From Pelagibacteraceae bacterium AG-430-P08 (GTDB taxonomy: Bacteria; Pseudomonadota; Alphaproteobacteria; Pelagibacterales; Pelagibacteraceae), in NCBI GenBank assembly GCA_003212925.1, contig QCOL01000003.1:26776-90775 (forward strand): a DNA stretch of 64,000 nt, written 5' to 3'. How positions within the stretch are numbered: the stretch's first letter is position 1; each line of letters opens with the position of its first letter. The translations under genes and the position numbers were made by a program. Shown here one piece after another: positions 1-64,000 of the stretch. The notes under the pieces were generated by a model. It was not told where the DNA came from and searched no databases. It was given only the letters and a program-made list of their open reading frames with translations.

Positions 1-217
1 TAAACATATCACCAAATGGTGAGCCTGGTGGAAACTGAAAATTTGGAAATGGATTACTTCTCTCAACAATAGTTTGGGTTGTTGAAATATTCACTACTGA
101 AGGCATTAATTTTTCAGCTAAATCTGCAAATGAATTAGGAATATTTTGAGAATTAGATACTGATGAAAAATTTATTACTAATATTAAAGAGAGAAATATT
201 GCTTTTATTTTCATCAT
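1..217 (-). CDS. degP: DegP/HtrA-family periplasmic serine protease, N-terminal part (runs off the window start)
   Basis: Manual reverse translation from ATG at 217: MMKIKAIFLSLILVINFSSVSNSQNIPNSFADLAEKLMPSVVNISTTQTIVERSNPFPNFQFPPGSPFGDMF; signal peptide plus ADLAEKLMPSVVNIST typical of DegP; downstream of hflKC as in many proteobacteria. Confidence 0.8.
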   Translation of the reverse strand, partial: MMKIKAIFLSLILVINFSSVSNSQNIPNSFADLAEKLMPSVVNISTTQTIVERSNPFPNFQFPPGSPFGDMF

Positions 218-218
218 T

Positions 219-407
219 TTAACTTTTTGCGTAATAAATAATTATAAATCCTATTAAAGCAAAGATTAATCCACCAGTACGTAATTGACTGTCTTTGATT
301 AACTCCAGCTTTTTCAACATATTCTTCATTTTTGATGGAAATAAGGCATACAAAATTCCTTCAATAAAAAAGAATAGACCAAATGCAATGATCAATTCTT
401 TCATCAA
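219..407 (-). CDS. DUF2065 (YjeT-like) small membrane protein
   Basis: 62 aa, two hydrophobic segments, located between hflC and degP. Confidence 0.7.
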   Translation of the reverse strand: MMKELIIAFGLFFFIEGILYALFPSKMKNMLKKLELIKDSQLRTGGLIFALIGFIIIYYAKS

Positions 408-410
408 AGT

Positions 411-1280
411 TTACTCTGTTTGTGGTTTTATATTTCCAAAAAATTTAAAGAATTCGCTGTCTGGAGATAGAATTAAAGATGTTTCTCCACCTATTAAAGC
501 TTTTTCATAAGCTTGCATCGCTCTATAAAATGCAAAGAATTCTGGATCTTGTCCAAACGCTGCAGCAAAGATGTTGTTTCTTTTACCATCTCCTTCACCT
601 TTCATAATTTCCGATTTTTTTTGAGCCTCAGCTAAAATTACAGTTACTTCTTTGTCAGCAGTCGATGTAATTGTAACTGCCATTTCAGCTCCTCTTGCTC
701 TAAATTCTTTTGCTTCTCTTTCCCTCTCTGTTTGCATTCTTCTAAAAATTGCATCACTGTTAGCTTGGGGAAGATCAGCTCTTTTAATTCTGACATCAAC
801 TATCTTTATTCCAAAATTTTCTGCTTCATTATTTACACCTTCTTGAATTAAAGCCATTTGTTTTGTTCTGTCCTCTGAAAGTAAAGTTTGAAGTTCTTGT
901 TGTCCAAGAACGTTCCTAATTCTTGAATTAATAATGGTAGCCAATCTTGATCTTGCCACTCTCTCATTTCCAACTGAAATATAAAACTTAAGTGGATCAA
1001 CTATTTGAAATCTTGCAAATGCATCAACTATTAATCTCTTTTGATCAGAGGCAATTACTTCTTCTGGTGGTGTATCTAAATTAAGTATTCTTTTATCTAA
1101 AAAGACAACGTTTTGGATAAACGGAATTTTAAAATTTAATCCAGGTTTTAAAATTATTCTTTTTGGATCACCAAATTGAAGAACAATTGCTTGATTAACT
1201 TCTTTAACAATAAAAATTGAAAAGAACGCAACTGCTGCAAGTGCAACAATAATTCCGGCTGTGATTTTTCCTGCATTCAT
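411..1280 (-). CDS. hflC: HflC, protease modulator / SPFH-domain protein
   Basis: SPFH protein with VNQAIVLQFGDPKRIILKPGLNFKIPFIQNVVFLDKRILNLD; paired with hflK. Confidence 0.93.
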   Translation of the reverse strand: MNAGKITAGIIVALAAVAFFSIFIVKEVNQAIVLQFGDPKRIILKPGLNFKIPFIQNVVFLDKRILNLDTPPEEVIASDQKRLIVDAFARFQIVDPLKFYISVGNERVARSRLATIINSRIRNVLGQQELQTLLSEDRTKQMALIQEGVNNEAENFGIKIVDVRIKRADLPQANSDAIFRRMQTEREREAKEFRARGAEMAVTITSTADKEVTVILAEAQKKSEIMKGEGDGKRNNIFAAAFGQDPEFFAFYRAMQAYEKALIGGETSLILSPDSEFFKFFGNIKPQTE

Positions 1281-1281
1281 A

Positions 1282-2397
1282 TTAATTTGTTACTTTCTTT
1301 TTTTGCAATTCAGGTAAAGGTAAGTAAGGCACTACACCTGAACCTGCATTTTTTTCAATTATCACTTTATCAATATCAGCTAAAACTTTTTCCATTGTTT
1401 CTAAATACATTCTTTCTTGTGTTACAGATTTTGCATTTTTATACTCATTATAAATTGCTAAAAATCTGCTGGCTTCACCCTCAGCTTTTGCTACGACTTC
1501 TTTTTTATACGCTTCAGCAGCTTGTAAAATTTTTTCTGCTTCCCCTCGGGCTCTTGGGATAACATCGTTTGCATAAGCTTCAGCCTCATTCTTTGATCTT
1601 TCCATATCAGCTCTTGCAGCCTGAACATCTCTAAATGCATCAATCACCTGATCTGGTGGATCGGCTTTTTGTGTTTGTACTTGTGTGATTTGAATACCAC
1701 TAGTGTATTCATCTAAAATCTTTTGAATAATTTCTTGGGTGTCTGTCTCAATGACTGATCTACCTTCAGTTAAAATTGGTTGAATATCAGATCTTGCTAT
1801 TACTTCTCTCATAGCAGTTTCCGCTGCTGCTTTAACGGTTCCCTCTGGATCTTGTATTTTAAATAAAAAATTTCCCGCATCTTTTATAACCCAAAAAACT
1901 GAAAAATCGATATTAACAATATTTTCATCCCCTGTTAGCATCAAACTTTCTTGAGGAACATCAGCTACACCACCTTGAGATGTAAAACCACTGTCTCTCT
2001 CAGATCTAAAACCAATATCAATTCTATTAACTTTTGTGACCTTTGGAGTAAGCACAGACTCTACTGGAAAAGGAATATGATAATTTAATCCTGGCTGAGT
2101 TGTTTTCACAAATTTACCAAATCTTAGAACTACTCCTTGCTCATCTGGTAATACTCTATAAAGTCCACTTGCTAGCCAAACGAAACCCAAAATAATTAAA
2201 ACTAAAATAGCTTGTTTACCACCTGAAGAACTTCCACCAGGTAAAAATTTCTTTATTTTTTCTTGAAACTCTCTAATAATTTTATCTACATCTGGGGGAG
2301 TTGGACCTCGACCTGAGCCATTGCCACTTCCGCCACCGCTTCCTCCTGGAGGTGTGCCCCAAGGACTTCCACCACTTTGTCTAAAATCATCTGACAT
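1282..2397 (-). CDS. hflK: HflK, protease modulator / SPFH-domain protein
   Basis: Gly-rich N terminus, single TM, LYRVLPDEQGVVLRFGKFVKTTQPGLNYHIPFP motif. Confidence 0.93.
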   Translation of the reverse strand: MSDDFRQSGGSPWGTPPGGSGGGSGNGSGRGPTPPDVDKIIREFQEKIKKFLPGGSSSGGKQAILVLIILGFVWLASGLYRVLPDEQGVVLRFGKFVKTTQPGLNYHIPFPVESVLTPKVTKVNRIDIGFRSERDSGFTSQGGVADVPQESLMLTGDENIVNIDFSVFWVIKDAGNFLFKIQDPEGTVKAAAETAMREVIARSDIQPILTEGRSVIETDTQEIIQKILDEYTSGIQITQVQTQKADPPDQVIDAFRDVQAARADMERSKNEAEAYANDVIPRARGEAEKILQAAEAYKKEVVAKAEGEASRFLAIYNEYKNAKSVTQERMYLETMEKVLADIDKVIIEKNAGSGVVPYLPLPELQKKKVTN

Positions 2398-2448
2398 ATG
2401 GCAATCTATATAATGTCTTTATGTGGAAAAACAAGTTAAGATCCGATT

Positions 2449-3273
2449 ATGCCAAAGGAAAAACCAGAATTAAGTGACGCAATGAGAGCTAAAATGGGTA
2501 GAAAATTGCCTGAGAAAAATCCAATTAAGGGTACAAAGTTTACAATTGCTATTTCTAGTGCAAAAGGAGGTGTTGGAAAATCCACTTTTGCAACAAACTT
2601 GGCTGTAGCTTTAAAAAAAGTTGGATGCAAAGTTGGTTTACTGGATGCAGATATTTATGGTCCATCAATCCCAAAGATGTTGGGGATTGATGAAAAACCA
2701 AAAAGTGATGGACAAAAATTAGAACCTATAAACAAGTATGATATTCAATGCATGTCTATTGGTTTTTTAACTGATCAACAAACCCCAATGATTTGGCGAG
2801 GACCAATGGTGACCAGCGCAATTAGAACTTTTACGCAAAAAGTTAATTGGAAAGATTTAGATTTTATAATTATTGATATGCCTCCAGGAACTGGAGACAC
2901 TCAGCTTACTTTTTCCCAAGAAATTAAGATGGATGGTGCAATAATTGTCTCTACACCTCAAGAGGTAGCTCTTTTAGATGTAAAAAGAGGAATTAAGATG
3001 TTTGATAAACTTGGAGTAAAAATTTTGGGATTAGTTGATAACATGAGTTATTTTATTGGAGATGATAATAAAAAATATAATATTTTTGGTAAAGGTGGGG
3101 TTAAAAATACTGCTAAAGAGTTTAATAAAGAATTTTTGGGAGAAATTCCAATTGATCCAAAAGTTGGAACATCAGGTGATAAAGGCAAACCAATTGTTGA
3201 AGAAGATCCAAATAACCAAATTTCAAAGATTTATATAGATTTTGCCAATAAGATTAAATCAATTTATCTTTAA
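2449..3273 (+). CDS. mrp: Mrp/ApbC-type P-loop ATPase (Fe-S carrier family)
   Basis: [17 protein letters not shown] deviant Walker [11 protein letters not shown] motif. Confidence 0.9.
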
Positions 3274-4201
3274 GATCAAAAGCTTCCATTAATTCATTCC
3301 ATTCTCTTTTAGATAAACCAGAGTCCTCCAAAGAAATATTTTCACCTTTGATAAGTTTTTGAACAATTACTTTTCCTTTAGCAGAAACTTCGGTTCCACC
3401 AACTCTATAATCCATAAAAGCCTCATAAGTTATTGGAACCCATTTTCTAAGCGTATCCAGCATTATGTCTGCATAAACTCGAATTTCATATTGTGCATGA
3501 TGGTCTGCTCTCAATCTTAAAAAGTTCATAAGATTTAATAGATCTGTTTTCCAATACCATTGAGTATAGGTATTTAATGTTAAGTTCATTCTCGCAAGCT
3601 CTCTTGCCAAACCTTTCTTATTTTCGTCAATTGTAGACCCATCATATCTTTCATTAAGCATTGTTTCATAATTGGAATATGTTCTTTCAGCATCTTTTTT
3701 TAAAAGTTCTAAAACCTCTTTAGCTTGCTCACCCTCTAAAACATCGCCTCTACCTTGTCTGTTAGATGTTGATTGAGCAGCAAGATTTTCTTTGGTTGGT
3801 AGATAAAATTCTTTATCTAAAATTGAGTATCTTGCGGAATACTCATTAACATTTGCAGTTCTGTGTCTAATCCATTGACGAGCGATAAATATTGGTAGCT
3901 TAATATGATATTTAATTTCACACATTTCAAAAGGTGTACTATGCCAATGACGCATTAAATATTTAATTAATCCTGCATCTGTTGAAACTTGTTTCGTACC
4001 TTTGCCATATGAAACTCTAGCCGATTGTACTATTGATGTATCATCTCCCATATAATCAACAACTCGCACAAAACCATGGTCAAGAGCTGGTAAAGCTTCA
4101 TAAAGAATTTTTTCTAACTCAGGAGAGGTTACTCTTTTTGTTGAATTGCTTTGTGATTGTTGACTTTTTATTTCTGCAATTTGCTCTTTTGTTAATTTCA
4201 T
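3254..4201 (-). CDS. thyX: FAD-dependent thymidylate synthase ThyX
   Basis: [14 protein letters not shown] ThyX motif. Start assigned to [12 protein letters not shown] at 4201; the ORF-track extension to 4324 is antisense to tmRNA. Confidence 0.92.
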
Positions 4202-4475
4202 GATTGTTATTGAATCTCTAGCAATTCCTTTTATATTAATAAAGTTGGATTTCCAACTATGACGATAAACGAATTTCGTAATAACCATTGCGGACGTGGG
4301 GGCAGTACCCACCACCTCCACCATTTACAACTTATGGGGGTGAACTAGATTCGACGAGTGACTAAAGGCTATTCTTTCGTTCGGAATTGTTCCTCCGTAA
4401 AGGGCTAATTTATAATTGCTAACGAAAGTTACGCACTTGCTGCTTAATTAACTTGTTAATTAGGTAAACGGGGTT

Positions 4476-4505
4476 TGGGGCACCTGGCAACAGAACGCCC
4501 CTTTT
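4476..4505 (+). terminator. Rho-independent-like hairpin at the tmRNA 3' end
   Basis: GGGGC ... GCCCC followed by TTTT (4477-4505). Confidence 0.5.
4489..4505 (+). repeat. Direct repeat copy 1 (AACAGAACGCCCCTTTT), tmRNA 3' end; candidate att site
   Basis: Exact 17-nt match to 5308-5324. Confidence 0.85.
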
Positions 4506-4512
4506 AATAATA

Positions 4513-5070
4513 TTATTTAACTAAAAAATAAAATATTTTTTTCTTAACTTTTTTATCTAAATTAAACGTCATCCCATTTATATTTGACATACTATTGAAC
4601 CAAGCAGGTTTGTGATCCATTATCTTAAAACTATTTTTTGGTAATACTTTCCAATTATATTTTAAATAAAAAGATATTATTTTTTTTGAACAAGTCAAAA
4701 AAGAATGTGATTTAAGCATATTTAAAATTTTATTGTTAAATAACATTAAAATTTTCCCTAAACCTCTATTTCTAAACTTTTTATGTAAAATAAAACTGTC
4801 GAAATAATAATAAATAATGGATTTATTATTTATAATTGCTTTTCTTTTTCTTAATAAAGTGTAACCAACTAATTTTTTTTTAATTAGCAACATATTATTA
4901 ATATCTGTTTTTTTTACTGTTCTTTTATACCATTCTAGTTGTTTAGGAACTGTCCAAGTCCAGTATGAATTTTTTAACTTGCATATAGATAATATTTGGT
5001 TTTTTTTTAAATTTTTTGTTTTTAAAGAGATTAAAGTAATGTTTTTGTTTTGGTGTAAAATATTTTTCAT
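4513..5070 (-). CDS. GNAT-like N-acetyltransferase (insert cargo)
   Basis: Motif-A-like FRNRGLGKILM with an upstream beta-strand region (YYYFDSFILHKKF). Start chosen at MKNILHQNKNITLIS; the track starts at 5100. Confidence 0.55.
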   Translation of the reverse strand: MKNILHQNKNITLISLKTKNLKKNQILSICKLKNSYWTWTVPKQLEWYKRTVKKTDINNMLLIKKKLVGYTLLRKRKAIINNKSIIYYYFDSFILHKKFRNRGLGKILMLFNNKILNMLKSHSFLTCSKKIISFYLKYNWKVLPKNSFKIMDHKPAWFNSMSNINGMTFNLDKKVKKKIFYFLVK

Positions 5071-5307
5071 TAATGACAATTCTAACATACTTCTTGCCAA
5101 TCCTATGCCAAAATTTTACTTAAAGTTTTTTAAGTTTTAAATGATTACGATGTTAGACAATCTGGAGCACATAATCGCTGAGAGTGAAAAGTCTTTCAAG
5201 GACCAATTCACGAAGTTAAAATTCAATAAATCCTTAAAATGAAAAATCTATTATCTGAAGTTTTGAAAAAGTGTTATACTCTGTATATTGTTAATCAAGG
5301 GATGAAA

Positions 5308-5324
5308 AACAGAACGCCCCTTTT
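5308..5324 (+). repeat. Direct repeat copy 2 (AACAGAACGCCCCTTTT); candidate second att site
   Basis: Exact 17-nt match to the tmRNA 3' end (4489-4505); surrounding sequence differs. Confidence 0.85.
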
Positions 5325-5325
5325 G

Positions 5326-5698
5326 TTATTTAATAAATTTACTTAAATCCGGCTTGAAATAATTAGGACCTTTCATTACTTTACCTTTTTCATTGTAAAT
5401 GGGTTTTCCATTATTATCTAACTTACTCATATTTGAATTTTGAACTTCTTCAAAGCATTTATCAAGATTAATACCAAATGCATGGCCTGCACCATATGTT
5501 ACATAAAGAATATCTGTTAATGCATCAGCTACCTCGACTAAATCTTTTTTATTTACTGCTTCTATTAATTCGTCAATTTCTTCTTTAATTAGACTTACTC
5601 TTAATTCGTTGATCTTCTCGGTGCTAAATGAGGAACTTTGTTTTACTTCTTGACCAAAAGTTTTCATAAAAGTACCTACTTTTTCAAAATTTGTCATT
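5326..5698 (-). CDS. MazG/HisE-like nucleotide pyrophosphohydrolase
   Basis: MTNFEKVGTFMKTFGQEV...LIKEEIDELIEAVNKKDLVEVADALTDILYVTYGAGHAFG: EExxE ... ExxDxxxD helices. Start set at MTNFEKV. Confidence 0.8.
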
Positions 5699-5750
5699 TT
5701 GCTCCTGTTAGTTAACTTAATTTTAATATATACATAATAATGTATTATCA

Positions 5751-7139
5751 ATGAAATTTCGCAAAGAATTTGACAGTATTGGATCAATAAACGTACCAAA
5801 TGATAAGTATTGGGGTGCCTCAACACAAAGATCAAAAAAATATTTTGATATAGGAGATTTTTTAGTCAGACCAATTCTAATAAAATCTATTGCAATAATT
5901 AAAAAAGCTGCCGCAAAAGTTCACCAAAAAGAAAAGCAAATTTCACCCAAAATCTCAAAAGCAATAATTTTAGCAAGTAATGAGATTATTGCTGGAAAAC
6001 TTGATGAGCACTTTCCACTCAAAGTTTGGCAAACTGGTTCTGGTACACAAACAAACATGAACGTTAATGAGGTCATAGCTAATAGAGCCATAGAAAAATT
6101 AGGTGGTAAAAAGGGTTCAAAAAAACCTGTGCATCCTAATGACCATGTCAATAAATCTCAATCAACTAATGATGTTTTTCCAACAGCAATGCATATTGCC
6201 ATTGCAATAGAGACAAAAAATAAATTACTACCATCTTTAATTTTGCTTAACAAAGAGCTCAAGAAAAAAATGTCAAAATTTAGAAATATTATCAAAGTTG
6301 GAAGAACTCATCTTCAAGATGCAACTCCGCTTTCTTTAGGTCAGGAATTTTCTGGATATCAATCTCAAATTGAGGATTGTATTAATAGAATTAATAATGC
6401 TTTAAAAGAAATTTATTCTCTTGCTCAAGGTGGTACAGCTGTTGGTACTGGAATAAACAGTAAAAAAAATTTTGATAAAAAAATAATCAATGAGATAAAG
6501 AAAATAACTAAGTTGCCATTCAAACCTACAAGAAATAAATTTGCAGCGCTTGCAGCACATGATGAAATTGTTAATTTTTCTGGTACTTTGAATACTACTG
6601 CAGTAAGTCTGATGAAAATTGCAAATGACATTAGATTTTTAGGCTCTGGCCCAAGAGCCGGTTACGGTGAACTTATTTTGCCTGCTAATGAACCAGGATC
6701 ATCAATTATGCCAGGAAAAGTCAATCCTACACAATCAGAGGCTGTAACAATGGTTTGTGTCAAAGTAATTGGTAATCACAATGGAATAACAATGGCAGGT
6801 TCGCATGGACATTTTGAGCTAAACGTATTTAAACCCTTAATCGCTCATAATATTTTACAATCAATAAATTTATTAGCCGATAGTATAAAAAACTTTTCAC
6901 TTTATTGTATAAAAGGACTTAAAGCAGATAAACTAAAGATAAAAGAATATTTGGATAATTCTTTAATGTTAGTAACTGCATTAGCCCCACATATTGGCTA
7001 TGATAACTCTGCAAAAATTGCAAAACTAGCGTTGAAAAATAAAACAACTCTAAAACATGAGGCTTTAAAATCAAAATTGATTAACGAAAAAAGTTATGAC
7101 AGAATAGTTAATCCAAAAAAAATGATTTATCCTGCGTAA
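5751..7139 (+). CDS. fumC: Class II fumarate hydratase
   Basis: [16 protein letters not shown] signature; [18 protein letters not shown]. Confidence 0.95.
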
Positions 7140-8710
7140 GTTTGGAAAAAATCTTTTACAAAGTTTCTAAAGGTTACTTTGTTAAACAAATTTTTATTTT
7201 TACTATTATATTCCTCTAAAAAGCTCTCAAGAATCTGATTTGACTCATTATCAATTTTAATATTATTCAAAATTAATTTATCCTGAGAAAAATCATAAAT
7301 AAAATCAGCATTGATTTGATCAAAAACATTTCTATAATTTCTTTTAATCTGAAAATATCTAAAAAATTTTTCTACATCTTTAAAATCAAACAAGATTTCA
7401 CCAATTAACTTTTTTCCGTTTTCATCATTTGTAAACTCAATATCATTAGATTTAATTGAGACAGCTTGGTTCCATTCAGCATCAAAATTAGTCATAAAAA
7501 TTTTACCATCATCAAGCTGAATTTCTAGAATGAAATCAGTTAAATATTCAAACTTATCAACTTTGTTTACGCTAATGTTAATATTGGCACTAAGATTACG
7601 ATTATTTAGTAATTCTGAATCGAGTAATTCAAGCATTAGAGACTCGCTTTTAAATATTTTTCTGTGGCTTACATAATCAAAACTTAAATTACTAAAAAAA
7701 TAAAAAGGTTTAAAATTAAAACCACCGCTAAAATTTTTGTCTTTTGATGCGAAATTTAATTTTTCACTTTTAATAACATAATCAAACGAATTACTTTTAT
7801 TAAATAAGTCAATATCTAAGAAACCACTTATTTCAGAATTATCATATTCAATTGAACTTTCTAAATCTAAACGAATTTTTTTGGATATCAATTTAATATT
7901 CTTATTTTGATTAGTTAAATCTTTTGAGACGTCTAATTTAAAAGGAATATTAAAAATCTCAAATACCGTCTTTACTTTTTGAAAATCATTTTTATCATCG
8001 TAAAAAAATTTTAAGTTATCTACTTTAGACAAAAATAATAATTCATCGTTTTGATCTTTATAAAAAAGTTTCGATTTCTTGAATAAAAAATTATCTTGTT
8101 TCCCAGACTTTTTTAAAGTTTTTGTTAAGAAATTTATATTATTTGCATTAACATTAAAATCAGTGTTTTTAAATATTACATCTTTGATATTTAATGTTTC
8201 AAAAGAAAAAAAATTATTAAAAGAAATATAAAATTTAGCATAATTAGAACTGCCTATAATTTTACCATCATAGAAAATGTCTAAATTTTTAGTATAGAAA
8301 TATGGTTTTGGGAGAAAACTGTATTTAATTTTTTCATTAAATCTAATTTCTATTTCGTAATTTTTATTAATCTGATTTTTTAAAAAATTTTTAGTTACAT
8401 ATTCATTGTAAAAAATGGGCACAGAGAAATAGCTTAAAAATAAAATAAAAATTATTGCTATTGATAAAACTGTCTTATTTTTAAAAAAACTTAATTTTTT
8501 CTTGCTCTGATTGTATTTCTTAAGTTCTTTAAATTTATTAAAAAAACTTTCAAACTTATGTTCTAGATCAATTAATTTTTTTCTTAAAGGTTTGCTTTTG
8601 TTTTTTTGGTGTTTTGATCTTCCTAATTCTATAAAAAAACTTTCTAAAATTTTATTTATTGATATTAATAATTTTCGGAATTTTTTTTTGTAATAAATTA
8701 AATTAAACAT
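7127..8710 (-). CDS. Single-TM, AsmA-like protein of unknown function
   Basis: N-terminal TM ([22 protein letters not shown]) followed by a long beta-rich, Lys/Asn/Phe-rich region. Likely start [10 protein letters not shown] at 8710. Confidence 0.45.
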
Positions 8711-8742
8711 AAATTGTTCAAACTTATAATTAAAATATTTAA

Positions 8743-10779
8743 ATGGTAAACTCTGATTATTTAAAAAATTTAAATGAAGCTCAAAAACAAGCTGTTTTAT
8801 TTCTGGATGGACCGCTATTAATAGTTGCTGGAGCTGGATCTGGAAAAACAAAGGTTTTAACAAGCAGAATCGCTCATATAATTAAAAACAAGAAGGCTTT
8901 TCCAAATCAAATTCTTGCAGTTACTTTCACAAATAAAGCTGCAAAAGAAATGCAAGATAGAGTAAGCAAAATTCTTGGTTCATCAGCGGTTGGTTTATCG
9001 TGGCTTGGTACATTTCACTCAATTTGTGCAAAGTTATTAAGAAAACATGCACCGGCAGTTAATCTAAATTCAAATTTTACTATTGTTGATACCGATGATC
9101 AAATCAGGTTAATCAAAAATATTTGTAAAGCAGAAAACATCGACACTAAACAACTTGCTCCAAGGTATATTATTGCCATAATTGATAAATGGAAAAATAA
9201 AGGATTATATCCCAGTGAAGTGAAAGTTGATCCAAAAGATATTTATGAAAAAAAAATTTTGCCTGTTTATAAAATTTATCAACAGAAATTAATAGAATTA
9301 AATGCATGTGACTTTGGTGATTTAATTTTACACTCTGTTAAAATTTTAGAAAAAAATGAGGATATTAGAAAAATCTATTCTAAAAATTTTAAATATATAC
9401 TTGTAGACGAGTATCAAGATACAAATTACATACAAAGCAAATGGTTAAATTTATTAGCAGAAAAAAATAAAAATATATGTTGTGTTGGTGATGATGATCA
9501 ATCAATTTATAGTTGGAGAGGTGCTGAAATAAAAAATTTTTTAGAGTTTGATAAAATTTATCAAAATACTAAAGTAATAAGACTGGAACAAAATTATAGA
9601 TCCTCAAAAAATATTTTATCTGTGGCCTCTTCCTTAATATCTAACAATCAAAATAGGGTTGGAAAGACTCTAAAATCAACAATGGAAGACGGTGATTTAA
9701 TTAAATTAAACTGTTTTAAAAATGGAAAAGATGAAGCAATCGGAGTTTCTGATGAAGTGGAAAAAAATAAAAAAAAATACTCATTAAATAATATTGCAAT
9801 TTTAGTAAGAGCGATTTTTCAAACAAGAGAATTTGAGGAAAGATTTTTAAAAATAGGCATGCCCTACCGAATTTTAGGAGGGATTAAGTTTTATGAGAGA
9901 GCCGAAATTAAAGACTGCATTGCATACCTAAGACTAATTCATCAAGAAAAAGATGATTTAGCTTTTGAAAGAATAGTTAATAATCCTAAGAGATCAATTG
10001 GTGATAGCACGATTAAAATTATTCATGAATACTCAAAAAAAAATAAGATAAGTTTGGAATACTCGGCAAGAAAGATGATAGAAAAAAATCTAATAAAACC
10101 TAAAGCAAAAATAGGTTTAAGTATTTTTTTAGATTTAATTTCAAAATGGAGAAATGATATGAAAATTAGAAAATTTAATCATGTCAAGTTGCTGCAAACA
10201 CTTTTAGATGAGTCTGGATACTCTTCCATGCTAAAAAACAAAAAAGATCTCGAAAATGAAAATCGGTTAGAAAATATTAAAGAATTATTAAGTGCAATGA
10301 AGGAATTTGATAATCTAGAAAGTTTTTTAGACCATGTATCTCTTGCAACTTCTATTGATCAAGATTGGGAAGGCGAAAAAATTAATATGATGACAATGCA
10401 TGCGGCTAAAGGTTTAGAGTTTGATGTGGTTTTTTTACCTGGGTGGGAAGAGGGTTTATTTCCTCATCAAAAATCAATTGAAGAAAAAGGACATAATGGA
10501 TTAGAGGAGGAAAGAAGATTGGCTTATGTGGGTATTACAAGGGCAAAAAAAAATGCAATTATTTCTTTCTCCATGAATAGATTTTATCAAGGAGATTGGA
10601 TTGATAGTATGGCTTCAAGATTTATTGATGAACTTCCAGAAAATAATTTGGAAAAAAATTCATATTTTGACGAAAATAAAGAGATATTTGATGAATTTGA
10701 GTTCAATCAAGATATTGAATTAGATGATGATCCCAAGAGAAGTCCAGGTTGGATTAGATATCAAAAAAGAATTAAATGA
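8743..10779 (+). CDS. uvrD: UvrD/PcrA/Rep-type superfamily I DNA helicase
   Basis: GAGSGKTKVLTSRIAHI; VDEYQDTNYIQ; GDDDQSIYSWRGAE; ERRLAYVGITRAK. Confidence 0.93.
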   Translation: MVNSDYLKNLNEAQKQAVLFLDGPLLIVAGAGSGKTKVLTSRIAHIIKNKKAFPNQILAVTFTNKAAKEMQDRVSKILGSSAVGLSWLGTFHSICAKLLRKHAPAVNLNSNFTIVDTDDQIRLIKNICKAENIDTKQLAPRYIIAIIDKWKNKGLYPSEVKVDPKDIYEKKILPVYKIYQQKLIELNACDFGDLILHSVKILEKNEDIRKIYSKNFKYILVDEYQDTNYIQSKWLNLLAEKNKNICCVGDDDQSIYSWRGAEIKNFLEFDKIYQNTKVIRLEQNYRSSKNILSVASSLISNNQNRVGKTLKSTMEDGDLIKLNCFKNGKDEAIGVSDEVEKNKKKYSLNNIAILVRAIFQTREFEERFLKIGMPYRILGGIKFYERAEIKDCIAYLRLIHQEKDDLAFERIVNNPKRSIGDSTIKIIHEYSKKNKISLEYSARKMIEKNLIKPKAKIGLSIFLDLISKWRNDMKIRKFNHVKLLQTLLDESGYSSMLKNKKDLENENRLENIKELLSAMKEFDNLESFLDHVSLATSIDQDWEGEKINMMTMHAAKGLEFDVVFLPGWEEGLFPHQKSIEEKGHNGLEEERRLAYVGITRAKKNAIISFSMNRFYQGDWIDSMASRFIDELPENNLEKNSYFDENKEIFDEFEFNQDIELDDDPKRSPGWIRYQKRIK

Positions 10780-12473
10780 TTAAAAACAGAATAGATAAAT
10801 TAAGAAATCAATTTATTAAATATAATATTGATGGTTATGTTGTCCCAAAAAATGACGAATTTTTCTCAGAGTATTCAAATAAAGATAGACTAAAAATTAT
10901 ATCTAATTTTACCGGGTCAGCTGGATATGCAGTAATTCTTAAAAAGAAAAGTTTTTTATTTGTTGATGGGAGATATACAATTCAAGCAAAGATTGAAAGC
11001 GGTAAGAACTTTAAGATTATAGATTATGAAAAAATAATTAATACAAATATATTCAAAAATCTAAACCTAGGAATTGATCCCACTTTATTTACTTCAAAAC
11101 AAATTAAAAGATTTTTTTTAAAGAATAACAAAGTAACTTTAATTGATAAAAATTTAGTTGATAAAATTTATCAATTAAAAAGTAAAAAAAAACATCCTTT
11201 TTACACTTTAGACAAAGAACATACTGGTGAAAATCACTTACAAAAAATTTCTAAAGTCTGCTCATATTTAAAGAAAAATAAATCTGATTATTTATTTATC
11301 ACTGCTCCAGAAAATATTGCATGGTTATTAAATATTAGAGGATATGATAACCCAAATAGCCCAATACCTAACTGTTATCTTGTTATAAGTAAAAAAAGAA
11401 ATATTTATCTAATTGTTGAGAGAGATAAATCAAAAAAACTTATTAAAGAAAAAAGATTAAAAAAAAATCAAATAATTGATCCAAAAAATATCTGCTCTTT
11501 ATTTCAAAATTTAAATAAAGGAAGTATTTTAATTGATGAAAAAACTTGCTCTGTGTATTTTGAGGAAATTTTAAAGAAAAGATTTAGCGTAATTAAAAAA
11601 GAAGATCCAATTTACCTTTTTAAATCAGTTAAAAATAAGCTTGAAATTAAAAATACGATAGATGCTCACATCATAGATGGGGTTGCACTAACAAAATTTA
11701 TTTATTGGATAAAAAATAAGAAAAAATTAGATATCACGGAAGTTGATGCTCAAAACAAATTAGAAAAATTTAGAAAAATGAGTTCGAAATATTTATTTCC
11801 AAGTTTTAAAACAATAGCAGGCAGTGGAAAAAATGGAGCTATTGTTCATTATAGAGCAACAAAAAATAATACTAAAACATTAAAAAAAAGTGAAATTTTA
11901 TTATGTGACTCTGGTGGGCAATATAAATTTGGAACCACAGATGTTACAAGAACAATTTGTTTTTCAAATCAAAAAAAATATATCAAAAATATTTATACAA
12001 ATGTTTTAAAAGGACACATCGCAGTAGCTCAAACAGATTTGAATATAAAAAAAACTGGGAAATTGATTGATATCGAGGCAAGAAAATTTCTTAAAAAAAA
12101 TAATATGGATTATACCCATGGAACTGGGCACGGAGTGGGTTATTTTTTAAATGTTCATGAAGGTCCACAAGCTATTTCAAGAAATAATACAATTAAAATT
12201 GAAAATGGAATGATTTTGAGTAATGAACCTGGATATTATAAAAAAGGTAAATTTGGAATACGTATTGAAAATTTAATTTATGCAAAAAAAATTAAAGGTC
12301 GATTATTTTTCAAAAATTTAACTTTGGCACCAATAGAAATTGATTTAATTAATTATAAACTTTTAAATGAAAAGGAGAGAAGTTATCTTTTTAAATATCA
12401 TTTAGAGGTTTATTCAAAATTATCACCATTTCTCAACAAAAATGAAAAAAAATGGTTGACTAGATTTATTTAA
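10776..12473 (+). CDS. pepP: Aminopeptidase P family (Xaa-Pro aminopeptidase), M24
   Basis: HGTGHGVGYFLNVHEGP; SNEPGYYKKGKFGIRIENL. Confidence 0.88.
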   Translation: MIKNRIDKLRNQFIKYNIDGYVVPKNDEFFSEYSNKDRLKIISNFTGSAGYAVILKKKSFLFVDGRYTIQAKIESGKNFKIIDYEKIINTNIFKNLNLGIDPTLFTSKQIKRFFLKNNKVTLIDKNLVDKIYQLKSKKKHPFYTLDKEHTGENHLQKISKVCSYLKKNKSDYLFITAPENIAWLLNIRGYDNPNSPIPNCYLVISKKRNIYLIVERDKSKKLIKEKRLKKNQIIDPKNICSLFQNLNKGSILIDEKTCSVYFEEILKKRFSVIKKEDPIYLFKSVKNKLEIKNTIDAHIIDGVALTKFIYWIKNKKKLDITEVDAQNKLEKFRKMSSKYLFPSFKTIAGSGKNGAIVHYRATKNNTKTLKKSEILLCDSGGQYKFGTTDVTRTICFSNQKKYIKNIYTNVLKGHIAVAQTDLNIKKTGKLIDIEARKFLKKNNMDYTHGTGHGVGYFLNVHEGPQAISRNNTIKIENGMILSNEPGYYKKGKFGIRIENLIYAKKIKGRLFFKNLTLAPIEIDLINYKLLNEKERSYLFKYHLEVYSKLSPFLNKNEKKWLTRFI

Positions 12474-14487
12474 GCATTTTAAGCCAAGAAGACTGGTCTA
12501 AAATTTTTATTTTTAAACCCCTTGCAATATCAATTTTTCTGTTTGTTGGTTTTTCTCCAACTATTAGATAATCAAGTTTTTTTGTTACATTGCTAACTAT
12601 TGACCCCGAATTTTGTTCTATTAGAGATTTCGCCTCAGAACGGCTCATGTTTGAAAGTTTACCAGTGAACATAAACGTTTTATTATTTAATATGCCATCG
12701 GTTTTTTTATTTTCAGCATTTTTTACTGTGAGTATTTTTTCTAAGTTCTGTAAAACGTTTAAATTTGTACTATTTTTAAAAAAATTTTTTATTGAACTAA
12801 TTTGAGTCTCACCAATCCCATCAATATTGATTAAATTATCAAAATTATTTTTTTTGGATAAAGAGACAAAATTTCCTAATGATTTTAAATTTTTTGCTAT
12901 AATTTTAGCATTTTCTAAGCCTATATGTCTAATTCCTAATGCATAAATAAATTTTTCAAATGAAATTATTTTTTTTTGGTTAATTGAATATTTTAAATTT
13001 GAAACTGATTGCTTTCCCCATCCTTCTAAACTCTCTATTTTTACGTAATCAAGTTTAAAGATATCTTGTGGAAATTTGATTAAATTTAAATTCCAAAAAT
13101 TTTCAACAATTTTTTTTCCAAAACCATCAATATTGAAAGCTTCTTTAGAAACAAAATGTTTTATCTTTTCTATTGCCATTTTTTCACATTCATACCCTTC
13201 ACTTGAGCATCTTCTTACAGCATCTTCTTTTTTTGTGGTAAAATTAAAATCTTTAACAGTTTTTGACCCACAAGACGGACAATTTTTCGGAAAATTAAAT
13301 TTTTTTGAATTTTTATTTCTCAATTTTAAGTCAACTGAAATTACATGAGGTATAACATCTCCCGCTCTTTCAATTAAAACCGTATCTCCAATTCTTATAT
13401 CCTTTCTATTTATCTCTTCTTCATTATGCAAAGTTGCATTTGAAACAACAACACCTCCGATTTTTACTGGTTTTATTTTTGCTACAGGTGTTAAGGCGCC
13501 AGTCCTACCAATTTGAATTTCAATATTTTCAATTTTCGAGACACTACTGTTAGCAGAAAACTTATGTGCAATAGCCCACCTTGGAGCATTTGCAACATTT
13601 CCTAATCTTTTTTGTAATCCAAAATCATTTACTTTGTAGACGATTCCATCGATATCAAAATCTATTTGATCTCTTTTTTTTTCAACTTCATTATAATTTT
13701 TCATTAAATTTTTTATTGTTCCAATTGTTTTGTTTAAAGGATTTGTTTTAAAACCCCATTCTTTTAATTTTTTTAAATAATCTTCTTGAGTAGAAACCTC
13801 TAAACCTTTTTCATAACCAAAAGTATAGGCAATAAATCTTAGTGGAATTTTTTGTGTTTCTTTAGAATCTTTTTGTCTCAACGAGCCGGAAGCAGCATTT
13901 CTTGGATTTGCGAATTTATTTTTTAAATTTTTAAAATCGCTGTTTTGAATAAATACCTCACCTCTTATATCTATTTCTTTAGGAAAACTTTTTAATTTGA
14001 TTTCATGCGGGATATCTTTAATTGTTTTTAAGTTTTCTGTAATGTCTTCTCCCTCTTTTCCATCACCTCTTGATAAACCAGTTGTAAATTTTCCATCTTT
14101 AAACAATAAAGATGCTGATATTCCATCAATCTTAGGCTCTGCGCTGTACTCAATATTTAATCCTGTTTCATTATTGAGAAAATTCAAAATTTTTTTTTCA
14201 AAGTTTATAAGATCTTCCTCACTAAATGCATTGCTCAGGGACAACATTGCCGTTTTATGTTTTATTTTTTTAAAAATTTTAGAGGGTTTGAAACCTACAG
14301 AATTAGAGGGAGAATCTTTGTGATTTAAAAATTTATATTGTTTCTCTAAATCAATTATCTCCAATTTTATTTTATCAAACTCACTATCATCAACTAAAGG
14401 TTGATTTAAATTATAGTAATGTTTGTTGTATTTTTGAAATAATTTAATTTTATTTAGATATTTTCTATTAATACTCTCATCAATCAT
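12466..14487 (-). CDS. ligA: NAD-dependent DNA ligase LigA
   Basis: EPKIDGISASLLFKDG adenylation motif; four-Cys zinc finger; HhH repeats; C-terminal BRCT domain. Confidence 0.95.
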   Translation of the reverse strand: MIDESINRKYLNKIKLFQKYNKHYYNLNQPLVDDSEFDKIKLEIIDLEKQYKFLNHKDSPSNSVGFKPSKIFKKIKHKTAMLSLSNAFSEEDLINFEKKILNFLNNETGLNIEYSAEPKIDGISASLLFKDGKFTTGLSRGDGKEGEDITENLKTIKDIPHEIKLKSFPKEIDIRGEVFIQNSDFKNLKNKFANPRNAASGSLRQKDSKETQKIPLRFIAYTFGYEKGLEVSTQEDYLKKLKEWGFKTNPLNKTIGTIKNLMKNYNEVEKKRDQIDFDIDGIVYKVNDFGLQKRLGNVANAPRWAIAHKFSANSSVSKIENIEIQIGRTGALTPVAKIKPVKIGGVVVSNATLHNEEEINRKDIRIGDTVLIERAGDVIPHVISVDLKLRNKNSKKFNFPKNCPSCGSKTVKDFNFTTKKEDAVRRCSSEGYECEKMAIEKIKHFVSKEAFNIDGFGKKIVENFWNLNLIKFPQDIFKLDYVKIESLEGWGKQSVSNLKYSINQKKIISFEKFIYALGIRHIGLENAKIIAKNLKSLGNFVSLSKKNNFDNLINIDGIGETQISSIKNFFKNSTNLNVLQNLEKILTVKNAENKKTDGILNNKTFMFTGKLSNMSRSEAKSLIEQNSGSIVSNVTKKLDYLIVGEKPTNRKIDIARGLKIKILDQSSWLKMLK

Positions 14488-14490
14488 TTT

Positions 14491-15324
14491 TTAAAAAAGG
14501 CTTTTTATTTTACTTAAGATTTTACTTTTTTCTTTCTTTTTGTCTCGAACGGAAACTTTGTATTCTTTATTAAAAATTCTATATGTTTCTTTATACCATT
14601 CACCTGAATTATAATTGTAACCCAGTAATGCAGCATATTTAAGTGACTCTTCCTCCATGCCTAATATGTAATAAATTTCTACTAATCTATGAATTGCTTC
14701 TTCTACATGGTCTGTTGTGTCATAATTATTTAATACATTTTTAAATCTATTTAGAGCGGGTATCCATTTTTTCTTCTTAAAGTAATGTCTGCCAATATAT
14801 ACTTCTTTAGCTGCTAATATATCGTTAATTAAATCAATTTTATATCTCGCATCATAAGCATAATCAGTGTCAGGATAATTTTCGATAATAAAAATGAGTT
14901 CTTTTTTAGATAGCATCAAAGGAGCCAAATCCTTTTTTTCTCCCTCAATAGTCTCATAATAACACATTGCTAAAAGATAATGTGCATAAGCCAAATTTTT
15001 ATCTTTTGGATAGGTTTTAAAATATCTTTTAAGATTCTCTATTGCCAAAGAGTAATAACTTTGTAGATAGTAAGAGTATGATGCCATTAAAACTGATTTT
15101 GGTGCCCATTTAGATTGTGGCAATAATATTTCAACTTCTAAAAATTTTTTACTTGCAGCAAAATAATTACCAGTTTCTAAAAAGTTCATGCCTTTTTTAT
15201 ATGCCGAAATAACTTCGTCACTTTGACTGGTTTCCTTGATAAGTTTAATTTGTTCTACTTCTTTTCCACATGAATTAAAAAATAATAAAGTAAAAAAAAT
15301 TAAAATGATTTTAAATTTAGACAT
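14491..15324 (-). CDS. bamD: Outer membrane assembly lipoprotein BamD
   Basis: Lipobox LLFFNSC; TPR-like YFAASKKFLEVEILLPQSKWAPKS...YYLQSYYSLAIENLKRYFKTYP. Confidence 0.88.
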   Translation of the reverse strand: MSKFKIILIFFTLLFFNSCGKEVEQIKLIKETSQSDEVISAYKKGMNFLETGNYFAASKKFLEVEILLPQSKWAPKSVLMASYSYYLQSYYSLAIENLKRYFKTYPKDKNLAYAHYLLAMCYYETIEGEKKDLAPLMLSKKELIFIIENYPDTDYAYDARYKIDLINDILAAKEVYIGRHYFKKKKWIPALNRFKNVLNNYDTTDHVEEAIHRLVEIYYILGMEEESLKYAALLGYNYNSGEWYKETYRIFNKEYKVSVRDKKKEKSKILSKIKSLF

Positions 15325-15369
15325 ATATTAAATATATATACTAAAAAAATCTCAAAGATGAATATTTAA

Positions 15370-16290
15370 TTAAGCTATTGACCTTAATAAGCTTCTATTT
15401 ATCAATGTATGTGGAAGTGTTCTCTCTTGTATTTCAATAATAGAAAAATTATCTTTATCTTCAAATACCTTTCTCAGCAAGCTATTTGTCATAAAATGTC
15501 CTCCCTGAGAACAGTTTACACTTGCTATCATTCTATATCCGCATGTAAAAAGATCTCCAATGCAATCTAAAATTTTATGATTAACAAATTCTTTTGTATT
15601 TCTTAAACCATCTTTATTTAAAATATTTTCGTCCTTAACCACTATTGCATTCTCTAAACTTCCACCTTTAGCTAGACCATTTTTTTTTATTACCTCAATA
15701 TCTTCGTATAAGCAGAAAGTTCTTGAATTAAAAATTTCTTCAAGATTATCCTCATAAACATTTACCTTATTTCTTTGATTACCTATAATTTGATTTTGAT
15801 ACTTAAGTTGAAAATCTATGTCTAAACTTAACTTTGAAGGTTCGATTGAAATAAACTTATCACTATTTTTAATTTCTACTTTTCTATTTATTTTTATAAT
15901 CTTAATAGGCTTATTACTTGACTCCAAACCTACTGATAAAATTTCATTTATAAAAAACTTGGCTGATCCATCTAAAATTGGAACTTCTTCATTATCAATT
16001 TCTACTAAAGCATTATCAATTCCAAGTCCAAATAATGCACCCATTAAATGTTCAATAGTTGAAACTTTTACACCATAGCTATTGCTTATAGTTGTGCAAA
16101 GAGCTGTGTTACTTACGTTCATGAAATTTGGATAAATAAGATTATTCTCACTCAAATCGACTCTTTTGAAAACAATTCCAGTATCTGGCTCTGAAGGTTT
16201 AACACAGATTTTAGATATCTTGCCACTGTGAAGACCCACCCCACTAAAAGAAACTTTTTTTTTAATTGTTTTTTGGTTTAATAAAGACAC
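15370..16290 (-). CDS. lpxC: UDP-3-O-acyl-N-acetylglucosamine deacetylase LpxC
   Basis: VSTIEHLMGALFGLGIDNALVEIDNEEVPILDGSA; NHKILDCIGDL. Confidence 0.95.
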   Translation of the reverse strand: MSLLNQKTIKKKVSFSGVGLHSGKISKICVKPSEPDTGIVFKRVDLSENNLIYPNFMNVSNTALCTTISNSYGVKVSTIEHLMGALFGLGIDNALVEIDNEEVPILDGSAKFFINEILSVGLESSNKPIKIIKINRKVEIKNSDKFISIEPSKLSLDIDFQLKYQNQIIGNQRNKVNVYEDNLEEIFNSRTFCLYEDIEVIKKNGLAKGGSLENAIVVKDENILNKDGLRNTKEFVNHKILDCIGDLFTCGYRMIASVNCSQGGHFMTNSLLRKVFEDKDNFSIIEIQERTLPHTLINRSLLRSIA

Positions 16291-16353
16291 ATTGATGTTT
16301 TAATATTGAGTCACATAAAATTAAAAACAACAAATATTACGAGAAAATACAGA

Positions 16354-17055
16354 TTAATTGAAAAAATTGAAAAATTTCTCAAAAAAACCGAGATTTTTAG
16401 GTTTTTTTCTCGTTAAAATCACTTCATTTTCATTAAAACCAGTCAGAATTTTTTGCGCAACTAACTCTAAATTATTGCTGTCAATGTTAAAAAAGCTATT
16501 AAGATACTGATAACTAATTGTCCTATAAATAGATATCTGGAATTTGTTTAATACTTTTTCAAAATTGTCCAATACATTATTGGGTATACAGATAAAACTT
16601 AGATCCAAAGATAAACTCTTACAGGTATCTTTATCAGGTAAAAAATTATAGTGTTCATTGTCAATATTAAATTGATCAATTTTCATATGAATAACTTCTG
16701 ATTTTTTTAAAGTTTCTTCGCAATAATTCTTTGATTCTATTAACAGATTATTAATTATTTTTGCATTTAGAGGCGTATCATTAATTTTATTTTTTATTGA
16801 AAAATCAACTGAAAAAATTTCCTCATTTTCGATTATTAAATAGATAATTTTAATGAATTCACCCAATTCTTTTTCAATTTTAAAAATGTTTTCATTTAAA
16901 AATTCACTGAATAAATCCAGATCAAATTTTGTATTTTGATCTTTTAAAATAGTTTCCCTTTTGTAATTAATTTTATTTGCCTCACCAAGTGATATAATTA
17001 TAAATTTATTTGAACTAATAAAAATAAATGTTTTATTAACAGAACTACTTTTCAT
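16354..17055 (-). CDS. Short protein in the ftsA position (between ftsQ and lpxC); possible reduced FtsA-like protein
   Basis: 233 aa; synteny with ftsA; no full-length FtsA ATPase domain visible. Assignment rests mainly on position. Confidence 0.4.
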   Translation of the reverse strand: MKSSSVNKTFIFISSNKFIIISLGEANKINYKRETILKDQNTKFDLDLFSEFLNENIFKIEKELGEFIKIIYLIIENEEIFSVDFSIKNKINDTPLNAKIINNLLIESKNYCEETLKKSEVIHMKIDQFNIDNEHYNFLPDKDTCKSLSLDLSFICIPNNVLDNFEKVLNKFQISIYRTISYQYLNSFFNIDSNNLELVAQKILTGFNENEVILTRKKPKNLGFFEKFFNFFN

Positions 17056-17719
17056 TTAATATGATTTGATTTTTTTGGCGAAAGTCGACAATTGTTTTTT
17101 CATTAATTCTTTTTTCATTAGACATTCGAACATACAAATTTAATATTTCCTCAATGTTATTTTTTGGAAGTTTTATTAAATTTCCATTTAGAGTTTCAAT
17201 ATCCCACCTTTTTGATTTGAATATATATAGGTTTGAAATTTCACTAAACTCAAAAAGTGAGCTATCAATTTTACTTTTTAACTTAAGAAACTCTGAAATG
17301 TCTAAATCACCAAATATAAAGGGAAGTTCTAATATGAAATCTTTATTTTCAATTAACTTTCCATTTGATCCAATCAAATAATCAAAACCATTTTTTTTTG
17401 TTTGTGCAAGTATTTCTGTTTTTTCTATAGAGATTTTTAAAGTTGATGGATAATTTTTAAATATTTCAAATTGTTCAATAATATTAATTGAATTGATCTT
17501 TCTTTTTAAATATTCTTTATCTAAATAAAAAATATTTTTAAAATTAGAATCATAAATAATATCTTCAATTTTTTTTCTTTCATCTGGGTTTAAACCATTT
17601 ATCTCTACCTCGCTAATTTTTGGAAAACTAACATTCATGAATGAAATATTATTTATTGATACAAGAAAACAAAACATTAAAAAGTAAACTACAATTTTTT
17701 TACTTATTAATAGATGCAT
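17045..17719 (-). CDS. ftsQ: Cell division protein FtsQ
   Basis: N-terminal TM; POTRA-like ISEVEINGLNPDERKKIEDII; IEKTEILAQTKKNGFDYLIGSNGKLI; located after ddl. Confidence 0.75.
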   Translation of the reverse strand: MHLLISKKIVVYFLMFCFLVSINNISFMNVSFPKISEVEINGLNPDERKKIEDIIYDSNFKNIFYLDKEYLKRKINSINIIEQFEIFKNYPSTLKISIEKTEILAQTKKNGFDYLIGSNGKLIENKDFILELPFIFGDLDISEFLKLKSKIDSSLFEFSEISNLYIFKSKRWDIETLNGNLIKLPKNNIEEILNLYVRMSNEKRINEKTIVDFRQKNQIILNEK

Positions 17720-18614
17720 CTTTTAAAATTAATTTAATTAAATTTAAGAAATTAATTCCAATATAATCTGATATCTCTGGAACTAAAGATAGTTTTGTCA
17801 TTCCAGGTTGAGTATTAATTTCTAAAAGATAAAATTTTCCTTTAAAATATTTAAAGTCTGATCTAGTAACACCTCTACATCCCATCAAATTATGTGCTTT
17901 AAAAGTAATGTCCATAAGAGCTTTATATTTTTTTTTTGGCAGGTCTACTGGAATGATATGCTCTGTCTTAGCATTAGAATTGTATTTTGCCTGGTAATCA
18001 TAAAATTTTCTTTTTGGCTTAAGTTCAATTGCTCCGAGCTTTTTCTTTCCAATTATAGCTGATTGTATTTCTCTCCCGGGAATAAATTGTTCTATCAATA
18101 TTTTTTTATAATCTTTTAATAATTTTATCTTTCTCCATAAATTATTCTTGGTACAAATATAAACATTTACACTAGAACCTTCATTAATTGGTTTAATTAC
18201 AACAGGAAAGTTCAACTTTTTTTTTACTAAATTTATAAGTTCTTTATTAGTTTTATTAAAAGTAAAAATGAAATATTTAGGTGTTAAAATTTTATTTTTA
18301 ATAAAAATTTTTTTGGAAATTTCTTTATCCATTGCCTTAGCAGAGGCAATTACACCTGAATGAGTATAAGGTATACCTATTGTCTCAAGGATTGTTTGTA
18401 TATATCCATCTTCTCCAAACTGCCCATGTAGAGCATTAAAAATGAAATGAGGTTTGAAACTTTTTGTTACAGATATTAAATCTTTGTCTGGCTCGCATAT
18501 TTTTACTTTATAATTATTTTTTTTTAGTTCTTTAGCAACCTGTCTTCCTGTCTCCAAGCTGATAATTCTTTCCTTAGAAATACCACCTGAGATTATCAAA
18601 ATTTTTTTTTTCAA
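17700..18614 (-). CDS. ddl: D-alanine--D-alanine ligase
   Basis: ATP-grasp; FNALHGQFGEDGYIQTILETIGIPYTHSG; LLEINTQPGMT. Confidence 0.93.
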   Translation of the reverse strand: MKKKILIISGGISKERIISLETGRQVAKELKKNNYKVKICEPDKDLISVTKSFKPHFIFNALHGQFGEDGYIQTILETIGIPYTHSGVIASAKAMDKEISKKIFIKNKILTPKYFIFTFNKTNKELINLVKKKLNFPVVIKPINEGSSVNVYICTKNNLWRKIKLLKDYKKILIEQFIPGREIQSAIIGKKKLGAIELKPKRKFYDYQAKYNSNAKTEHIIPVDLPKKKYKALMDITFKAHNLMGCRGVTRSDFKYFKGKFYLLEINTQPGMTKLSLVPEISDYIGINFLNLIKLILKDASINK

Positions 18615-18615
18615 T

Positions 18616-19524
18616 TTATTCCAATATTTTAATTTCTTTATCTAATTTTATACCGGTTTTTTCTAGAACTTTTTTAGAAACAAAATCAATTAATTTTTTC
18701 ATATCATTGAACGTTGCATTACCCTTATTTACAAAAAAGTTTGAATGTTTTTCTGAGATATGTGCATCACCAAACTTAGTATCAATAGAAACTGATTCTC
18801 TTATCAACTCCCAAACTTTTTTATTCGTTTGATTTATTGGATTTTTAAAAGTGCTTCCACCAGTTTTAATTCTCATTGGTTGATTTTTTTCTTTTAAAGA
18901 TTTCATTTTTATTACTTCACTATTTACTTTGTTGAAAGTACTTTTAACTCCTTTGAAAGAAGCACTTAAAAAAATCAGATCGTCAGATAAATCATTTTTT
19001 CTATAATCAAAATTTATTTCTTTTGATGGAATTGTTATTAGATTTCCTTTTTGATCTATAGCTTGAATTGAAAGAAGAATATCTTTAAATTCCTTTCCAA
19101 AACATCCAGCATTCATCTTAATTCCCCCACCAATAGATCCTGGAATACATGATAAAAACTCAAATCCACTCAAATTATTTTCAGCAGCAAAACTAGATAG
19201 GCTATTATCTAAAACGCCACTTCCAGAAATTATTACGTCCTCTCTTAATAAAGATATTCTATTAAAATTTTTACTAAGCTTTATTACGACTCCATCAAAA
19301 ATATTATCTGAGATTAAGGTGTTTGATCCTGCACCAATGATAAAGATTTTTTCCTTATTATCGAGTAATTTGAGAAATTTAACTAAATCTTTTAAATTTT
19401 CCGCCTTATAAAAAACTTTGGACTTTCCTCCAATATTAAACCAACTTTTTTTTTTTAAATCTTGATCGTAAATTACATTTTTATCAAAGTCTTTTAACAA
19501 ATCTTTAAGTTGATGTATCTGCAT
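18616..19524 (-). CDS. murB: UDP-N-acetylenolpyruvoylglucosamine reductase
   Basis: IIGAGSNTLISD; SCIPGSIGGGIKMNAGCFG; GGSTFKNP. Confidence 0.93.
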   Translation of the reverse strand: MQIHQLKDLLKDFDKNVIYDQDLKKKSWFNIGGKSKVFYKAENLKDLVKFLKLLDNKEKIFIIGAGSNTLISDNIFDGVVIKLSKNFNRISLLREDVIISGSGVLDNSLSSFAAENNLSGFEFLSCIPGSIGGGIKMNAGCFGKEFKDILLSIQAIDQKGNLITIPSKEINFDYRKNDLSDDLIFLSASFKGVKSTFNKVNSEVIKMKSLKEKNQPMRIKTGGSTFKNPINQTNKKVWELIRESVSIDTKFGDAHISEKHSNFFVNKGNATFNDMKKLIDFVSKKVLEKTGIKLDKEIKILE

Positions 19525-20918
19525 TACATTAATTCAGGTAATTTTTTCATCCAATTTGAGATTGTACCAGCACCCATTCCTATGACGATTTTATTTCCAT
19601 AAATATTTTGTTTGAGAAATTTTGCTAATTCAATATTATTTTTAATCATAAATAGTTTAACTTTTGAATTTTTAATTATTTCTTTTGCAAAATCATTATA
19701 ATGAAAACCTAATTTAATTTTTTCTCCCGCTGTAAAAATGGGACATAATATAATTGTGTCTGCATCTCTGAAACAGTGAGTAAATTCATTTTTTAAATCT
19801 TTTAATCTTGATATTCTATGTGGTTGAAAAACACAGACTTTTTCACACTTATCAAAAACTTTTTTTACTCCCTCTAAAACAGATTTTATCTCAGTAGGAT
19901 GATGTGCATAATCATCATAAAAATCAACTCCGTTAAATGTAAATATCTTATTAAATCTACGCTGGACACCTTTAAAGTTTTTCAGACCTTTTTTAATATT
20001 AGACACTGGAATTCCTACAGTAAGAGCAACTGCAATTGCTGCTGTAGAGTTTCTTATATTATGAACACCTAATAATGGTATCTGAAAGTTTTTTAAGATT
20101 GTTCTTTTTTTATTTGGTAAATTTATAGATAAATCAAATTTTGAGAAAAGTTTGTTTTGAATTATATTTTTGATAAGAAAATTAGCATTAGACTTGATTC
20201 CATATGTAAAAAAATTTTTATTTTTAATTTCTTTACTTAATTCATTGTTGATTTTATCATCAATACAAATAAAAGTTTTTCCAAATGATGGAGCTTTTTT
20301 TATAAAGTGTAGAAAATGATTTTTTAAATCCTTCATTGATTTATAAAAATCCAGATGTTCTCTATCTATGTTTGTAATAATTGAGTATGTTGGAGAAATA
20401 TGAATAAAACTTCCATCTGACTCATCTGCCTCTAATATAGACCAGTCACTCTTACCTAATTTTGCAGTGCTCTTTATCGAATTTATTATGCCTCCATTGA
20501 TTATTGTAGGATCTAACTTTGTATTTTCAAAAATAGAACTTACTAAAGATGTCGTTGTTGTTTTGCCATGAGATCCAACTACGACAATATTTTTCATTAA
20601 AGAAACAAGATTTGCTAACATCTTACCTCTTTTAATTACTGGTAATTTTTTTCTTTTAGCTTCTAGTAATTCTGGATTACTTTTTTTTATCGCAGAGGAA
20701 GTCACTACAATTGTAACATCTTTTATATTTTGTTTTTTTTGACCAATAAAAATTCTAACACCCTGTTTTTTTAATTTTTCGATATTTTTGTTCTTATTAA
20801 TATCGCTACCTTGAATTTGAAAACCTTTTGCCTTCATAATCAATGCAAGACCACTCATACCTATTCCACCAATGCCTATAAAATGGATAATTTCTTTTTT
20901 AGCTAATTCAATTTTCAT
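19524..20918 (-). CDS. murC: UDP-N-acetylmuramate--L-alanine ligase
   Basis: HFIGIGGIGMSGLA; GSHGKTTTTSLV; DDYAHHPTEI. Confidence 0.95.
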   Translation of the reverse strand: MKIELAKKEIIHFIGIGGIGMSGLALIMKAKGFQIQGSDINKNKNIEKLKKQGVRIFIGQKKQNIKDVTIVVTSSAIKKSNPELLEAKRKKLPVIKRGKMLANLVSLMKNIVVVGSHGKTTTTSLVSSIFENTKLDPTIINGGIINSIKSTAKLGKSDWSILEADESDGSFIHISPTYSIITNIDREHLDFYKSMKDLKNHFLHFIKKAPSFGKTFICIDDKINNELSKEIKNKNFFTYGIKSNANFLIKNIIQNKLFSKFDLSINLPNKKRTILKNFQIPLLGVHNIRNSTAAIAVALTVGIPVSNIKKGLKNFKGVQRRFNKIFTFNGVDFYDDYAHHPTEIKSVLEGVKKVFDKCEKVCVFQPHRISRLKDLKNEFTHCFRDADTIILCPIFTAGEKIKLGFHYNDFAKEIIKNSKVKLFMIKNNIELAKFLKQNIYGNKIVIGMGAGTISNWMKKLPELM

Positions 20919-21972
20919 TTATAATTTTCAATATTTTTTGATTTATATTATTCCATGAGTTTTGGGAATTATGTTTTTCTAAGTTATTTTTTTTTATAAT
21001 ATATTCGGACTTATTCATAATTATATGATTTAAAAATTTTTCTAAATTAACGTCATTAAAGTCTTTTTGATTCATAATCCAGCAGCAACCTAAATTTTTA
21101 TAAAAATTTGCGTTTTCAAATTGATGATTATCTTTTGCTGAAACTAAAGGGATTGTTAGGAACGGTTTATTCATGATTGATAATTCTGCTAAGGTAGATG
21201 CACCAGCACGCGTAATACATAGGTCTGATTGATTTATCAAATCTGCAAAATTTTCCTCAAAATCAAAAATGGTATTTTCAATTTTAGCCTTATCATAAAT
21301 ACTTCTTAATTGATCAGTATTACTTTTATGAGTTTGTTGAATGATTTTAATTTTATTTTTTTTCGACAAATTAACGATTACATTTTTTACCACATTGTCA
21401 AAAATCTTTGCTCCTTGACTGCCACCAACAACCAAAAGACAGAATGCTTTATTTTCTGTTTTAATTTCTCTTTTCTCATAAAAATTTTTTTTAACTAGTG
21501 GAGTTATTATTTGAATTTTATGTTTAAGTTTTTCAGGAAAGTTTTTTAAGCTTTCTGTATAAGTAAAAATTTTTTTACAAAAACCCAAAAAGAGTCTGTT
21601 TGCTCTACCTAAAACAATATTGGGTTCAAGTAGGTATATCTTTATTCCTAATAATTTTGCACCAAAACAAACAGGTAATGACATATATCCTCCTGTTGAA
21701 AAAACGACATTAATCTTATTTTTTTTTAATAATAAAACCGTTTTAATCACCAAATAAATTACTTGAAATATTTTAAATATAAAAAATATATTCAGATTTA
21801 ATTTAGGAGTATTTATCAAAATAATATCATTTTTTTCATCATCTAGATATTTCAGCCCTCTTGAGTCAGTAGAAATAAAAACATTAAAATTTGAATGCAA
21901 ATGTTCACTTAGAATTTTTGCTGGCACTACATGTCCCCCTGATCCTCCTGTTGAAATTAATATATTTTTCAT
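20908..21972 (-). CDS. murG: MurG glycosyltransferase
   Basis: ILISTGGSGGHVVPA; GGSQGAKIFDNVV; LCITRAGASTLAEL. Confidence 0.93.
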   Translation of the reverse strand: MKNILISTGGSGGHVVPAKILSEHLHSNFNVFISTDSRGLKYLDDEKNDIILINTPKLNLNIFFIFKIFQVIYLVIKTVLLLKKNKINVVFSTGGYMSLPVCFGAKLLGIKIYLLEPNIVLGRANRLFLGFCKKIFTYTESLKNFPEKLKHKIQIITPLVKKNFYEKREIKTENKAFCLLVVGGSQGAKIFDNVVKNVIVNLSKKNKIKIIQQTHKSNTDQLRSIYDKAKIENTIFDFEENFADLINQSDLCITRAGASTLAELSIMNKPFLTIPLVSAKDNHQFENANFYKNLGCCWIMNQKDFNDVNLEKFLNHIIMNKSEYIIKKNNLEKHNSQNSWNNINQKILKIINEN

Positions 21973-23096
21973 TAAGTTACTTTTCTTTTCGTTAAATTCA
22001 AAATTATACCAGACATTATAGAAATACTTATAATCGATGAACCCCCATAACTTAAAAATGGTAAAGTCATTCCCGTAGTTGGGAATAATCTAATATTTAC
22101 TCCTATGTGAATCATTGCTTGCATGAGTATTAAGCTAATAGATCCGGTTAGGATTAGTTTGATCTTTTTGTCATTTTCTATGTAAACTTTTTTCAGAACT
22201 GAAAATATTAATACTAGGTAGGTTAATAAAATTAACATTATGAAGATTACTCCAAACTCTTCCGAAATTACTGAAATAATGTAATCTGTATGAGCTTCAG
22301 GTACTCTGTTTTTTAATGTTCCCTCTCCAATGCCTTTTCCAAAAAAACCTCCACTTATTATAGCTTCTAATGCTTTATCTGATTGAAAGTTATGAGTACC
22401 CATTTCAGGATTAAAAAAAGAAAATAATCTATCTTTTATGTATTTAAATTGTGGAAGGTAACTAATGATAGATGCTATCATGGCTAGAGAGATAAAAAGA
22501 ACTAAGCTCAAAAAAAATATACTAATACCAGAAATAAAAATCAAAACTAACCAACTAAAACCGATTAAAAGAGTTTGACCAATATCTGGTTGAAGTATCA
22601 AAAGACTCGATATCAATATAGTTAACAAAAAAGATAAGAAGTATTTAAAATTAAAATTAGTATATTTTTGAGAGCAAATTATCATACTCATTATCACTAT
22701 TAAAAAAGGCTTTACAAACTCAATAGGTTGTATTCTTGGCAATACCAACAAATCAATCCATCTCTTGGAACCTTTAATCTCTACTCCAATTATTGGAACC
22801 AGGAACAACAAAACTAATGATAAACAGAAAAATATTAGTGAAATTCTATAAATTTCTTTTTTAGGTATAAAAGATAAAATAAAAATTAAAAAAAAGCCAA
22901 AAAAAACAAAAACTGTATGTTTAAAAAAAAAGAAATAAGTATTCGTATCTAATTTATCAGATGCAATTAGGGAAGTTGATACTAATGAGAAGAATAAACC
23001 CGCCAAAAATAAAATTAAGATCAATGATAGAATAGGTTTATCAATACTTTTCCACCATTGATAAAAAGAAATATAACTAAATAATTTTTCTTTCAT
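21972..23096 (-). CDS. ftsW: FtsW peptidoglycan polymerase (SEDS)
   Basis: Multi-TM SEDS protein; RIQPIEFVKP; PTTGMTLPFLSYGGSS. Confidence 0.92.
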   Translation of the reverse strand: MKEKLFSYISFYQWWKSIDKPILSLILILFLAGLFFSLVSTSLIASDKLDTNTYFFFFKHTVFVFFGFFLIFILSFIPKKEIYRISLIFFCLSLVLLFLVPIIGVEIKGSKRWIDLLVLPRIQPIEFVKPFLIVIMSMIICSQKYTNFNFKYFLSFLLTILISSLLILQPDIGQTLLIGFSWLVLIFISGISIFFLSLVLFISLAMIASIISYLPQFKYIKDRLFSFFNPEMGTHNFQSDKALEAIISGGFFGKGIGEGTLKNRVPEAHTDYIISVISEEFGVIFIMLILLTYLVLIFSVLKKVYIENDKKIKLILTGSISLILMQAMIHIGVNIRLFPTTGMTLPFLSYGGSSIISISIMSGIILNLTKRKVT

Positions 23097-24387
23097 TAAT
23101 ATATCTTTTTATCAACTTATTAAAATATAATCCTCTTTCCTCAAAATTTTTAAAACTATCAAATGATGCAGAGGCTGGACTAAATAAGATTGTATTATTT
23201 GAGTGTTTCTTTTTATGAATATTCTTAAAAATTGCTGATACTGCAAGATTTAAATTTTTAAAACTTTTAAGTTCTGCATTTTTCTTTAAATCTTTTGAAA
23301 ATTTTTTAAAGTTTTTACCAAAGACATAAATCTTAATATTTCTAAAATATTTTTTTGATAACGATATTTTGTCATCTTTTTTTGGAATACCACCAATTAA
23401 CCAATGAATATTCTTGTACATTTCTAGTAATTCTTTTGAAGAAGAATAACTTGTTGATTTAGAATCATTAATGATGATTAATTTATTTTTGTTATAAATA
23501 ATTTTCTGCCTATAATTCAATCCTTTGAATTTATTTACGCTTTCTAATAATTTATTTGGTTTTACATTAAATTTTTTTATCATTTCTAAAACAAATGAGA
23601 GATTTGCTTGATTTGATCTTGATAAAAAATATTTGTTTCTAATTTTTTTTAAAATTAGATTGTTCAATTTTGTATCTACATTTACCAGTTTTAATTTAGG
23701 CTTTATTGTTTTAATTCTTTTTTGAATTAAATGATCATTTTTATTTACAAATCCAATTGCTCCTCTTTTTCGATTATTAAAAATTTTAAATTTTGCCTCT
23801 ATGTAATTTTTTAAATTACCATGTCTCTCCAAATGATCTGGCGCAATATTAAGGATAGCGGCAAATTTTGATGAAAAAATTTTACTATATTCTAATTGGT
23901 AGGATGAAGCCTCAATAACGAAAATTGTTTTTTTTGAGATCTTATTTATAGATAGTATTGGTGTACCAATATTCCCTGCTAATCTTACGTCTTTTTTTTG
24001 ATTCTTTAAGATATCATATAAAAGTTTGCATGTGGTGGACTTTCCGTTTGTGCCAGTTATTGTTAATGATACATTTTTATAAAATGAGTAAAAAACATCT
24101 AGATCTGTATAGATAATCTTATTTTTTTTTCTAAGTAAATTTTTTAACTTACATTTTTTTATATCAATTCCTGGGCTTAATATGATTATATCAAATTTGG
24201 TTTTTAATAATTTTTTAAAATTGAGAGTTTTTTTTTTAATCGACTTATTTATTTTAAGATTTGGGTTATCATCAAATAAATAAACATCATTTTTATTTCT
24301 TAAAAAATTGAATGACGATAGTCCACTTTTTCCTAATCCATAAATTAAAATTTTTTTATTAAAGAAAATTTGTGAATTATCATTCAT
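23077..24387 (-). CDS. murD: UDP-N-acetylmuramoylalanine--D-glutamate ligase
   Basis: ILIYGLGKSGLSS; TGTNGKSTTCKLL. Start at MNDNSQIFFNKK (24387), overlapping the mraY stop. Confidence 0.9.
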   Translation of the reverse strand: MNDNSQIFFNKKILIYGLGKSGLSSFNFLRNKNDVYLFDDNPNLKINKSIKKKTLNFKKLLKTKFDIIILSPGIDIKKCKLKNLLRKKNKIIYTDLDVFYSFYKNVSLTITGTNGKSTTCKLLYDILKNQKKDVRLAGNIGTPILSINKISKKTIFVIEASSYQLEYSKIFSSKFAAILNIAPDHLERHGNLKNYIEAKFKIFNNRKRGAIGFVNKNDHLIQKRIKTIKPKLKLVNVDTKLNNLILKKIRNKYFLSRSNQANLSFVLEMIKKFNVKPNKLLESVNKFKGLNYRQKIIYNKNKLIIINDSKSTSYSSSKELLEMYKNIHWLIGGIPKKDDKISLSKKYFRNIKIYVFGKNFKKFSKDLKKNAELKSFKNLNLAVSAIFKNIHKKKHSNNTILFSPASASFDSFKNFEERGLYFNKLIKRYINERKII

Positions 24388-25472
24388 TATCTTAGTTTTA
24401 ATGTAGCAAGTCCTATCATTGCTAAAATAATAGAAATTATCCAAAATCTAATTACAACTGTTGATTCAGGCCAACCTTTTTTCTCAAAATGATGATGGAT
24501 TGGTGCCATTTTAAAAACTCTTTTACCAGTAAGTTTAAATGATATTACTTGCACAATCACTGAAACTGCTTCAAGAACAAATAAACCTCCAGTAATTGCT
24601 AAAACTATTTCATGTTTTGTTATTATACCAACTGCTCCTAGAGAGCCACCCAAAGACAAAGATCCAGTATCTCCCATAAAAATTTTTGCTGGAGGTGCGT
24701 TGAACCATAAAAAGCCTAAGCAAGAGCCAATGATTGCTCCACAAAAAATTGAAACCTCCCCAGTTCCCTCTATGTAAGGAATTTGTAAATAAGTTGAGAA
24801 TACAATGTTTCCTGTAACATAACTTATAAATGCAAAACAAGCTGCAACAAGTATAACAGGCACTGTTGCTAACCCATCTAATCCATCAGTGAGATTTACA
24901 GCATTCGATGAACCAATAATTACAAATATTGAAAAAGGTATAAAAAACCATCCGAGATTAATGATGAGGTTTTTAAAAAAAGGAAAGTATAGATTAGTTA
25001 AATCTTGATAGTCATTAAAGTAAACATAAAAACTAACACCAATTATTGCTAGTATTATTTGAAAGGTTAATTTTAACTTTGATGAGATACCTGAAGAGTT
25101 ACTGTACTTTATTTTTTTATAATCATCGAATGCCCCAAGCAAACCAAAAGAAAGTGCGATATATAAACAAAATAAAACATTTAAATTCGATAAATCAGCC
25201 CAGAATAGTACTGATATTAACAAACCAATCAAAATAATTACTCCTCCCATAGTCGGAGTTCCTATTTTCTTAACTATATGATCTTCTGGACCATCATTAC
25301 GGATAGGATTTAAAATTTTTTGTTTTGAAAAAAATTTTATAAAAGTTCCTCCAATAATTAAGACAATAATTAATGAAGTAAAAAAAGATAAACCAGTCCT
25401 AAATGTTAGATATTTAAATACATTTAAAAAACTAAAACTATCAACAAAATTTAGTAAAAATTGATAAAGCAT
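24387..25472 (-). CDS. mraY: Phospho-N-acetylmuramoyl-pentapeptide transferase
   Basis: GTPTMGG; NAVNLTDGLDGLA; APIHHHFEKKGWPE. Confidence 0.95.
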   Translation of the reverse strand: MLYQFLLNFVDSFSFLNVFKYLTFRTGLSFFTSLIIVLIIGGTFIKFFSKQKILNPIRNDGPEDHIVKKIGTPTMGGVIILIGLLISVLFWADLSNLNVLFCLYIALSFGLLGAFDDYKKIKYSNSSGISSKLKLTFQIILAIIGVSFYVYFNDYQDLTNLYFPFFKNLIINLGWFFIPFSIFVIIGSSNAVNLTDGLDGLATVPVILVAACFAFISYVTGNIVFSTYLQIPYIEGTGEVSIFCGAIIGSCLGFLWFNAPPAKIFMGDTGSLSLGGSLGAVGIITKHEIVLAITGGLFVLEAVSVIVQVISFKLTGKRVFKMAPIHHHFEKKGWPESTVVIRFWIISIILAMIGLATLKLR

Positions 25473-28316
25473 TTAATCTAAACCCTTTAAGTTATTTACT
25501 ATACTGTTGAAACCTGTCGCATTTGAGGCTTTAATCATTAAATAATCATTATTATTAAAATCTTTCTTAATTAATTCAAAAATTCCTGATTTATTTTCTA
25601 AAATTCTTCCTCTTTTTACTTTCACAATATTATCGAATATTTCTCTTACCATTTTTCCCATAACAAATACTTTATCAATATTTGTCTCGTTTATTAAAGG
25701 AACTATTGATTGGTGAAGTTTTTTTGAATGTGAACCAAGTTCCATCATATCTCCAAGCAAAAGATATTTACGATATTTTTTTGTATCTATATTGTCATAA
25801 TTTTTTAAGGCTGATTTTAGAGATAGAGGATTAGAATTATAACTTTCATCAATTAAGTTTATTTTTTTGTTACCTATCTTTATTGTAGAATGATCTCCTC
25901 TACCTGCTGGACTTCTAAAATCTAAGAAAATTTTTTCATTAAGTTTAAGCACATCTTTGTAAATACTTATTACACTTAAAGCGCTTAAAATATTATAAAT
26001 ATTACTTTGAAAATTATTAGAAATTATAAAATATTTAAACTTATCATTAAGTTTAACTTTAATTTTAAATGCCTTTTTAACTTTTTTAATATTAAATAAC
26101 TTAACATTTGCTTTTTTAGTTTTAATCCCAAAAGAAATCACATTAATATTATTATTTTCAGCAATTTTTTTATGTAATTTGAAAAAACTATCATCAGCAT
26201 TCAAGACAACAAAACCATTGGGTAATATATTTTTAATTATCTCTGCTTTAGCTAAAGCAATTTGTTTGATATTTTTGAAATTTTTTGCATGTGCATAATT
26301 TATGTTAGTTATCAAGCCAACATTCGGTTTTATAATATTTGTTAAATTATCTATTTCCCCTTTTTTATCCATACCAACCTCTAAAACTCCAAATTCATCA
26401 CTATGTTTTAAATTAAGTAAACTTAATGGAACTCCAAATTTATTGTTATATGATTTTGGAGAAATACTAACACTAGAAATCTTTCCTAACACATTGCCCA
26501 ATAATTCTTTGAGAGTAGTTTTTCCACAACTTCCTGTAATAGCTATAATATTTGTATCGATATTTTGTCTAAATATTTTTGAAATTTCAGTCATAAATTT
26601 TAATGTATTTCTTACTTTTATCTGGCGTTTGCTATTAAATTTATTTTGAACTTTATTTACTACAACTAATGATGCTTTATTTTTAAATGCCTCTCCAATA
26701 TATTTATTTCCATCATTTTTTTTTCCTTTAATAGCAAAAAAGATATCATTCTTTTTTACCTCTTTGGAGTTAATTCTTGCTTTATCTGCTTTTACTGAAG
26801 GAGTTTTATTTTTGATTTTCGATAATTCTTTAATAATATTTATCTTAAAGTTTTTTGATAAGTTTATATTCTTAAGTTTAATACAATCTAAAATAATTTT
26901 TTTGTCTGAAAAATAAATTTTCTTTTTACCAAAATCTTGAGTTTTCTCATGACCTTTTCCAGCAACCAACAAAATATCACCTGTATTTAAATTTTTTATG
27001 GCCTCAGAAATAGCTTTTTTTCTATCAGGAATTTCTTTTATCGAAGTACCTTGAATACCCTTTTTAATATCATCTCTTATTTTTCTTGGATCTTCAAATC
27101 TAGGATTATCATCTGTTAAATAAATTTCGTTAGAATAATCACATGCAATCTTTCCCATTTTAAATCTTTTATTTTGATCTCTATTTCCACCACAACCAAA
27201 GAGTAAAATTATTTTTTTATTTGGAAATTGCTCTTTAAGGTTTGAAAGACATATTCTAAGTGCATCTGGTGTGTGTGCATAATCAAGTATTACTTTAGAC
27301 CTATTTTTGATTTTACCTATTTTTTCAAGTCTTCCATCTATTGGCTTAAGTTGTGATAAAGCATTTAGAATTTTGATTAAACTTATATTACTATTTTTTG
27401 CTGCAATAATCGCCATTAAAATATTTTTTAATTGTATTTTTCCAATAAGATTTAGATTTATTTCTCTTGTTAAATTATAGTATCTAATTTTTAATATTTG
27501 TTTCTCACCTCTATAACTATGAGATAAAATTTGAAATTGATTTTTGCTATTATTTAAAACCTGCAATTTCAATTTTTTAGAAATTGCGATTTTTTTTATT
27601 CTTTTAAATTCTGGTAATGTTTCATCTGTTATTAAATTTCCTTTTTTTCCTATCAAATTTTCAAAGAGGTACAGTTTTGCTTTAAAATATTCTTTAAAAT
27701 TTTTATGATAATCTAGGTGATCTTGAGATAAATTTGTGAAAATACCAGATGAAAACTTTAGACCATCCAACCTATGTTGAGTTAGACCATGGCTGGATGC
27801 TTCCATAATTACATTATTAATTTTTTGAGATTTTAATTTAGATAATATTTGTCCCATTCGAATTGGGTCTATCGTAGTATTTTGTAAATTTCGTCTTATA
27901 TTTTTCGATTTTACACCTAATGTTCCGATTGAGGCGACTTTTATTTTATTAAGTTTTAACAATTGAAAATAAAAATCTGAAACAGATGATTTTCCATTTG
28001 TTCCAGTTACAGCAATTAAATTATTTGGTTTATTCTTATAAATTTTAAAAGCGATTTCTGCTAAAAGTTTTCTTATATTTTTAGTATGAATGAATAAAAT
28101 ATCCTTTTGAGGATTTGTAATTCTTTTCTCGCTTATAATAATTTTAGAGCCTTTTTTTATTGCAATAGAAATGAATTTATTTCCATCAAAATTATTCCCT
28201 TTTATAGCAAAAAAAATATTATCTTTTTTAATTTCTTTTGAATTGAATGAAATCCCTGAGAAAAAAATTTTTTTTTTACTATTATCTAAATTGGTAAAAT
28301 AATTGCCTAATAACAT
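25473..28316 (-). CDS. MurE-MurF fusion
   Basis: 947 aa with two complete Mur-ligase modules: TGTNGKSSVSDFYFQLL (MurE half) and TGSCGKTTLKELLGNVL (MurF half); DYAHTPDAL and DESYNSNPLS respectively. Confidence 0.92.
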   Translation of the reverse strand: MLLGNYFTNLDNSKKKIFFSGISFNSKEIKKDNIFFAIKGNNFDGNKFISIAIKKGSKIIISEKRITNPQKDILFIHTKNIRKLLAEIAFKIYKNKPNNLIAVTGTNGKSSVSDFYFQLLKLNKIKVASIGTLGVKSKNIRRNLQNTTIDPIRMGQILSKLKSQKINNVIMEASSHGLTQHRLDGLKFSSGIFTNLSQDHLDYHKNFKEYFKAKLYLFENLIGKKGNLITDETLPEFKRIKKIAISKKLKLQVLNNSKNQFQILSHSYRGEKQILKIRYYNLTREINLNLIGKIQLKNILMAIIAAKNSNISLIKILNALSQLKPIDGRLEKIGKIKNRSKVILDYAHTPDALRICLSNLKEQFPNKKIILLFGCGGNRDQNKRFKMGKIACDYSNEIYLTDDNPRFEDPRKIRDDIKKGIQGTSIKEIPDRKKAISEAIKNLNTGDILLVAGKGHEKTQDFGKKKIYFSDKKIILDCIKLKNINLSKNFKINIIKELSKIKNKTPSVKADKARINSKEVKKNDIFFAIKGKKNDGNKYIGEAFKNKASLVVVNKVQNKFNSKRQIKVRNTLKFMTEISKIFRQNIDTNIIAITGSCGKTTLKELLGNVLGKISSVSISPKSYNNKFGVPLSLLNLKHSDEFGVLEVGMDKKGEIDNLTNIIKPNVGLITNINYAHAKNFKNIKQIALAKAEIIKNILPNGFVVLNADDSFFKLHKKIAENNNINVISFGIKTKKANVKLFNIKKVKKAFKIKVKLNDKFKYFIISNNFQSNIYNILSALSVISIYKDVLKLNEKIFLDFRSPAGRGDHSTIKIGNKKINLIDESYNSNPLSLKSALKNYDNIDTKKYRKYLLLGDMMELGSHSKKLHQSIVPLINETNIDKVFVMGKMVREIFDNIVKVKRGRILENKSGIFELIKKDFNNNDYLMIKASNATGFNSIVNNLKGLD

Positions 28317-28318
28317 TG

Positions 28319-29989
28319 TTAATTAATTTGCGCGTATTTTGTGGCTAAAATAGGCCCAATCTTTTCTATAATTTGACCAACAACTTCAACTGAAGTCCAA
28401 CCCGCAGTATTAAAAGGAGTTCCTTTGTATTTTATTCCTGATCCATCTCTATAATTATAAACGTACTCACTATTTGTTTTAGGCTCATCCAACATCACAA
28501 CTAAGCTATACTTGGGATTTGAGGATGGAAATACTGAAGCAAAAGTATTAATTTTTTTTCGGGAATATCCACCCTCTAAAATTTTTTCTGCGGTACCAGT
28601 TTTCCCTGCAACCTCATAACCTTCTACATTAGCTAGAGTTGCTGTACCTTCTTTTGTAGTTACAATTTTTCTTAATATTGAAACAAGATTTGATGAAACA
28701 TTTTCCTCTAAAATTCTTTCTCGTTTAACATATTTTTCTTTTTTTATAAGAGTTGGATTGATCCTAAAACCACCGTTAGCAATAGTAGAGTAAGCGCTAG
28801 TTAATTGTAAAATTGTAGTAGTTATTCCATGTCCATATGAAGTTGTTGCAAGCTTACACTTTCCCCAATTAAAGGGTATTGGTTTACCCATTTCCTCTAT
28901 GTCAAATTGTATTGAATTAATTAAGTCAAGATCATTTAAGAATTTTTTATATTTTTCAATCCCAATTGCTTGGCCGATTCTTACCGAACCTATGTTGCCT
29001 GAGCGGATTAATATTTCTTCAGCAGTTAAGTTGGAGGGAATTTTTTTGTCATATTCACTTATTTTATTTTTTCCACAAGTAATATTTTTTTCTAAATTTT
29101 TAAATTCAGTATTTGGCTCTATTATCTTTTCATTTAAGGCTGCTGCCAAGGTAAAAGTTTTAAAAACAGAACCTAATTCATAAACACCTTTAGTTGCTCT
29201 ATTAATATAATTCACATCTGTAATATTTTCTCTTTGATTAGGGTCAAAATCAGGCAGCGAAATAATCGATAATATCTCACCATTATTAATATCCATTAAA
29301 ATTGAGGCGCTACCTTTAGTTTTAAATATTTTATTAAACTTTATTAACTCTTCTCTTATCAGGAACTGAATATCTTTATCGACAGTAAGTTGAATAGATT
29401 TATCGTTTTTTTTTAAGTCTACATCTAATGATTTCTCTAACCCAGAAATCCCCAAGTTATCATCATCTATTTGTCCTATTATATGACTAAATAAATTTTT
29501 TTGTGGATAAACTCTTATAAGATTTTCATGTGGTTTTATTGATTTATCACCCAACATCATAATTTTCTCATAGTTCTCCTCTGAAATTTTTTTTTCAAAC
29601 CAAAAAAATTTATCTTTTGAAAGTTTAGAATTAATTAATTCAAAATCTTTATCAGGAAAAATATATTTTAGATTAAGTAACAATTTTTTTTTATCTATCG
29701 CTTCAACTGGATTTATTCCAATATCAATAGAGTTAACAGTTTTTGCTAAAAAATGATTGTTTCGATCTAAGATATTTGCTCTCTGAATTTTTTTAAAAGA
29801 GCCATAATTCTTTGAAATATTGGAATTTAAATCTCTTGATCCCAGATGAGTAAGATGAATACAATAAATTAAAGAAATTAGAAAAAAAATAAAAAAAATA
29901 AATGCAACTCTATTAAACTTAATATCAAAGTTTTTTTTGTCACTTTTAAATTCAAATTCTTCTTTGTTTTCTTGGAGAATAAACTTCAT
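28319..29989 (-). CDS. ftsI: FtsI / class B penicillin-binding protein
   Basis: SVFK, SGN and KTGT transpeptidase motifs; N-terminal TM. Confidence 0.93.
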   Translation of the reverse strand: MKFILQENKEEFEFKSDKKNFDIKFNRVAFIFFIFFLISLIYCIHLTHLGSRDLNSNISKNYGSFKKIQRANILDRNNHFLAKTVNSIDIGINPVEAIDKKKLLLNLKYIFPDKDFELINSKLSKDKFFWFEKKISEENYEKIMMLGDKSIKPHENLIRVYPQKNLFSHIIGQIDDDNLGISGLEKSLDVDLKKNDKSIQLTVDKDIQFLIREELIKFNKIFKTKGSASILMDINNGEILSIISLPDFDPNQRENITDVNYINRATKGVYELGSVFKTFTLAAALNEKIIEPNTEFKNLEKNITCGKNKISEYDKKIPSNLTAEEILIRSGNIGSVRIGQAIGIEKYKKFLNDLDLINSIQFDIEEMGKPIPFNWGKCKLATTSYGHGITTTILQLTSAYSTIANGGFRINPTLIKKEKYVKRERILEENVSSNLVSILRKIVTTKEGTATLANVEGYEVAGKTGTAEKILEGGYSRKKINTFASVFPSSNPKYSLVVMLDEPKTNSEYVYNYRDGSGIKYKGTPFNTAGWTSVEVVGQIIEKIGPILATKYAQIN

Positions 29990-29993
29990 AATA

Positions 29994-30305
29994 TTATTTT
30001 TCGCTATCTATAATTTTGACATCGTTTGTAAGAATTTTTTCTCTCGTGAAGCCAATAATTCCAATTTCATTTATACTCTTTTGGGTTAATCTATTTTCAA
30101 AATAAAGATTTTGATAACTAATCAGTTTTTCTGGAGAGCTTAAATAGTCAAATTCAAGTTTCACATTATCTAATTCTAAATTTAAATCTGATATATTCTC
30201 TTTTAAACTGAACAATTCTTCATCAATTTTCTTTGTAGAATTTTTTATAAAAGAAGTAATTACAATAAGTGAAAAAATTAAACCAATAGTTAGAATTTTT
30301 TTCAT
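29994..30305 (-). CDS. ftsL: FtsL-like small single-TM protein
   Basis: 103 aa, N-terminal TM plus coiled coil, between rsmH and ftsI. Confidence 0.65.
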
Positions 30306-31312
30306 AAGTTATGTCCAAGATTTTCAATTTCAATTAAATCTTTAAATTTGTCTAAAATATCAGTTTTAAAATTGTAAATATTTTCCTTTTTTATTAAGCA
30401 CCTTAATTTTGCGGACCTAGAAGGAGGGTTTTCTTTAAGCTCTAGAGTCGATGGCACTATTGGCTTTTTTTGATGTAATTTAAATAAGATTTCCTCGTGT
30501 ATTTTATCAGGTTGGTATCTAGATACACTTTTATGTTCTGAAAGACTTCTAAAGAAATATTTTACAATTTTATCTTCTAAAGAATGAAAAGTTACAATAA
30601 CCAAAAGACCATCCTTTTTTAAAACCTTAGCTGCATGTATCATTCCATAAATTAGCTCACTTATTTCCTTATTAACAAAAATTCTTAATGCCTGAAAAAC
30701 TTTAGTTGCAGAGTGAATTTTTTTATTATTTCCTTTTTTTGATTTTTCAATAATTTTTACTAAATGAGGGGTATCTATTTCTTTTAACAATCTATCTTTA
30801 AGAATATTCTTAACGATTAGTTTTGAATCTCTTTCGTCACCAAAAAATTTAAAAATTTTAATAAGACTTTTTCCATCTAATTTATTTATTGCTTCTTTAG
30901 CTGAAAATTCGTTTAAACCCATCCTCATATCCAACGATCCTCCAGAATTAAAAGACAATCCTTTTTTTGGATCTTTAACCTGTGTAAATGAATAACCTAA
31001 ATCAAATAATATACCTCTAACATTTTCATTTTTGAGTTTTAAATTTCCTAATTTACTAAAATTTAAATTCTTAAAGGTAAATCGGTCTGGAAATTCTTTT
31101 TCAATTTTTTTTGCAATTTTTAAACTTTCAGAGTCTCTATCAAACCCAATCACTTTGTTGTTTTTGTTCTTAAGAATTTCTCGAGTGTAACCACCTTGAC
31201 CAAAGGTACAATCAATAAATGTGCCACCATATTGAGGGGTAATAATGCTAATAATTTCTTTTAGCAGTACTGGATAATGTTTTGTTTTATCCTGTACTAT
31301 GGTGGCTTCCAT
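30302..31312 (-). CDS. rsmH: 16S rRNA m4C1402 methyltransferase RsmH (MraW)
   Basis: [44 protein letters not shown]. Confidence 0.95.
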
Positions 31313-31330
31313 TTATTTTTACGAAGACCA

Positions 31331-32797
31331 TTAATTTTTTTGTCTTCTTAAAAATGCTGGTATCTCTAAATCATCTTCTTGGTCCTCATTTTCTTGGGAC
31401 AAAAGATTTTCTGTTGAAGATGTTTCTTCTTGAGAACTAAATAAGTCTGGCGCATTCCTGTCCACTCCAAACTCTTTTAAATCATCTTTTATTTCATTTT
31501 CTTGAGGTGTCTCATCGACAGCTTCTCTAGTGAAAGAACTTTCCTCATCTTCTTTAGTGTTTTCAACTAAACTTTCAACTTGTTGATTTTTTAATAATTC
31601 TTCATGATATTGATTATTTATTTGATCAATATTCTCAGTTGAAAGAGTTTCACTAACATTTTCAGTTGAAATTTCATTTTCTAATTTTAAAGCATTAGCA
31701 CCACTTGAAATAGGTGTACTAGTTGAAAAATTAAAAGCAGTATTAGATCCTAAATTTGAAAAATCAGAATATCCAGGATTTCTATTTTGTATCCTGTGTA
31801 CCATATTTATAACTGATTTTGTTTCAGGTTGTTGTCCATCTAAAGCAGTTGCAACAATTGATACTCTTATTTTACCTTCAAGAGATGGGTCAGTAATTGC
31901 ACCTATAATTACTTCAGCATCAGCCTCAACCTCAGATCTTATTTTGTTAACTACTTCATCAACTTCAAATAATTTAAGATCTTTACCACCCGTAATATTG
32001 ACAAGTAATCCCCTCGCGCCCTTCAGAGTATAGTCATCAATTAAAGGATTGCTAATTGCCATTTCTGTAGCTTTCATAGATCTGCCTTCACCCTCAGCTT
32101 CTCCAGTTCCCATCATAGCTTTACCCATTGAGGCCATAACTGTTTCAACATCAGCAAAATCTAAATTAATTATTCCTGGTCTTACCATTAAATCAGTAAC
32201 ACTTTGTACACCATGCATTAAAACATTATTTGAAAGATTAAATGATTCTTCAAAAGTAGTTTGTTCATTTGCTATTTTAAATAAATTTTGATTGGGAATT
32301 ACAATAATAGTATCTACATGTTTTCTTAACTCCTCAAGACCAATCTGAGCTCTTCTCATTCTTGACGGGCCTTCATATAAAAACGGTAGTGTCACTACTC
32401 CAACAGTCAAAATATTTAACTCTTTTGCAGCTCTTGCAATTACATGTGCAGCACCAGTTCCTGTTCCACCACCCATCCCAGCAGCTATAAAAACCATGTT
32501 TGCACCTTGTAAAACATTAATGATATCATTTAAAGATTCATCAGCTGCAGCTTGACCTATATCAATTTTTGCACCTGCACCAAGACCTTTAGTTAAATTC
32601 AAACCAATTTGAATTTTTGATTTTGCTTTACTGTGTTTTAAATCTTGTGCGTCAGTATTAACAGCAATGAATTCGACACCTTGCATTCCATTTTCAATCA
32701 TTTCATTTATTGCATTTCCACCTGCTCCACCTACTCCCATTACCAAAAGTCTTGGTTGTAACTCTCTAATCTCTGGAGTTTTAAAGTTAATTGTCAT
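31331..32797 (-). CDS. ftsZ: Cell division GTPase FtsZ
   Basis: GVGGAGGNAINEM; GGGTGTGAAHVIA tubulin signature; C-terminal LEIPAFLRRQ peptide. Confidence 0.97.
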   Translation of the reverse strand: MTINFKTPEIRELQPRLLVMGVGGAGGNAINEMIENGMQGVEFIAVNTDAQDLKHSKAKSKIQIGLNLTKGLGAGAKIDIGQAAADESLNDIINVLQGANMVFIAAGMGGGTGTGAAHVIARAAKELNILTVGVVTLPFLYEGPSRMRRAQIGLEELRKHVDTIIVIPNQNLFKIANEQTTFEESFNLSNNVLMHGVQSVTDLMVRPGIINLDFADVETVMASMGKAMMGTGEAEGEGRSMKATEMAISNPLIDDYTLKGARGLLVNITGGKDLKLFEVDEVVNKIRSEVEADAEVIIGAITDPSLEGKIRVSIVATALDGQQPETKSVINMVHRIQNRNPGYSDFSNLGSNTAFNFSTSTPISSGANALKLENEISTENVSETLSTENIDQINNQYHEELLKNQQVESLVENTKEDEESSFTREAVDETPQENEIKDDLKEFGVDRNAPDLFSSQEETSSTENLLSQENEDQEDDLEIPAFLRRQKN

Positions 32798-32828
32798 TTT
32801 GTTATCCCCTCTTTTTTTATTTATTTAG

Positions 32829-33272
32829 TTAACTCTCCCATTTAAGACTTGCACGACTTAAATTTGCTTTTTTTCTTGCAGTGACCTTAAATTTTTCAAA
32901 AATTGTTGGTTCCCATATCTGAAAAGTCTTGCCTTGACCAACAAACACCATGCTATTTTTAATTTTTGCATGTTTTAGTAATTTTGGTGTAAGTGAAATT
33001 CTTCCTTCACCATCGAATTGTAAATTAATGCTTTCTGACAATATCGATGTAGCAAAATAATCTCTTTTCTCCTCAAAAGGATTTAGAGAATCTATTGAAT
33101 TTGAAATTTTTTCAACTCTATCTTGTGGCCACGCCTCTATTGATTGATTATTAAATGAGGGATAACAAATTACTCCATTGTATCCTAAGTTAGATAAATA
33201 AGATCTAAAGCTTGCTGGCACCGACACCCTTCCTTTTTTGTCTATTTTGTTCTCGTAGGTTGATAAAAACAT
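32829..33272 (-). CDS. mraZ: MraZ transcriptional regulator
   Basis: SpoVT/AbrB-like; KIDKKGRVSVPASFR; FDGEGRISLTPKLLKHA. Confidence 0.92.
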   Translation of the reverse strand: MFLSTYENKIDKKGRVSVPASFRSYLSNLGYNGVICYPSFNNQSIEAWPQDRVEKISNSIDSLNPFEEKRDYFATSILSESINLQFDGEGRISLTPKLLKHAKIKNSMVFVGQGKTFQIWEPTIFEKFKVTARKKANLSRASLKWES

Positions 33273-33290
33273 AAACCATAAAATCCTTTA

Positions 33291-33326
33291 TTCCCGTATA
33301 ATGGGAATATATGGGATAATATGGGT
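33291..33326. promoter_or_regulatory. Candidate MraZ operator: three TGGG boxes at 10-bp spacing
   Basis: TGGGA (33302-33306), TGGGA (33312-33316), TGGGT (33322-33326), each separated by 5 nt; an upstream TTCCC makes TTCCC...GGGAA; ~30 nt from the mraZ start. Confidence 0.7.
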
Positions 33327-33421
33327 TTTTAAGCTTGGTGTCAATACATACAATTAAAGGTTTAAATAAGCAAATTCGAATATCTATATAATAAATTGTT
33401 GATAATTAAATTTAGGAAAGT

Positions 33422-33778
33422 CTGCCAGATAAACTATAAGCCGGGTTCTGTCATTTAAACCTATCATTTCTCTAGGTTTGAAATCTCTTCCAAACTCAAG
33501 CGACTAACCCAGGTGACTAGCCAAGGATGGCTTTTAGTTTTTCAACATTGTCACCTCTATTTAGTCTTGCTCCCAGTGGGGTTTTCCAGCGTTCATTGTT
33601 ACCAATAGAACCGGTGTGCTCTTACCACACCTTTTCACCCTTGCCATGTTATGGCGGTTTATTTTCTGTGGCACTATCCCTAGGGTTGCCCCCGCCAGGT
33701 GTTACCTGGCACTGTATCCTTGCGGAGCCCGGACTTTCCTCTTTAAGTTATTAAAGCGATAAGTCATTTATCTGGCAA
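33422..33778 (-). ncRNA. rnpB: RNase P RNA (bacterial class A)
   Basis: On the minus strand: P1 5' GCCAGATAAA pairs with 3' TTTATCTGGC; GAGGAAAGTCCGGGCTCC and GAACCCGGCTTATAG signatures. Confidence 0.93.
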
Positions 33779-33820
33779 TATCAATGTATTACTTAATCAA
33801 ATTTTTTCAACAATAATTAA

Positions 33821-34552
33821 TTAGGAATTCAGCAAATTTTTACTCAAAATTAGGCATTCTTGGTCACAAATTCCATTTACTAGACTCTGTCGAAACCTTC
33901 GCTGGAAAGCTTTGATTAAAAATTTTTTTTTACTTACGGGGCCTCTTGATTGAACTTTTGCATAACCGATTTTATGAAGATTAATAAAAAATTTATTTTT
34001 ATCTGATGATTTAATTCTTTTAAATCTGTACTTTTCAAGTTTTTTTTGATCAAGTTTATGCCAATGCGCAAGTTTAAGTTTTGCCAATTCTTTCCAAGGA
34101 AATTTTTCGCCTGGATCTTTTTTACGATTTGGAGCAATATCTGAATGTCCTAATATATTCTTAAGATTTATTTTGTATTTTTTTATTAAAAATCTTAAAA
34201 GTTTTTTTAAAGAATTTATTTGCATGTTGGAAAATTTCTCATAAAAATTTTCATGGCCAGAATTTTGTATTTCAATACCAATTGAGTATCGATTTAAAGA
34301 TTGAATATTTTTCCAATTAGATTTTCCTGCATGCCAAGCCTCGTAAAGGTCTGGCACTAAATTGATTATTTTTCCATTTCTTTTTATAAAGTAATGAGCG
34401 CTTACTTTTGATTTGAGATCAGTCAGTTTATCTAAAGCTAACAGCTCATTTTTCATTCCTGTGTAATGGATGATTATATATTTAATGTTTTTTTTTTGTC
34501 TTTTAGGAATATTAAAATTTGGAGAATAATTTGTTGTTATTTTAAGCCACAT
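33821..34552 (-). CDS. N-acetylmuramoyl-L-alanine amidase, AmpD-like
   Basis: IIIHYTGM; EAWHAGKSNW; GHSDIAPNRKKDPGEKFPW; C-terminal peptidoglycan-binding-like region. Confidence 0.85.
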   Translation of the reverse strand: MWLKITTNYSPNFNIPKRQKKNIKYIIIHYTGMKNELLALDKLTDLKSKVSAHYFIKRNGKIINLVPDLYEAWHAGKSNWKNIQSLNRYSIGIEIQNSGHENFYEKFSNMQINSLKKLLRFLIKKYKINLKNILGHSDIAPNRKKDPGEKFPWKELAKLKLAHWHKLDQKKLEKYRFKRIKSSDKNKFFINLHKIGYAKVQSRGPVSKKKFLIKAFQRRFRQSLVNGICDQECLILSKNLLNS

Positions 34553-34617
34553 TTAAGCTATAATTTTGATTAATTCTTATTTTATTTTGTTTCTCATTGT
34601 AATATACAGGATCAACA

Positions 34618-35406
34618 ATGATTAAGAAAATTATAGTTATAATAATTACAACCTTTGCGTTAGTTTCAAATTTACACGCTGGTTCAGACGGTGAATTAAT
34701 TTTAAAAAAAAATGAACCATCTGAGATAAAAGACTGTTCAGAAACTTTTAATAAAGCTTCTTTTGCACTCAATCAAGGATTAGACAAAGTGATATTTAAA
34801 CCAGTAGCAAGCGTTTACAGATTAATGCCTTCGCCAATAAAAACTGGAGTAAGTAATTCATTAAATAATCTTGGCAATTTAGTTACGATTCCAAATAATC
34901 TTTTACAAGGTGAGTTTGCTTTGGCAGGGATAAATTCTGGAAGATTTGTAATAAATACTACAATTGGAATTTTAGGTTTATTCGATGTTGCATCATATCT
35001 CGGATTTGAAGAATACACAAAAGAAGATTATGGACAAAGCCTTGCTGTGCATGGAGTGGGGCCAGGATGCTATTTGGTGCTCCCAGTGTTAGGACCTAGC
35101 ACTGCTAGAGATACTGTTGCTTCGCTAGCTAACTTTTTTGGTGGTGATGCTTGGTATAATGTAACTGTAAAAAATGACACTCATTACTTTAGGGATGTAG
35201 ATTATTATTCATCTAAAGTTACAAGTGGAATTGATTTTAGAGCTAAAAACTTCGACTCAATTGAAAATCTTGAAAAAAACTCACTTGATTTTTATGCATC
35301 TGTAAAAAGTCTTTATTTACAGGATAGACAACAAAGAATTTTGAATAGTCAAAAAATTATTGAAACTCAAGATGATAGTGATTGGGAAGAAATAGAAACA
35401 CAATAA
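34618..35406 (+). CDS. mlaA: MlaA (VacJ) family outer-membrane lipid-asymmetry protein
   Basis: GINSGRFVINTTIGILGLFDVASYLGF; EDYGQSLAVHGVGPGCYLVLPVLGPSTARD. Confidence 0.92.
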   Translation: MIKKIIVIIITTFALVSNLHAGSDGELILKKNEPSEIKDCSETFNKASFALNQGLDKVIFKPVASVYRLMPSPIKTGVSNSLNNLGNLVTIPNNLLQGEFALAGINSGRFVINTTIGILGLFDVASYLGFEEYTKEDYGQSLAVHGVGPGCYLVLPVLGPSTARDTVASLANFFGGDAWYNVTVKNDTHYFRDVDYYSSKVTSGIDFRAKNFDSIENLEKNSLDFYASVKSLYLQDRQQRILNSQKIIETQDDSDWEEIETQ

Positions 35407-35418
35407 TTTCATTACTTA

Positions 35419-36009
35419 ATGATGAAAAAAAAATTGTTAATATTTTTGATTGTTTTTTTTTCAATAACATTCAATTCATTTTCTATAGAGCCTGATATTT
35501 TTGTACAATCCACTGTAAATAGAGCATCTAAATTACTTGGGGAAAATATTTCAAAAAATGAAAAGATTGAGAAATTAAAGGAAATTGCAAAAGAAACTGT
35601 GGATATCAGAGGTATTGGATTTTATACACTTGGAAAGAAAAGAAAATCTTTAAATGAACAAGAAAAAAAAAAGTATTCTGAATTGTTTGAGGAATATTTT
35701 TTAAAAAGTTTTTCAAGCAGATTGGCGGAGTATACTAATCCAGAAATTGATGTCCAAAGTAAAGAAAAACTTAACGAAAATTACACTATCGTAAATAGTA
35801 TCTTAAAAGCTACTAATGAAAGACCAGAGATAAAAATTGATTGGCGAATATATACTAAAAATCCAGAAAATCCTTTAATCAGAGATTTAATAATAGAGGG
35901 CTTAAGTTTAGCAAGAACTCAAAAAGAAGAATTTGCCTCCGTTTTAAATTCAAATGATGATGACATTGAAGCTTTATTTAAAGTTTTAAAAGAATTTTCA
36001 CAAAATTAA
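35419..36009 (+). CDS. mlaC: MlaC-family phospholipid-binding protein
   Basis: Signal peptide; ETVDIRGIGFYTLGKKRKSLNEQEKKKYSELFEEYFLKSFSSRLAEY; next to mlaA. Confidence 0.85.
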   Translation: MMKKKLLIFLIVFFSITFNSFSIEPDIFVQSTVNRASKLLGENISKNEKIEKLKEIAKETVDIRGIGFYTLGKKRKSLNEQEKKKYSELFEEYFLKSFSSRLAEYTNPEIDVQSKEKLNENYTIVNSILKATNERPEIKIDWRIYTKNPENPLIRDLIIEGLSLARTQKEEFASVLNSNDDDIEALFKVLKEFSQN

Positions 36010-36020
36010 AACCAATGAGA

Positions 36021-36097
36021 TGGTGGGCCCGCCAGGACTCGAACCTGGGACCAATACATTATGAGTGTACTGCTCTAACCAACTGAGCTACAGGCCC
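36021..36097 (-). tRNA. tRNA with CAU anticodon (probably Ile2, possibly elongator Met)
   Basis: GGGCCTGTAGCTCAGTTGGTTAGAGCAGTACACTCATAATGTATTGGTCCCAGGTTCGAGTCCTGGCGGGCCCACCA; cloverleaf with anticodon loop CTCATAA and encoded CCA. Confidence 0.9.
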
Positions 36098-36220
36098 TAC
36101 TAATTGTATGAGTAAATACTATACCTTTTAAAGTTTAATAAGAACATCTTTATTTGTGTGCTCTTTTGATGTTGCTTTATTAAAATTGGCAATATTTAAT
36201 AAAGTTCACTAAAATTATTT

Positions 36221-37297
36221 ATGAAAGTATTTTTTGATTATGCGATATTTACACTTCAGCGATTTGGTGGGATATCAAATTATATCGTAAACTTAGTAGA
36301 AAATTTTTCAGATGAAGTTGACCCATTAATTATTTCACTATTTTATAAAAATCATTATCTAAAAAATAGTAATTTTGCAGATAAATTAATCTCCTATAAT
36401 AGGGTTGGTTCTTTGATAAAATATGTCAATAAAGTCAATAAAATATATTTTGATTATAAATTAAAGAATAAAAATCCAGATATAATACACTTAACGTATT
36501 ATAGTGAAAAAAATTTTTATGCTTCAAAGGCAAAAAAAGTAATTACGGAATATGATTTAATAAAAGAAAAATTTTATGCTGAAAAATATCAAGATCAAAT
36601 TAAATATAAAAAAAAATTATTTGAAGAAATTGACCAAATAATTTGCATTTCCAACAATACAAAAAAAGATCTTCAAAATAAGTATTCAATAAATGCTTCT
36701 AAGATTTCAGTTGTTCATTTGGCTGTTAACAAAAATAAGAATGTTAGAGAAAGATTTTTAAATATAAGACCCTTTATACTTTATGTTGGTTCAAGGCAAA
36801 GATATAAGAATTTTATAAATGCAATCAAGGCTTATGCGAGATCAAATAAAATTAAATTAGATTTTGATTTTGTTTGTTTTGGAGGTGGAAATTTTTCAAA
36901 AGCCGAAGAAGAATTGTTTAAGAGTCTCTCATTAGACAGAAGAAGAATTTATTACTTTGAGGGAGATCAATTAGATTTAAATTATTTTTACCAAAAAGCT
37001 CGAATATTTATTTTCCCTTCATTGTACGAGGGATTTGGCATACCACTTTTAGAAGCAATGAATATGGAATGCCCAGTCATATGTAGTGATACAAGTTGTT
37101 TTCCCGAAATAGTCAATGATGCAGCAATATTATTCGACCCAACAGATATAGGGTCTCTAGAATTTAAAATGGAAAAATTGATCTATGACGATCAATTATT
37201 ATTAAATTTAAAAAAAAAGGGTAACGACAATCTAAATAATTATAGTTGGAAAAAATGTGCATACGAAACAGAAAAATTATATAAGAAGATTATTTAG
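36221..37297 (+). CDS. GT4-type glycosyltransferase
   Basis: GGISNYIVNL N terminus; FPSLYEGFGIPLLEAMNMECPVICSDTSCFPEI. Confidence 0.88.
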   Translation: MKVFFDYAIFTLQRFGGISNYIVNLVENFSDEVDPLIISLFYKNHYLKNSNFADKLISYNRVGSLIKYVNKVNKIYFDYKLKNKNPDIIHLTYYSEKNFYASKAKKVITEYDLIKEKFYAEKYQDQIKYKKKLFEEIDQIICISNNTKKDLQNKYSINASKISVVHLAVNKNKNVRERFLNIRPFILYVGSRQRYKNFINAIKAYARSNKIKLDFDFVCFGGGNFSKAEEELFKSLSLDRRRIYYFEGDQLDLNYFYQKARIFIFPSLYEGFGIPLLEAMNMECPVICSDTSCFPEIVNDAAILFDPTDIGSLEFKMEKLIYDDQLLLNLKKKGNDNLNNYSWKKCAYETEKLYKKII

Positions 37298-37306
37298 TTA
37301 AAATAT

Positions 37307-38254
37307 ATGAGAAAATATGAATGTCACTCTTTGATTATTGGAGGTTCTGGCCAATTCGGTATTACTTTAAAAAATCAATTAAATAAAAAAAATAAAAAAG
37401 TTATCATTACAACCAGATTTAAAAAATCTACAATTAAAAAAAAAAAATTTGAAGTTGTTGTTCTTGATATCTATAATAAAAAAAAAATTTTTAAGTTAAT
37501 TAAAAAATATGAACCCCAAAATATTTTTTATTTTGCTGGTCAGAGTTCACCGAGTATTTCTTTTGTAAAAAAAAACGAAACAATTAGAAGTAATTATATA
37601 GGATGTAAAAATGTTTTAGAAACTATTTATCAAATTAATAGAAATATTAGTTTTTTTTATGCAGCATCTTCTGAAATTTATGGAAAGATAAATGGAAAAA
37701 TTTCTCTTAAAAGTAAAAAATATCCTGTGAATCCATATGGATTAAGTAAATTAAAAGGATTGAATATAACCAAATTATATAGAGAAAAATATAACTTAAA
37801 AGCATATAACGCAATAATTTTTAATACTGAGTCTGTTTTAAGAAATAAATCTTTTCTTATACCTAAAATATGTATGGCTGCAATTAATGCCTATAAATAT
37901 AATTTGAAAACTGCATTTGGCAATTTAGATATTAAAAGAGAATGGAATTGGTGTGATGATCAGTGTGAATTATTAATCAAATTTCTGAACAAAAAACCCC
38001 AAGATTTTATAATCTCTAACGGAAAATGTTTATCTGCAAAAAAAATGCTTGAGTTTGCTTTCAATTATTTTGATTTAGATTACAAGAAGTATATTTTTAA
38101 AGATAAGAAATTACTTAGACCTGTAGATATAAAAATAAAAAAATCAAAATATGATGAGAGTTTATTAAAAAATAATATAAAAAAGAGAAACTTTATTTAT
38201 GGAAAAAAGATGATTAATTTAATGATTAAGAATTATCTTAAATCTAGTTTTTAA
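37307..38254 (+). CDS. Extended SDR / GDP-mannose 4,6-dehydratase-like nucleotide-sugar enzyme
   Basis: IIGGSGQFG; SSEIYG; NPYGLSK (YxxxK); FGNLDIKREWNWCDDQ like GMD. Confidence 0.75.
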   Translation: MRKYECHSLIIGGSGQFGITLKNQLNKKNKKVIITTRFKKSTIKKKKFEVVVLDIYNKKKIFKLIKKYEPQNIFYFAGQSSPSISFVKKNETIRSNYIGCKNVLETIYQINRNISFFYAASSEIYGKINGKISLKSKKYPVNPYGLSKLKGLNITKLYREKYNLKAYNAIIFNTESVLRNKSFLIPKICMAAINAYKYNLKTAFGNLDIKREWNWCDDQCELLIKFLNKKPQDFIISNGKCLSAKKMLEFAFNYFDLDYKKYIFKDKKLLRPVDIKIKKSKYDESLLKNNIKKRNFIYGKKMINLMIKNYLKSSF

Positions 38255-38273
38255 AGTTTAAAATTTTAAATTT

Positions 38274-39131
38274 ATGAATCGAAGATTAAAAAAACTAAAA
38301 ATATTCAACTTATTTAAAAAATCAAAAAAATTTTCAATTAAGTGGAGTAATTACTTTCAGATCTATGAAAAAATATTTTCAAAATACAGAAACAAAAAAA
38401 TAAAATTTGTAGAGATAGGAGTTGCTAATGGAGGTTCTTTATTTATGTGGCAGAAATTTTTTGGTAAAAATGCCAAAATTATTGGTATTGATCTAAATCC
38501 CAAAGCAAAACAATTAGAAAAGTACGGGTTTAAAATTTATATAGGCAGTCAAAGTGATAAGAAATTTTGGGATGATTTTTATAAAAAAGAGGGAAAAATT
38601 GATTTAATTTTAGACGATGGGGGTCATAAAAACCTACAACAAATTAGTACAGTACATTATTCTTTGCCACATATTAAAGATGGTGGAAAAATTATTGTTG
38701 AGGATACAAGCTTAAGTTATGTGAAAAAAGAATTTAATAATCCATCAAAATATTCATTTATAAATTATGCTAAAAATATAATTGATATCATTCATAGAAG
38801 ATCTCCATTATTAAATAGAAAACTAAATCTTTACGCAAAAAAGATATATTTAGTAGAATTTTTTGAGTCTATAGTAGTTTTTTCTATAGATAATAAAAAA
38901 TGCTTTTTTAATAAAGAAATTAATAATGATGGTAAAAATGATGGTGCAATTGATTACAGGCATAATGAATATTTTAAAGAACTTAAAAATAAGATGGACC
39001 AAAAATATGGTCTTATGCATAAAAGAAGTTTTTTTCGAAAAATTATAAGAAAACTATTGTATAGAAATTTTATGTTTAATGTTTTAGATAATTTTAAATT
39101 AAAAAAAATTTTTAAAGAAATTAACAAATAA
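38274..39131 (+). CDS. Class I SAM methyltransferase (cephalosporin-hydroxylase/sugar methyltransferase-like)
   Basis: FVEIGVANGGSLFMWQKFFGKNAKIIGIDLNP; DLILDDGGHKNLQQ. Confidence 0.7.
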   Translation: MNRRLKKLKIFNLFKKSKKFSIKWSNYFQIYEKIFSKYRNKKIKFVEIGVANGGSLFMWQKFFGKNAKIIGIDLNPKAKQLEKYGFKIYIGSQSDKKFWDDFYKKEGKIDLILDDGGHKNLQQISTVHYSLPHIKDGGKIIVEDTSLSYVKKEFNNPSKYSFINYAKNIIDIIHRRSPLLNRKLNLYAKKIYLVEFFESIVVFSIDNKKCFFNKEINNDGKNDGAIDYRHNEYFKELKNKMDQKYGLMHKRSFFRKIIRKLLYRNFMFNVLDNFKLKKIFKEINK

Positions 39132-39139
39132 ATATTTAA

Positions 39140-39214
39140 TGGTGGGCCGTGTTGGTTACGCTCCAACTACCCCTGCAATGTCAATGCAGTACTCTACTAT
39201 TGAGCTAACGGCCC
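39140..39214 (-). tRNA. tRNA-Val (GAC), with non-canonical D- and T-loops
   Basis: GGGCCGTTAGCTCAATAGTAGAGTACTGCATTGACATTGCAGGGGTAGTTGGAGCGTAACCAACACGGCCCACCA; all four stems pair; anticodon GAC; encoded CCA; T-loop AGCGTAA; D-loop AATAGTA. Confidence 0.85.
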
Positions 39215-39217
39215 AAA

Positions 39218-41044
39218 TTAACTTTCCAAAAAGCTCTTTAATTGTTTGGATCTACTTGGATGTTTTAATTTTCTTAAAGCTTTAGCTTCTATTTGTCTAA
39301 TTCTTTCTCGGGTTACTGAAAACTGTAGTCCAACTTCCTCCAGGGTATGATCTGTATTCATTCCAACACCAAACCTCATTCTTAAAACTCTTTCCTCCCT
39401 TGGAGTTAAAGTGGATAATATCTTTGTAGTCGCTTCTCCTAAATTTGATTTTATTGCCTGTTCTAATGGTGCTAATGCTTTTGTGTCTTCAATAAAATCA
39501 CCCAAACTACTATCTTCCTCATCACCAACTGGCTTTTCTAGAGAAACTGGCTCTTTTGAAATTTTTAATACTTTTCTCACTTTATCAAGTGGCATTCTTA
39601 ACTTTTTTGCTAATTCCTCTGGGGTTGCTTCTCTTCCAAACTCACTCAATATAAGTCTCTGTGTTCTTACGATCTTGTTTATAGTTTCAATCATATGAAC
39701 TGGAATACGAATTGTTCTTGCTTGATCAGCAATAGATCTTGTTATTGCTTGTCTTATCCACCATGTAGCATATGTTGAAAACTTATATCCTCTTCTGTAT
39801 TCAAACTTATCTACAGCTTTCATTAATCCAATATTTCCTTCTTGGATTAGATCTAAAAATTGAAGACCTCTGTTGGTATATTTTTTTGCAATTGAAATAA
39901 CTAATCTAAGATTTGCTTCTACCATCTCTTTTTTTGCAATTCTCGACTCCTTTTCTCCTTTTTGAACTCTGCTAACTAATTTTTTAAAATCAGTCACAGA
40001 CATTCCTAACTTATGACTAATCTCAATTAACCTCTCTCTTATATTTTTAAAATTGTCTTTATTTTTAATGAAAAATTGCTTCCATAAGGTATTGGTATCT
40101 AAAAATTTTTTTAATTTTGGATTTATTTCATTTCCAATATAAAATTTAATAAATTCATTTCTTGGTATTTTTTGATCCATAGCCAATCTTAAAAGATTCC
40201 CCTCTAATGATATTATTTTTTTATTTTCTATATAGTGTTTTTGCACAAGGTCCTCTAATACTGATGGTGATAATTGAAGAGATTTTATACTTTCTAAAAT
40301 ACCACTTACTATTTTTTCATAACCTTTTTCTTTAGATGATGAAAAAGTCTCAGAATTTAAAACACAATCAAGTTTTTCTTTCTGGTACTTAATCAACTTA
40401 CGGTATTCTTTGGTAAGTAAATGTACTGTTTTTAAAACTTTTGGTTTTATTTCAGACTCCATTGCTGCAAGAGTTGGATTAAACTCCTCATCACTATCAT
40501 CACTAGAACTATCATCTTTTTCATCTTCTCCAGCATTCTTTTGTTTTGCACTTGGACCTGTATTTTCATCTTCCATATAATTCGTATCGATATCGATTAT
40601 TTCTCTTACAAGAATTTCATCTTTCTGTAATTTTTCATTCCAATCAAAAAATTGTTGGGCAGTTATTGGGCTCTGAGAAAGAGCAATTAACATTACATCT
40701 TTTCCCGCTTCTATTCTTTTTGCGATTGCTATCTCACCTTCTCTAGAAAGCAATTCAACACCGCCCATTTCTCTCAGATACATCCTTATTGGATCATCAC
40801 TTTTCTCTATTGTTTTGCCTTCTTCTTTAGATGAATTTTCTTTTTTTCTTAAAACTTTATAATCTGATTTTTTTTCTACCAGTGCAATTCCCTCATCCAA
40901 AATATGGATAAAAGCTTGGTTTAAGTTTTCATCTGAAAGATTTCTTTTTCCTAAAGATTTGCTCAATTCCTCATGAGTTATGAAACCACGGTGAACTCCA
41001 CGGCCCATTAATCTAGCAAACGATTTTGTAATTATTCTTTCCAC
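39218..41044 (-). CDS. rpoD: RNA polymerase primary sigma factor RpoD
   Basis: [52 protein letters not shown]. Confidence 0.97.
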
Positions 41045-41111
41045 AGCAAATTAAGTTTGAGAGACTTATATAATATCAAATCAGCAAAAATCCATTGCTA
41101 ATTTACTAAGA

Positions 41112-42887
41112 TTAATTAGATTTTCTCTCGTTTTTAAGCTCTTTTAGCTTATTAAAGGTTGTTTCACTCATATCCTTTGAAAACTTCGATTCTAACTCTT
41201 GAATTCTCAACTCTAGTCCATGATTAAAAAGATCTTTAGAAATATCATCAAGCAATTCTATAACTTGATTATCATTTTTAGGTTTATTTTTGATTATATG
41301 TTTAATTGGTGCAAATTTATTAATCTTATCAAGTAGCTGTTTATCCAAATTAAGATCTTCAATACTTATTTGATTATCAGACTTAAATTTTGAAATAATA
41401 GAACCAAATATTTGCTTATTTATTTCAGTAAATATTTTGATGTTTTCAATAAGATGAATATTTTCCTGAAATAAAGATAAATTATTTAATATCAAATATA
41501 ATAAAGAAAACTCTTTTAACTCTACACCAGTAATTGCCTGGCTTTCACTAAAAATTTTCTTAGTAGAGTCAAGAGATTTTGTTTTTCTTACAAAGAATTT
41601 ACTTTTATTTTGATTAAAATGTGGTGTTAATTCTGCAATTTTCTCTAAAAAAAATTCAAGAACGTATTTTTTAATAAAATTATCTTTAATTGTATTTGTT
41701 ATTGATCTTAGTTTTTTCTCAAATATTGCCATTGAAGAGGGGTTGTTTTCAGTAAGCTTTTTATAATGACTGAAAATGAATTGATGAATTGGTAATTTGT
41801 TCTTTTCTGTAAAATCTAAAAAGTAATTTTTGCCTTTTTTATTTACAAAACTATCAGGATCTTCTTTATCTGGTAAAAATAAAAAAGATATTTGTTTTTC
41901 TGGTTTCAATTCTTTCAAGGAATTTTCTGCAGCTCTTAAAGCAGCTTTATAACCACTTTCATCTCCGTCAAAACAGATTATGATATCATCAAAGAACTGA
42001 TTCAATGTTAAAATTTGTTTATCAGTTAAAGAGGTACCAAGATTTGCAACAACGTTCTCAACTCCATTTTTACTTAAACCAACTACATCCATATAACCCT
42101 CAACCAAAAAAATATGATTTAACTTATTAGATAATTTTCTTGCCTGGTCTAAATTATAAAGACTCGAACCTTTTTTAAAAAAATTTGTCTCGGGTGAATT
42201 AATATATTTTGCTAGATAATCTAAATTTTCTATAATTCTACCACCCAAAGCTATTGGCTGTCCTGAAATATTATTTATTGGAAATATTAATCTTCCTTTG
42301 AATCTCTCTACACAAGTTTTTTTCTTTTCATCAAAATAAAATAAACCACTTTCAAATAAAGTTTTTTCACTGAATTCTTTTTTAATCATATCAAAAAAGC
42401 TTGGATTTTTGTCAACAAAACCAATTTTAAATTTCTTAACTTCATCTTTGGTTAATGATCTATTCTTTAAATAAGCTCTGGCATTTGTGAGTTTTTCATT
42501 TTTTAAAAGCTTATTATGATAATAATCAACATACTTACTATAAATTGATAAATACTCTTTCCATTTTTTTTCTCTCTCCTCATCTTGTTTTGTAAATAAA
42601 TATGGTTGCATTCCTGCAATATTAGCAAGATATTTTACTGCTTCTCCAAATCTTAAATTTTGGGTTTTCATAACAAAATCAAAAATATTTCCGTGCTCTG
42701 AAGTTGCAAAACAATGATAAAATTCTTTTTCATCATTAACTGTAAATGAAGGTGTCTTCTCATTTTTAAACGGTGATAGTCCAACAAACTCTTTTCCTCT
42801 TTTTTTTAAAGCTACAACTTTTGAAACAACATTAGAAACTTTAAGACGAGTTTTAATTTCATCTAAATATTCTTTTGGATATTTCAT
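41112..42887 (-). CDS. dnaG: DNA primase DnaG (atypical N-terminal zinc-binding domain)
   Basis: GLSPFKNEKTPSFTV; GRLIFPINNISGQPIALGGR; EGYMDVVGLSKNGVENVVANLGTSLT TOPRIM. Confidence 0.95.
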   Translation of the reverse strand: MKYPKEYLDEIKTRLKVSNVVSKVVALKKRGKEFVGLSPFKNEKTPSFTVNDEKEFYHCFATSEHGNIFDFVMKTQNLRFGEAVKYLANIAGMQPYLFTKQDEEREKKWKEYLSIYSKYVDYYHNKLLKNEKLTNARAYLKNRSLTKDEVKKFKIGFVDKNPSFFDMIKKEFSEKTLFESGLFYFDEKKKTCVERFKGRLIFPINNISGQPIALGGRIIENLDYLAKYINSPETNFFKKGSSLYNLDQARKLSNKLNHIFLVEGYMDVVGLSKNGVENVVANLGTSLTDKQILTLNQFFDDIIICFDGDESGYKAALRAAENSLKELKPEKQISFLFLPDKEDPDSFVNKKGKNYFLDFTEKNKLPIHQFIFSHYKKLTENNPSSMAIFEKKLRSITNTIKDNFIKKYVLEFFLEKIAELTPHFNQNKSKFFVRKTKSLDSTKKIFSESQAITGVELKEFSLLYLILNNLSLFQENIHLIENIKIFTEINKQIFGSIISKFKSDNQISIEDLNLDKQLLDKINKFAPIKHIIKNKPKNDNQVIELLDDISKDLFNHGLELRIQELESKFSKDMSETTFNKLKELKNERKSN

Positions 42888-43348
42888 TATTTATTTAATA
42901 ATTGTTTTAATAAGACACCAGCTTTTGAAAAATCAATTTCATCTGCATGCTTTTTTTTTAATTCACCCATTACTTTTCCCATGTCTTTAATAGAGTTTGC
43001 ACCTAATTTTGAAATAATTTCCTCACATATCTTTTTAGTTTCTTCTTCATTCAACTGTTTAGGGAGAAAACTTGAAAGAATATTAAATTCGTTCTGCTCA
43101 ATTTCAAGAAGATCAGAACGATTATTTTTTTTATAAATATCAATTGATTCGGTTCTTTGCTTCATCATTTTTTTTAATAATTTTTTTATATCTTCATCAT
43201 CTGTATCTTTTTTGTTAGGGCCAGACCTATTTAAAATATCGAGATCCTTAATTGATGATAGAATTAACCTATAAGTTGAGATTTTAATCTTATCTTTAGA
43301 TTTTAAGGCATTTTTATATTCTGTTTCAATTGTATCTTTTAAAGACAT
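42887..43348 (-). CDS. GatB/YqeY domain protein
   Basis: YqeY-like MSLKDTIETEYKNALKSKDKIKISTYRLILSSIKDLDI; upstream of dnaG. Confidence 0.85.
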   Translation of the reverse strand: MSLKDTIETEYKNALKSKDKIKISTYRLILSSIKDLDILNRSGPNKKDTDDEDIKKLLKKMMKQRTESIDIYKKNNRSDLLEIEQNEFNILSSFLPKQLNEEETKKICEEIISKLGANSIKDMGKVMGELKKKHADEIDFSKAGVLLKQLLNK

Positions 43349-43474
43349 AATTTTTTAATCTACTTTAAAGAAAAAATTCTTCAAAAGAAAAATTGTTTTT
43401 TTACAATTATATAATACATCTCTGTTGCGATAATAAACCAATTATTGTATTAACCTTTAACTTATGAGTTGTAA

Positions 43475-44668
43475 TTGATCAAAAAAGTAAAAAAAGCTCA
43501 CATAAAAAATTCTCAAAAAAATACTGGTATTTTAGTTTTAGAAAATAAGAAAATTTTTAAAGGAATCGGGATTGGATACCAGGGAGAAGCAACTGGAGAA
43601 GTTTGCTTTAATACATCATTAACAGGATACCAAGAAATAATATCTGACCCATCTTATGCTGGGCAAATAATAAATTTTACCTTTCCTCACATTGGAAATG
43701 TGGGGACAAATAAAGAAGATTTCGAGTCTGATAAAATATGGACTAAAGGTGTTATTTTTAATTCTGAAATAACATCACCATCAAACTATAGATCTTTTCA
43801 ACATTTAGATACTTGGTTAAAAAAAAATAAAATAGTTGGAATTACTGGACTTGATACAAGAAGTTTAACGAATTTTATTAGAGACAAAGGGGCTCCAAAA
43901 GGAACCATTGCTCACTCAAAAAAAAGTAAATTTAATATTAACAAACTTACTAATTCTACAATTAAATGGAGTGGGCTAAAAAATTTAGATCTAGCAGAAA
44001 AAGTTACTACACAAAAAAATTATATTTGGAAAGGGCTTAAAACTTGGAGAAAAGAACATGGCTTTAGAAAAAATAATCAAAATTCATTTCATGTAGTCGC
44101 CATAGATTATGGAATAAAAAAAAATATTTTAAGATATTTTTCTGATTTTAAATGTAAAGTTACTGTAGTTTCATGTAAAACCACTGCAGAAAAAATTTTA
44201 TCTCTAAAACCTAATGGTGTCTTCTTATCTAATGGTCCTGGTGATCCAGCTGCGACAGGAAAATATGCTATTAAAATAATTCAAGATCTTATTAAAAAGA
44301 AAATCCCATTATTTGGTATTTGCCTTGGTCATCAGATACTCGCACTTGCATTAGGTGGTAAAACAAAAAAAATGAAGTTAGGTCACAGAGGAGCAAATCA
44401 TCCAGTTAAAAATTTAATTAATGAAAATGTCGAGATTACTAGCCAAAATCATGGTTTTGAAGTTGTTACAGAAAATTTACCAAAAAATATTCAGATTACC
44501 CATAAATCTTTATTCGATAATAGTATTGAGGGAATAAGATTAAAAAATAATCCAGTATTCTCAGTTCAATATCACCCGGAATCAAATCCAGGACCACAAG
44601 ATAGTGTCTATTTATTCCAGGAATTTATTAACAACATGAAAAAAAATGGCAAAAAGAAAAGATCTTAA
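43475..44668 (+). CDS. carA: Carbamoyl-phosphate synthase small subunit (TTG start)
   Basis: [44 protein letters not shown] glutaminase motif. Confidence 0.95.
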
Positions 44669-47600
44669 AAAAATTTTAGTTGTAGGCGCTGGCCCAATTA
44701 TCATTGGTCAAGCATGTGAATTTGATTATTCAGGTACCCAGGCTTGTAAGGCATTAAAAGACGAAGGATATAAAGTTGTTTTAATTAATTCAAATCCAGC
44801 AACAATTATGACAGATCCTGATGTTGCTGATAAAACTTACATTGAACCTATTACTTTAGAAGTTTTAGAAAAAATTCTCAAAAAAGAAAAACCAGATGCA
44901 ATTCTTCCTACTATGGGTGGCCAAACTGCTCTTAACCTTGCAATGGAAGCAGAGAAAAAAGGAATTTTAAAAAAATATAAAATTGAATTAATTGGTGCAA
45001 ATTCTAAAGCTATTTCCAATGCAGAAGACAGAAAGAAGTTTAGAAAAAATATGATTGATATTGGTTTAGATCTTCCAAAATCTGAAATTGTGAACAATAT
45101 AAATCAAGCATCAAAAGTTTTAAAAAAAATTGGTTTGCCAGCAATAATTAGGCCAGCTTTTACGCTTGGAGGTCTAGGAGGAGGAATAGCAAAAAATAAA
45201 AAGGATTACCTTAAAATTATCAAAAATGGCTTACACGAGTCTCCTGTAAGCCAAGTACTAGTTGAAGAGTGCTTAGAAGGTTGGAAAGAATTTGAAATGG
45301 AGGTCATAAGGGATAAAAAAGATAATTGTATAATTATTTGTTCAATAGAAAATGTAGATCCAATGGGAATACATACTGGAGACTCCGTCACAGTTGCTCC
45401 TGCATTAACTTTAACTGATAAGGAATATCAAGTAATGCGAAATGCTTCTATTGCATGTTTGAGGAAAATTGGAGTTGAGACGGGCGGCTCAAATGTTCAA
45501 TTTGCAATAAATCCTAAAAATGGGCGAATGGTAATAATTGAGATGAACCCTAGAGTATCAAGATCATCAGCGCTTGCATCAAAAGCAACTGGATTTCCGA
45601 TTGCCAAAGTTGCTGCAAAACTTGCAGTTGGATATACGTTAGATGAATTAAAAAATGAAATTACTAAAGTTACTCCAGCATCATTTGAGCCAAGTATAGA
45701 CTATGTAGTAACCAAAATTCCAAGATTTACTTTTGAAAAATTTTCAACTTCTCCCGCAATTTTAGGCACATCAATGAAATCAGTAGGGGAAGCAATGGCA
45801 ATCGGAAGAAATTTTAAAGAGTCTCTTCAAAAAGCATTGGTTTCTCTTGAGACTGGTTTTTCAGGATTAGACAGAATATTTAATCTAAATAAAAGACAAA
45901 TTGAAAAAAAACTAAAAGAAAATATTCCAAATAAAATCTTACTTGTTGCAGAAGCAATGAGGAAAAAAATTAAGCTTAAAAGAATTTATAATTTATCAAA
46001 AATCGATCCGTGGTTCTTAAACCAAATTAAAGAAATAATAGATAATGAAATTAAGATCAAAATTAATGGATTGCCTAAAAATTTTGATGATTTTAACAAA
46101 ATAAAATCAATAGGTTTTTCAGATAAAAAGCTTTCTGAGCTATCAAATTTATCTGAAGACATTGTGAGAAAAAAAAGAACTACACTCAAAATTTTACCAG
46201 TATTTAAAAAAGTTGATACTTGTGCTGCAGAATTCAAATCCTTCACACCATACATGTACTCAACATATCAAAGAAATTTTTCAATAAATTCAGAATGTGA
46301 AGCCGACCCGAGTGTTAAGAAAAAAATTATAATATTAGGTGGAGGGCCCAATAGAATAGGACAAGGAATAGAATTTGATTATTGCTGTTGTCAAGCCAGT
46401 TTTGCCTTAAAGGCTGCTGGTTTCGAAACAGTTATGGTTAATTGTAATCCTGAGACTGTCTCAACAGATTATGACACTAGCGATAGATTATATTTTGAGC
46501 CTTTAAAAGAAGAATATGTTTTCAATATTATAAAGAGAGAGAAGGAAAAAGGGAATTTAGTCGGTATCATTACGCAATTTGGTGGTCAAACTCCAATTAA
46601 ATTAGCAAAATTTTTACATGATAATAATCTTCCAATTTTAGGAACTCAATACTCATCTATTGATCTAGCAGAAGATAGAGATAGATTTAGAAAACTTTTA
46701 GAAAAATTAAACTTAAATCAAGCTGAAAGTGGAATTGCAAAAAATTTTAAACAAGCAATTGAAATATCTGAAAAAATTGGTTTGCCTTTAATGGTTAGAC
46801 CTTCATACGTTCTTGGGGGAAGGGCGATGGAAATTGTTTATGAAAAAAGTCAATTAAAAAATTTTGTAGAGGAAGCATTTAAAGCAGCAGAAAAAAATCC
46901 AATTCTTATTGATAAATTTTTAGATCATGCAATGGAGGTAGATGTTGATGCTATATCAGATGGTAAAGAAGTGCATGTGGCTGGCATCATGCAGCATATA
47001 GAGGAAGCAGGAATTCATTCTGGGGACTCGGCTTGCAGCTTGCCGCCTGTTTCCATAAAACCTTTTTTACTAAAAGAAATTGAGAAACAAACAAAAAATT
47101 TAGCCCTGGCTCTGAAAGTAAAAGGTTTCATGAATGTTCAATTTGCAATAAAAAAAGATGAAATTTTTGTTATTGAAGTAAATCCAAGAGCTAGTCGGAC
47201 TGTTCCATTTGTATCAAAAGCTAAAGGAATATCATTAGCAAAGATAGCCTCGAGAGTTATGGCTGGTGAAAAACTTTCAAAATTTAATTTAAAAGACAAA
47301 TCTAAAGGAATGTTTGCCGTGAAAGAGGCTGTTTTTCCGTTTAATAAATTTCCAAACAGTGATCTATTGTTAGGTCCAGAAATGAAATCAACTGGAGAGG
47401 TGATGGGATTTGACAAAAATTTTGGAATGGCATACGCAAAAAGCCAGATAGCATCGTCTAATTCGTTACCTACAAATGGACTGGCTTTTTTATCATTAAA
47501 AGATTCTCATAAAGATGAAGGTTTAGAGCTTGCAAAAGAACTCTTGAAACTAAAATTCCATTTGTGTGCTACAAAAGGAACAGCCGAATACATTAAAAAA

Positions 47601-47870
47601 CATGGCATGAGTTGTAAAATTATAAATAAAGTAAGTAGTGGATCACCTCATATCGTTGATGTTCTCGACTCCAAAAAAATAGCTTTGGTAATTAATACTG
47701 GTGGGGGCAATACAGAACATAGATTAAACGATGCTATTGCTTTAAGAAGAGCAACACTTAAAAATAAAGTGCCCTACTGTACTAATATGTCAACAGCGCT
47801 TGCATGTATTGAGGGTATTAAATCACTTAAAACAAAAAAATTAGAGGTGACGTCTCTACAAAATATTTAA
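44646..47870 (+). CDS. carB: Carbamoyl-phosphate synthase large subunit
   Basis: 1074 aa, two ATP-grasp halves; [19 protein letters not shown]. Confidence 0.97.
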
Positions 47871-48529
47871 TCAACCTTCCAATCAGTTTTAAATGTAACA
47901 TAATTGACTTGAATACATCGTCTCTCTTTAACAATTTTTTTCTTTTCCATTCCGTGCCATGTATTTGGACCGCTTGTAAATAAATAACCATAATTATGTT
48001 TGTAGGGAACAGTTTTAACTTTTTCTAATTTTTCATTATAAAAATCAGTGCCTAGTTCCTCTGATTCATTTGCATTATTTACAAAAATAAGTCCTGACAT
48101 TAATTTTTCTTTAATGTCACAGTGAGGCTTTAACCAAAAACCTTCACGATCACAAATAACTTCAAGTCTGACATATGAACTGGATAAATCTTTATTAATC
48201 ATTTTGGAGATCGTTTCGCATGTTTCTTTAGATTGAAGTTCATTAATGAATTTTACTAAATGTGGAAATTGAGAAGCATTTTCTTTTGTAACAAAACATC
48301 TAAATTTTATTGCCTTACCGCCTGAAGCTATGCCTTCTCTAAATTCGGCGGCACCACCATCAATTGCTCTTGTACCATCATAATTGAGATTATGTTTGCT
48401 TACATCGGGAATGTCTGCACCTTCTATTTCTTTAATAGCTTCTTCACTTAAAGCATTATTATATTCCCAGTGATTAAATGGGAATTCATGCTTTTTTGAG
48501 TTTTTCACTATAGAATTAAGAAAAGTCAT
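47867..48529 (-). CDS. 2-oxoglutarate/Fe(II)-dependent oxygenase family protein
   Basis: [10 protein letters not shown] (HxD) and a distal H in [22 protein letters not shown] with Arg as candidate 2OG ligand. Confidence 0.65.
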
Positions 48530-49466
48530 AATCTTTAAATTGTTTCTCTATATATCCCGATATTCTATCAGTTTCATTAAGTTTTTTATAATTCCATTCT
48601 TCTACTTTGTCCCCTAAGTTTTTAATTATTTCTAGGGATTTAAAAAGCTCAAAAAATTTTTTAAAACGAACATTTTTTTTTATAGCTGGCATTTGAGCCA
48701 CATATATTGGTCTCCCCGACATAGCTGCCTCAGATATCATAGATGTAGAGTCGCAAGTTACAATAATATGATTAGCTAGTTTAAGTGATGACAAATAGGC
48801 TTTCTTATCAATATCTTGAATTATAATCTGATCATCATCAAAAAAATTTTGAGCTTTATCTATAATTCTTTGCGGTGTTCTCATTGAAGGTATAAAAATT
48901 AGCTGATAACCTTGATTTATGAAATTTTTTTTGGTTTTAACAAAAATTTCCTCAATTATTTCATCATTAAAATCATAATACTTATTTGGACCACCAGCGA
49001 TAAACGCAATTACTTTTTCTTTTTTAATTCTGGGTTTTAAATAATTAACATTCTCTTCTAACTCTTTTTCGGTAAGGTAATGAATTGCTCCTTTGGTTTT
49101 AAGAACATTTTTTCCCTCAAGACCGTCGTGCTCTGGCGCAATAACAAAATCAAAATTATTTAATGATACTTTTGGATCTTGAATATGAATGTTCATAATT
49201 TTACTTCCAAATTTTTTTTTTAAAAAGATGGATGGGACTACACTTTTTCTCCCACATGAAATTAATAGATTAAATTTTTCTGATATATTGTTTTTGAAAA
49301 CAAAATCTTTTACAGGTGTAATTTTTGGAGGAATCATTTTCCAAAAATTATTTAGTTCAATTTTTTCGTGTATAAATTCAAGATTAAGAGCTTTAGCAAG
49401 CCCCTCAACTTGGCTAATCATGCCATGCATACCCTCGGTCAATAATAAACCTTTTAATTTAGTCAT
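48516..49466 (-). CDS. ELM1/COG3660-family protein
   Basis: LTEGMHGMISQVEGLAKAL; NIHIQDPKVSLNNFDFVIAPEHDGLEGKNVLKTKGAIHYLTEKEL; TCDSTSMISEAAMSGRPIYV. Confidence 0.75.
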   Translation of the reverse strand: MTKLKGLLLTEGMHGMISQVEGLAKALNLEFIHEKIELNNFWKMIPPKITPVKDFVFKNNISEKFNLLISCGRKSVVPSIFLKKKFGSKIMNIHIQDPKVSLNNFDFVIAPEHDGLEGKNVLKTKGAIHYLTEKELEENVNYLKPRIKKEKVIAFIAGGPNKYYDFNDEIIEEIFVKTKKNFINQGYQLIFIPSMRTPQRIIDKAQNFFDDDQIIIQDIDKKAYLSSLKLANHIIVTCDSTSMISEAAMSGRPIYVAQMPAIKKNVRFKKFFELFKSLEIIKNLGDKVEEWNYKKLNETDRISGYIEKQFKDYDFS

Positions 49467-49487
49467 TTATCACTATATAGCTTTCAT

Positions 49488-50432
49488 ATGAGTCAAAATC
49501 CAACTAAACACACAAAAGTGTTAATAATTGGGTCTGGTCCTGCTGGATACACTGCTGCAGTTTATGCGGCGAGAGCAATGTTAAATCCAATTTTGGTTTA
49601 TGGGTCGGAGCCTGGAGGCCAATTAACTACAACAACAGACGTTGAAAACTTTCCTGGATTTGCTGATGTTATTCAAGGTCCGTGGCTTATGGATCAAATG
49701 AAAGAGCAAGCAAAAGCGGTTGGAACAGAAATGATTGAAGATCATATAAGTTCAGTAAATTTAAAAACAACACCTTTTGAGGCTGTAGGTGACACTGGTC
49801 AAAAATATACTGCTGATAGCATAATTATTTCCACAGGTGCCCAAGCTAGATGGTTGAATATTAAATCTGAACAAGAGTTTAGAGGATTTGGTGTATCAGC
49901 ATGTGCAACATGTGATGGTTTTTTCTTTAAAGATAAAGAAGTTGCTGTTGTAGGTGGAGGTAATGCGGCTGTCGAAGAGGCAATGTTTCTCACAAAATTT
50001 GCTTCAAAAGTAAAATTGATTCACAGAAGAGATAGTTTGAGAGCTGAAAAAATGCTTCAAAAAAAACTTATGGAAAATAAAAAAATTGAAATAATTTGGG
50101 ATACAGTTGTTGAGGATGTAATTGGAGATAAAGATCCAAAGAATGTTAAAGGAATAAAAGTTAAAAATCTGAAAACAAATAAAATTGATGAAATAAAATT
50201 AGACGGTGTTTTCATTGCTATTGGTCATGACCCTGCAACTCAATTATTTAAAGATCAACTTAGTATGGATAATGATGGTTATTTGATAACAAAACCAGAT
50301 TCAACAGAGACTAATGTACCAGGTGTTTATGCAGCTGGGGACGTAAAGGATAAGACATTTAGGCAAGCGGTAACTGCTGCTGGTATGGGATGTATGGCAG
50401 CACTTGAGGCTGAAAAGTTTTTATCTCATTAA
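49488..50432 (+). CDS. trxB: Thioredoxin reductase
   Basis: GSGPAGYTAAVYAARA; CATCDGFF redox motif. Confidence 0.96.
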   Translation: MSQNPTKHTKVLIIGSGPAGYTAAVYAARAMLNPILVYGSEPGGQLTTTTDVENFPGFADVIQGPWLMDQMKEQAKAVGTEMIEDHISSVNLKTTPFEAVGDTGQKYTADSIIISTGAQARWLNIKSEQEFRGFGVSACATCDGFFFKDKEVAVVGGGNAAVEEAMFLTKFASKVKLIHRRDSLRAEKMLQKKLMENKKIEIIWDTVVEDVIGDKDPKNVKGIKVKNLKTNKIDEIKLDGVFIAIGHDPATQLFKDQLSMDNDGYLITKPDSTETNVPGVYAAGDVKDKTFRQAVTAAGMGCMAALEAEKFLSH

Positions 50433-50433
50433 A

Positions 50434-51381
50434 GTGAAAAATAATCTTCATGTTTTCTTGGGCGCCACAGTGGCAGATGCAGCAGCTAGACCATTACATT
50501 GGGTATATAATCAAAAAAAATTAAGTATTTATATTAAAGGAAAAAAAGACTTTTCTTTCTTAAAAAAGAATAGAAGTCCCTTCTATACTATCAAAACTGG
50601 GAAAGTCTCTGGTTACAATGAAATTAGCCAAGTGATGTTTCACACACTATTGGATGGACACGAAAATGTAGAGAAACGTTTTAAAAAAAAAATCCTTAAA
50701 AACTTTGGCCCTGGGAGTAAATATTGGAAAAATTTAAAACTGAGATCTAAATATAAAAAAGTCAAAGACTGGCGAGGTATAGTCAGGGGACCATGGATAC
50801 ATCAAAATATTATTGAGACGGTAAAAAATATCAAATTAAAAAAGAAGATCTCTGGCGGTGTAAAAGTCAATGAGTCAGATGGTTTTTGTGCTACTCTTCC
50901 GTATTTTCTCTATGGCTTTGATTTTAAAAGTTTAGAAAAAATTTTCAAAATTGTAACAGTCTCAAAAATAAGTTTTAAATATGCTATGGCAAAATTTTAT
51001 TTAATAGATTTTGCGTTAAAGGGATCTGAGGACCCAATCAAAGAATTCACAAAAAAATTCAATAGAAATTCTTTTTTTAAAGGAATTGTTAATGACATTA
51101 AAAAAATAAGAAAATTTAGATCAAAGTTCGATCCGACTGCGATAAAGAAACTAGGTATGGCTTGTAGCTACCCAGGAACTTTTAACAGCTCAATATATAC
51201 AATTATTAATTCAAAAAATTATAAAGACGCGATTTTAAAAACAATAAAGGCAGGTGGGTGCAATTGTTCAAGAGCAAATTTTACTGGAGCATATTTTGCA
51301 GCTTTAAAAGGTATAAATTCTATTCCAAATAATTGGATTAAAAAAACAATTCCAGCAAAAAAAATTTTAAATCAAAAATAA
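50434..51381 (+). CDS. ADP-ribosylglycohydrolase/J1-crystallin-like protein
   Basis: FLGATVADAAARPLHWVY and AGGCNCSRANFTGAYFAALKGINSIPNNW resemble DraG/J1 motifs. GTG start at 50434 inferred. Confidence 0.65.
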   Translation: MKNNLHVFLGATVADAAARPLHWVYNQKKLSIYIKGKKDFSFLKKNRSPFYTIKTGKVSGYNEISQVMFHTLLDGHENVEKRFKKKILKNFGPGSKYWKNLKLRSKYKKVKDWRGIVRGPWIHQNIIETVKNIKLKKKISGGVKVNESDGFCATLPYFLYGFDFKSLEKIFKIVTVSKISFKYAMAKFYLIDFALKGSEDPIKEFTKKFNRNSFFKGIVNDIKKIRKFRSKFDPTAIKKLGMACSYPGTFNSSIYTIINSKNYKDAILKTIKAGGCNCSRANFTGAYFAALKGINSIPNNWIKKTIPAKKILNQK

Positions 51382-54764
<3,383 letters not shown>

Positions 54765-54783
<19 letters not shown>

Positions 54784-55517
54784 TTATCACAGGTGGAGCA
54801 ACAAGAATAGGTGCTGCAATTGCAAAAAAACTTTCAGGTCCAAATAAAGAGTTAGTTCTTCATTTTAATAAATCAAAATCTAAAGCACTAATTCTCAAAA
54901 AAAAATTAGAAGTCAATGGAACTAAAGTTTATTTAGTCAAAGGTGATTTAAGTAAAGAAGAAGATATTATCAAAATTATCAAATTAGCAAAATCTAAATT
55001 AAAGTATTTTGATTGTCTTGTTAACAATGCTTCGATTTTTGAGAATGATAAATTAGCAAATTTTAATAATAAAAGTTGGGAGAAACATATATCAACCAAT
55101 TTAAAAGCACCTGCACTTTTAACTAAAGAATTTTCTAAAAATATTAGAGGAAATAATAACAATATTATTAACATTATTGATCAAAGAATTTTTAAACTAA
55201 CTCCATATTTCTTTTCTTACACTATTAGTAAGTCCGGTCTTTATACTTTAACAAAAACGAGTGCTATGAGTCTTGCTCCTAAAATAAGGGTAAATGGTAT
55301 TGCCCCAGGACCTACTATCAAAAATCAAAGACAGACTGAAAAACATTTTAAAAAACAATATCTTGCTACTCCTTTAAAAAGACAGGTTGATGTTAATGAG
55401 ATTTGTAATGCTGTTGACTTTTTTATAAAAAGCAGATCTATTACTGGTCAAGTGCTGGCAATTGATAGTGGCCAAAGTTTAAACTGGCAAACAACAGATG
55501 TTCAAGGTAAGGAATGA
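54765..55517 (+). CDS. SDR family oxidoreductase (possible pteridine reductase)
   Basis: [35 protein letters not shown]; overlaps folB. Confidence 0.75.
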
Positions 55518-55939
55518 AAAAAAATAATTTTAAAATTGTTAAAATTGATAAAGAAAAATCCCTTTTCAATTACGAAAAAAAGATCCTTATAAACGAGTTA
55601 ATACTAGATTTAAAACTTGGATATTATGATTTTGAAAGAGAAAATGCGCAAAAAGTAAAATTTAGCCTTGAAATAGATTATCAAGATAAAAAACCGTCAA
55701 ATGATAAAGATTTAAAATCAATAGTTAATTATGGAACGATCGTGAAACTATTAAGAAAACTGGTTAAAAAAAAACATTATAACTTTCTAGAAACTCTAGC
55801 AGAGGCTGTCTTTGATGAATTATTTAAAGATAAAAGAATTGCTAAGATAATGCTCAAAATTGAAAAATTAGAAATTTTAAAAGAATGCTCATCTGTTGGT
55901 ATTCAAATTACCAAAAAGAGAAGTCATGATAAGTTCTGA
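55514..55939 (+). CDS. folB: Dihydroneopterin aldolase FolB-like
   Basis: [52 protein letters not shown]. Confidence 0.8.
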
Positions 55940-57761
55940 TATTGGAAAAGAAATAATAAAAAAAGAACTCCCCTTAATTCCAAAGCTTCCTGGTGTTTAC
56001 AGAATGTTAAATGAGAAAGAAGAGATTCTTTATGTTGGTAAAGCTAAAAATTTACCAAATAGACTTAAAAGTTATGTAGCTGAAAAAAACCACATTATTA
56101 GAACCGAAAGAATGTTGTCACAAACTAGAAAATTGGAGATAACAACTACTTCTAATGAAAGTGAAGCTTTACTTCTAGAAGCAAATTTAATCAAAAAATA
56201 TAAACCAAAATTTAATATTTTACTTAGAGATGATAAATCTTTTCCTTTTATATTCATCGGTAATAAAGATAAATGGCCACAAATAAAAAGACATAGAGGA
56301 AAAAAAACTAACGAAGGTTTTTATTTTGGACCTTTTGCATCTGCTGGATCAGCTAACTGGACAATTAAGATGATACAAAAAATATTTCATCTGAGAGTTT
56401 GTGATGATACTGTGTTCAAAAATAGAGAACGACCATGTATTTTATACCAAATTAAAAGATGCTCTGGCCCATGCGTTGGTTATATAGAAAGTGAGGAATA
56501 TAAGAAGACTGTTGATGATGCTATTGAGTTTGTTTCCGGTAAATCAAGGAAAATACAAAAAAGCCTCTCGGAGCAGATGGAAAAAGCTAGCGAAAATTTA
56601 GATTTTGAAAAAGCGGTAATTTTAAGAGATCGAATAAAGTCATTGAATATTATTCAATCATCACAAAGAATTAATGAAGCTAATCTTACAGAGGCTGATG
56701 TAATCGCAGGTTATAAAGAATCCGGCAAAGCTTGTATTCAGGTTTTTTTTTATAGGTCAAAACAAAACTGGGGTAATCAATCTTTTTTTCCAAAACATGA
56801 TCCCGATGAGAATTTAAGCAATATAATTAATTCTTTTGTCACACAATTTTATGAAAATAAAAGTGTACCCTCCTCAATAATATTATCTGAAGAGATAAAA
56901 GAAAAAATTTTAATCGAAAAAACACTCTCTCTTAAAGAAAAAAAACAAGTTACTATATCAATAGCTAAAAAAGGGTCAAAATTAAAAGTAATTAATCAAG
57001 CAATAAAAAACGCTAAAGAAAGTTTAAATAGAAAGCTTTATGAAAGTCAAAATAATAAGGAATTATTTGAAGCTGTGGCAAGTAAATTTAATCTAGAGAC
57101 CAATATTAATCTGATTGAGGTTTATGATAATAGTCATATACAGGGAACAAACAGTGTGGGTGCATTGATAGCATACGGTGATGATGGATTTATTAAAAAA
57201 AGATATAGAAAATTTAACATCAAGCTAAAAAAGAATGAGCAAGATGATTATGGAATGATGAAAGAGGTTTTGAATAGAAGATTTAAAAGAGCAATACAAG
57301 AAAAAGATAACTATTTAACTTTTCCTGATCTTGTAATGGTAGATGGAGGAAAAGGACAATATTCAGTAGCTAGAGAAACTCTAAATGAACTTGGACTTCA
57401 TGATATTCCTATAATAGCGATTGCTAAAGGTAAATATAGAAATAGCGGAAATGAGACTTTCTTTCATAATGGTAAAGAATTTAAATTCATTAAAAATGAT
57501 CCTACTTTATTCTTTCTTCAGAGAATAAGAGATGAATCTCATCGTTTTGCAATAAGTGCTCATAGAGCAAAACGAAAGAAGGGTATAAGTAAATCGCTGT
57601 TAGACCAAATTGACGGCATAGGTTCCATAAGAAAAAGAGCTTTATTAAACCATTTTGGATCAGCAAGGGCAGTTGAGTCTGCAAGTCTAGATGAAATTAA
57701 ATCTGTAGAAGGGGTTGAAGAAAAAGTTGCAAAAAAAATATATAACTTTTTTCATGAATAA
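55926..57761 (+). CDS. uvrC: Excinuclease ABC subunit UvrC
   Basis: GIY-YIG-like [33 protein letters not shown] motif; C-terminal HhH. Start at MISSDIGKE. Confidence 0.95.
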
Positions 57762-57769
57762 AAAAAATT

Positions 57770-58354
57770 ATGCTTAAAAAGATACCAAATATTTTAACTA
57801 TAGGAAGAATTTTAATTGTTCCTTTTTTTGTGTTAGCATTTTACTTGCCAGGTTTTTATGGAGATTTGACAGCGCTAATTTTATTCATAGTTGCATCTTT
57901 CACAGATTTTTTAGATGGGATGCTAGCAAGATTTCTTGGAGAAGAGTCTAAACTTGGAGAATTACTTGATCCCATTGCAGATAAAATTATTGTTGCAACT
58001 GCTTTAATACTTTTGGTAATGGACGGAACTATAAGAAATTACGAGGTAATAGCAGCAATCATTATTTTAACTCGAGAAATTTTGATATCTGGATTAAGGG
58101 AATTTTTGGCAAAGGGAAAAATTAAACTACCAGTTTCAAATCTAGCAAAATTAAAAACTGTATTGCAGATGATTGCTATTGCACTTTTACTTTCAGGTGA
58201 AACTGGAAATAAAATTATTAATTTTCAAGATTATAACGCTCAAACTATTGGAATAATTCTTTTATGGCTTTCGGCTGCTTTAACTCTTTTTACGGGATAT
58301 GAATATATGCGAAAAGGTATTGACCACGCGATCTCAGAAGATAATAAAGATTAA
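57770..58354 (+). CDS. pgsA: CDP-diacylglycerol--glycerol-3-phosphate 3-phosphatidyltransferase
   Basis: DFLDGMLARFLGEESKLGELLDPIADK (CDP-alcohol phosphatidyltransferase motif). Confidence 0.93.
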   Translation: MLKKIPNILTIGRILIVPFFVLAFYLPGFYGDLTALILFIVASFTDFLDGMLARFLGEESKLGELLDPIADKIIVATALILLVMDGTIRNYEVIAAIIILTREILISGLREFLAKGKIKLPVSNLAKLKTVLQMIAIALLLSGETGNKIINFQDYNAQTIGIILLWLSAALTLFTGYEYMRKGIDHAISEDNKD

Positions 58355-59232
58355 GCTGCTTTTTTCTTTCTAACAAGTTTCTGATAACTTTCGTTAAGAC
58401 CAATAATTAAATCACAAACTTTAAATTCATTTTCAGCGATACAAGAAACTGGAGTTACCTCTGCTGCAGTTCCAGTTAAAAAACATCCAACAAAATTCTT
58501 CAACTCTGAAGGGTTTATTTTTCTTTCATAAACTTTAATATTTTTCGATTTTGCAATTTCAATTACTGTTCTTCTAGTAATTCCATCTAGGAAAGAGTCT
58601 GGTAATGGCGTGTGTAACTCACCATTCGAGTCTTTAAAAAAAATATTTGCACCAGTGGCTTCAGCAATATTGCCTTCATGATCTAGCATTAAAGAATCTG
58701 TATAACCATTTTTTTCTGCCTCATGTTTTGAAAGAGTGCATATCATATAAAGACCTGAAGCTTTTGTGTCCCATGGTATTGTGTTAGGAGCTGGTCTTCT
58801 CCAATTAGAAATATTTAATCTAATCCCTTCAACTTTTAATTTTGGATCAAAATATGATCCCCATTCCCATGTTGCTATTGCAACATGAATTTTTGTCTGT
58901 TGAGCTGAAATCGCCATCATTTCACTGCCCCTCCAAGCAACTGGTCTTACGTAACCATTTTCAACTTTTTGGTTTTTAATTATAGTATTTGAAGCAGCGT
59001 TTATTTCCATTTCAGTGTAAGGAATTTCAAAACCCATTCGTCTTGCTGAATGAAAAAATCTAGAGGTATGTTCCTCTAATTTGAAGATTGAGCCATCATA
59101 AACTCTCTCTCCCTCAAAAACACAACTAGCGTAGTGTAATCCATGGCTTAAAACATGCACTTTAACATTTGACCAATCAACTAATTCGCCGTTGTACCAT
59201 ATTTTACCAGATCTTTTATCGTAAGGTATCAT
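58351..59232 (-). CDS. ilvE: Branched-chain amino acid aminotransferase
   Basis: Class IV PLP fold; HGLHYASCVFEGERVY; EATGANIFF. Confidence 0.92.
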   Translation of the reverse strand: MIPYDKRSGKIWYNGELVDWSNVKVHVLSHGLHYASCVFEGERVYDGSIFKLEEHTSRFFHSARRMGFEIPYTEMEINAASNTIIKNQKVENGYVRPVAWRGSEMMAISAQQTKIHVAIATWEWGSYFDPKLKVEGIRLNISNWRRPAPNTIPWDTKASGLYMICTLSKHEAEKNGYTDSLMLDHEGNIAEATGANIFFKDSNGELHTPLPDSFLDGITRRTVIEIAKSKNIKVYERKINPSELKNFVGCFLTGTAAEVTPVSCIAENEFKVCDLIIGLNESYQKLVRKKKAA

Positions 59233-59301
59233 GTATGAAATATAAAATTATTACTGAAAAATATCTATGTATATATAATATGTCAATATAACTTACCTGT
59301 G

Positions 59302-59739
59302 ATGAAAGAGCTTTTATATTTAAAAGATGAACAATTAAAACATTTAATTGAAAAATTATTTATAAGTTATAGAGAAACTTTTTCAGACTCAAAAAAAATT
59401 CTCAATAAATATCATATTGGCTTAGCTCATCAAAAAACTATTCATTTAATATCTATGTATGAGGGAATATCAATCTCAGAGCTTATGAGGAAACTTAAAG
59501 TATCAAAACAAAGCCTAAATAGGGTTTTAAAAGATTTGATCAAGCTTGAAATGGTTTTTTTTAATAAAGACGAGACTGACACAAGAATTAAACACATCTT
59601 TCTAAATGAAAAAGGAAAAAAAATTTTTAAAGAGATTTTTGAAATACAAAAAAAAAGAATTTATAATGCATTGCTTAATTCGAGTTCTCAAGAGGTTCTC
59701 AATTTTGATGAAGTTTTAAAAAGAATAATTAATGGATAG
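59302..59739 (+). CDS. MarR-family transcriptional regulator
   Basis: Winged helix: GISISELMRKLKVSKQSLNRVLKDLIKLEMVFFNKDETDTRIKHIFL. Confidence 0.85.
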   Translation: MKELLYLKDEQLKHLIEKLFISYRETFSDSKKILNKYHIGLAHQKTIHLISMYEGISISELMRKLKVSKQSLNRVLKDLIKLEMVFFNKDETDTRIKHIFLNEKGKKIFKEIFEIQKKRIYNALLNSSSQEVLNFDEVLKRIING

Positions 59740-60409
59740 TTTTCTAGCTCATATCCTAGTGGTTGATGATGATGAGGGAATAAGATCTTTAGTTAAAAAA
59801 TATTTAAATGAAAAGAAATATTTAGTTACTACTGCTGATAACGCAGAAAATGCATCTGAAAAAATAAAGATTATTAAGTTTGATTTAATAATCTTAGATA
59901 TCATGATGCCTGGAAAAAGTGGACTCGATTTTCTAAATGAACATAAAGAATATATTAATACTCCAATCATATTATTAACCGCAAAAGGTGAGCCAAATGA
60001 AAGAATTGAGGGATTAGAGATGGGAGCAGACGATTATTTGCCTAAACCCTTTGAGCCCAAGGAACTTGATCTTAGAATTAGAAATATAATTAACAAAACA
60101 AAAAAGGATAATCTAAAGAAAATAATAGAATTTGAAAATGTTAAAATAGATTTAAGTAAGCAAATAATTTTTCATAGTAATTCAGAATTTAAAATAAATA
60201 ACACTGAAAAAACAATATTACAGAAAATGATTAATAACCCAGGAAAAGTTTTTGATAGAGAAGAAATTGGTAGATTAATTGACTTAGATAAAGAAAGATC
60301 AGTTGATGTTATCATAACAAGATTAAGGAAAAAAATCGAAATTGATCCAAAAAATCCAAAATTTCTTCAAACTATAAGAGGAGCTGGCTATGTTTTATGG
60401 ATTGAATAA
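59732..60409 (+). CDS. OmpR-family response regulator
   Basis: Receiver VVDDDEGIRSL, LDIMMPG, KPFEP; C-terminal winged helix. Confidence 0.92.
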   Translation: MDSFLAHILVVDDDEGIRSLVKKYLNEKKYLVTTADNAENASEKIKIIKFDLIILDIMMPGKSGLDFLNEHKEYINTPIILLTAKGEPNERIEGLEMGADDYLPKPFEPKELDLRIRNIINKTKKDNLKKIIEFENVKIDLSKQIIFHSNSEFKINNTEKTILQKMINNPGKVFDREEIGRLIDLDKERSVDVIITRLRKKIEIDPKNPKFLQTIRGAGYVLWIE

Positions 60410-61709
60410 ATTTATAAAAAATCTTTTACCGAAAAGATTATTTTACAGAGCTTTGCTTATAGTTGCTATCCCTGTGATTTTAATTCAATTAATAATTACT
60501 ATAGTTTTTTTTGATAGCCTTTGGATAAAAACTAATAAAGGAATGACAAGAGCATTGGTCAGCGAAATACAAACTTTCATAGAGGTTTATAGTAATGATA
60601 ATTATGAAAAAGATGAAATAAAAAATATTTTTTCATTATATCAAGATTTGAATATTGAATTTGTTGAGGATGAATATTTTGATTTCACTTATAATGAAAG
60701 ATGGTTTAGTCCAATAGACAGAACACTTAGAAGAGAATTAAAATCTAAATTTGGATCAGAAATATTTTGGTTTGATACTACAAGTTATAAAGAGTTAGTT
60801 GATTTAAGAATAAAATATCAAAATGGTTTTTTTAAGTTCATAGTCCCTAAGGATAGACTGACAAGCACTTCTGCAAGATTGTTTGGATTATGGATAACTG
60901 TTCCTGCATTCGTAGTTGTAATTATTTCTCTTATATTTTTAAAAAATCAAACAAGACCAATTACAGCTTTAGCCAAAGCTGCTGAAAAATTTGGAAGAGG
61001 GGAAAATGTAGATGAATTTAAGCCTTCTGGTGCAGCTGAGATACGCCAGGCAGGTTATGAATTTGATAGAATGCGTAAAAGAATAATGAGACATCTAAAT
61101 CAAAGATCTGAAATGCTGTCTGGGATAAGTCATGATTTAAGAACACCCTTAACAAGAATGAAATTACAAACCGAGTTTATAAAAGATAAATCCTTAGCTA
61201 AGAAACTGACCGAGGATATAAATGAAATGGAAAAAATGCTCAATGAATATTTACAGTTTACAAGTTCCTCATTTATGGAAAAGGATGAGCTGTTCAATCT
61301 CAGCGATTTAATGGATGAAATTATTGGTAAATATAATAATGAAAACATAACAAAAGAAATATCACCAAGGGTTTATTTAAATGGTCGAAAAAATCTAATT
61401 AAAAGATGTCTTAATAATTTGTTAGAAAATTCTATCAAATATGGGAATAAAATAAATGTTGATCTTCAAAAAAAAAAATCGAGTTTAATTATAAAAGTTG
61501 AGGACGATGGTCCAGGAATACCAGAAAGTGAGTATGATAATGTATTTAAACCTTTCTACAAAATAGACAAAGGAAGAGCAGACTCCAAATCCAGTGTAGG
61601 ACTTGGTCTGTCAATAGCATCTGATATTGTACGTTCTCACGGTGGTAATATAAAGTTGAATAAATCCAATTTGAGTGGACTTGAGGTTAAGATTTTTTTA
61701 CCCGTTTAA
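60390..61709 (+). CDS. EnvZ-like sensor histidine kinase
   Basis: Two TMs, HAMP, H-box GISHDLRTPLTRMK, N box, GLGLSIASDIVRSHGG. Confidence 0.92.
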   Translation: MFYGLNKFIKNLLPKRLFYRALLIVAIPVILIQLIITIVFFDSLWIKTNKGMTRALVSEIQTFIEVYSNDNYEKDEIKNIFSLYQDLNIEFVEDEYFDFTYNERWFSPIDRTLRRELKSKFGSEIFWFDTTSYKELVDLRIKYQNGFFKFIVPKDRLTSTSARLFGLWITVPAFVVVIISLIFLKNQTRPITALAKAAEKFGRGENVDEFKPSGAAEIRQAGYEFDRMRKRIMRHLNQRSEMLSGISHDLRTPLTRMKLQTEFIKDKSLAKKLTEDINEMEKMLNEYLQFTSSSFMEKDELFNLSDLMDEIIGKYNNENITKEISPRVYLNGRKNLIKRCLNNLLENSIKYGNKINVDLQKKKSSLIIKVEDDGPGIPESEYDNVFKPFYKIDKGRADSKSSVGLGLSIASDIVRSHGGNIKLNKSNLSGLEVKIFLPV

Positions 61710-61935
61710 TCTTTTTTTTTAAAACCTTTTTTTTTTCAAGTTCTTTCTCTAAATTTTCAACCCTTTTAGCAAGGATATCAAATTCATCCTTACTCGTTAA
61801 TTTCATTTTGAATACGATTTCATCTCTTTTTGATTTTAAAATGTTTACTATCTCATTTTTTAAGTCTCTAGATGAAACTAAACCTTGTTCTAGAAGTTTA
61901 GATAATTTATCAAAAACAAATTTTGAATTTTTCAT
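61687..61935 (-). CDS. ubiK: UbiK/BMFP-like accessory factor
   Basis: 82-aa coiled coil; KMKLTSKDEFDILAKRVENLEKELEKK. Confidence 0.75.
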   Translation of the reverse strand: MKNSKFVFDKLSKLLEQGLVSSRDLKNEIVNILKSKRDEIVFKMKLTSKDEFDILAKRVENLEKELEKKKVLKKKIKRVKKS

Positions 61936-61985
61936 GTATTTATTAAATAAGTTATTATATCTTTAATCTATTATTATAATTAAAA

Positions 61986-62762
61986 ATGTTCATTAATAAT
62001 TTTGACCCAGTTGCATTTAGTTTATTTTCATTAGAATTTAGATGGTATTCTTTATCATATATATTTGGAATTCTCGCTGGATGGGTTTTGGCAAAAAGAA
62101 TTTTTATAAAAAATGATAATTTAAAAGAAAAATTTGATGACTACATTACTTATGTAATCTTAGGTATTATAATTGGTGGAAGATTAGGTTACGTAATATT
62201 TTATAATTTAGATTACTATTTAGAGAACGTTTTTGAAATATTTAAAATTTGGAACGGAGGTATGTCATTCCATGGAGGGTTATTAGGTGTAATTGTGATG
62301 AGCATATGGTTTGCAAATAAGCATAATCATGATTCTTATATTTATCTTGATGTTGTTTCGCTAGTTGCCCCAATAGGAATTTTCTTTGGACGTATTGCAA
62401 ATTTTATAAATTCAGAGCTTTATGGTAAAGAAACAACTTTACCATGGGGGGTAAAATTTGAAAAAATTGATGAAATATATCGTCATCCATCTCAACTTTA
62501 TGAGGCTTTTTTTGAGGGACTGTTATTATTTTTTATATTGATATATTTTCGAAAAGTGTCCTCAGCTAAAAATCCTGGTTTTTTATCTGGAATATTTTTA
62601 ATGTTTTACTCTGTTTTCAGATTTTTTATAGAATTTTTAAGAATGCCAGATGAACAATTAGGCTACGTTCTATTTAAATTGAGTATGGGGCAAATTTTAT
62701 GTTTAGTTTTTTTTATATTTGGTTCTTATTTGACTTTAAAAAAATATGACCATCAAAAATAA
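61986..62762 (+). CDS. lgt: Prolipoprotein diacylglyceryl transferase
   Basis: GGRLGYVIFYN; GGMSFHGGLLG; GRIANFINSELYG. Confidence 0.95.
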   Translation: MFINNFDPVAFSLFSLEFRWYSLSYIFGILAGWVLAKRIFIKNDNLKEKFDDYITYVILGIIIGGRLGYVIFYNLDYYLENVFEIFKIWNGGMSFHGGLLGVIVMSIWFANKHNHDSYIYLDVVSLVAPIGIFFGRIANFINSELYGKETTLPWGVKFEKIDEIYRHPSQLYEAFFEGLLLFFILIYFRKVSSAKNPGFLSGIFLMFYSVFRFFIEFLRMPDEQLGYVLFKLSMGQILCLVFFIFGSYLTLKKYDHQK

Positions 62763-63795
62763 TTTTAAAATCTCTTTAGATAAATTTATCGATTTTGCTC
62801 TATATGATAAAAAAAAAGGATACTATATGCAAAAAGACCCTTTCGGGTTAAAGGGCGATTTTATAACTGCACCAAATATTTCTAGAATGTTTTCTGAAAT
62901 GATAGCTGTATGGATTTTAGGTTTTTGGGAAAATTTAGGAACCCCAAAAAAAATTAATTTAGTGGAACTTGGTGCAGGAAACGGTGAAATGATGAAAATA
63001 TTTTTAGAAACTTTTAAAAAATTTCCAGCGTTTTTAAGTTCATGTAATATTTTAATTCATGAAAAAAGTCTAAAATTAAAGAAAATTCAAAAAAATAAAT
63101 TAGACAAAGAAAAAGTTATTTGGATTTCTGATCTAAAACAAGTAAAAAAATTTCCAACTATTTTCATTGCAAACGAGTTTTTTGATGCAATAGCAATAAA
63201 ACAATTTATTAAAAAAAAAGATCATTGGTTTGAAAGATATGTAAATTTTAAAAATCAAAAAAAGGCTTTTTTTTGTGAAAGAAAGTTTAATATGAAAAAA
63301 TTTGAAAAAAAAATTAATTATAATATTTCAAAAGACCAAAAATTTATTGAATACTCCTTAATTGGGGCAGATTATTTAAAAAAAGTTGCTGGAATAGTTA
63401 AAAAAAATGATGGCGGTCTTCTAATGATAGATTATGGGTATATGGAAAAGAGGATGAAAAATACTCTTAAATCGATTTCAAATCATAAACATAACAGTGT
63501 TTTAAAAAATATCGGTAATTCAGATATTACTCATAATATCAATTTTTTCTTATTTAAGAAAATAATCAATCAATTAGGTGGTTTAAAAGACTTAATAACA
63601 ACTCAAGGAAGCTTTTTAGTAAAATTAGGAATAAAAAATAGAGCAGAGATAATATCGCAAAATCAAAGCTTTTCAAAAAAAGCAGATATTTATTTTAGAT
63701 TAAAAAAACTCATAGATGAGAAAGAAATGGGAAATTTATTTAAGGTAATGTTTATCAAAAACAAAGGTAATAAATATAAGTTGGGGTTTAATTGA
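62746..63795 (+). CDS. SAM-dependent methyltransferase, MidA/NDUFAF7 family
   Basis: GYYMQKDPFGLKGDFITAPNISRMFSEMIAVW; ELGAGNGEMMKIF; ANEFFDAIAI. Confidence 0.88.
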   Translation: MTIKNNFKISLDKFIDFALYDKKKGYYMQKDPFGLKGDFITAPNISRMFSEMIAVWILGFWENLGTPKKINLVELGAGNGEMMKIFLETFKKFPAFLSSCNILIHEKSLKLKKIQKNKLDKEKVIWISDLKQVKKFPTIFIANEFFDAIAIKQFIKKKDHWFERYVNFKNQKKAFFCERKFNMKKFEKKINYNISKDQKFIEYSLIGADYLKKVAGIVKKNDGGLLMIDYGYMEKRMKNTLKSISNHKHNSVLKNIGNSDITHNINFFLFKKIINQLGGLKDLITTQGSFLVKLGIKNRAEIISQNQSFSKKADIYFRLKKLIDEKEMGNLFKVMFIKNKGNKYKLGFN

Positions 63796-64000
63796 TAGTT
63801 TCAAAAAAATTATCTAAATTTAAAGAAATCAGTCATGGTTTTTTTAATAAAATAGGTGGGTGTTCGAGAGGTATTTATAAAAGCTTAAATTGTGGACCAG
63901 GCTCTAACGACAAAAAAACAAAAATTATCAAAAATTTGAGAATTGTAAAAAAGAAAATCGATAAAAATTCAAAAAATATTTTTTTACTACATCAAATACA
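63792..64000 (+). CDS. pgeF: PgeF/YfiH-family protein (laccase domain), partial at window end
   Basis: Manual translation from TTG: ...ISHGFFNKIGGCSRGIYKSLNCGPGSNDKKTKIIKNLRIV; overlaps the midA stop. Confidence 0.8.
   Translation, partial: MIVSKKLSKFKEISHGFFNKIGGCSRGIYKSLNCGPGSNDKKTKIIKNLRIVKKKIDKNSKNIFLLHQI

Follow-up and report, generated by a model that had tools for sequence, protein, structure and literature searches.

A linked A18/G55 substitution at the elbow of a SAR11 tRNA-Val(GAC) and its recurrence in tRNA-Phe, tmRNA and phage tRNAs

Position 55 of tRNA has been described as a universally conserved U or Ψ and serves as a textbook landmark. A tRNA-Val(GAC) gene of Pelagibacteraceae bacterium AG-430-P08 (SAR11) carries G at this position and A at position 18, which raises the question of whether it is a decaying gene or a working tRNA with a differently built elbow. 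The gene lies in a stretch of 64,000 nucleotides of contig QCOL01000003.1, which we refer to here as ‘the window’, and the genome (G000) measures 1.02 Mb and is 84% complete. The features around the gene are as follows.

39140 to 39214, minus strand: tRNA-Val(GAC) with encoded CCA (ARAGORN and Rfam RF00005)
39195 to 39201, minus strand: its D-loop, AATAGTA (from sequence; register from the stems and G19-C56)
39180 to 39182, minus strand: its anticodon, GAC (ARAGORN)
39156 to 39162, minus strand: its T-loop, AGCGTAA (from sequence; other tRNAs of the genome have canonical TTCGANT)
39218 to 41044, minus strand: rpoD-like sigma factor open reading frame just upstream (ORF list, named by sequence inspection)
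43475 to 47870: carA/carB, with the rpoD-like frame the marker of the orthologous tRNA-Val(GAC) locus in relatives
36021 to 36097, minus strand: tRNA-Met(CAT) with a canonical elbow, the comparator (ARAGORN and sequence)

Both ARAGORN and Rfam called a tRNA with anticodon GAC at 39140-39214 on the minus strand, the latter at 53.6 bits (cut-off 29). Read on that strand, element by element, its first half is GGGCCGT TA GCTC AATAGTA GAGT A CTGCA TTGACAT TGCAG and its second half GGGTA GTTGG AGCGTAA CCAAC ACGGCCC A CCA. The D-loop numbers as A14 A15 U16 A18 G19 U20 A21 (A18 at 39198, G19 at 39197) and the T-loop as A54 G55 C56 G57 U58 A59 A60 (A54 at 39162, G55 at 39161, C56 at 39160, G57 at 39159, U58 at 39158), base for base as the initial annotation had read them; the canonical state that it gave to the CAU tRNA at 36021 was likewise correct, and its statement that all four stems pair perfectly holds for full pairing, with the reservation that G10-U25 is a wobble. 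With its encoded CCA and YU at 32-33 beside the GAC anticodon, the gene meets the sequence criteria of an elongator tRNA. It fails those of a canonical elbow (G18, U55 and U54-A58), having A18, G55 and A54/U58, and retains the canonical G19-C56, R57 and G53-C61. Positions 15/48 are A-A, which is no usual Levitt pair; the swapped tRNA-Phe described below has G-C there.

The same 18/55 substitution was found in a second tRNA of this genome.

G000:C2:109111-109182 (L017), outside the window: tRNA-Phe(GAA), sole copy in G000, A18/G55

This tRNA-Phe has A18 in the D-loop AGGAGTA and G55 in the T-loop TGCGAAT and keeps U54/A58, and the remaining tRNAs read in G000, apart from tRNA-Thr(GGU), carry GG and TTC. 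Among the 30 tRNAs read in G012, a complete genome, A18/G55 was confined to Phe(GAA) and Val(GAC), one copy each.

We read positions 18 and 55 in 114 tRNA-Val(GAC) and tRNA-Phe(GAA) genes from 80 Pelagibacteraceae-family genomes, using a pattern that leaves both positions free; 87 genes were A18/G55, 27 were G18/U55 and none was mixed (50 vs. 3 for Val; 37 vs. 24 for Phe; 14 vs. 11 among the 25 distinct haplotypes). Swapped Val genes pair the D-loops AATAGTA or AAAAGTA with AGCGTAA or AGCGTTA, and canonical ones pair TCGGTTA, CCGGTTA or CTGGTTA with TTCGATT or TTCAATT; examples for Phe are AGGAGTA with TGCGAAT and AGTAGTA with TGCGATT (swapped), and AGTTGGTA with TTCGAGT and AGCCCGGTA with TTCAAAT (canonical). 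In the sister family, the D-loops of both tRNAs are canonical and the Val T-loops are TTCGATC or TTCGATT. The elbow state of tRNA-Phe flips among SAR11 lineages; mapped by parsimony onto a CarB tree (47 genomes), Phe requires at least seven switches and Val at least four (counts of independent pairs on supported branches, 6/6 and 4/4, merely restate these switches, as 18 and 55 always agree), and no linkage of the Val state with the Phe state was found across genomes on this tree. The covariation of 18 and 55 that the initial annotation had proposed to look for thus exists. The flip of 54/58, which it had listed alongside, is separable from the 18/55 swap; swapped tRNA-Phe keeps U54/A58, several named phages combine A54/U58 with G18/U55, and the Val gene of G223 has A18/G55 with U54/A58, so that 54/58 flips separately from 18/55.

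Not every switch need be a mutation. Two genomes (G081 and G082) carry a canonical Val at the same carB locus at which relatives carry swapped orthologues (Val(GAC)-CarB spacing ~5-8 kb in G012, G067, G068, G081, G082 and G223), and canonical Val alleles of distant hosts have their T-stem and D-loop type in common. Given the mutual resemblance of the three canonical Val alleles, allele replacement by recombination is likely for some SAR11 Val switches, and independent mutational origins may therefore be fewer than the changes on the tree.

The window itself holds another RNA with the swap, which the initial annotation had compared with the tRNA.

4228 to 4538, plus strand: permuted alphaproteobacterial tmRNA, A18/G55 with G54/G58 (ARAGORN, Rfam and tmRNA comparison)
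4301 to 4307, plus strand: its T-loop, GGCAGTA, that is G54 G55 C56 A57 G58 (Rfam and tmRNA comparison)
4347 to 4348, plus strand: its A18-G19, the AG in CTAGATTCGACG (Rfam and tmRNA comparison)

The T-loop GGCRGTA with A18 G19 in the D-loop was present in 31/31 alphaproteobacterial tmRNAs (30 from across the class and the window's own), and the A18/G55 form is the Rfam consensus; G at the second T-loop position of Caulobacter tmRNA, and GG at the tmRNA T-loop of the Reclinomonas mitochondrion, were already noted in 2005 (PMC1168896). By this comparison the swap in the tmRNA is an ancient trait of the whole class, so its co-occurrence with tRNA-Val(GAC) in the window implies no link, and the tmRNA has put this 18/55 solution to use independently. 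What had been claimed as one swap in two unrelated RNAs is therefore real as to A18/G55; it does not extend to 54/58 (G-G in the tmRNA, not A-U), and tRNA-Phe makes a third RNA.

Outside SAR11, pattern searches turned up few bacterial tRNAs with the swap. An A18 D-arm pattern run over 387 alphaproteobacterial genomes matched in Pelagibacteraceae only, bar one match in G242 (L232) that we rejected as chance, the sequence there holding no tRNA, and a generic A18/G55 tRNA pattern had no match in 398 other Pseudomonadota genomes sampled; these were pattern searches, and other D-arm forms would be missed. A scan of GTDB genomes gave, among the matches listed, one outside SAR11, in a CPR bacterium and thus in another phylum.

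L436:1603-1675: Candidatus Amesbacteria tRNA-Val(GAC), D-loop AGGAGTA, T-loop TGCGAAG

Conservation within SAR11, together with the coupling (0/114 mixed) and the absence of A18/G55 tRNAs by pattern from those 398 genomes, excludes chance.

The generic pattern matched at least 120 times in viral contigs, and in the contigs with a match ARAGORN called 768 tRNAs, 124 of them with G55-C56 and of many isotypes; as these contigs were chosen for one swapped tRNA, the counts give no prevalence. We therefore left out the tRNAs fitting the search pattern and added named phages, which yielded 811 distinct unselected tRNAs. Here G55-C56 occurred with AG (A18-G19) in 45/45 cases, U55-C56 with GG in 736/743, C55-C56 with GG in 8/8, U55-U56 with GA in 10/10 and U55-A56 with GU in 2/2 (54/58: U-A 771, A-U 27, A-A 9). 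For unselected tRNAs in the contigs, the two-by-two table of AG/GG against G55/U55 read 45, 1, 0 and 614; the contigs are not independent, the unselected swaps lie on 21 of them, and the single exception is probably a mis-split D-stem. Scans of the whole viral collection for mixed forms returned nine stretches with A18/U55 and three with G18/G55, compared with at least 67 A18/G55 cases with the matching TGCRA loop; the nine look like real tRNAs, which suggests a path from G-U through A-U to A-G.

The swap was not met everywhere in viruses: none of 30 tRNAs had it in a small random set (contigs from a loose Val pattern scan, mostly chance matches, with two pattern-selected tRNAs left out), and seven named phages, retrieved by querying with the L545 contig or with a swapped tRNA-Gly, had no A18/G55 tRNA. 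The tRNA-Met of Brevundimonas phage vB_BpoS-Kikimora (ON529857) does have it (D-loop AGTCCAGTA with TGCGAAT). Of 123 phage sites matching the swapped pattern (L528-L646), ARAGORN missed 46, several of which read clearly as cloverleafs, with AGCGTTA and GGCAGCA among their T-loops; swapped phage tRNAs are probably under-annotated, and an annotation blind spot is exposed. Besides the many A18/G55 tRNAs, rarer 19-56 swaps (A-U, U-A) also occur in the IMG/VR contigs (L528-L646, L660), and in the tRNA-Cys of Erythrobacter phage vB_EliS-L02 (L655:4401-4475) both elbow pairs are replaced together (A18-U19 with G55-A56). As far as gene sequences can tell, we show that joint changes of 18 and 55 have happened repeatedly and in several RNAs that are unrelated, with 54/58 as a separate module. 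The alternative elbow with linked 18/55 that the initial annotation had suggested gains support from the SAR11 coupling and from its recurrence in tRNA-Phe, phage tRNAs and the CPR tRNA, its geometry remaining inferred.

Could the swap be an adaptation that frees the elbow from modification or protects it from nucleases? A18/G55 would remove the targets of elbow enzymes, or hide the elbow from tRNA-targeting defence, and phages would spread it. Its frequency in phage tRNAs of many isotypes speaks for this, as does one contig region (L545) in which 14/15 ARAGORN-called tRNAs are A18/G55. The loss of the TruB target (U55), which the initial annotation had predicted, follows directly from the sequence; the predicted loss of the m5U54 target applies to tRNA-Val (A54) and fails for tRNA-Phe, which keeps U54. 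Yet SAR11 lineages switch in both directions, most tRNAs within one genome remain canonical, and the annotated phage collection contains no tRNA that matches tRNA-Val(GAC), for which phage capture was accordingly rejected. We consider this explanation unlikely, though it survives better than those that follow.

A specialised tRNA serving outside the ribosome, for example in cell-wall or lipid aminoacylation, might also tolerate an odd elbow that lowers EF-Tu use. A Staphylococcus aureus tRNA-Gly isoacceptor with altered D- and T-loops offers the parallel of an unusual bacterial tRNA. This peptidoglycan tRNA-Gly is described as poorly used in translation (PMC4810233), whereas the SAR11 elbow is found in the only tRNA-Phe and, in phages, in tRNAs of many isotypes; moreover, Val and Phe switch independently. 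Such a role would call for an extra isoacceptor beside a canonical tRNA of the same anticodon, and both G000 and G012 have a sole GAC tRNA and a sole tRNA-Phe. No organism can dispense with tRNA-Phe. Since the sole tRNA-Phe is A18/G55, the swapped elbow must support translation, and we regard a non-ribosomal role as very improbable.

Slightly weaker still is the view that a decaying tRNA or pseudogene persists by chance because the genome is streamlined and tRNA-Val(UAC) is able to decode all four GUN codons. G000 does have a separate canonical Val(UAC), and a pattern search did not find tRNA-Val(GAC) in the majority of genomes from four sister genera (G061, G064, G065, G076 and others), including a complete one, which suggests that it was lost there and may be dispensable. 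Against decay, stem changes in Val are compensated and loops constant across the genus, identical copies are widespread (110 in public records, identical over the matched core and nearly all of them named Pelagibacteraceae), and both the 18/55 coupling and the same swap in single-copy tRNA-Phe would be unexpected. Unpaired stems, erratic conservation or a second intact copy would mark a pseudogene, and tRNA-Val(GAC) has none of these; the initial annotation had stated that a second canonical gene, together with absence of the form from relatives, would refute its own reading and point to a pseudogene, but neither G000 (at its 84% completeness) nor complete G012 yielded a second tRNA-Val(GAC), and the form is genus-wide. 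Judged from sequence comparison, conservation largely refutes decay, for which we leave only a slim chance. Finally, short 7-nt D-loops leave some freedom for a register error in which position 18 is really another base, but the sister family's canonical 7-nt D-loops (AGTGGTA) can be matched to AATAGTA position by position and the AG/GG switch follows base 55 across D-loops of many lengths, so that we give this reading hardly any credence.

We are thus left, with high though not complete confidence, with a functional tRNA-Val(GAC) whose elbow would be closed by A18-G55 rather than by G18-U55(Ψ55), with G19-C56 kept; this explanation includes an inferred geometry and stands without data on structure, modification, charging or expression. 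Canonically, G18 slots in between 57 and 58, where it pairs with Ψ55 beside the G19-C56 pair (PMC4810234, PMC7912444), and in other RNAs the G of a UGNRA lonepair triloop finds its partner in an A from outside the loop, which completes a composite GNRA (PMC2258182). By analogy, A18 would insert between R57 and position 58, in the usual place of G18, and form a G-A pair with G55, such that G55-C56-R57-A18 would make a composite GNRA tetraloop like those UGNRA T-loops. The swapped elbow would show the same G19-C56 face and serve ordinary translation without Ψ55 or (Gm)18, the Val form doing without T54 as well. The simplest explanation of the swap would be toggling between two near-equivalent elbow solutions, probably via a tolerated A18/U55 intermediate, with part of its spread as whole alleles; such near-neutral toggling fits the repeated two-way switching and the unlinked states of the two tRNAs.

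The covariation itself indicates only a contact between 18 and 55, and the pair geometry is inferred by analogy. In a composite GNRA the second loop base must be a G that is coupled to an outside A, which the SAR11 and phage covariation satisfies, and U first and A fifth in the loop, which tRNA-Phe and the G223 Val satisfy and Val(GAC) with A54/U58 does not; R57 is also conserved in canonical tRNAs and so does not discriminate, and A54/U58 is not obviously isosteric with U54-A58. The SAR11 Phe form (U54-G55-C56-R57-A58 with outside A18) matches the UGNRA sequence rule (PMC2258182) exactly, but sits within a tRNA elbow with G19-C56 adjoining, and the Val A54/U58 falls outside the consensus. Compared with the canonical elbow (G18-Ψ55, G19-C56 and T54-A58 in trans Watson-Crick/Hoogsteen), tRNA-Val(GAC) has in common the cloverleaf, G19-C56, R57, G53-C61 and a purine at 18, and differs in A18-G55 for G18-U55 and A54/U58 for U54/A58. 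The alphaproteobacterial tmRNA (RF01849) has A18 G19 with G55 C56 in common with it, but has G54/G58 and is a tmRNA rather than a decoding tRNA. The initiator tRNA-Met of eukaryotes, which has A54-A58, is likewise a functional tRNA with a non-U54 T-loop, but its 18-55 is canonical as far as the review describes (PMC7912444).

More broadly, one may ask whether A18-G55 defines a second stable class of tRNA elbow (composite-GNRA), at which phage tRNAs, SAR11, a CPR bacterium and alphaproteobacterial tmRNA have arrived repeatedly, needing no Ψ55 and favoured in phages through independence from host elbow modification or escape from elbow recognition. In this full form the proposal is tentative, and we would not bet on it; a benefit to phages is possible and untested. 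Because 18 and 55 change together in relatives, in a second tRNA, in the tmRNA of the class and in many phage tRNAs, A18-G55 does look like a genuine and functioning alternative way to build the elbow of a tRNA. Abundant ocean bacteria have it in their sole tRNA-Phe, and many tRNAs of phages carry it too, which shows that a second, linked solution is workable in living cells, and the natural pairs of swapped and canonical variants provide a means to ask what Ψ55, Gm18 and T54 are for. Our literature search (open-access only) found no earlier description of A18/G55 in tRNA; older selections of elbow variants were reportedly carried out in the Steinberg laboratory. The 54/58 module also varies by itself in G000, where the tRNA-Thr(GGU) (G000:C2:104916-104986, L028) has the T-loop GTCAGTA, that is G54/G58, with G18/U55 kept; this is the 54/58 state of alphaproteobacterial tmRNA.
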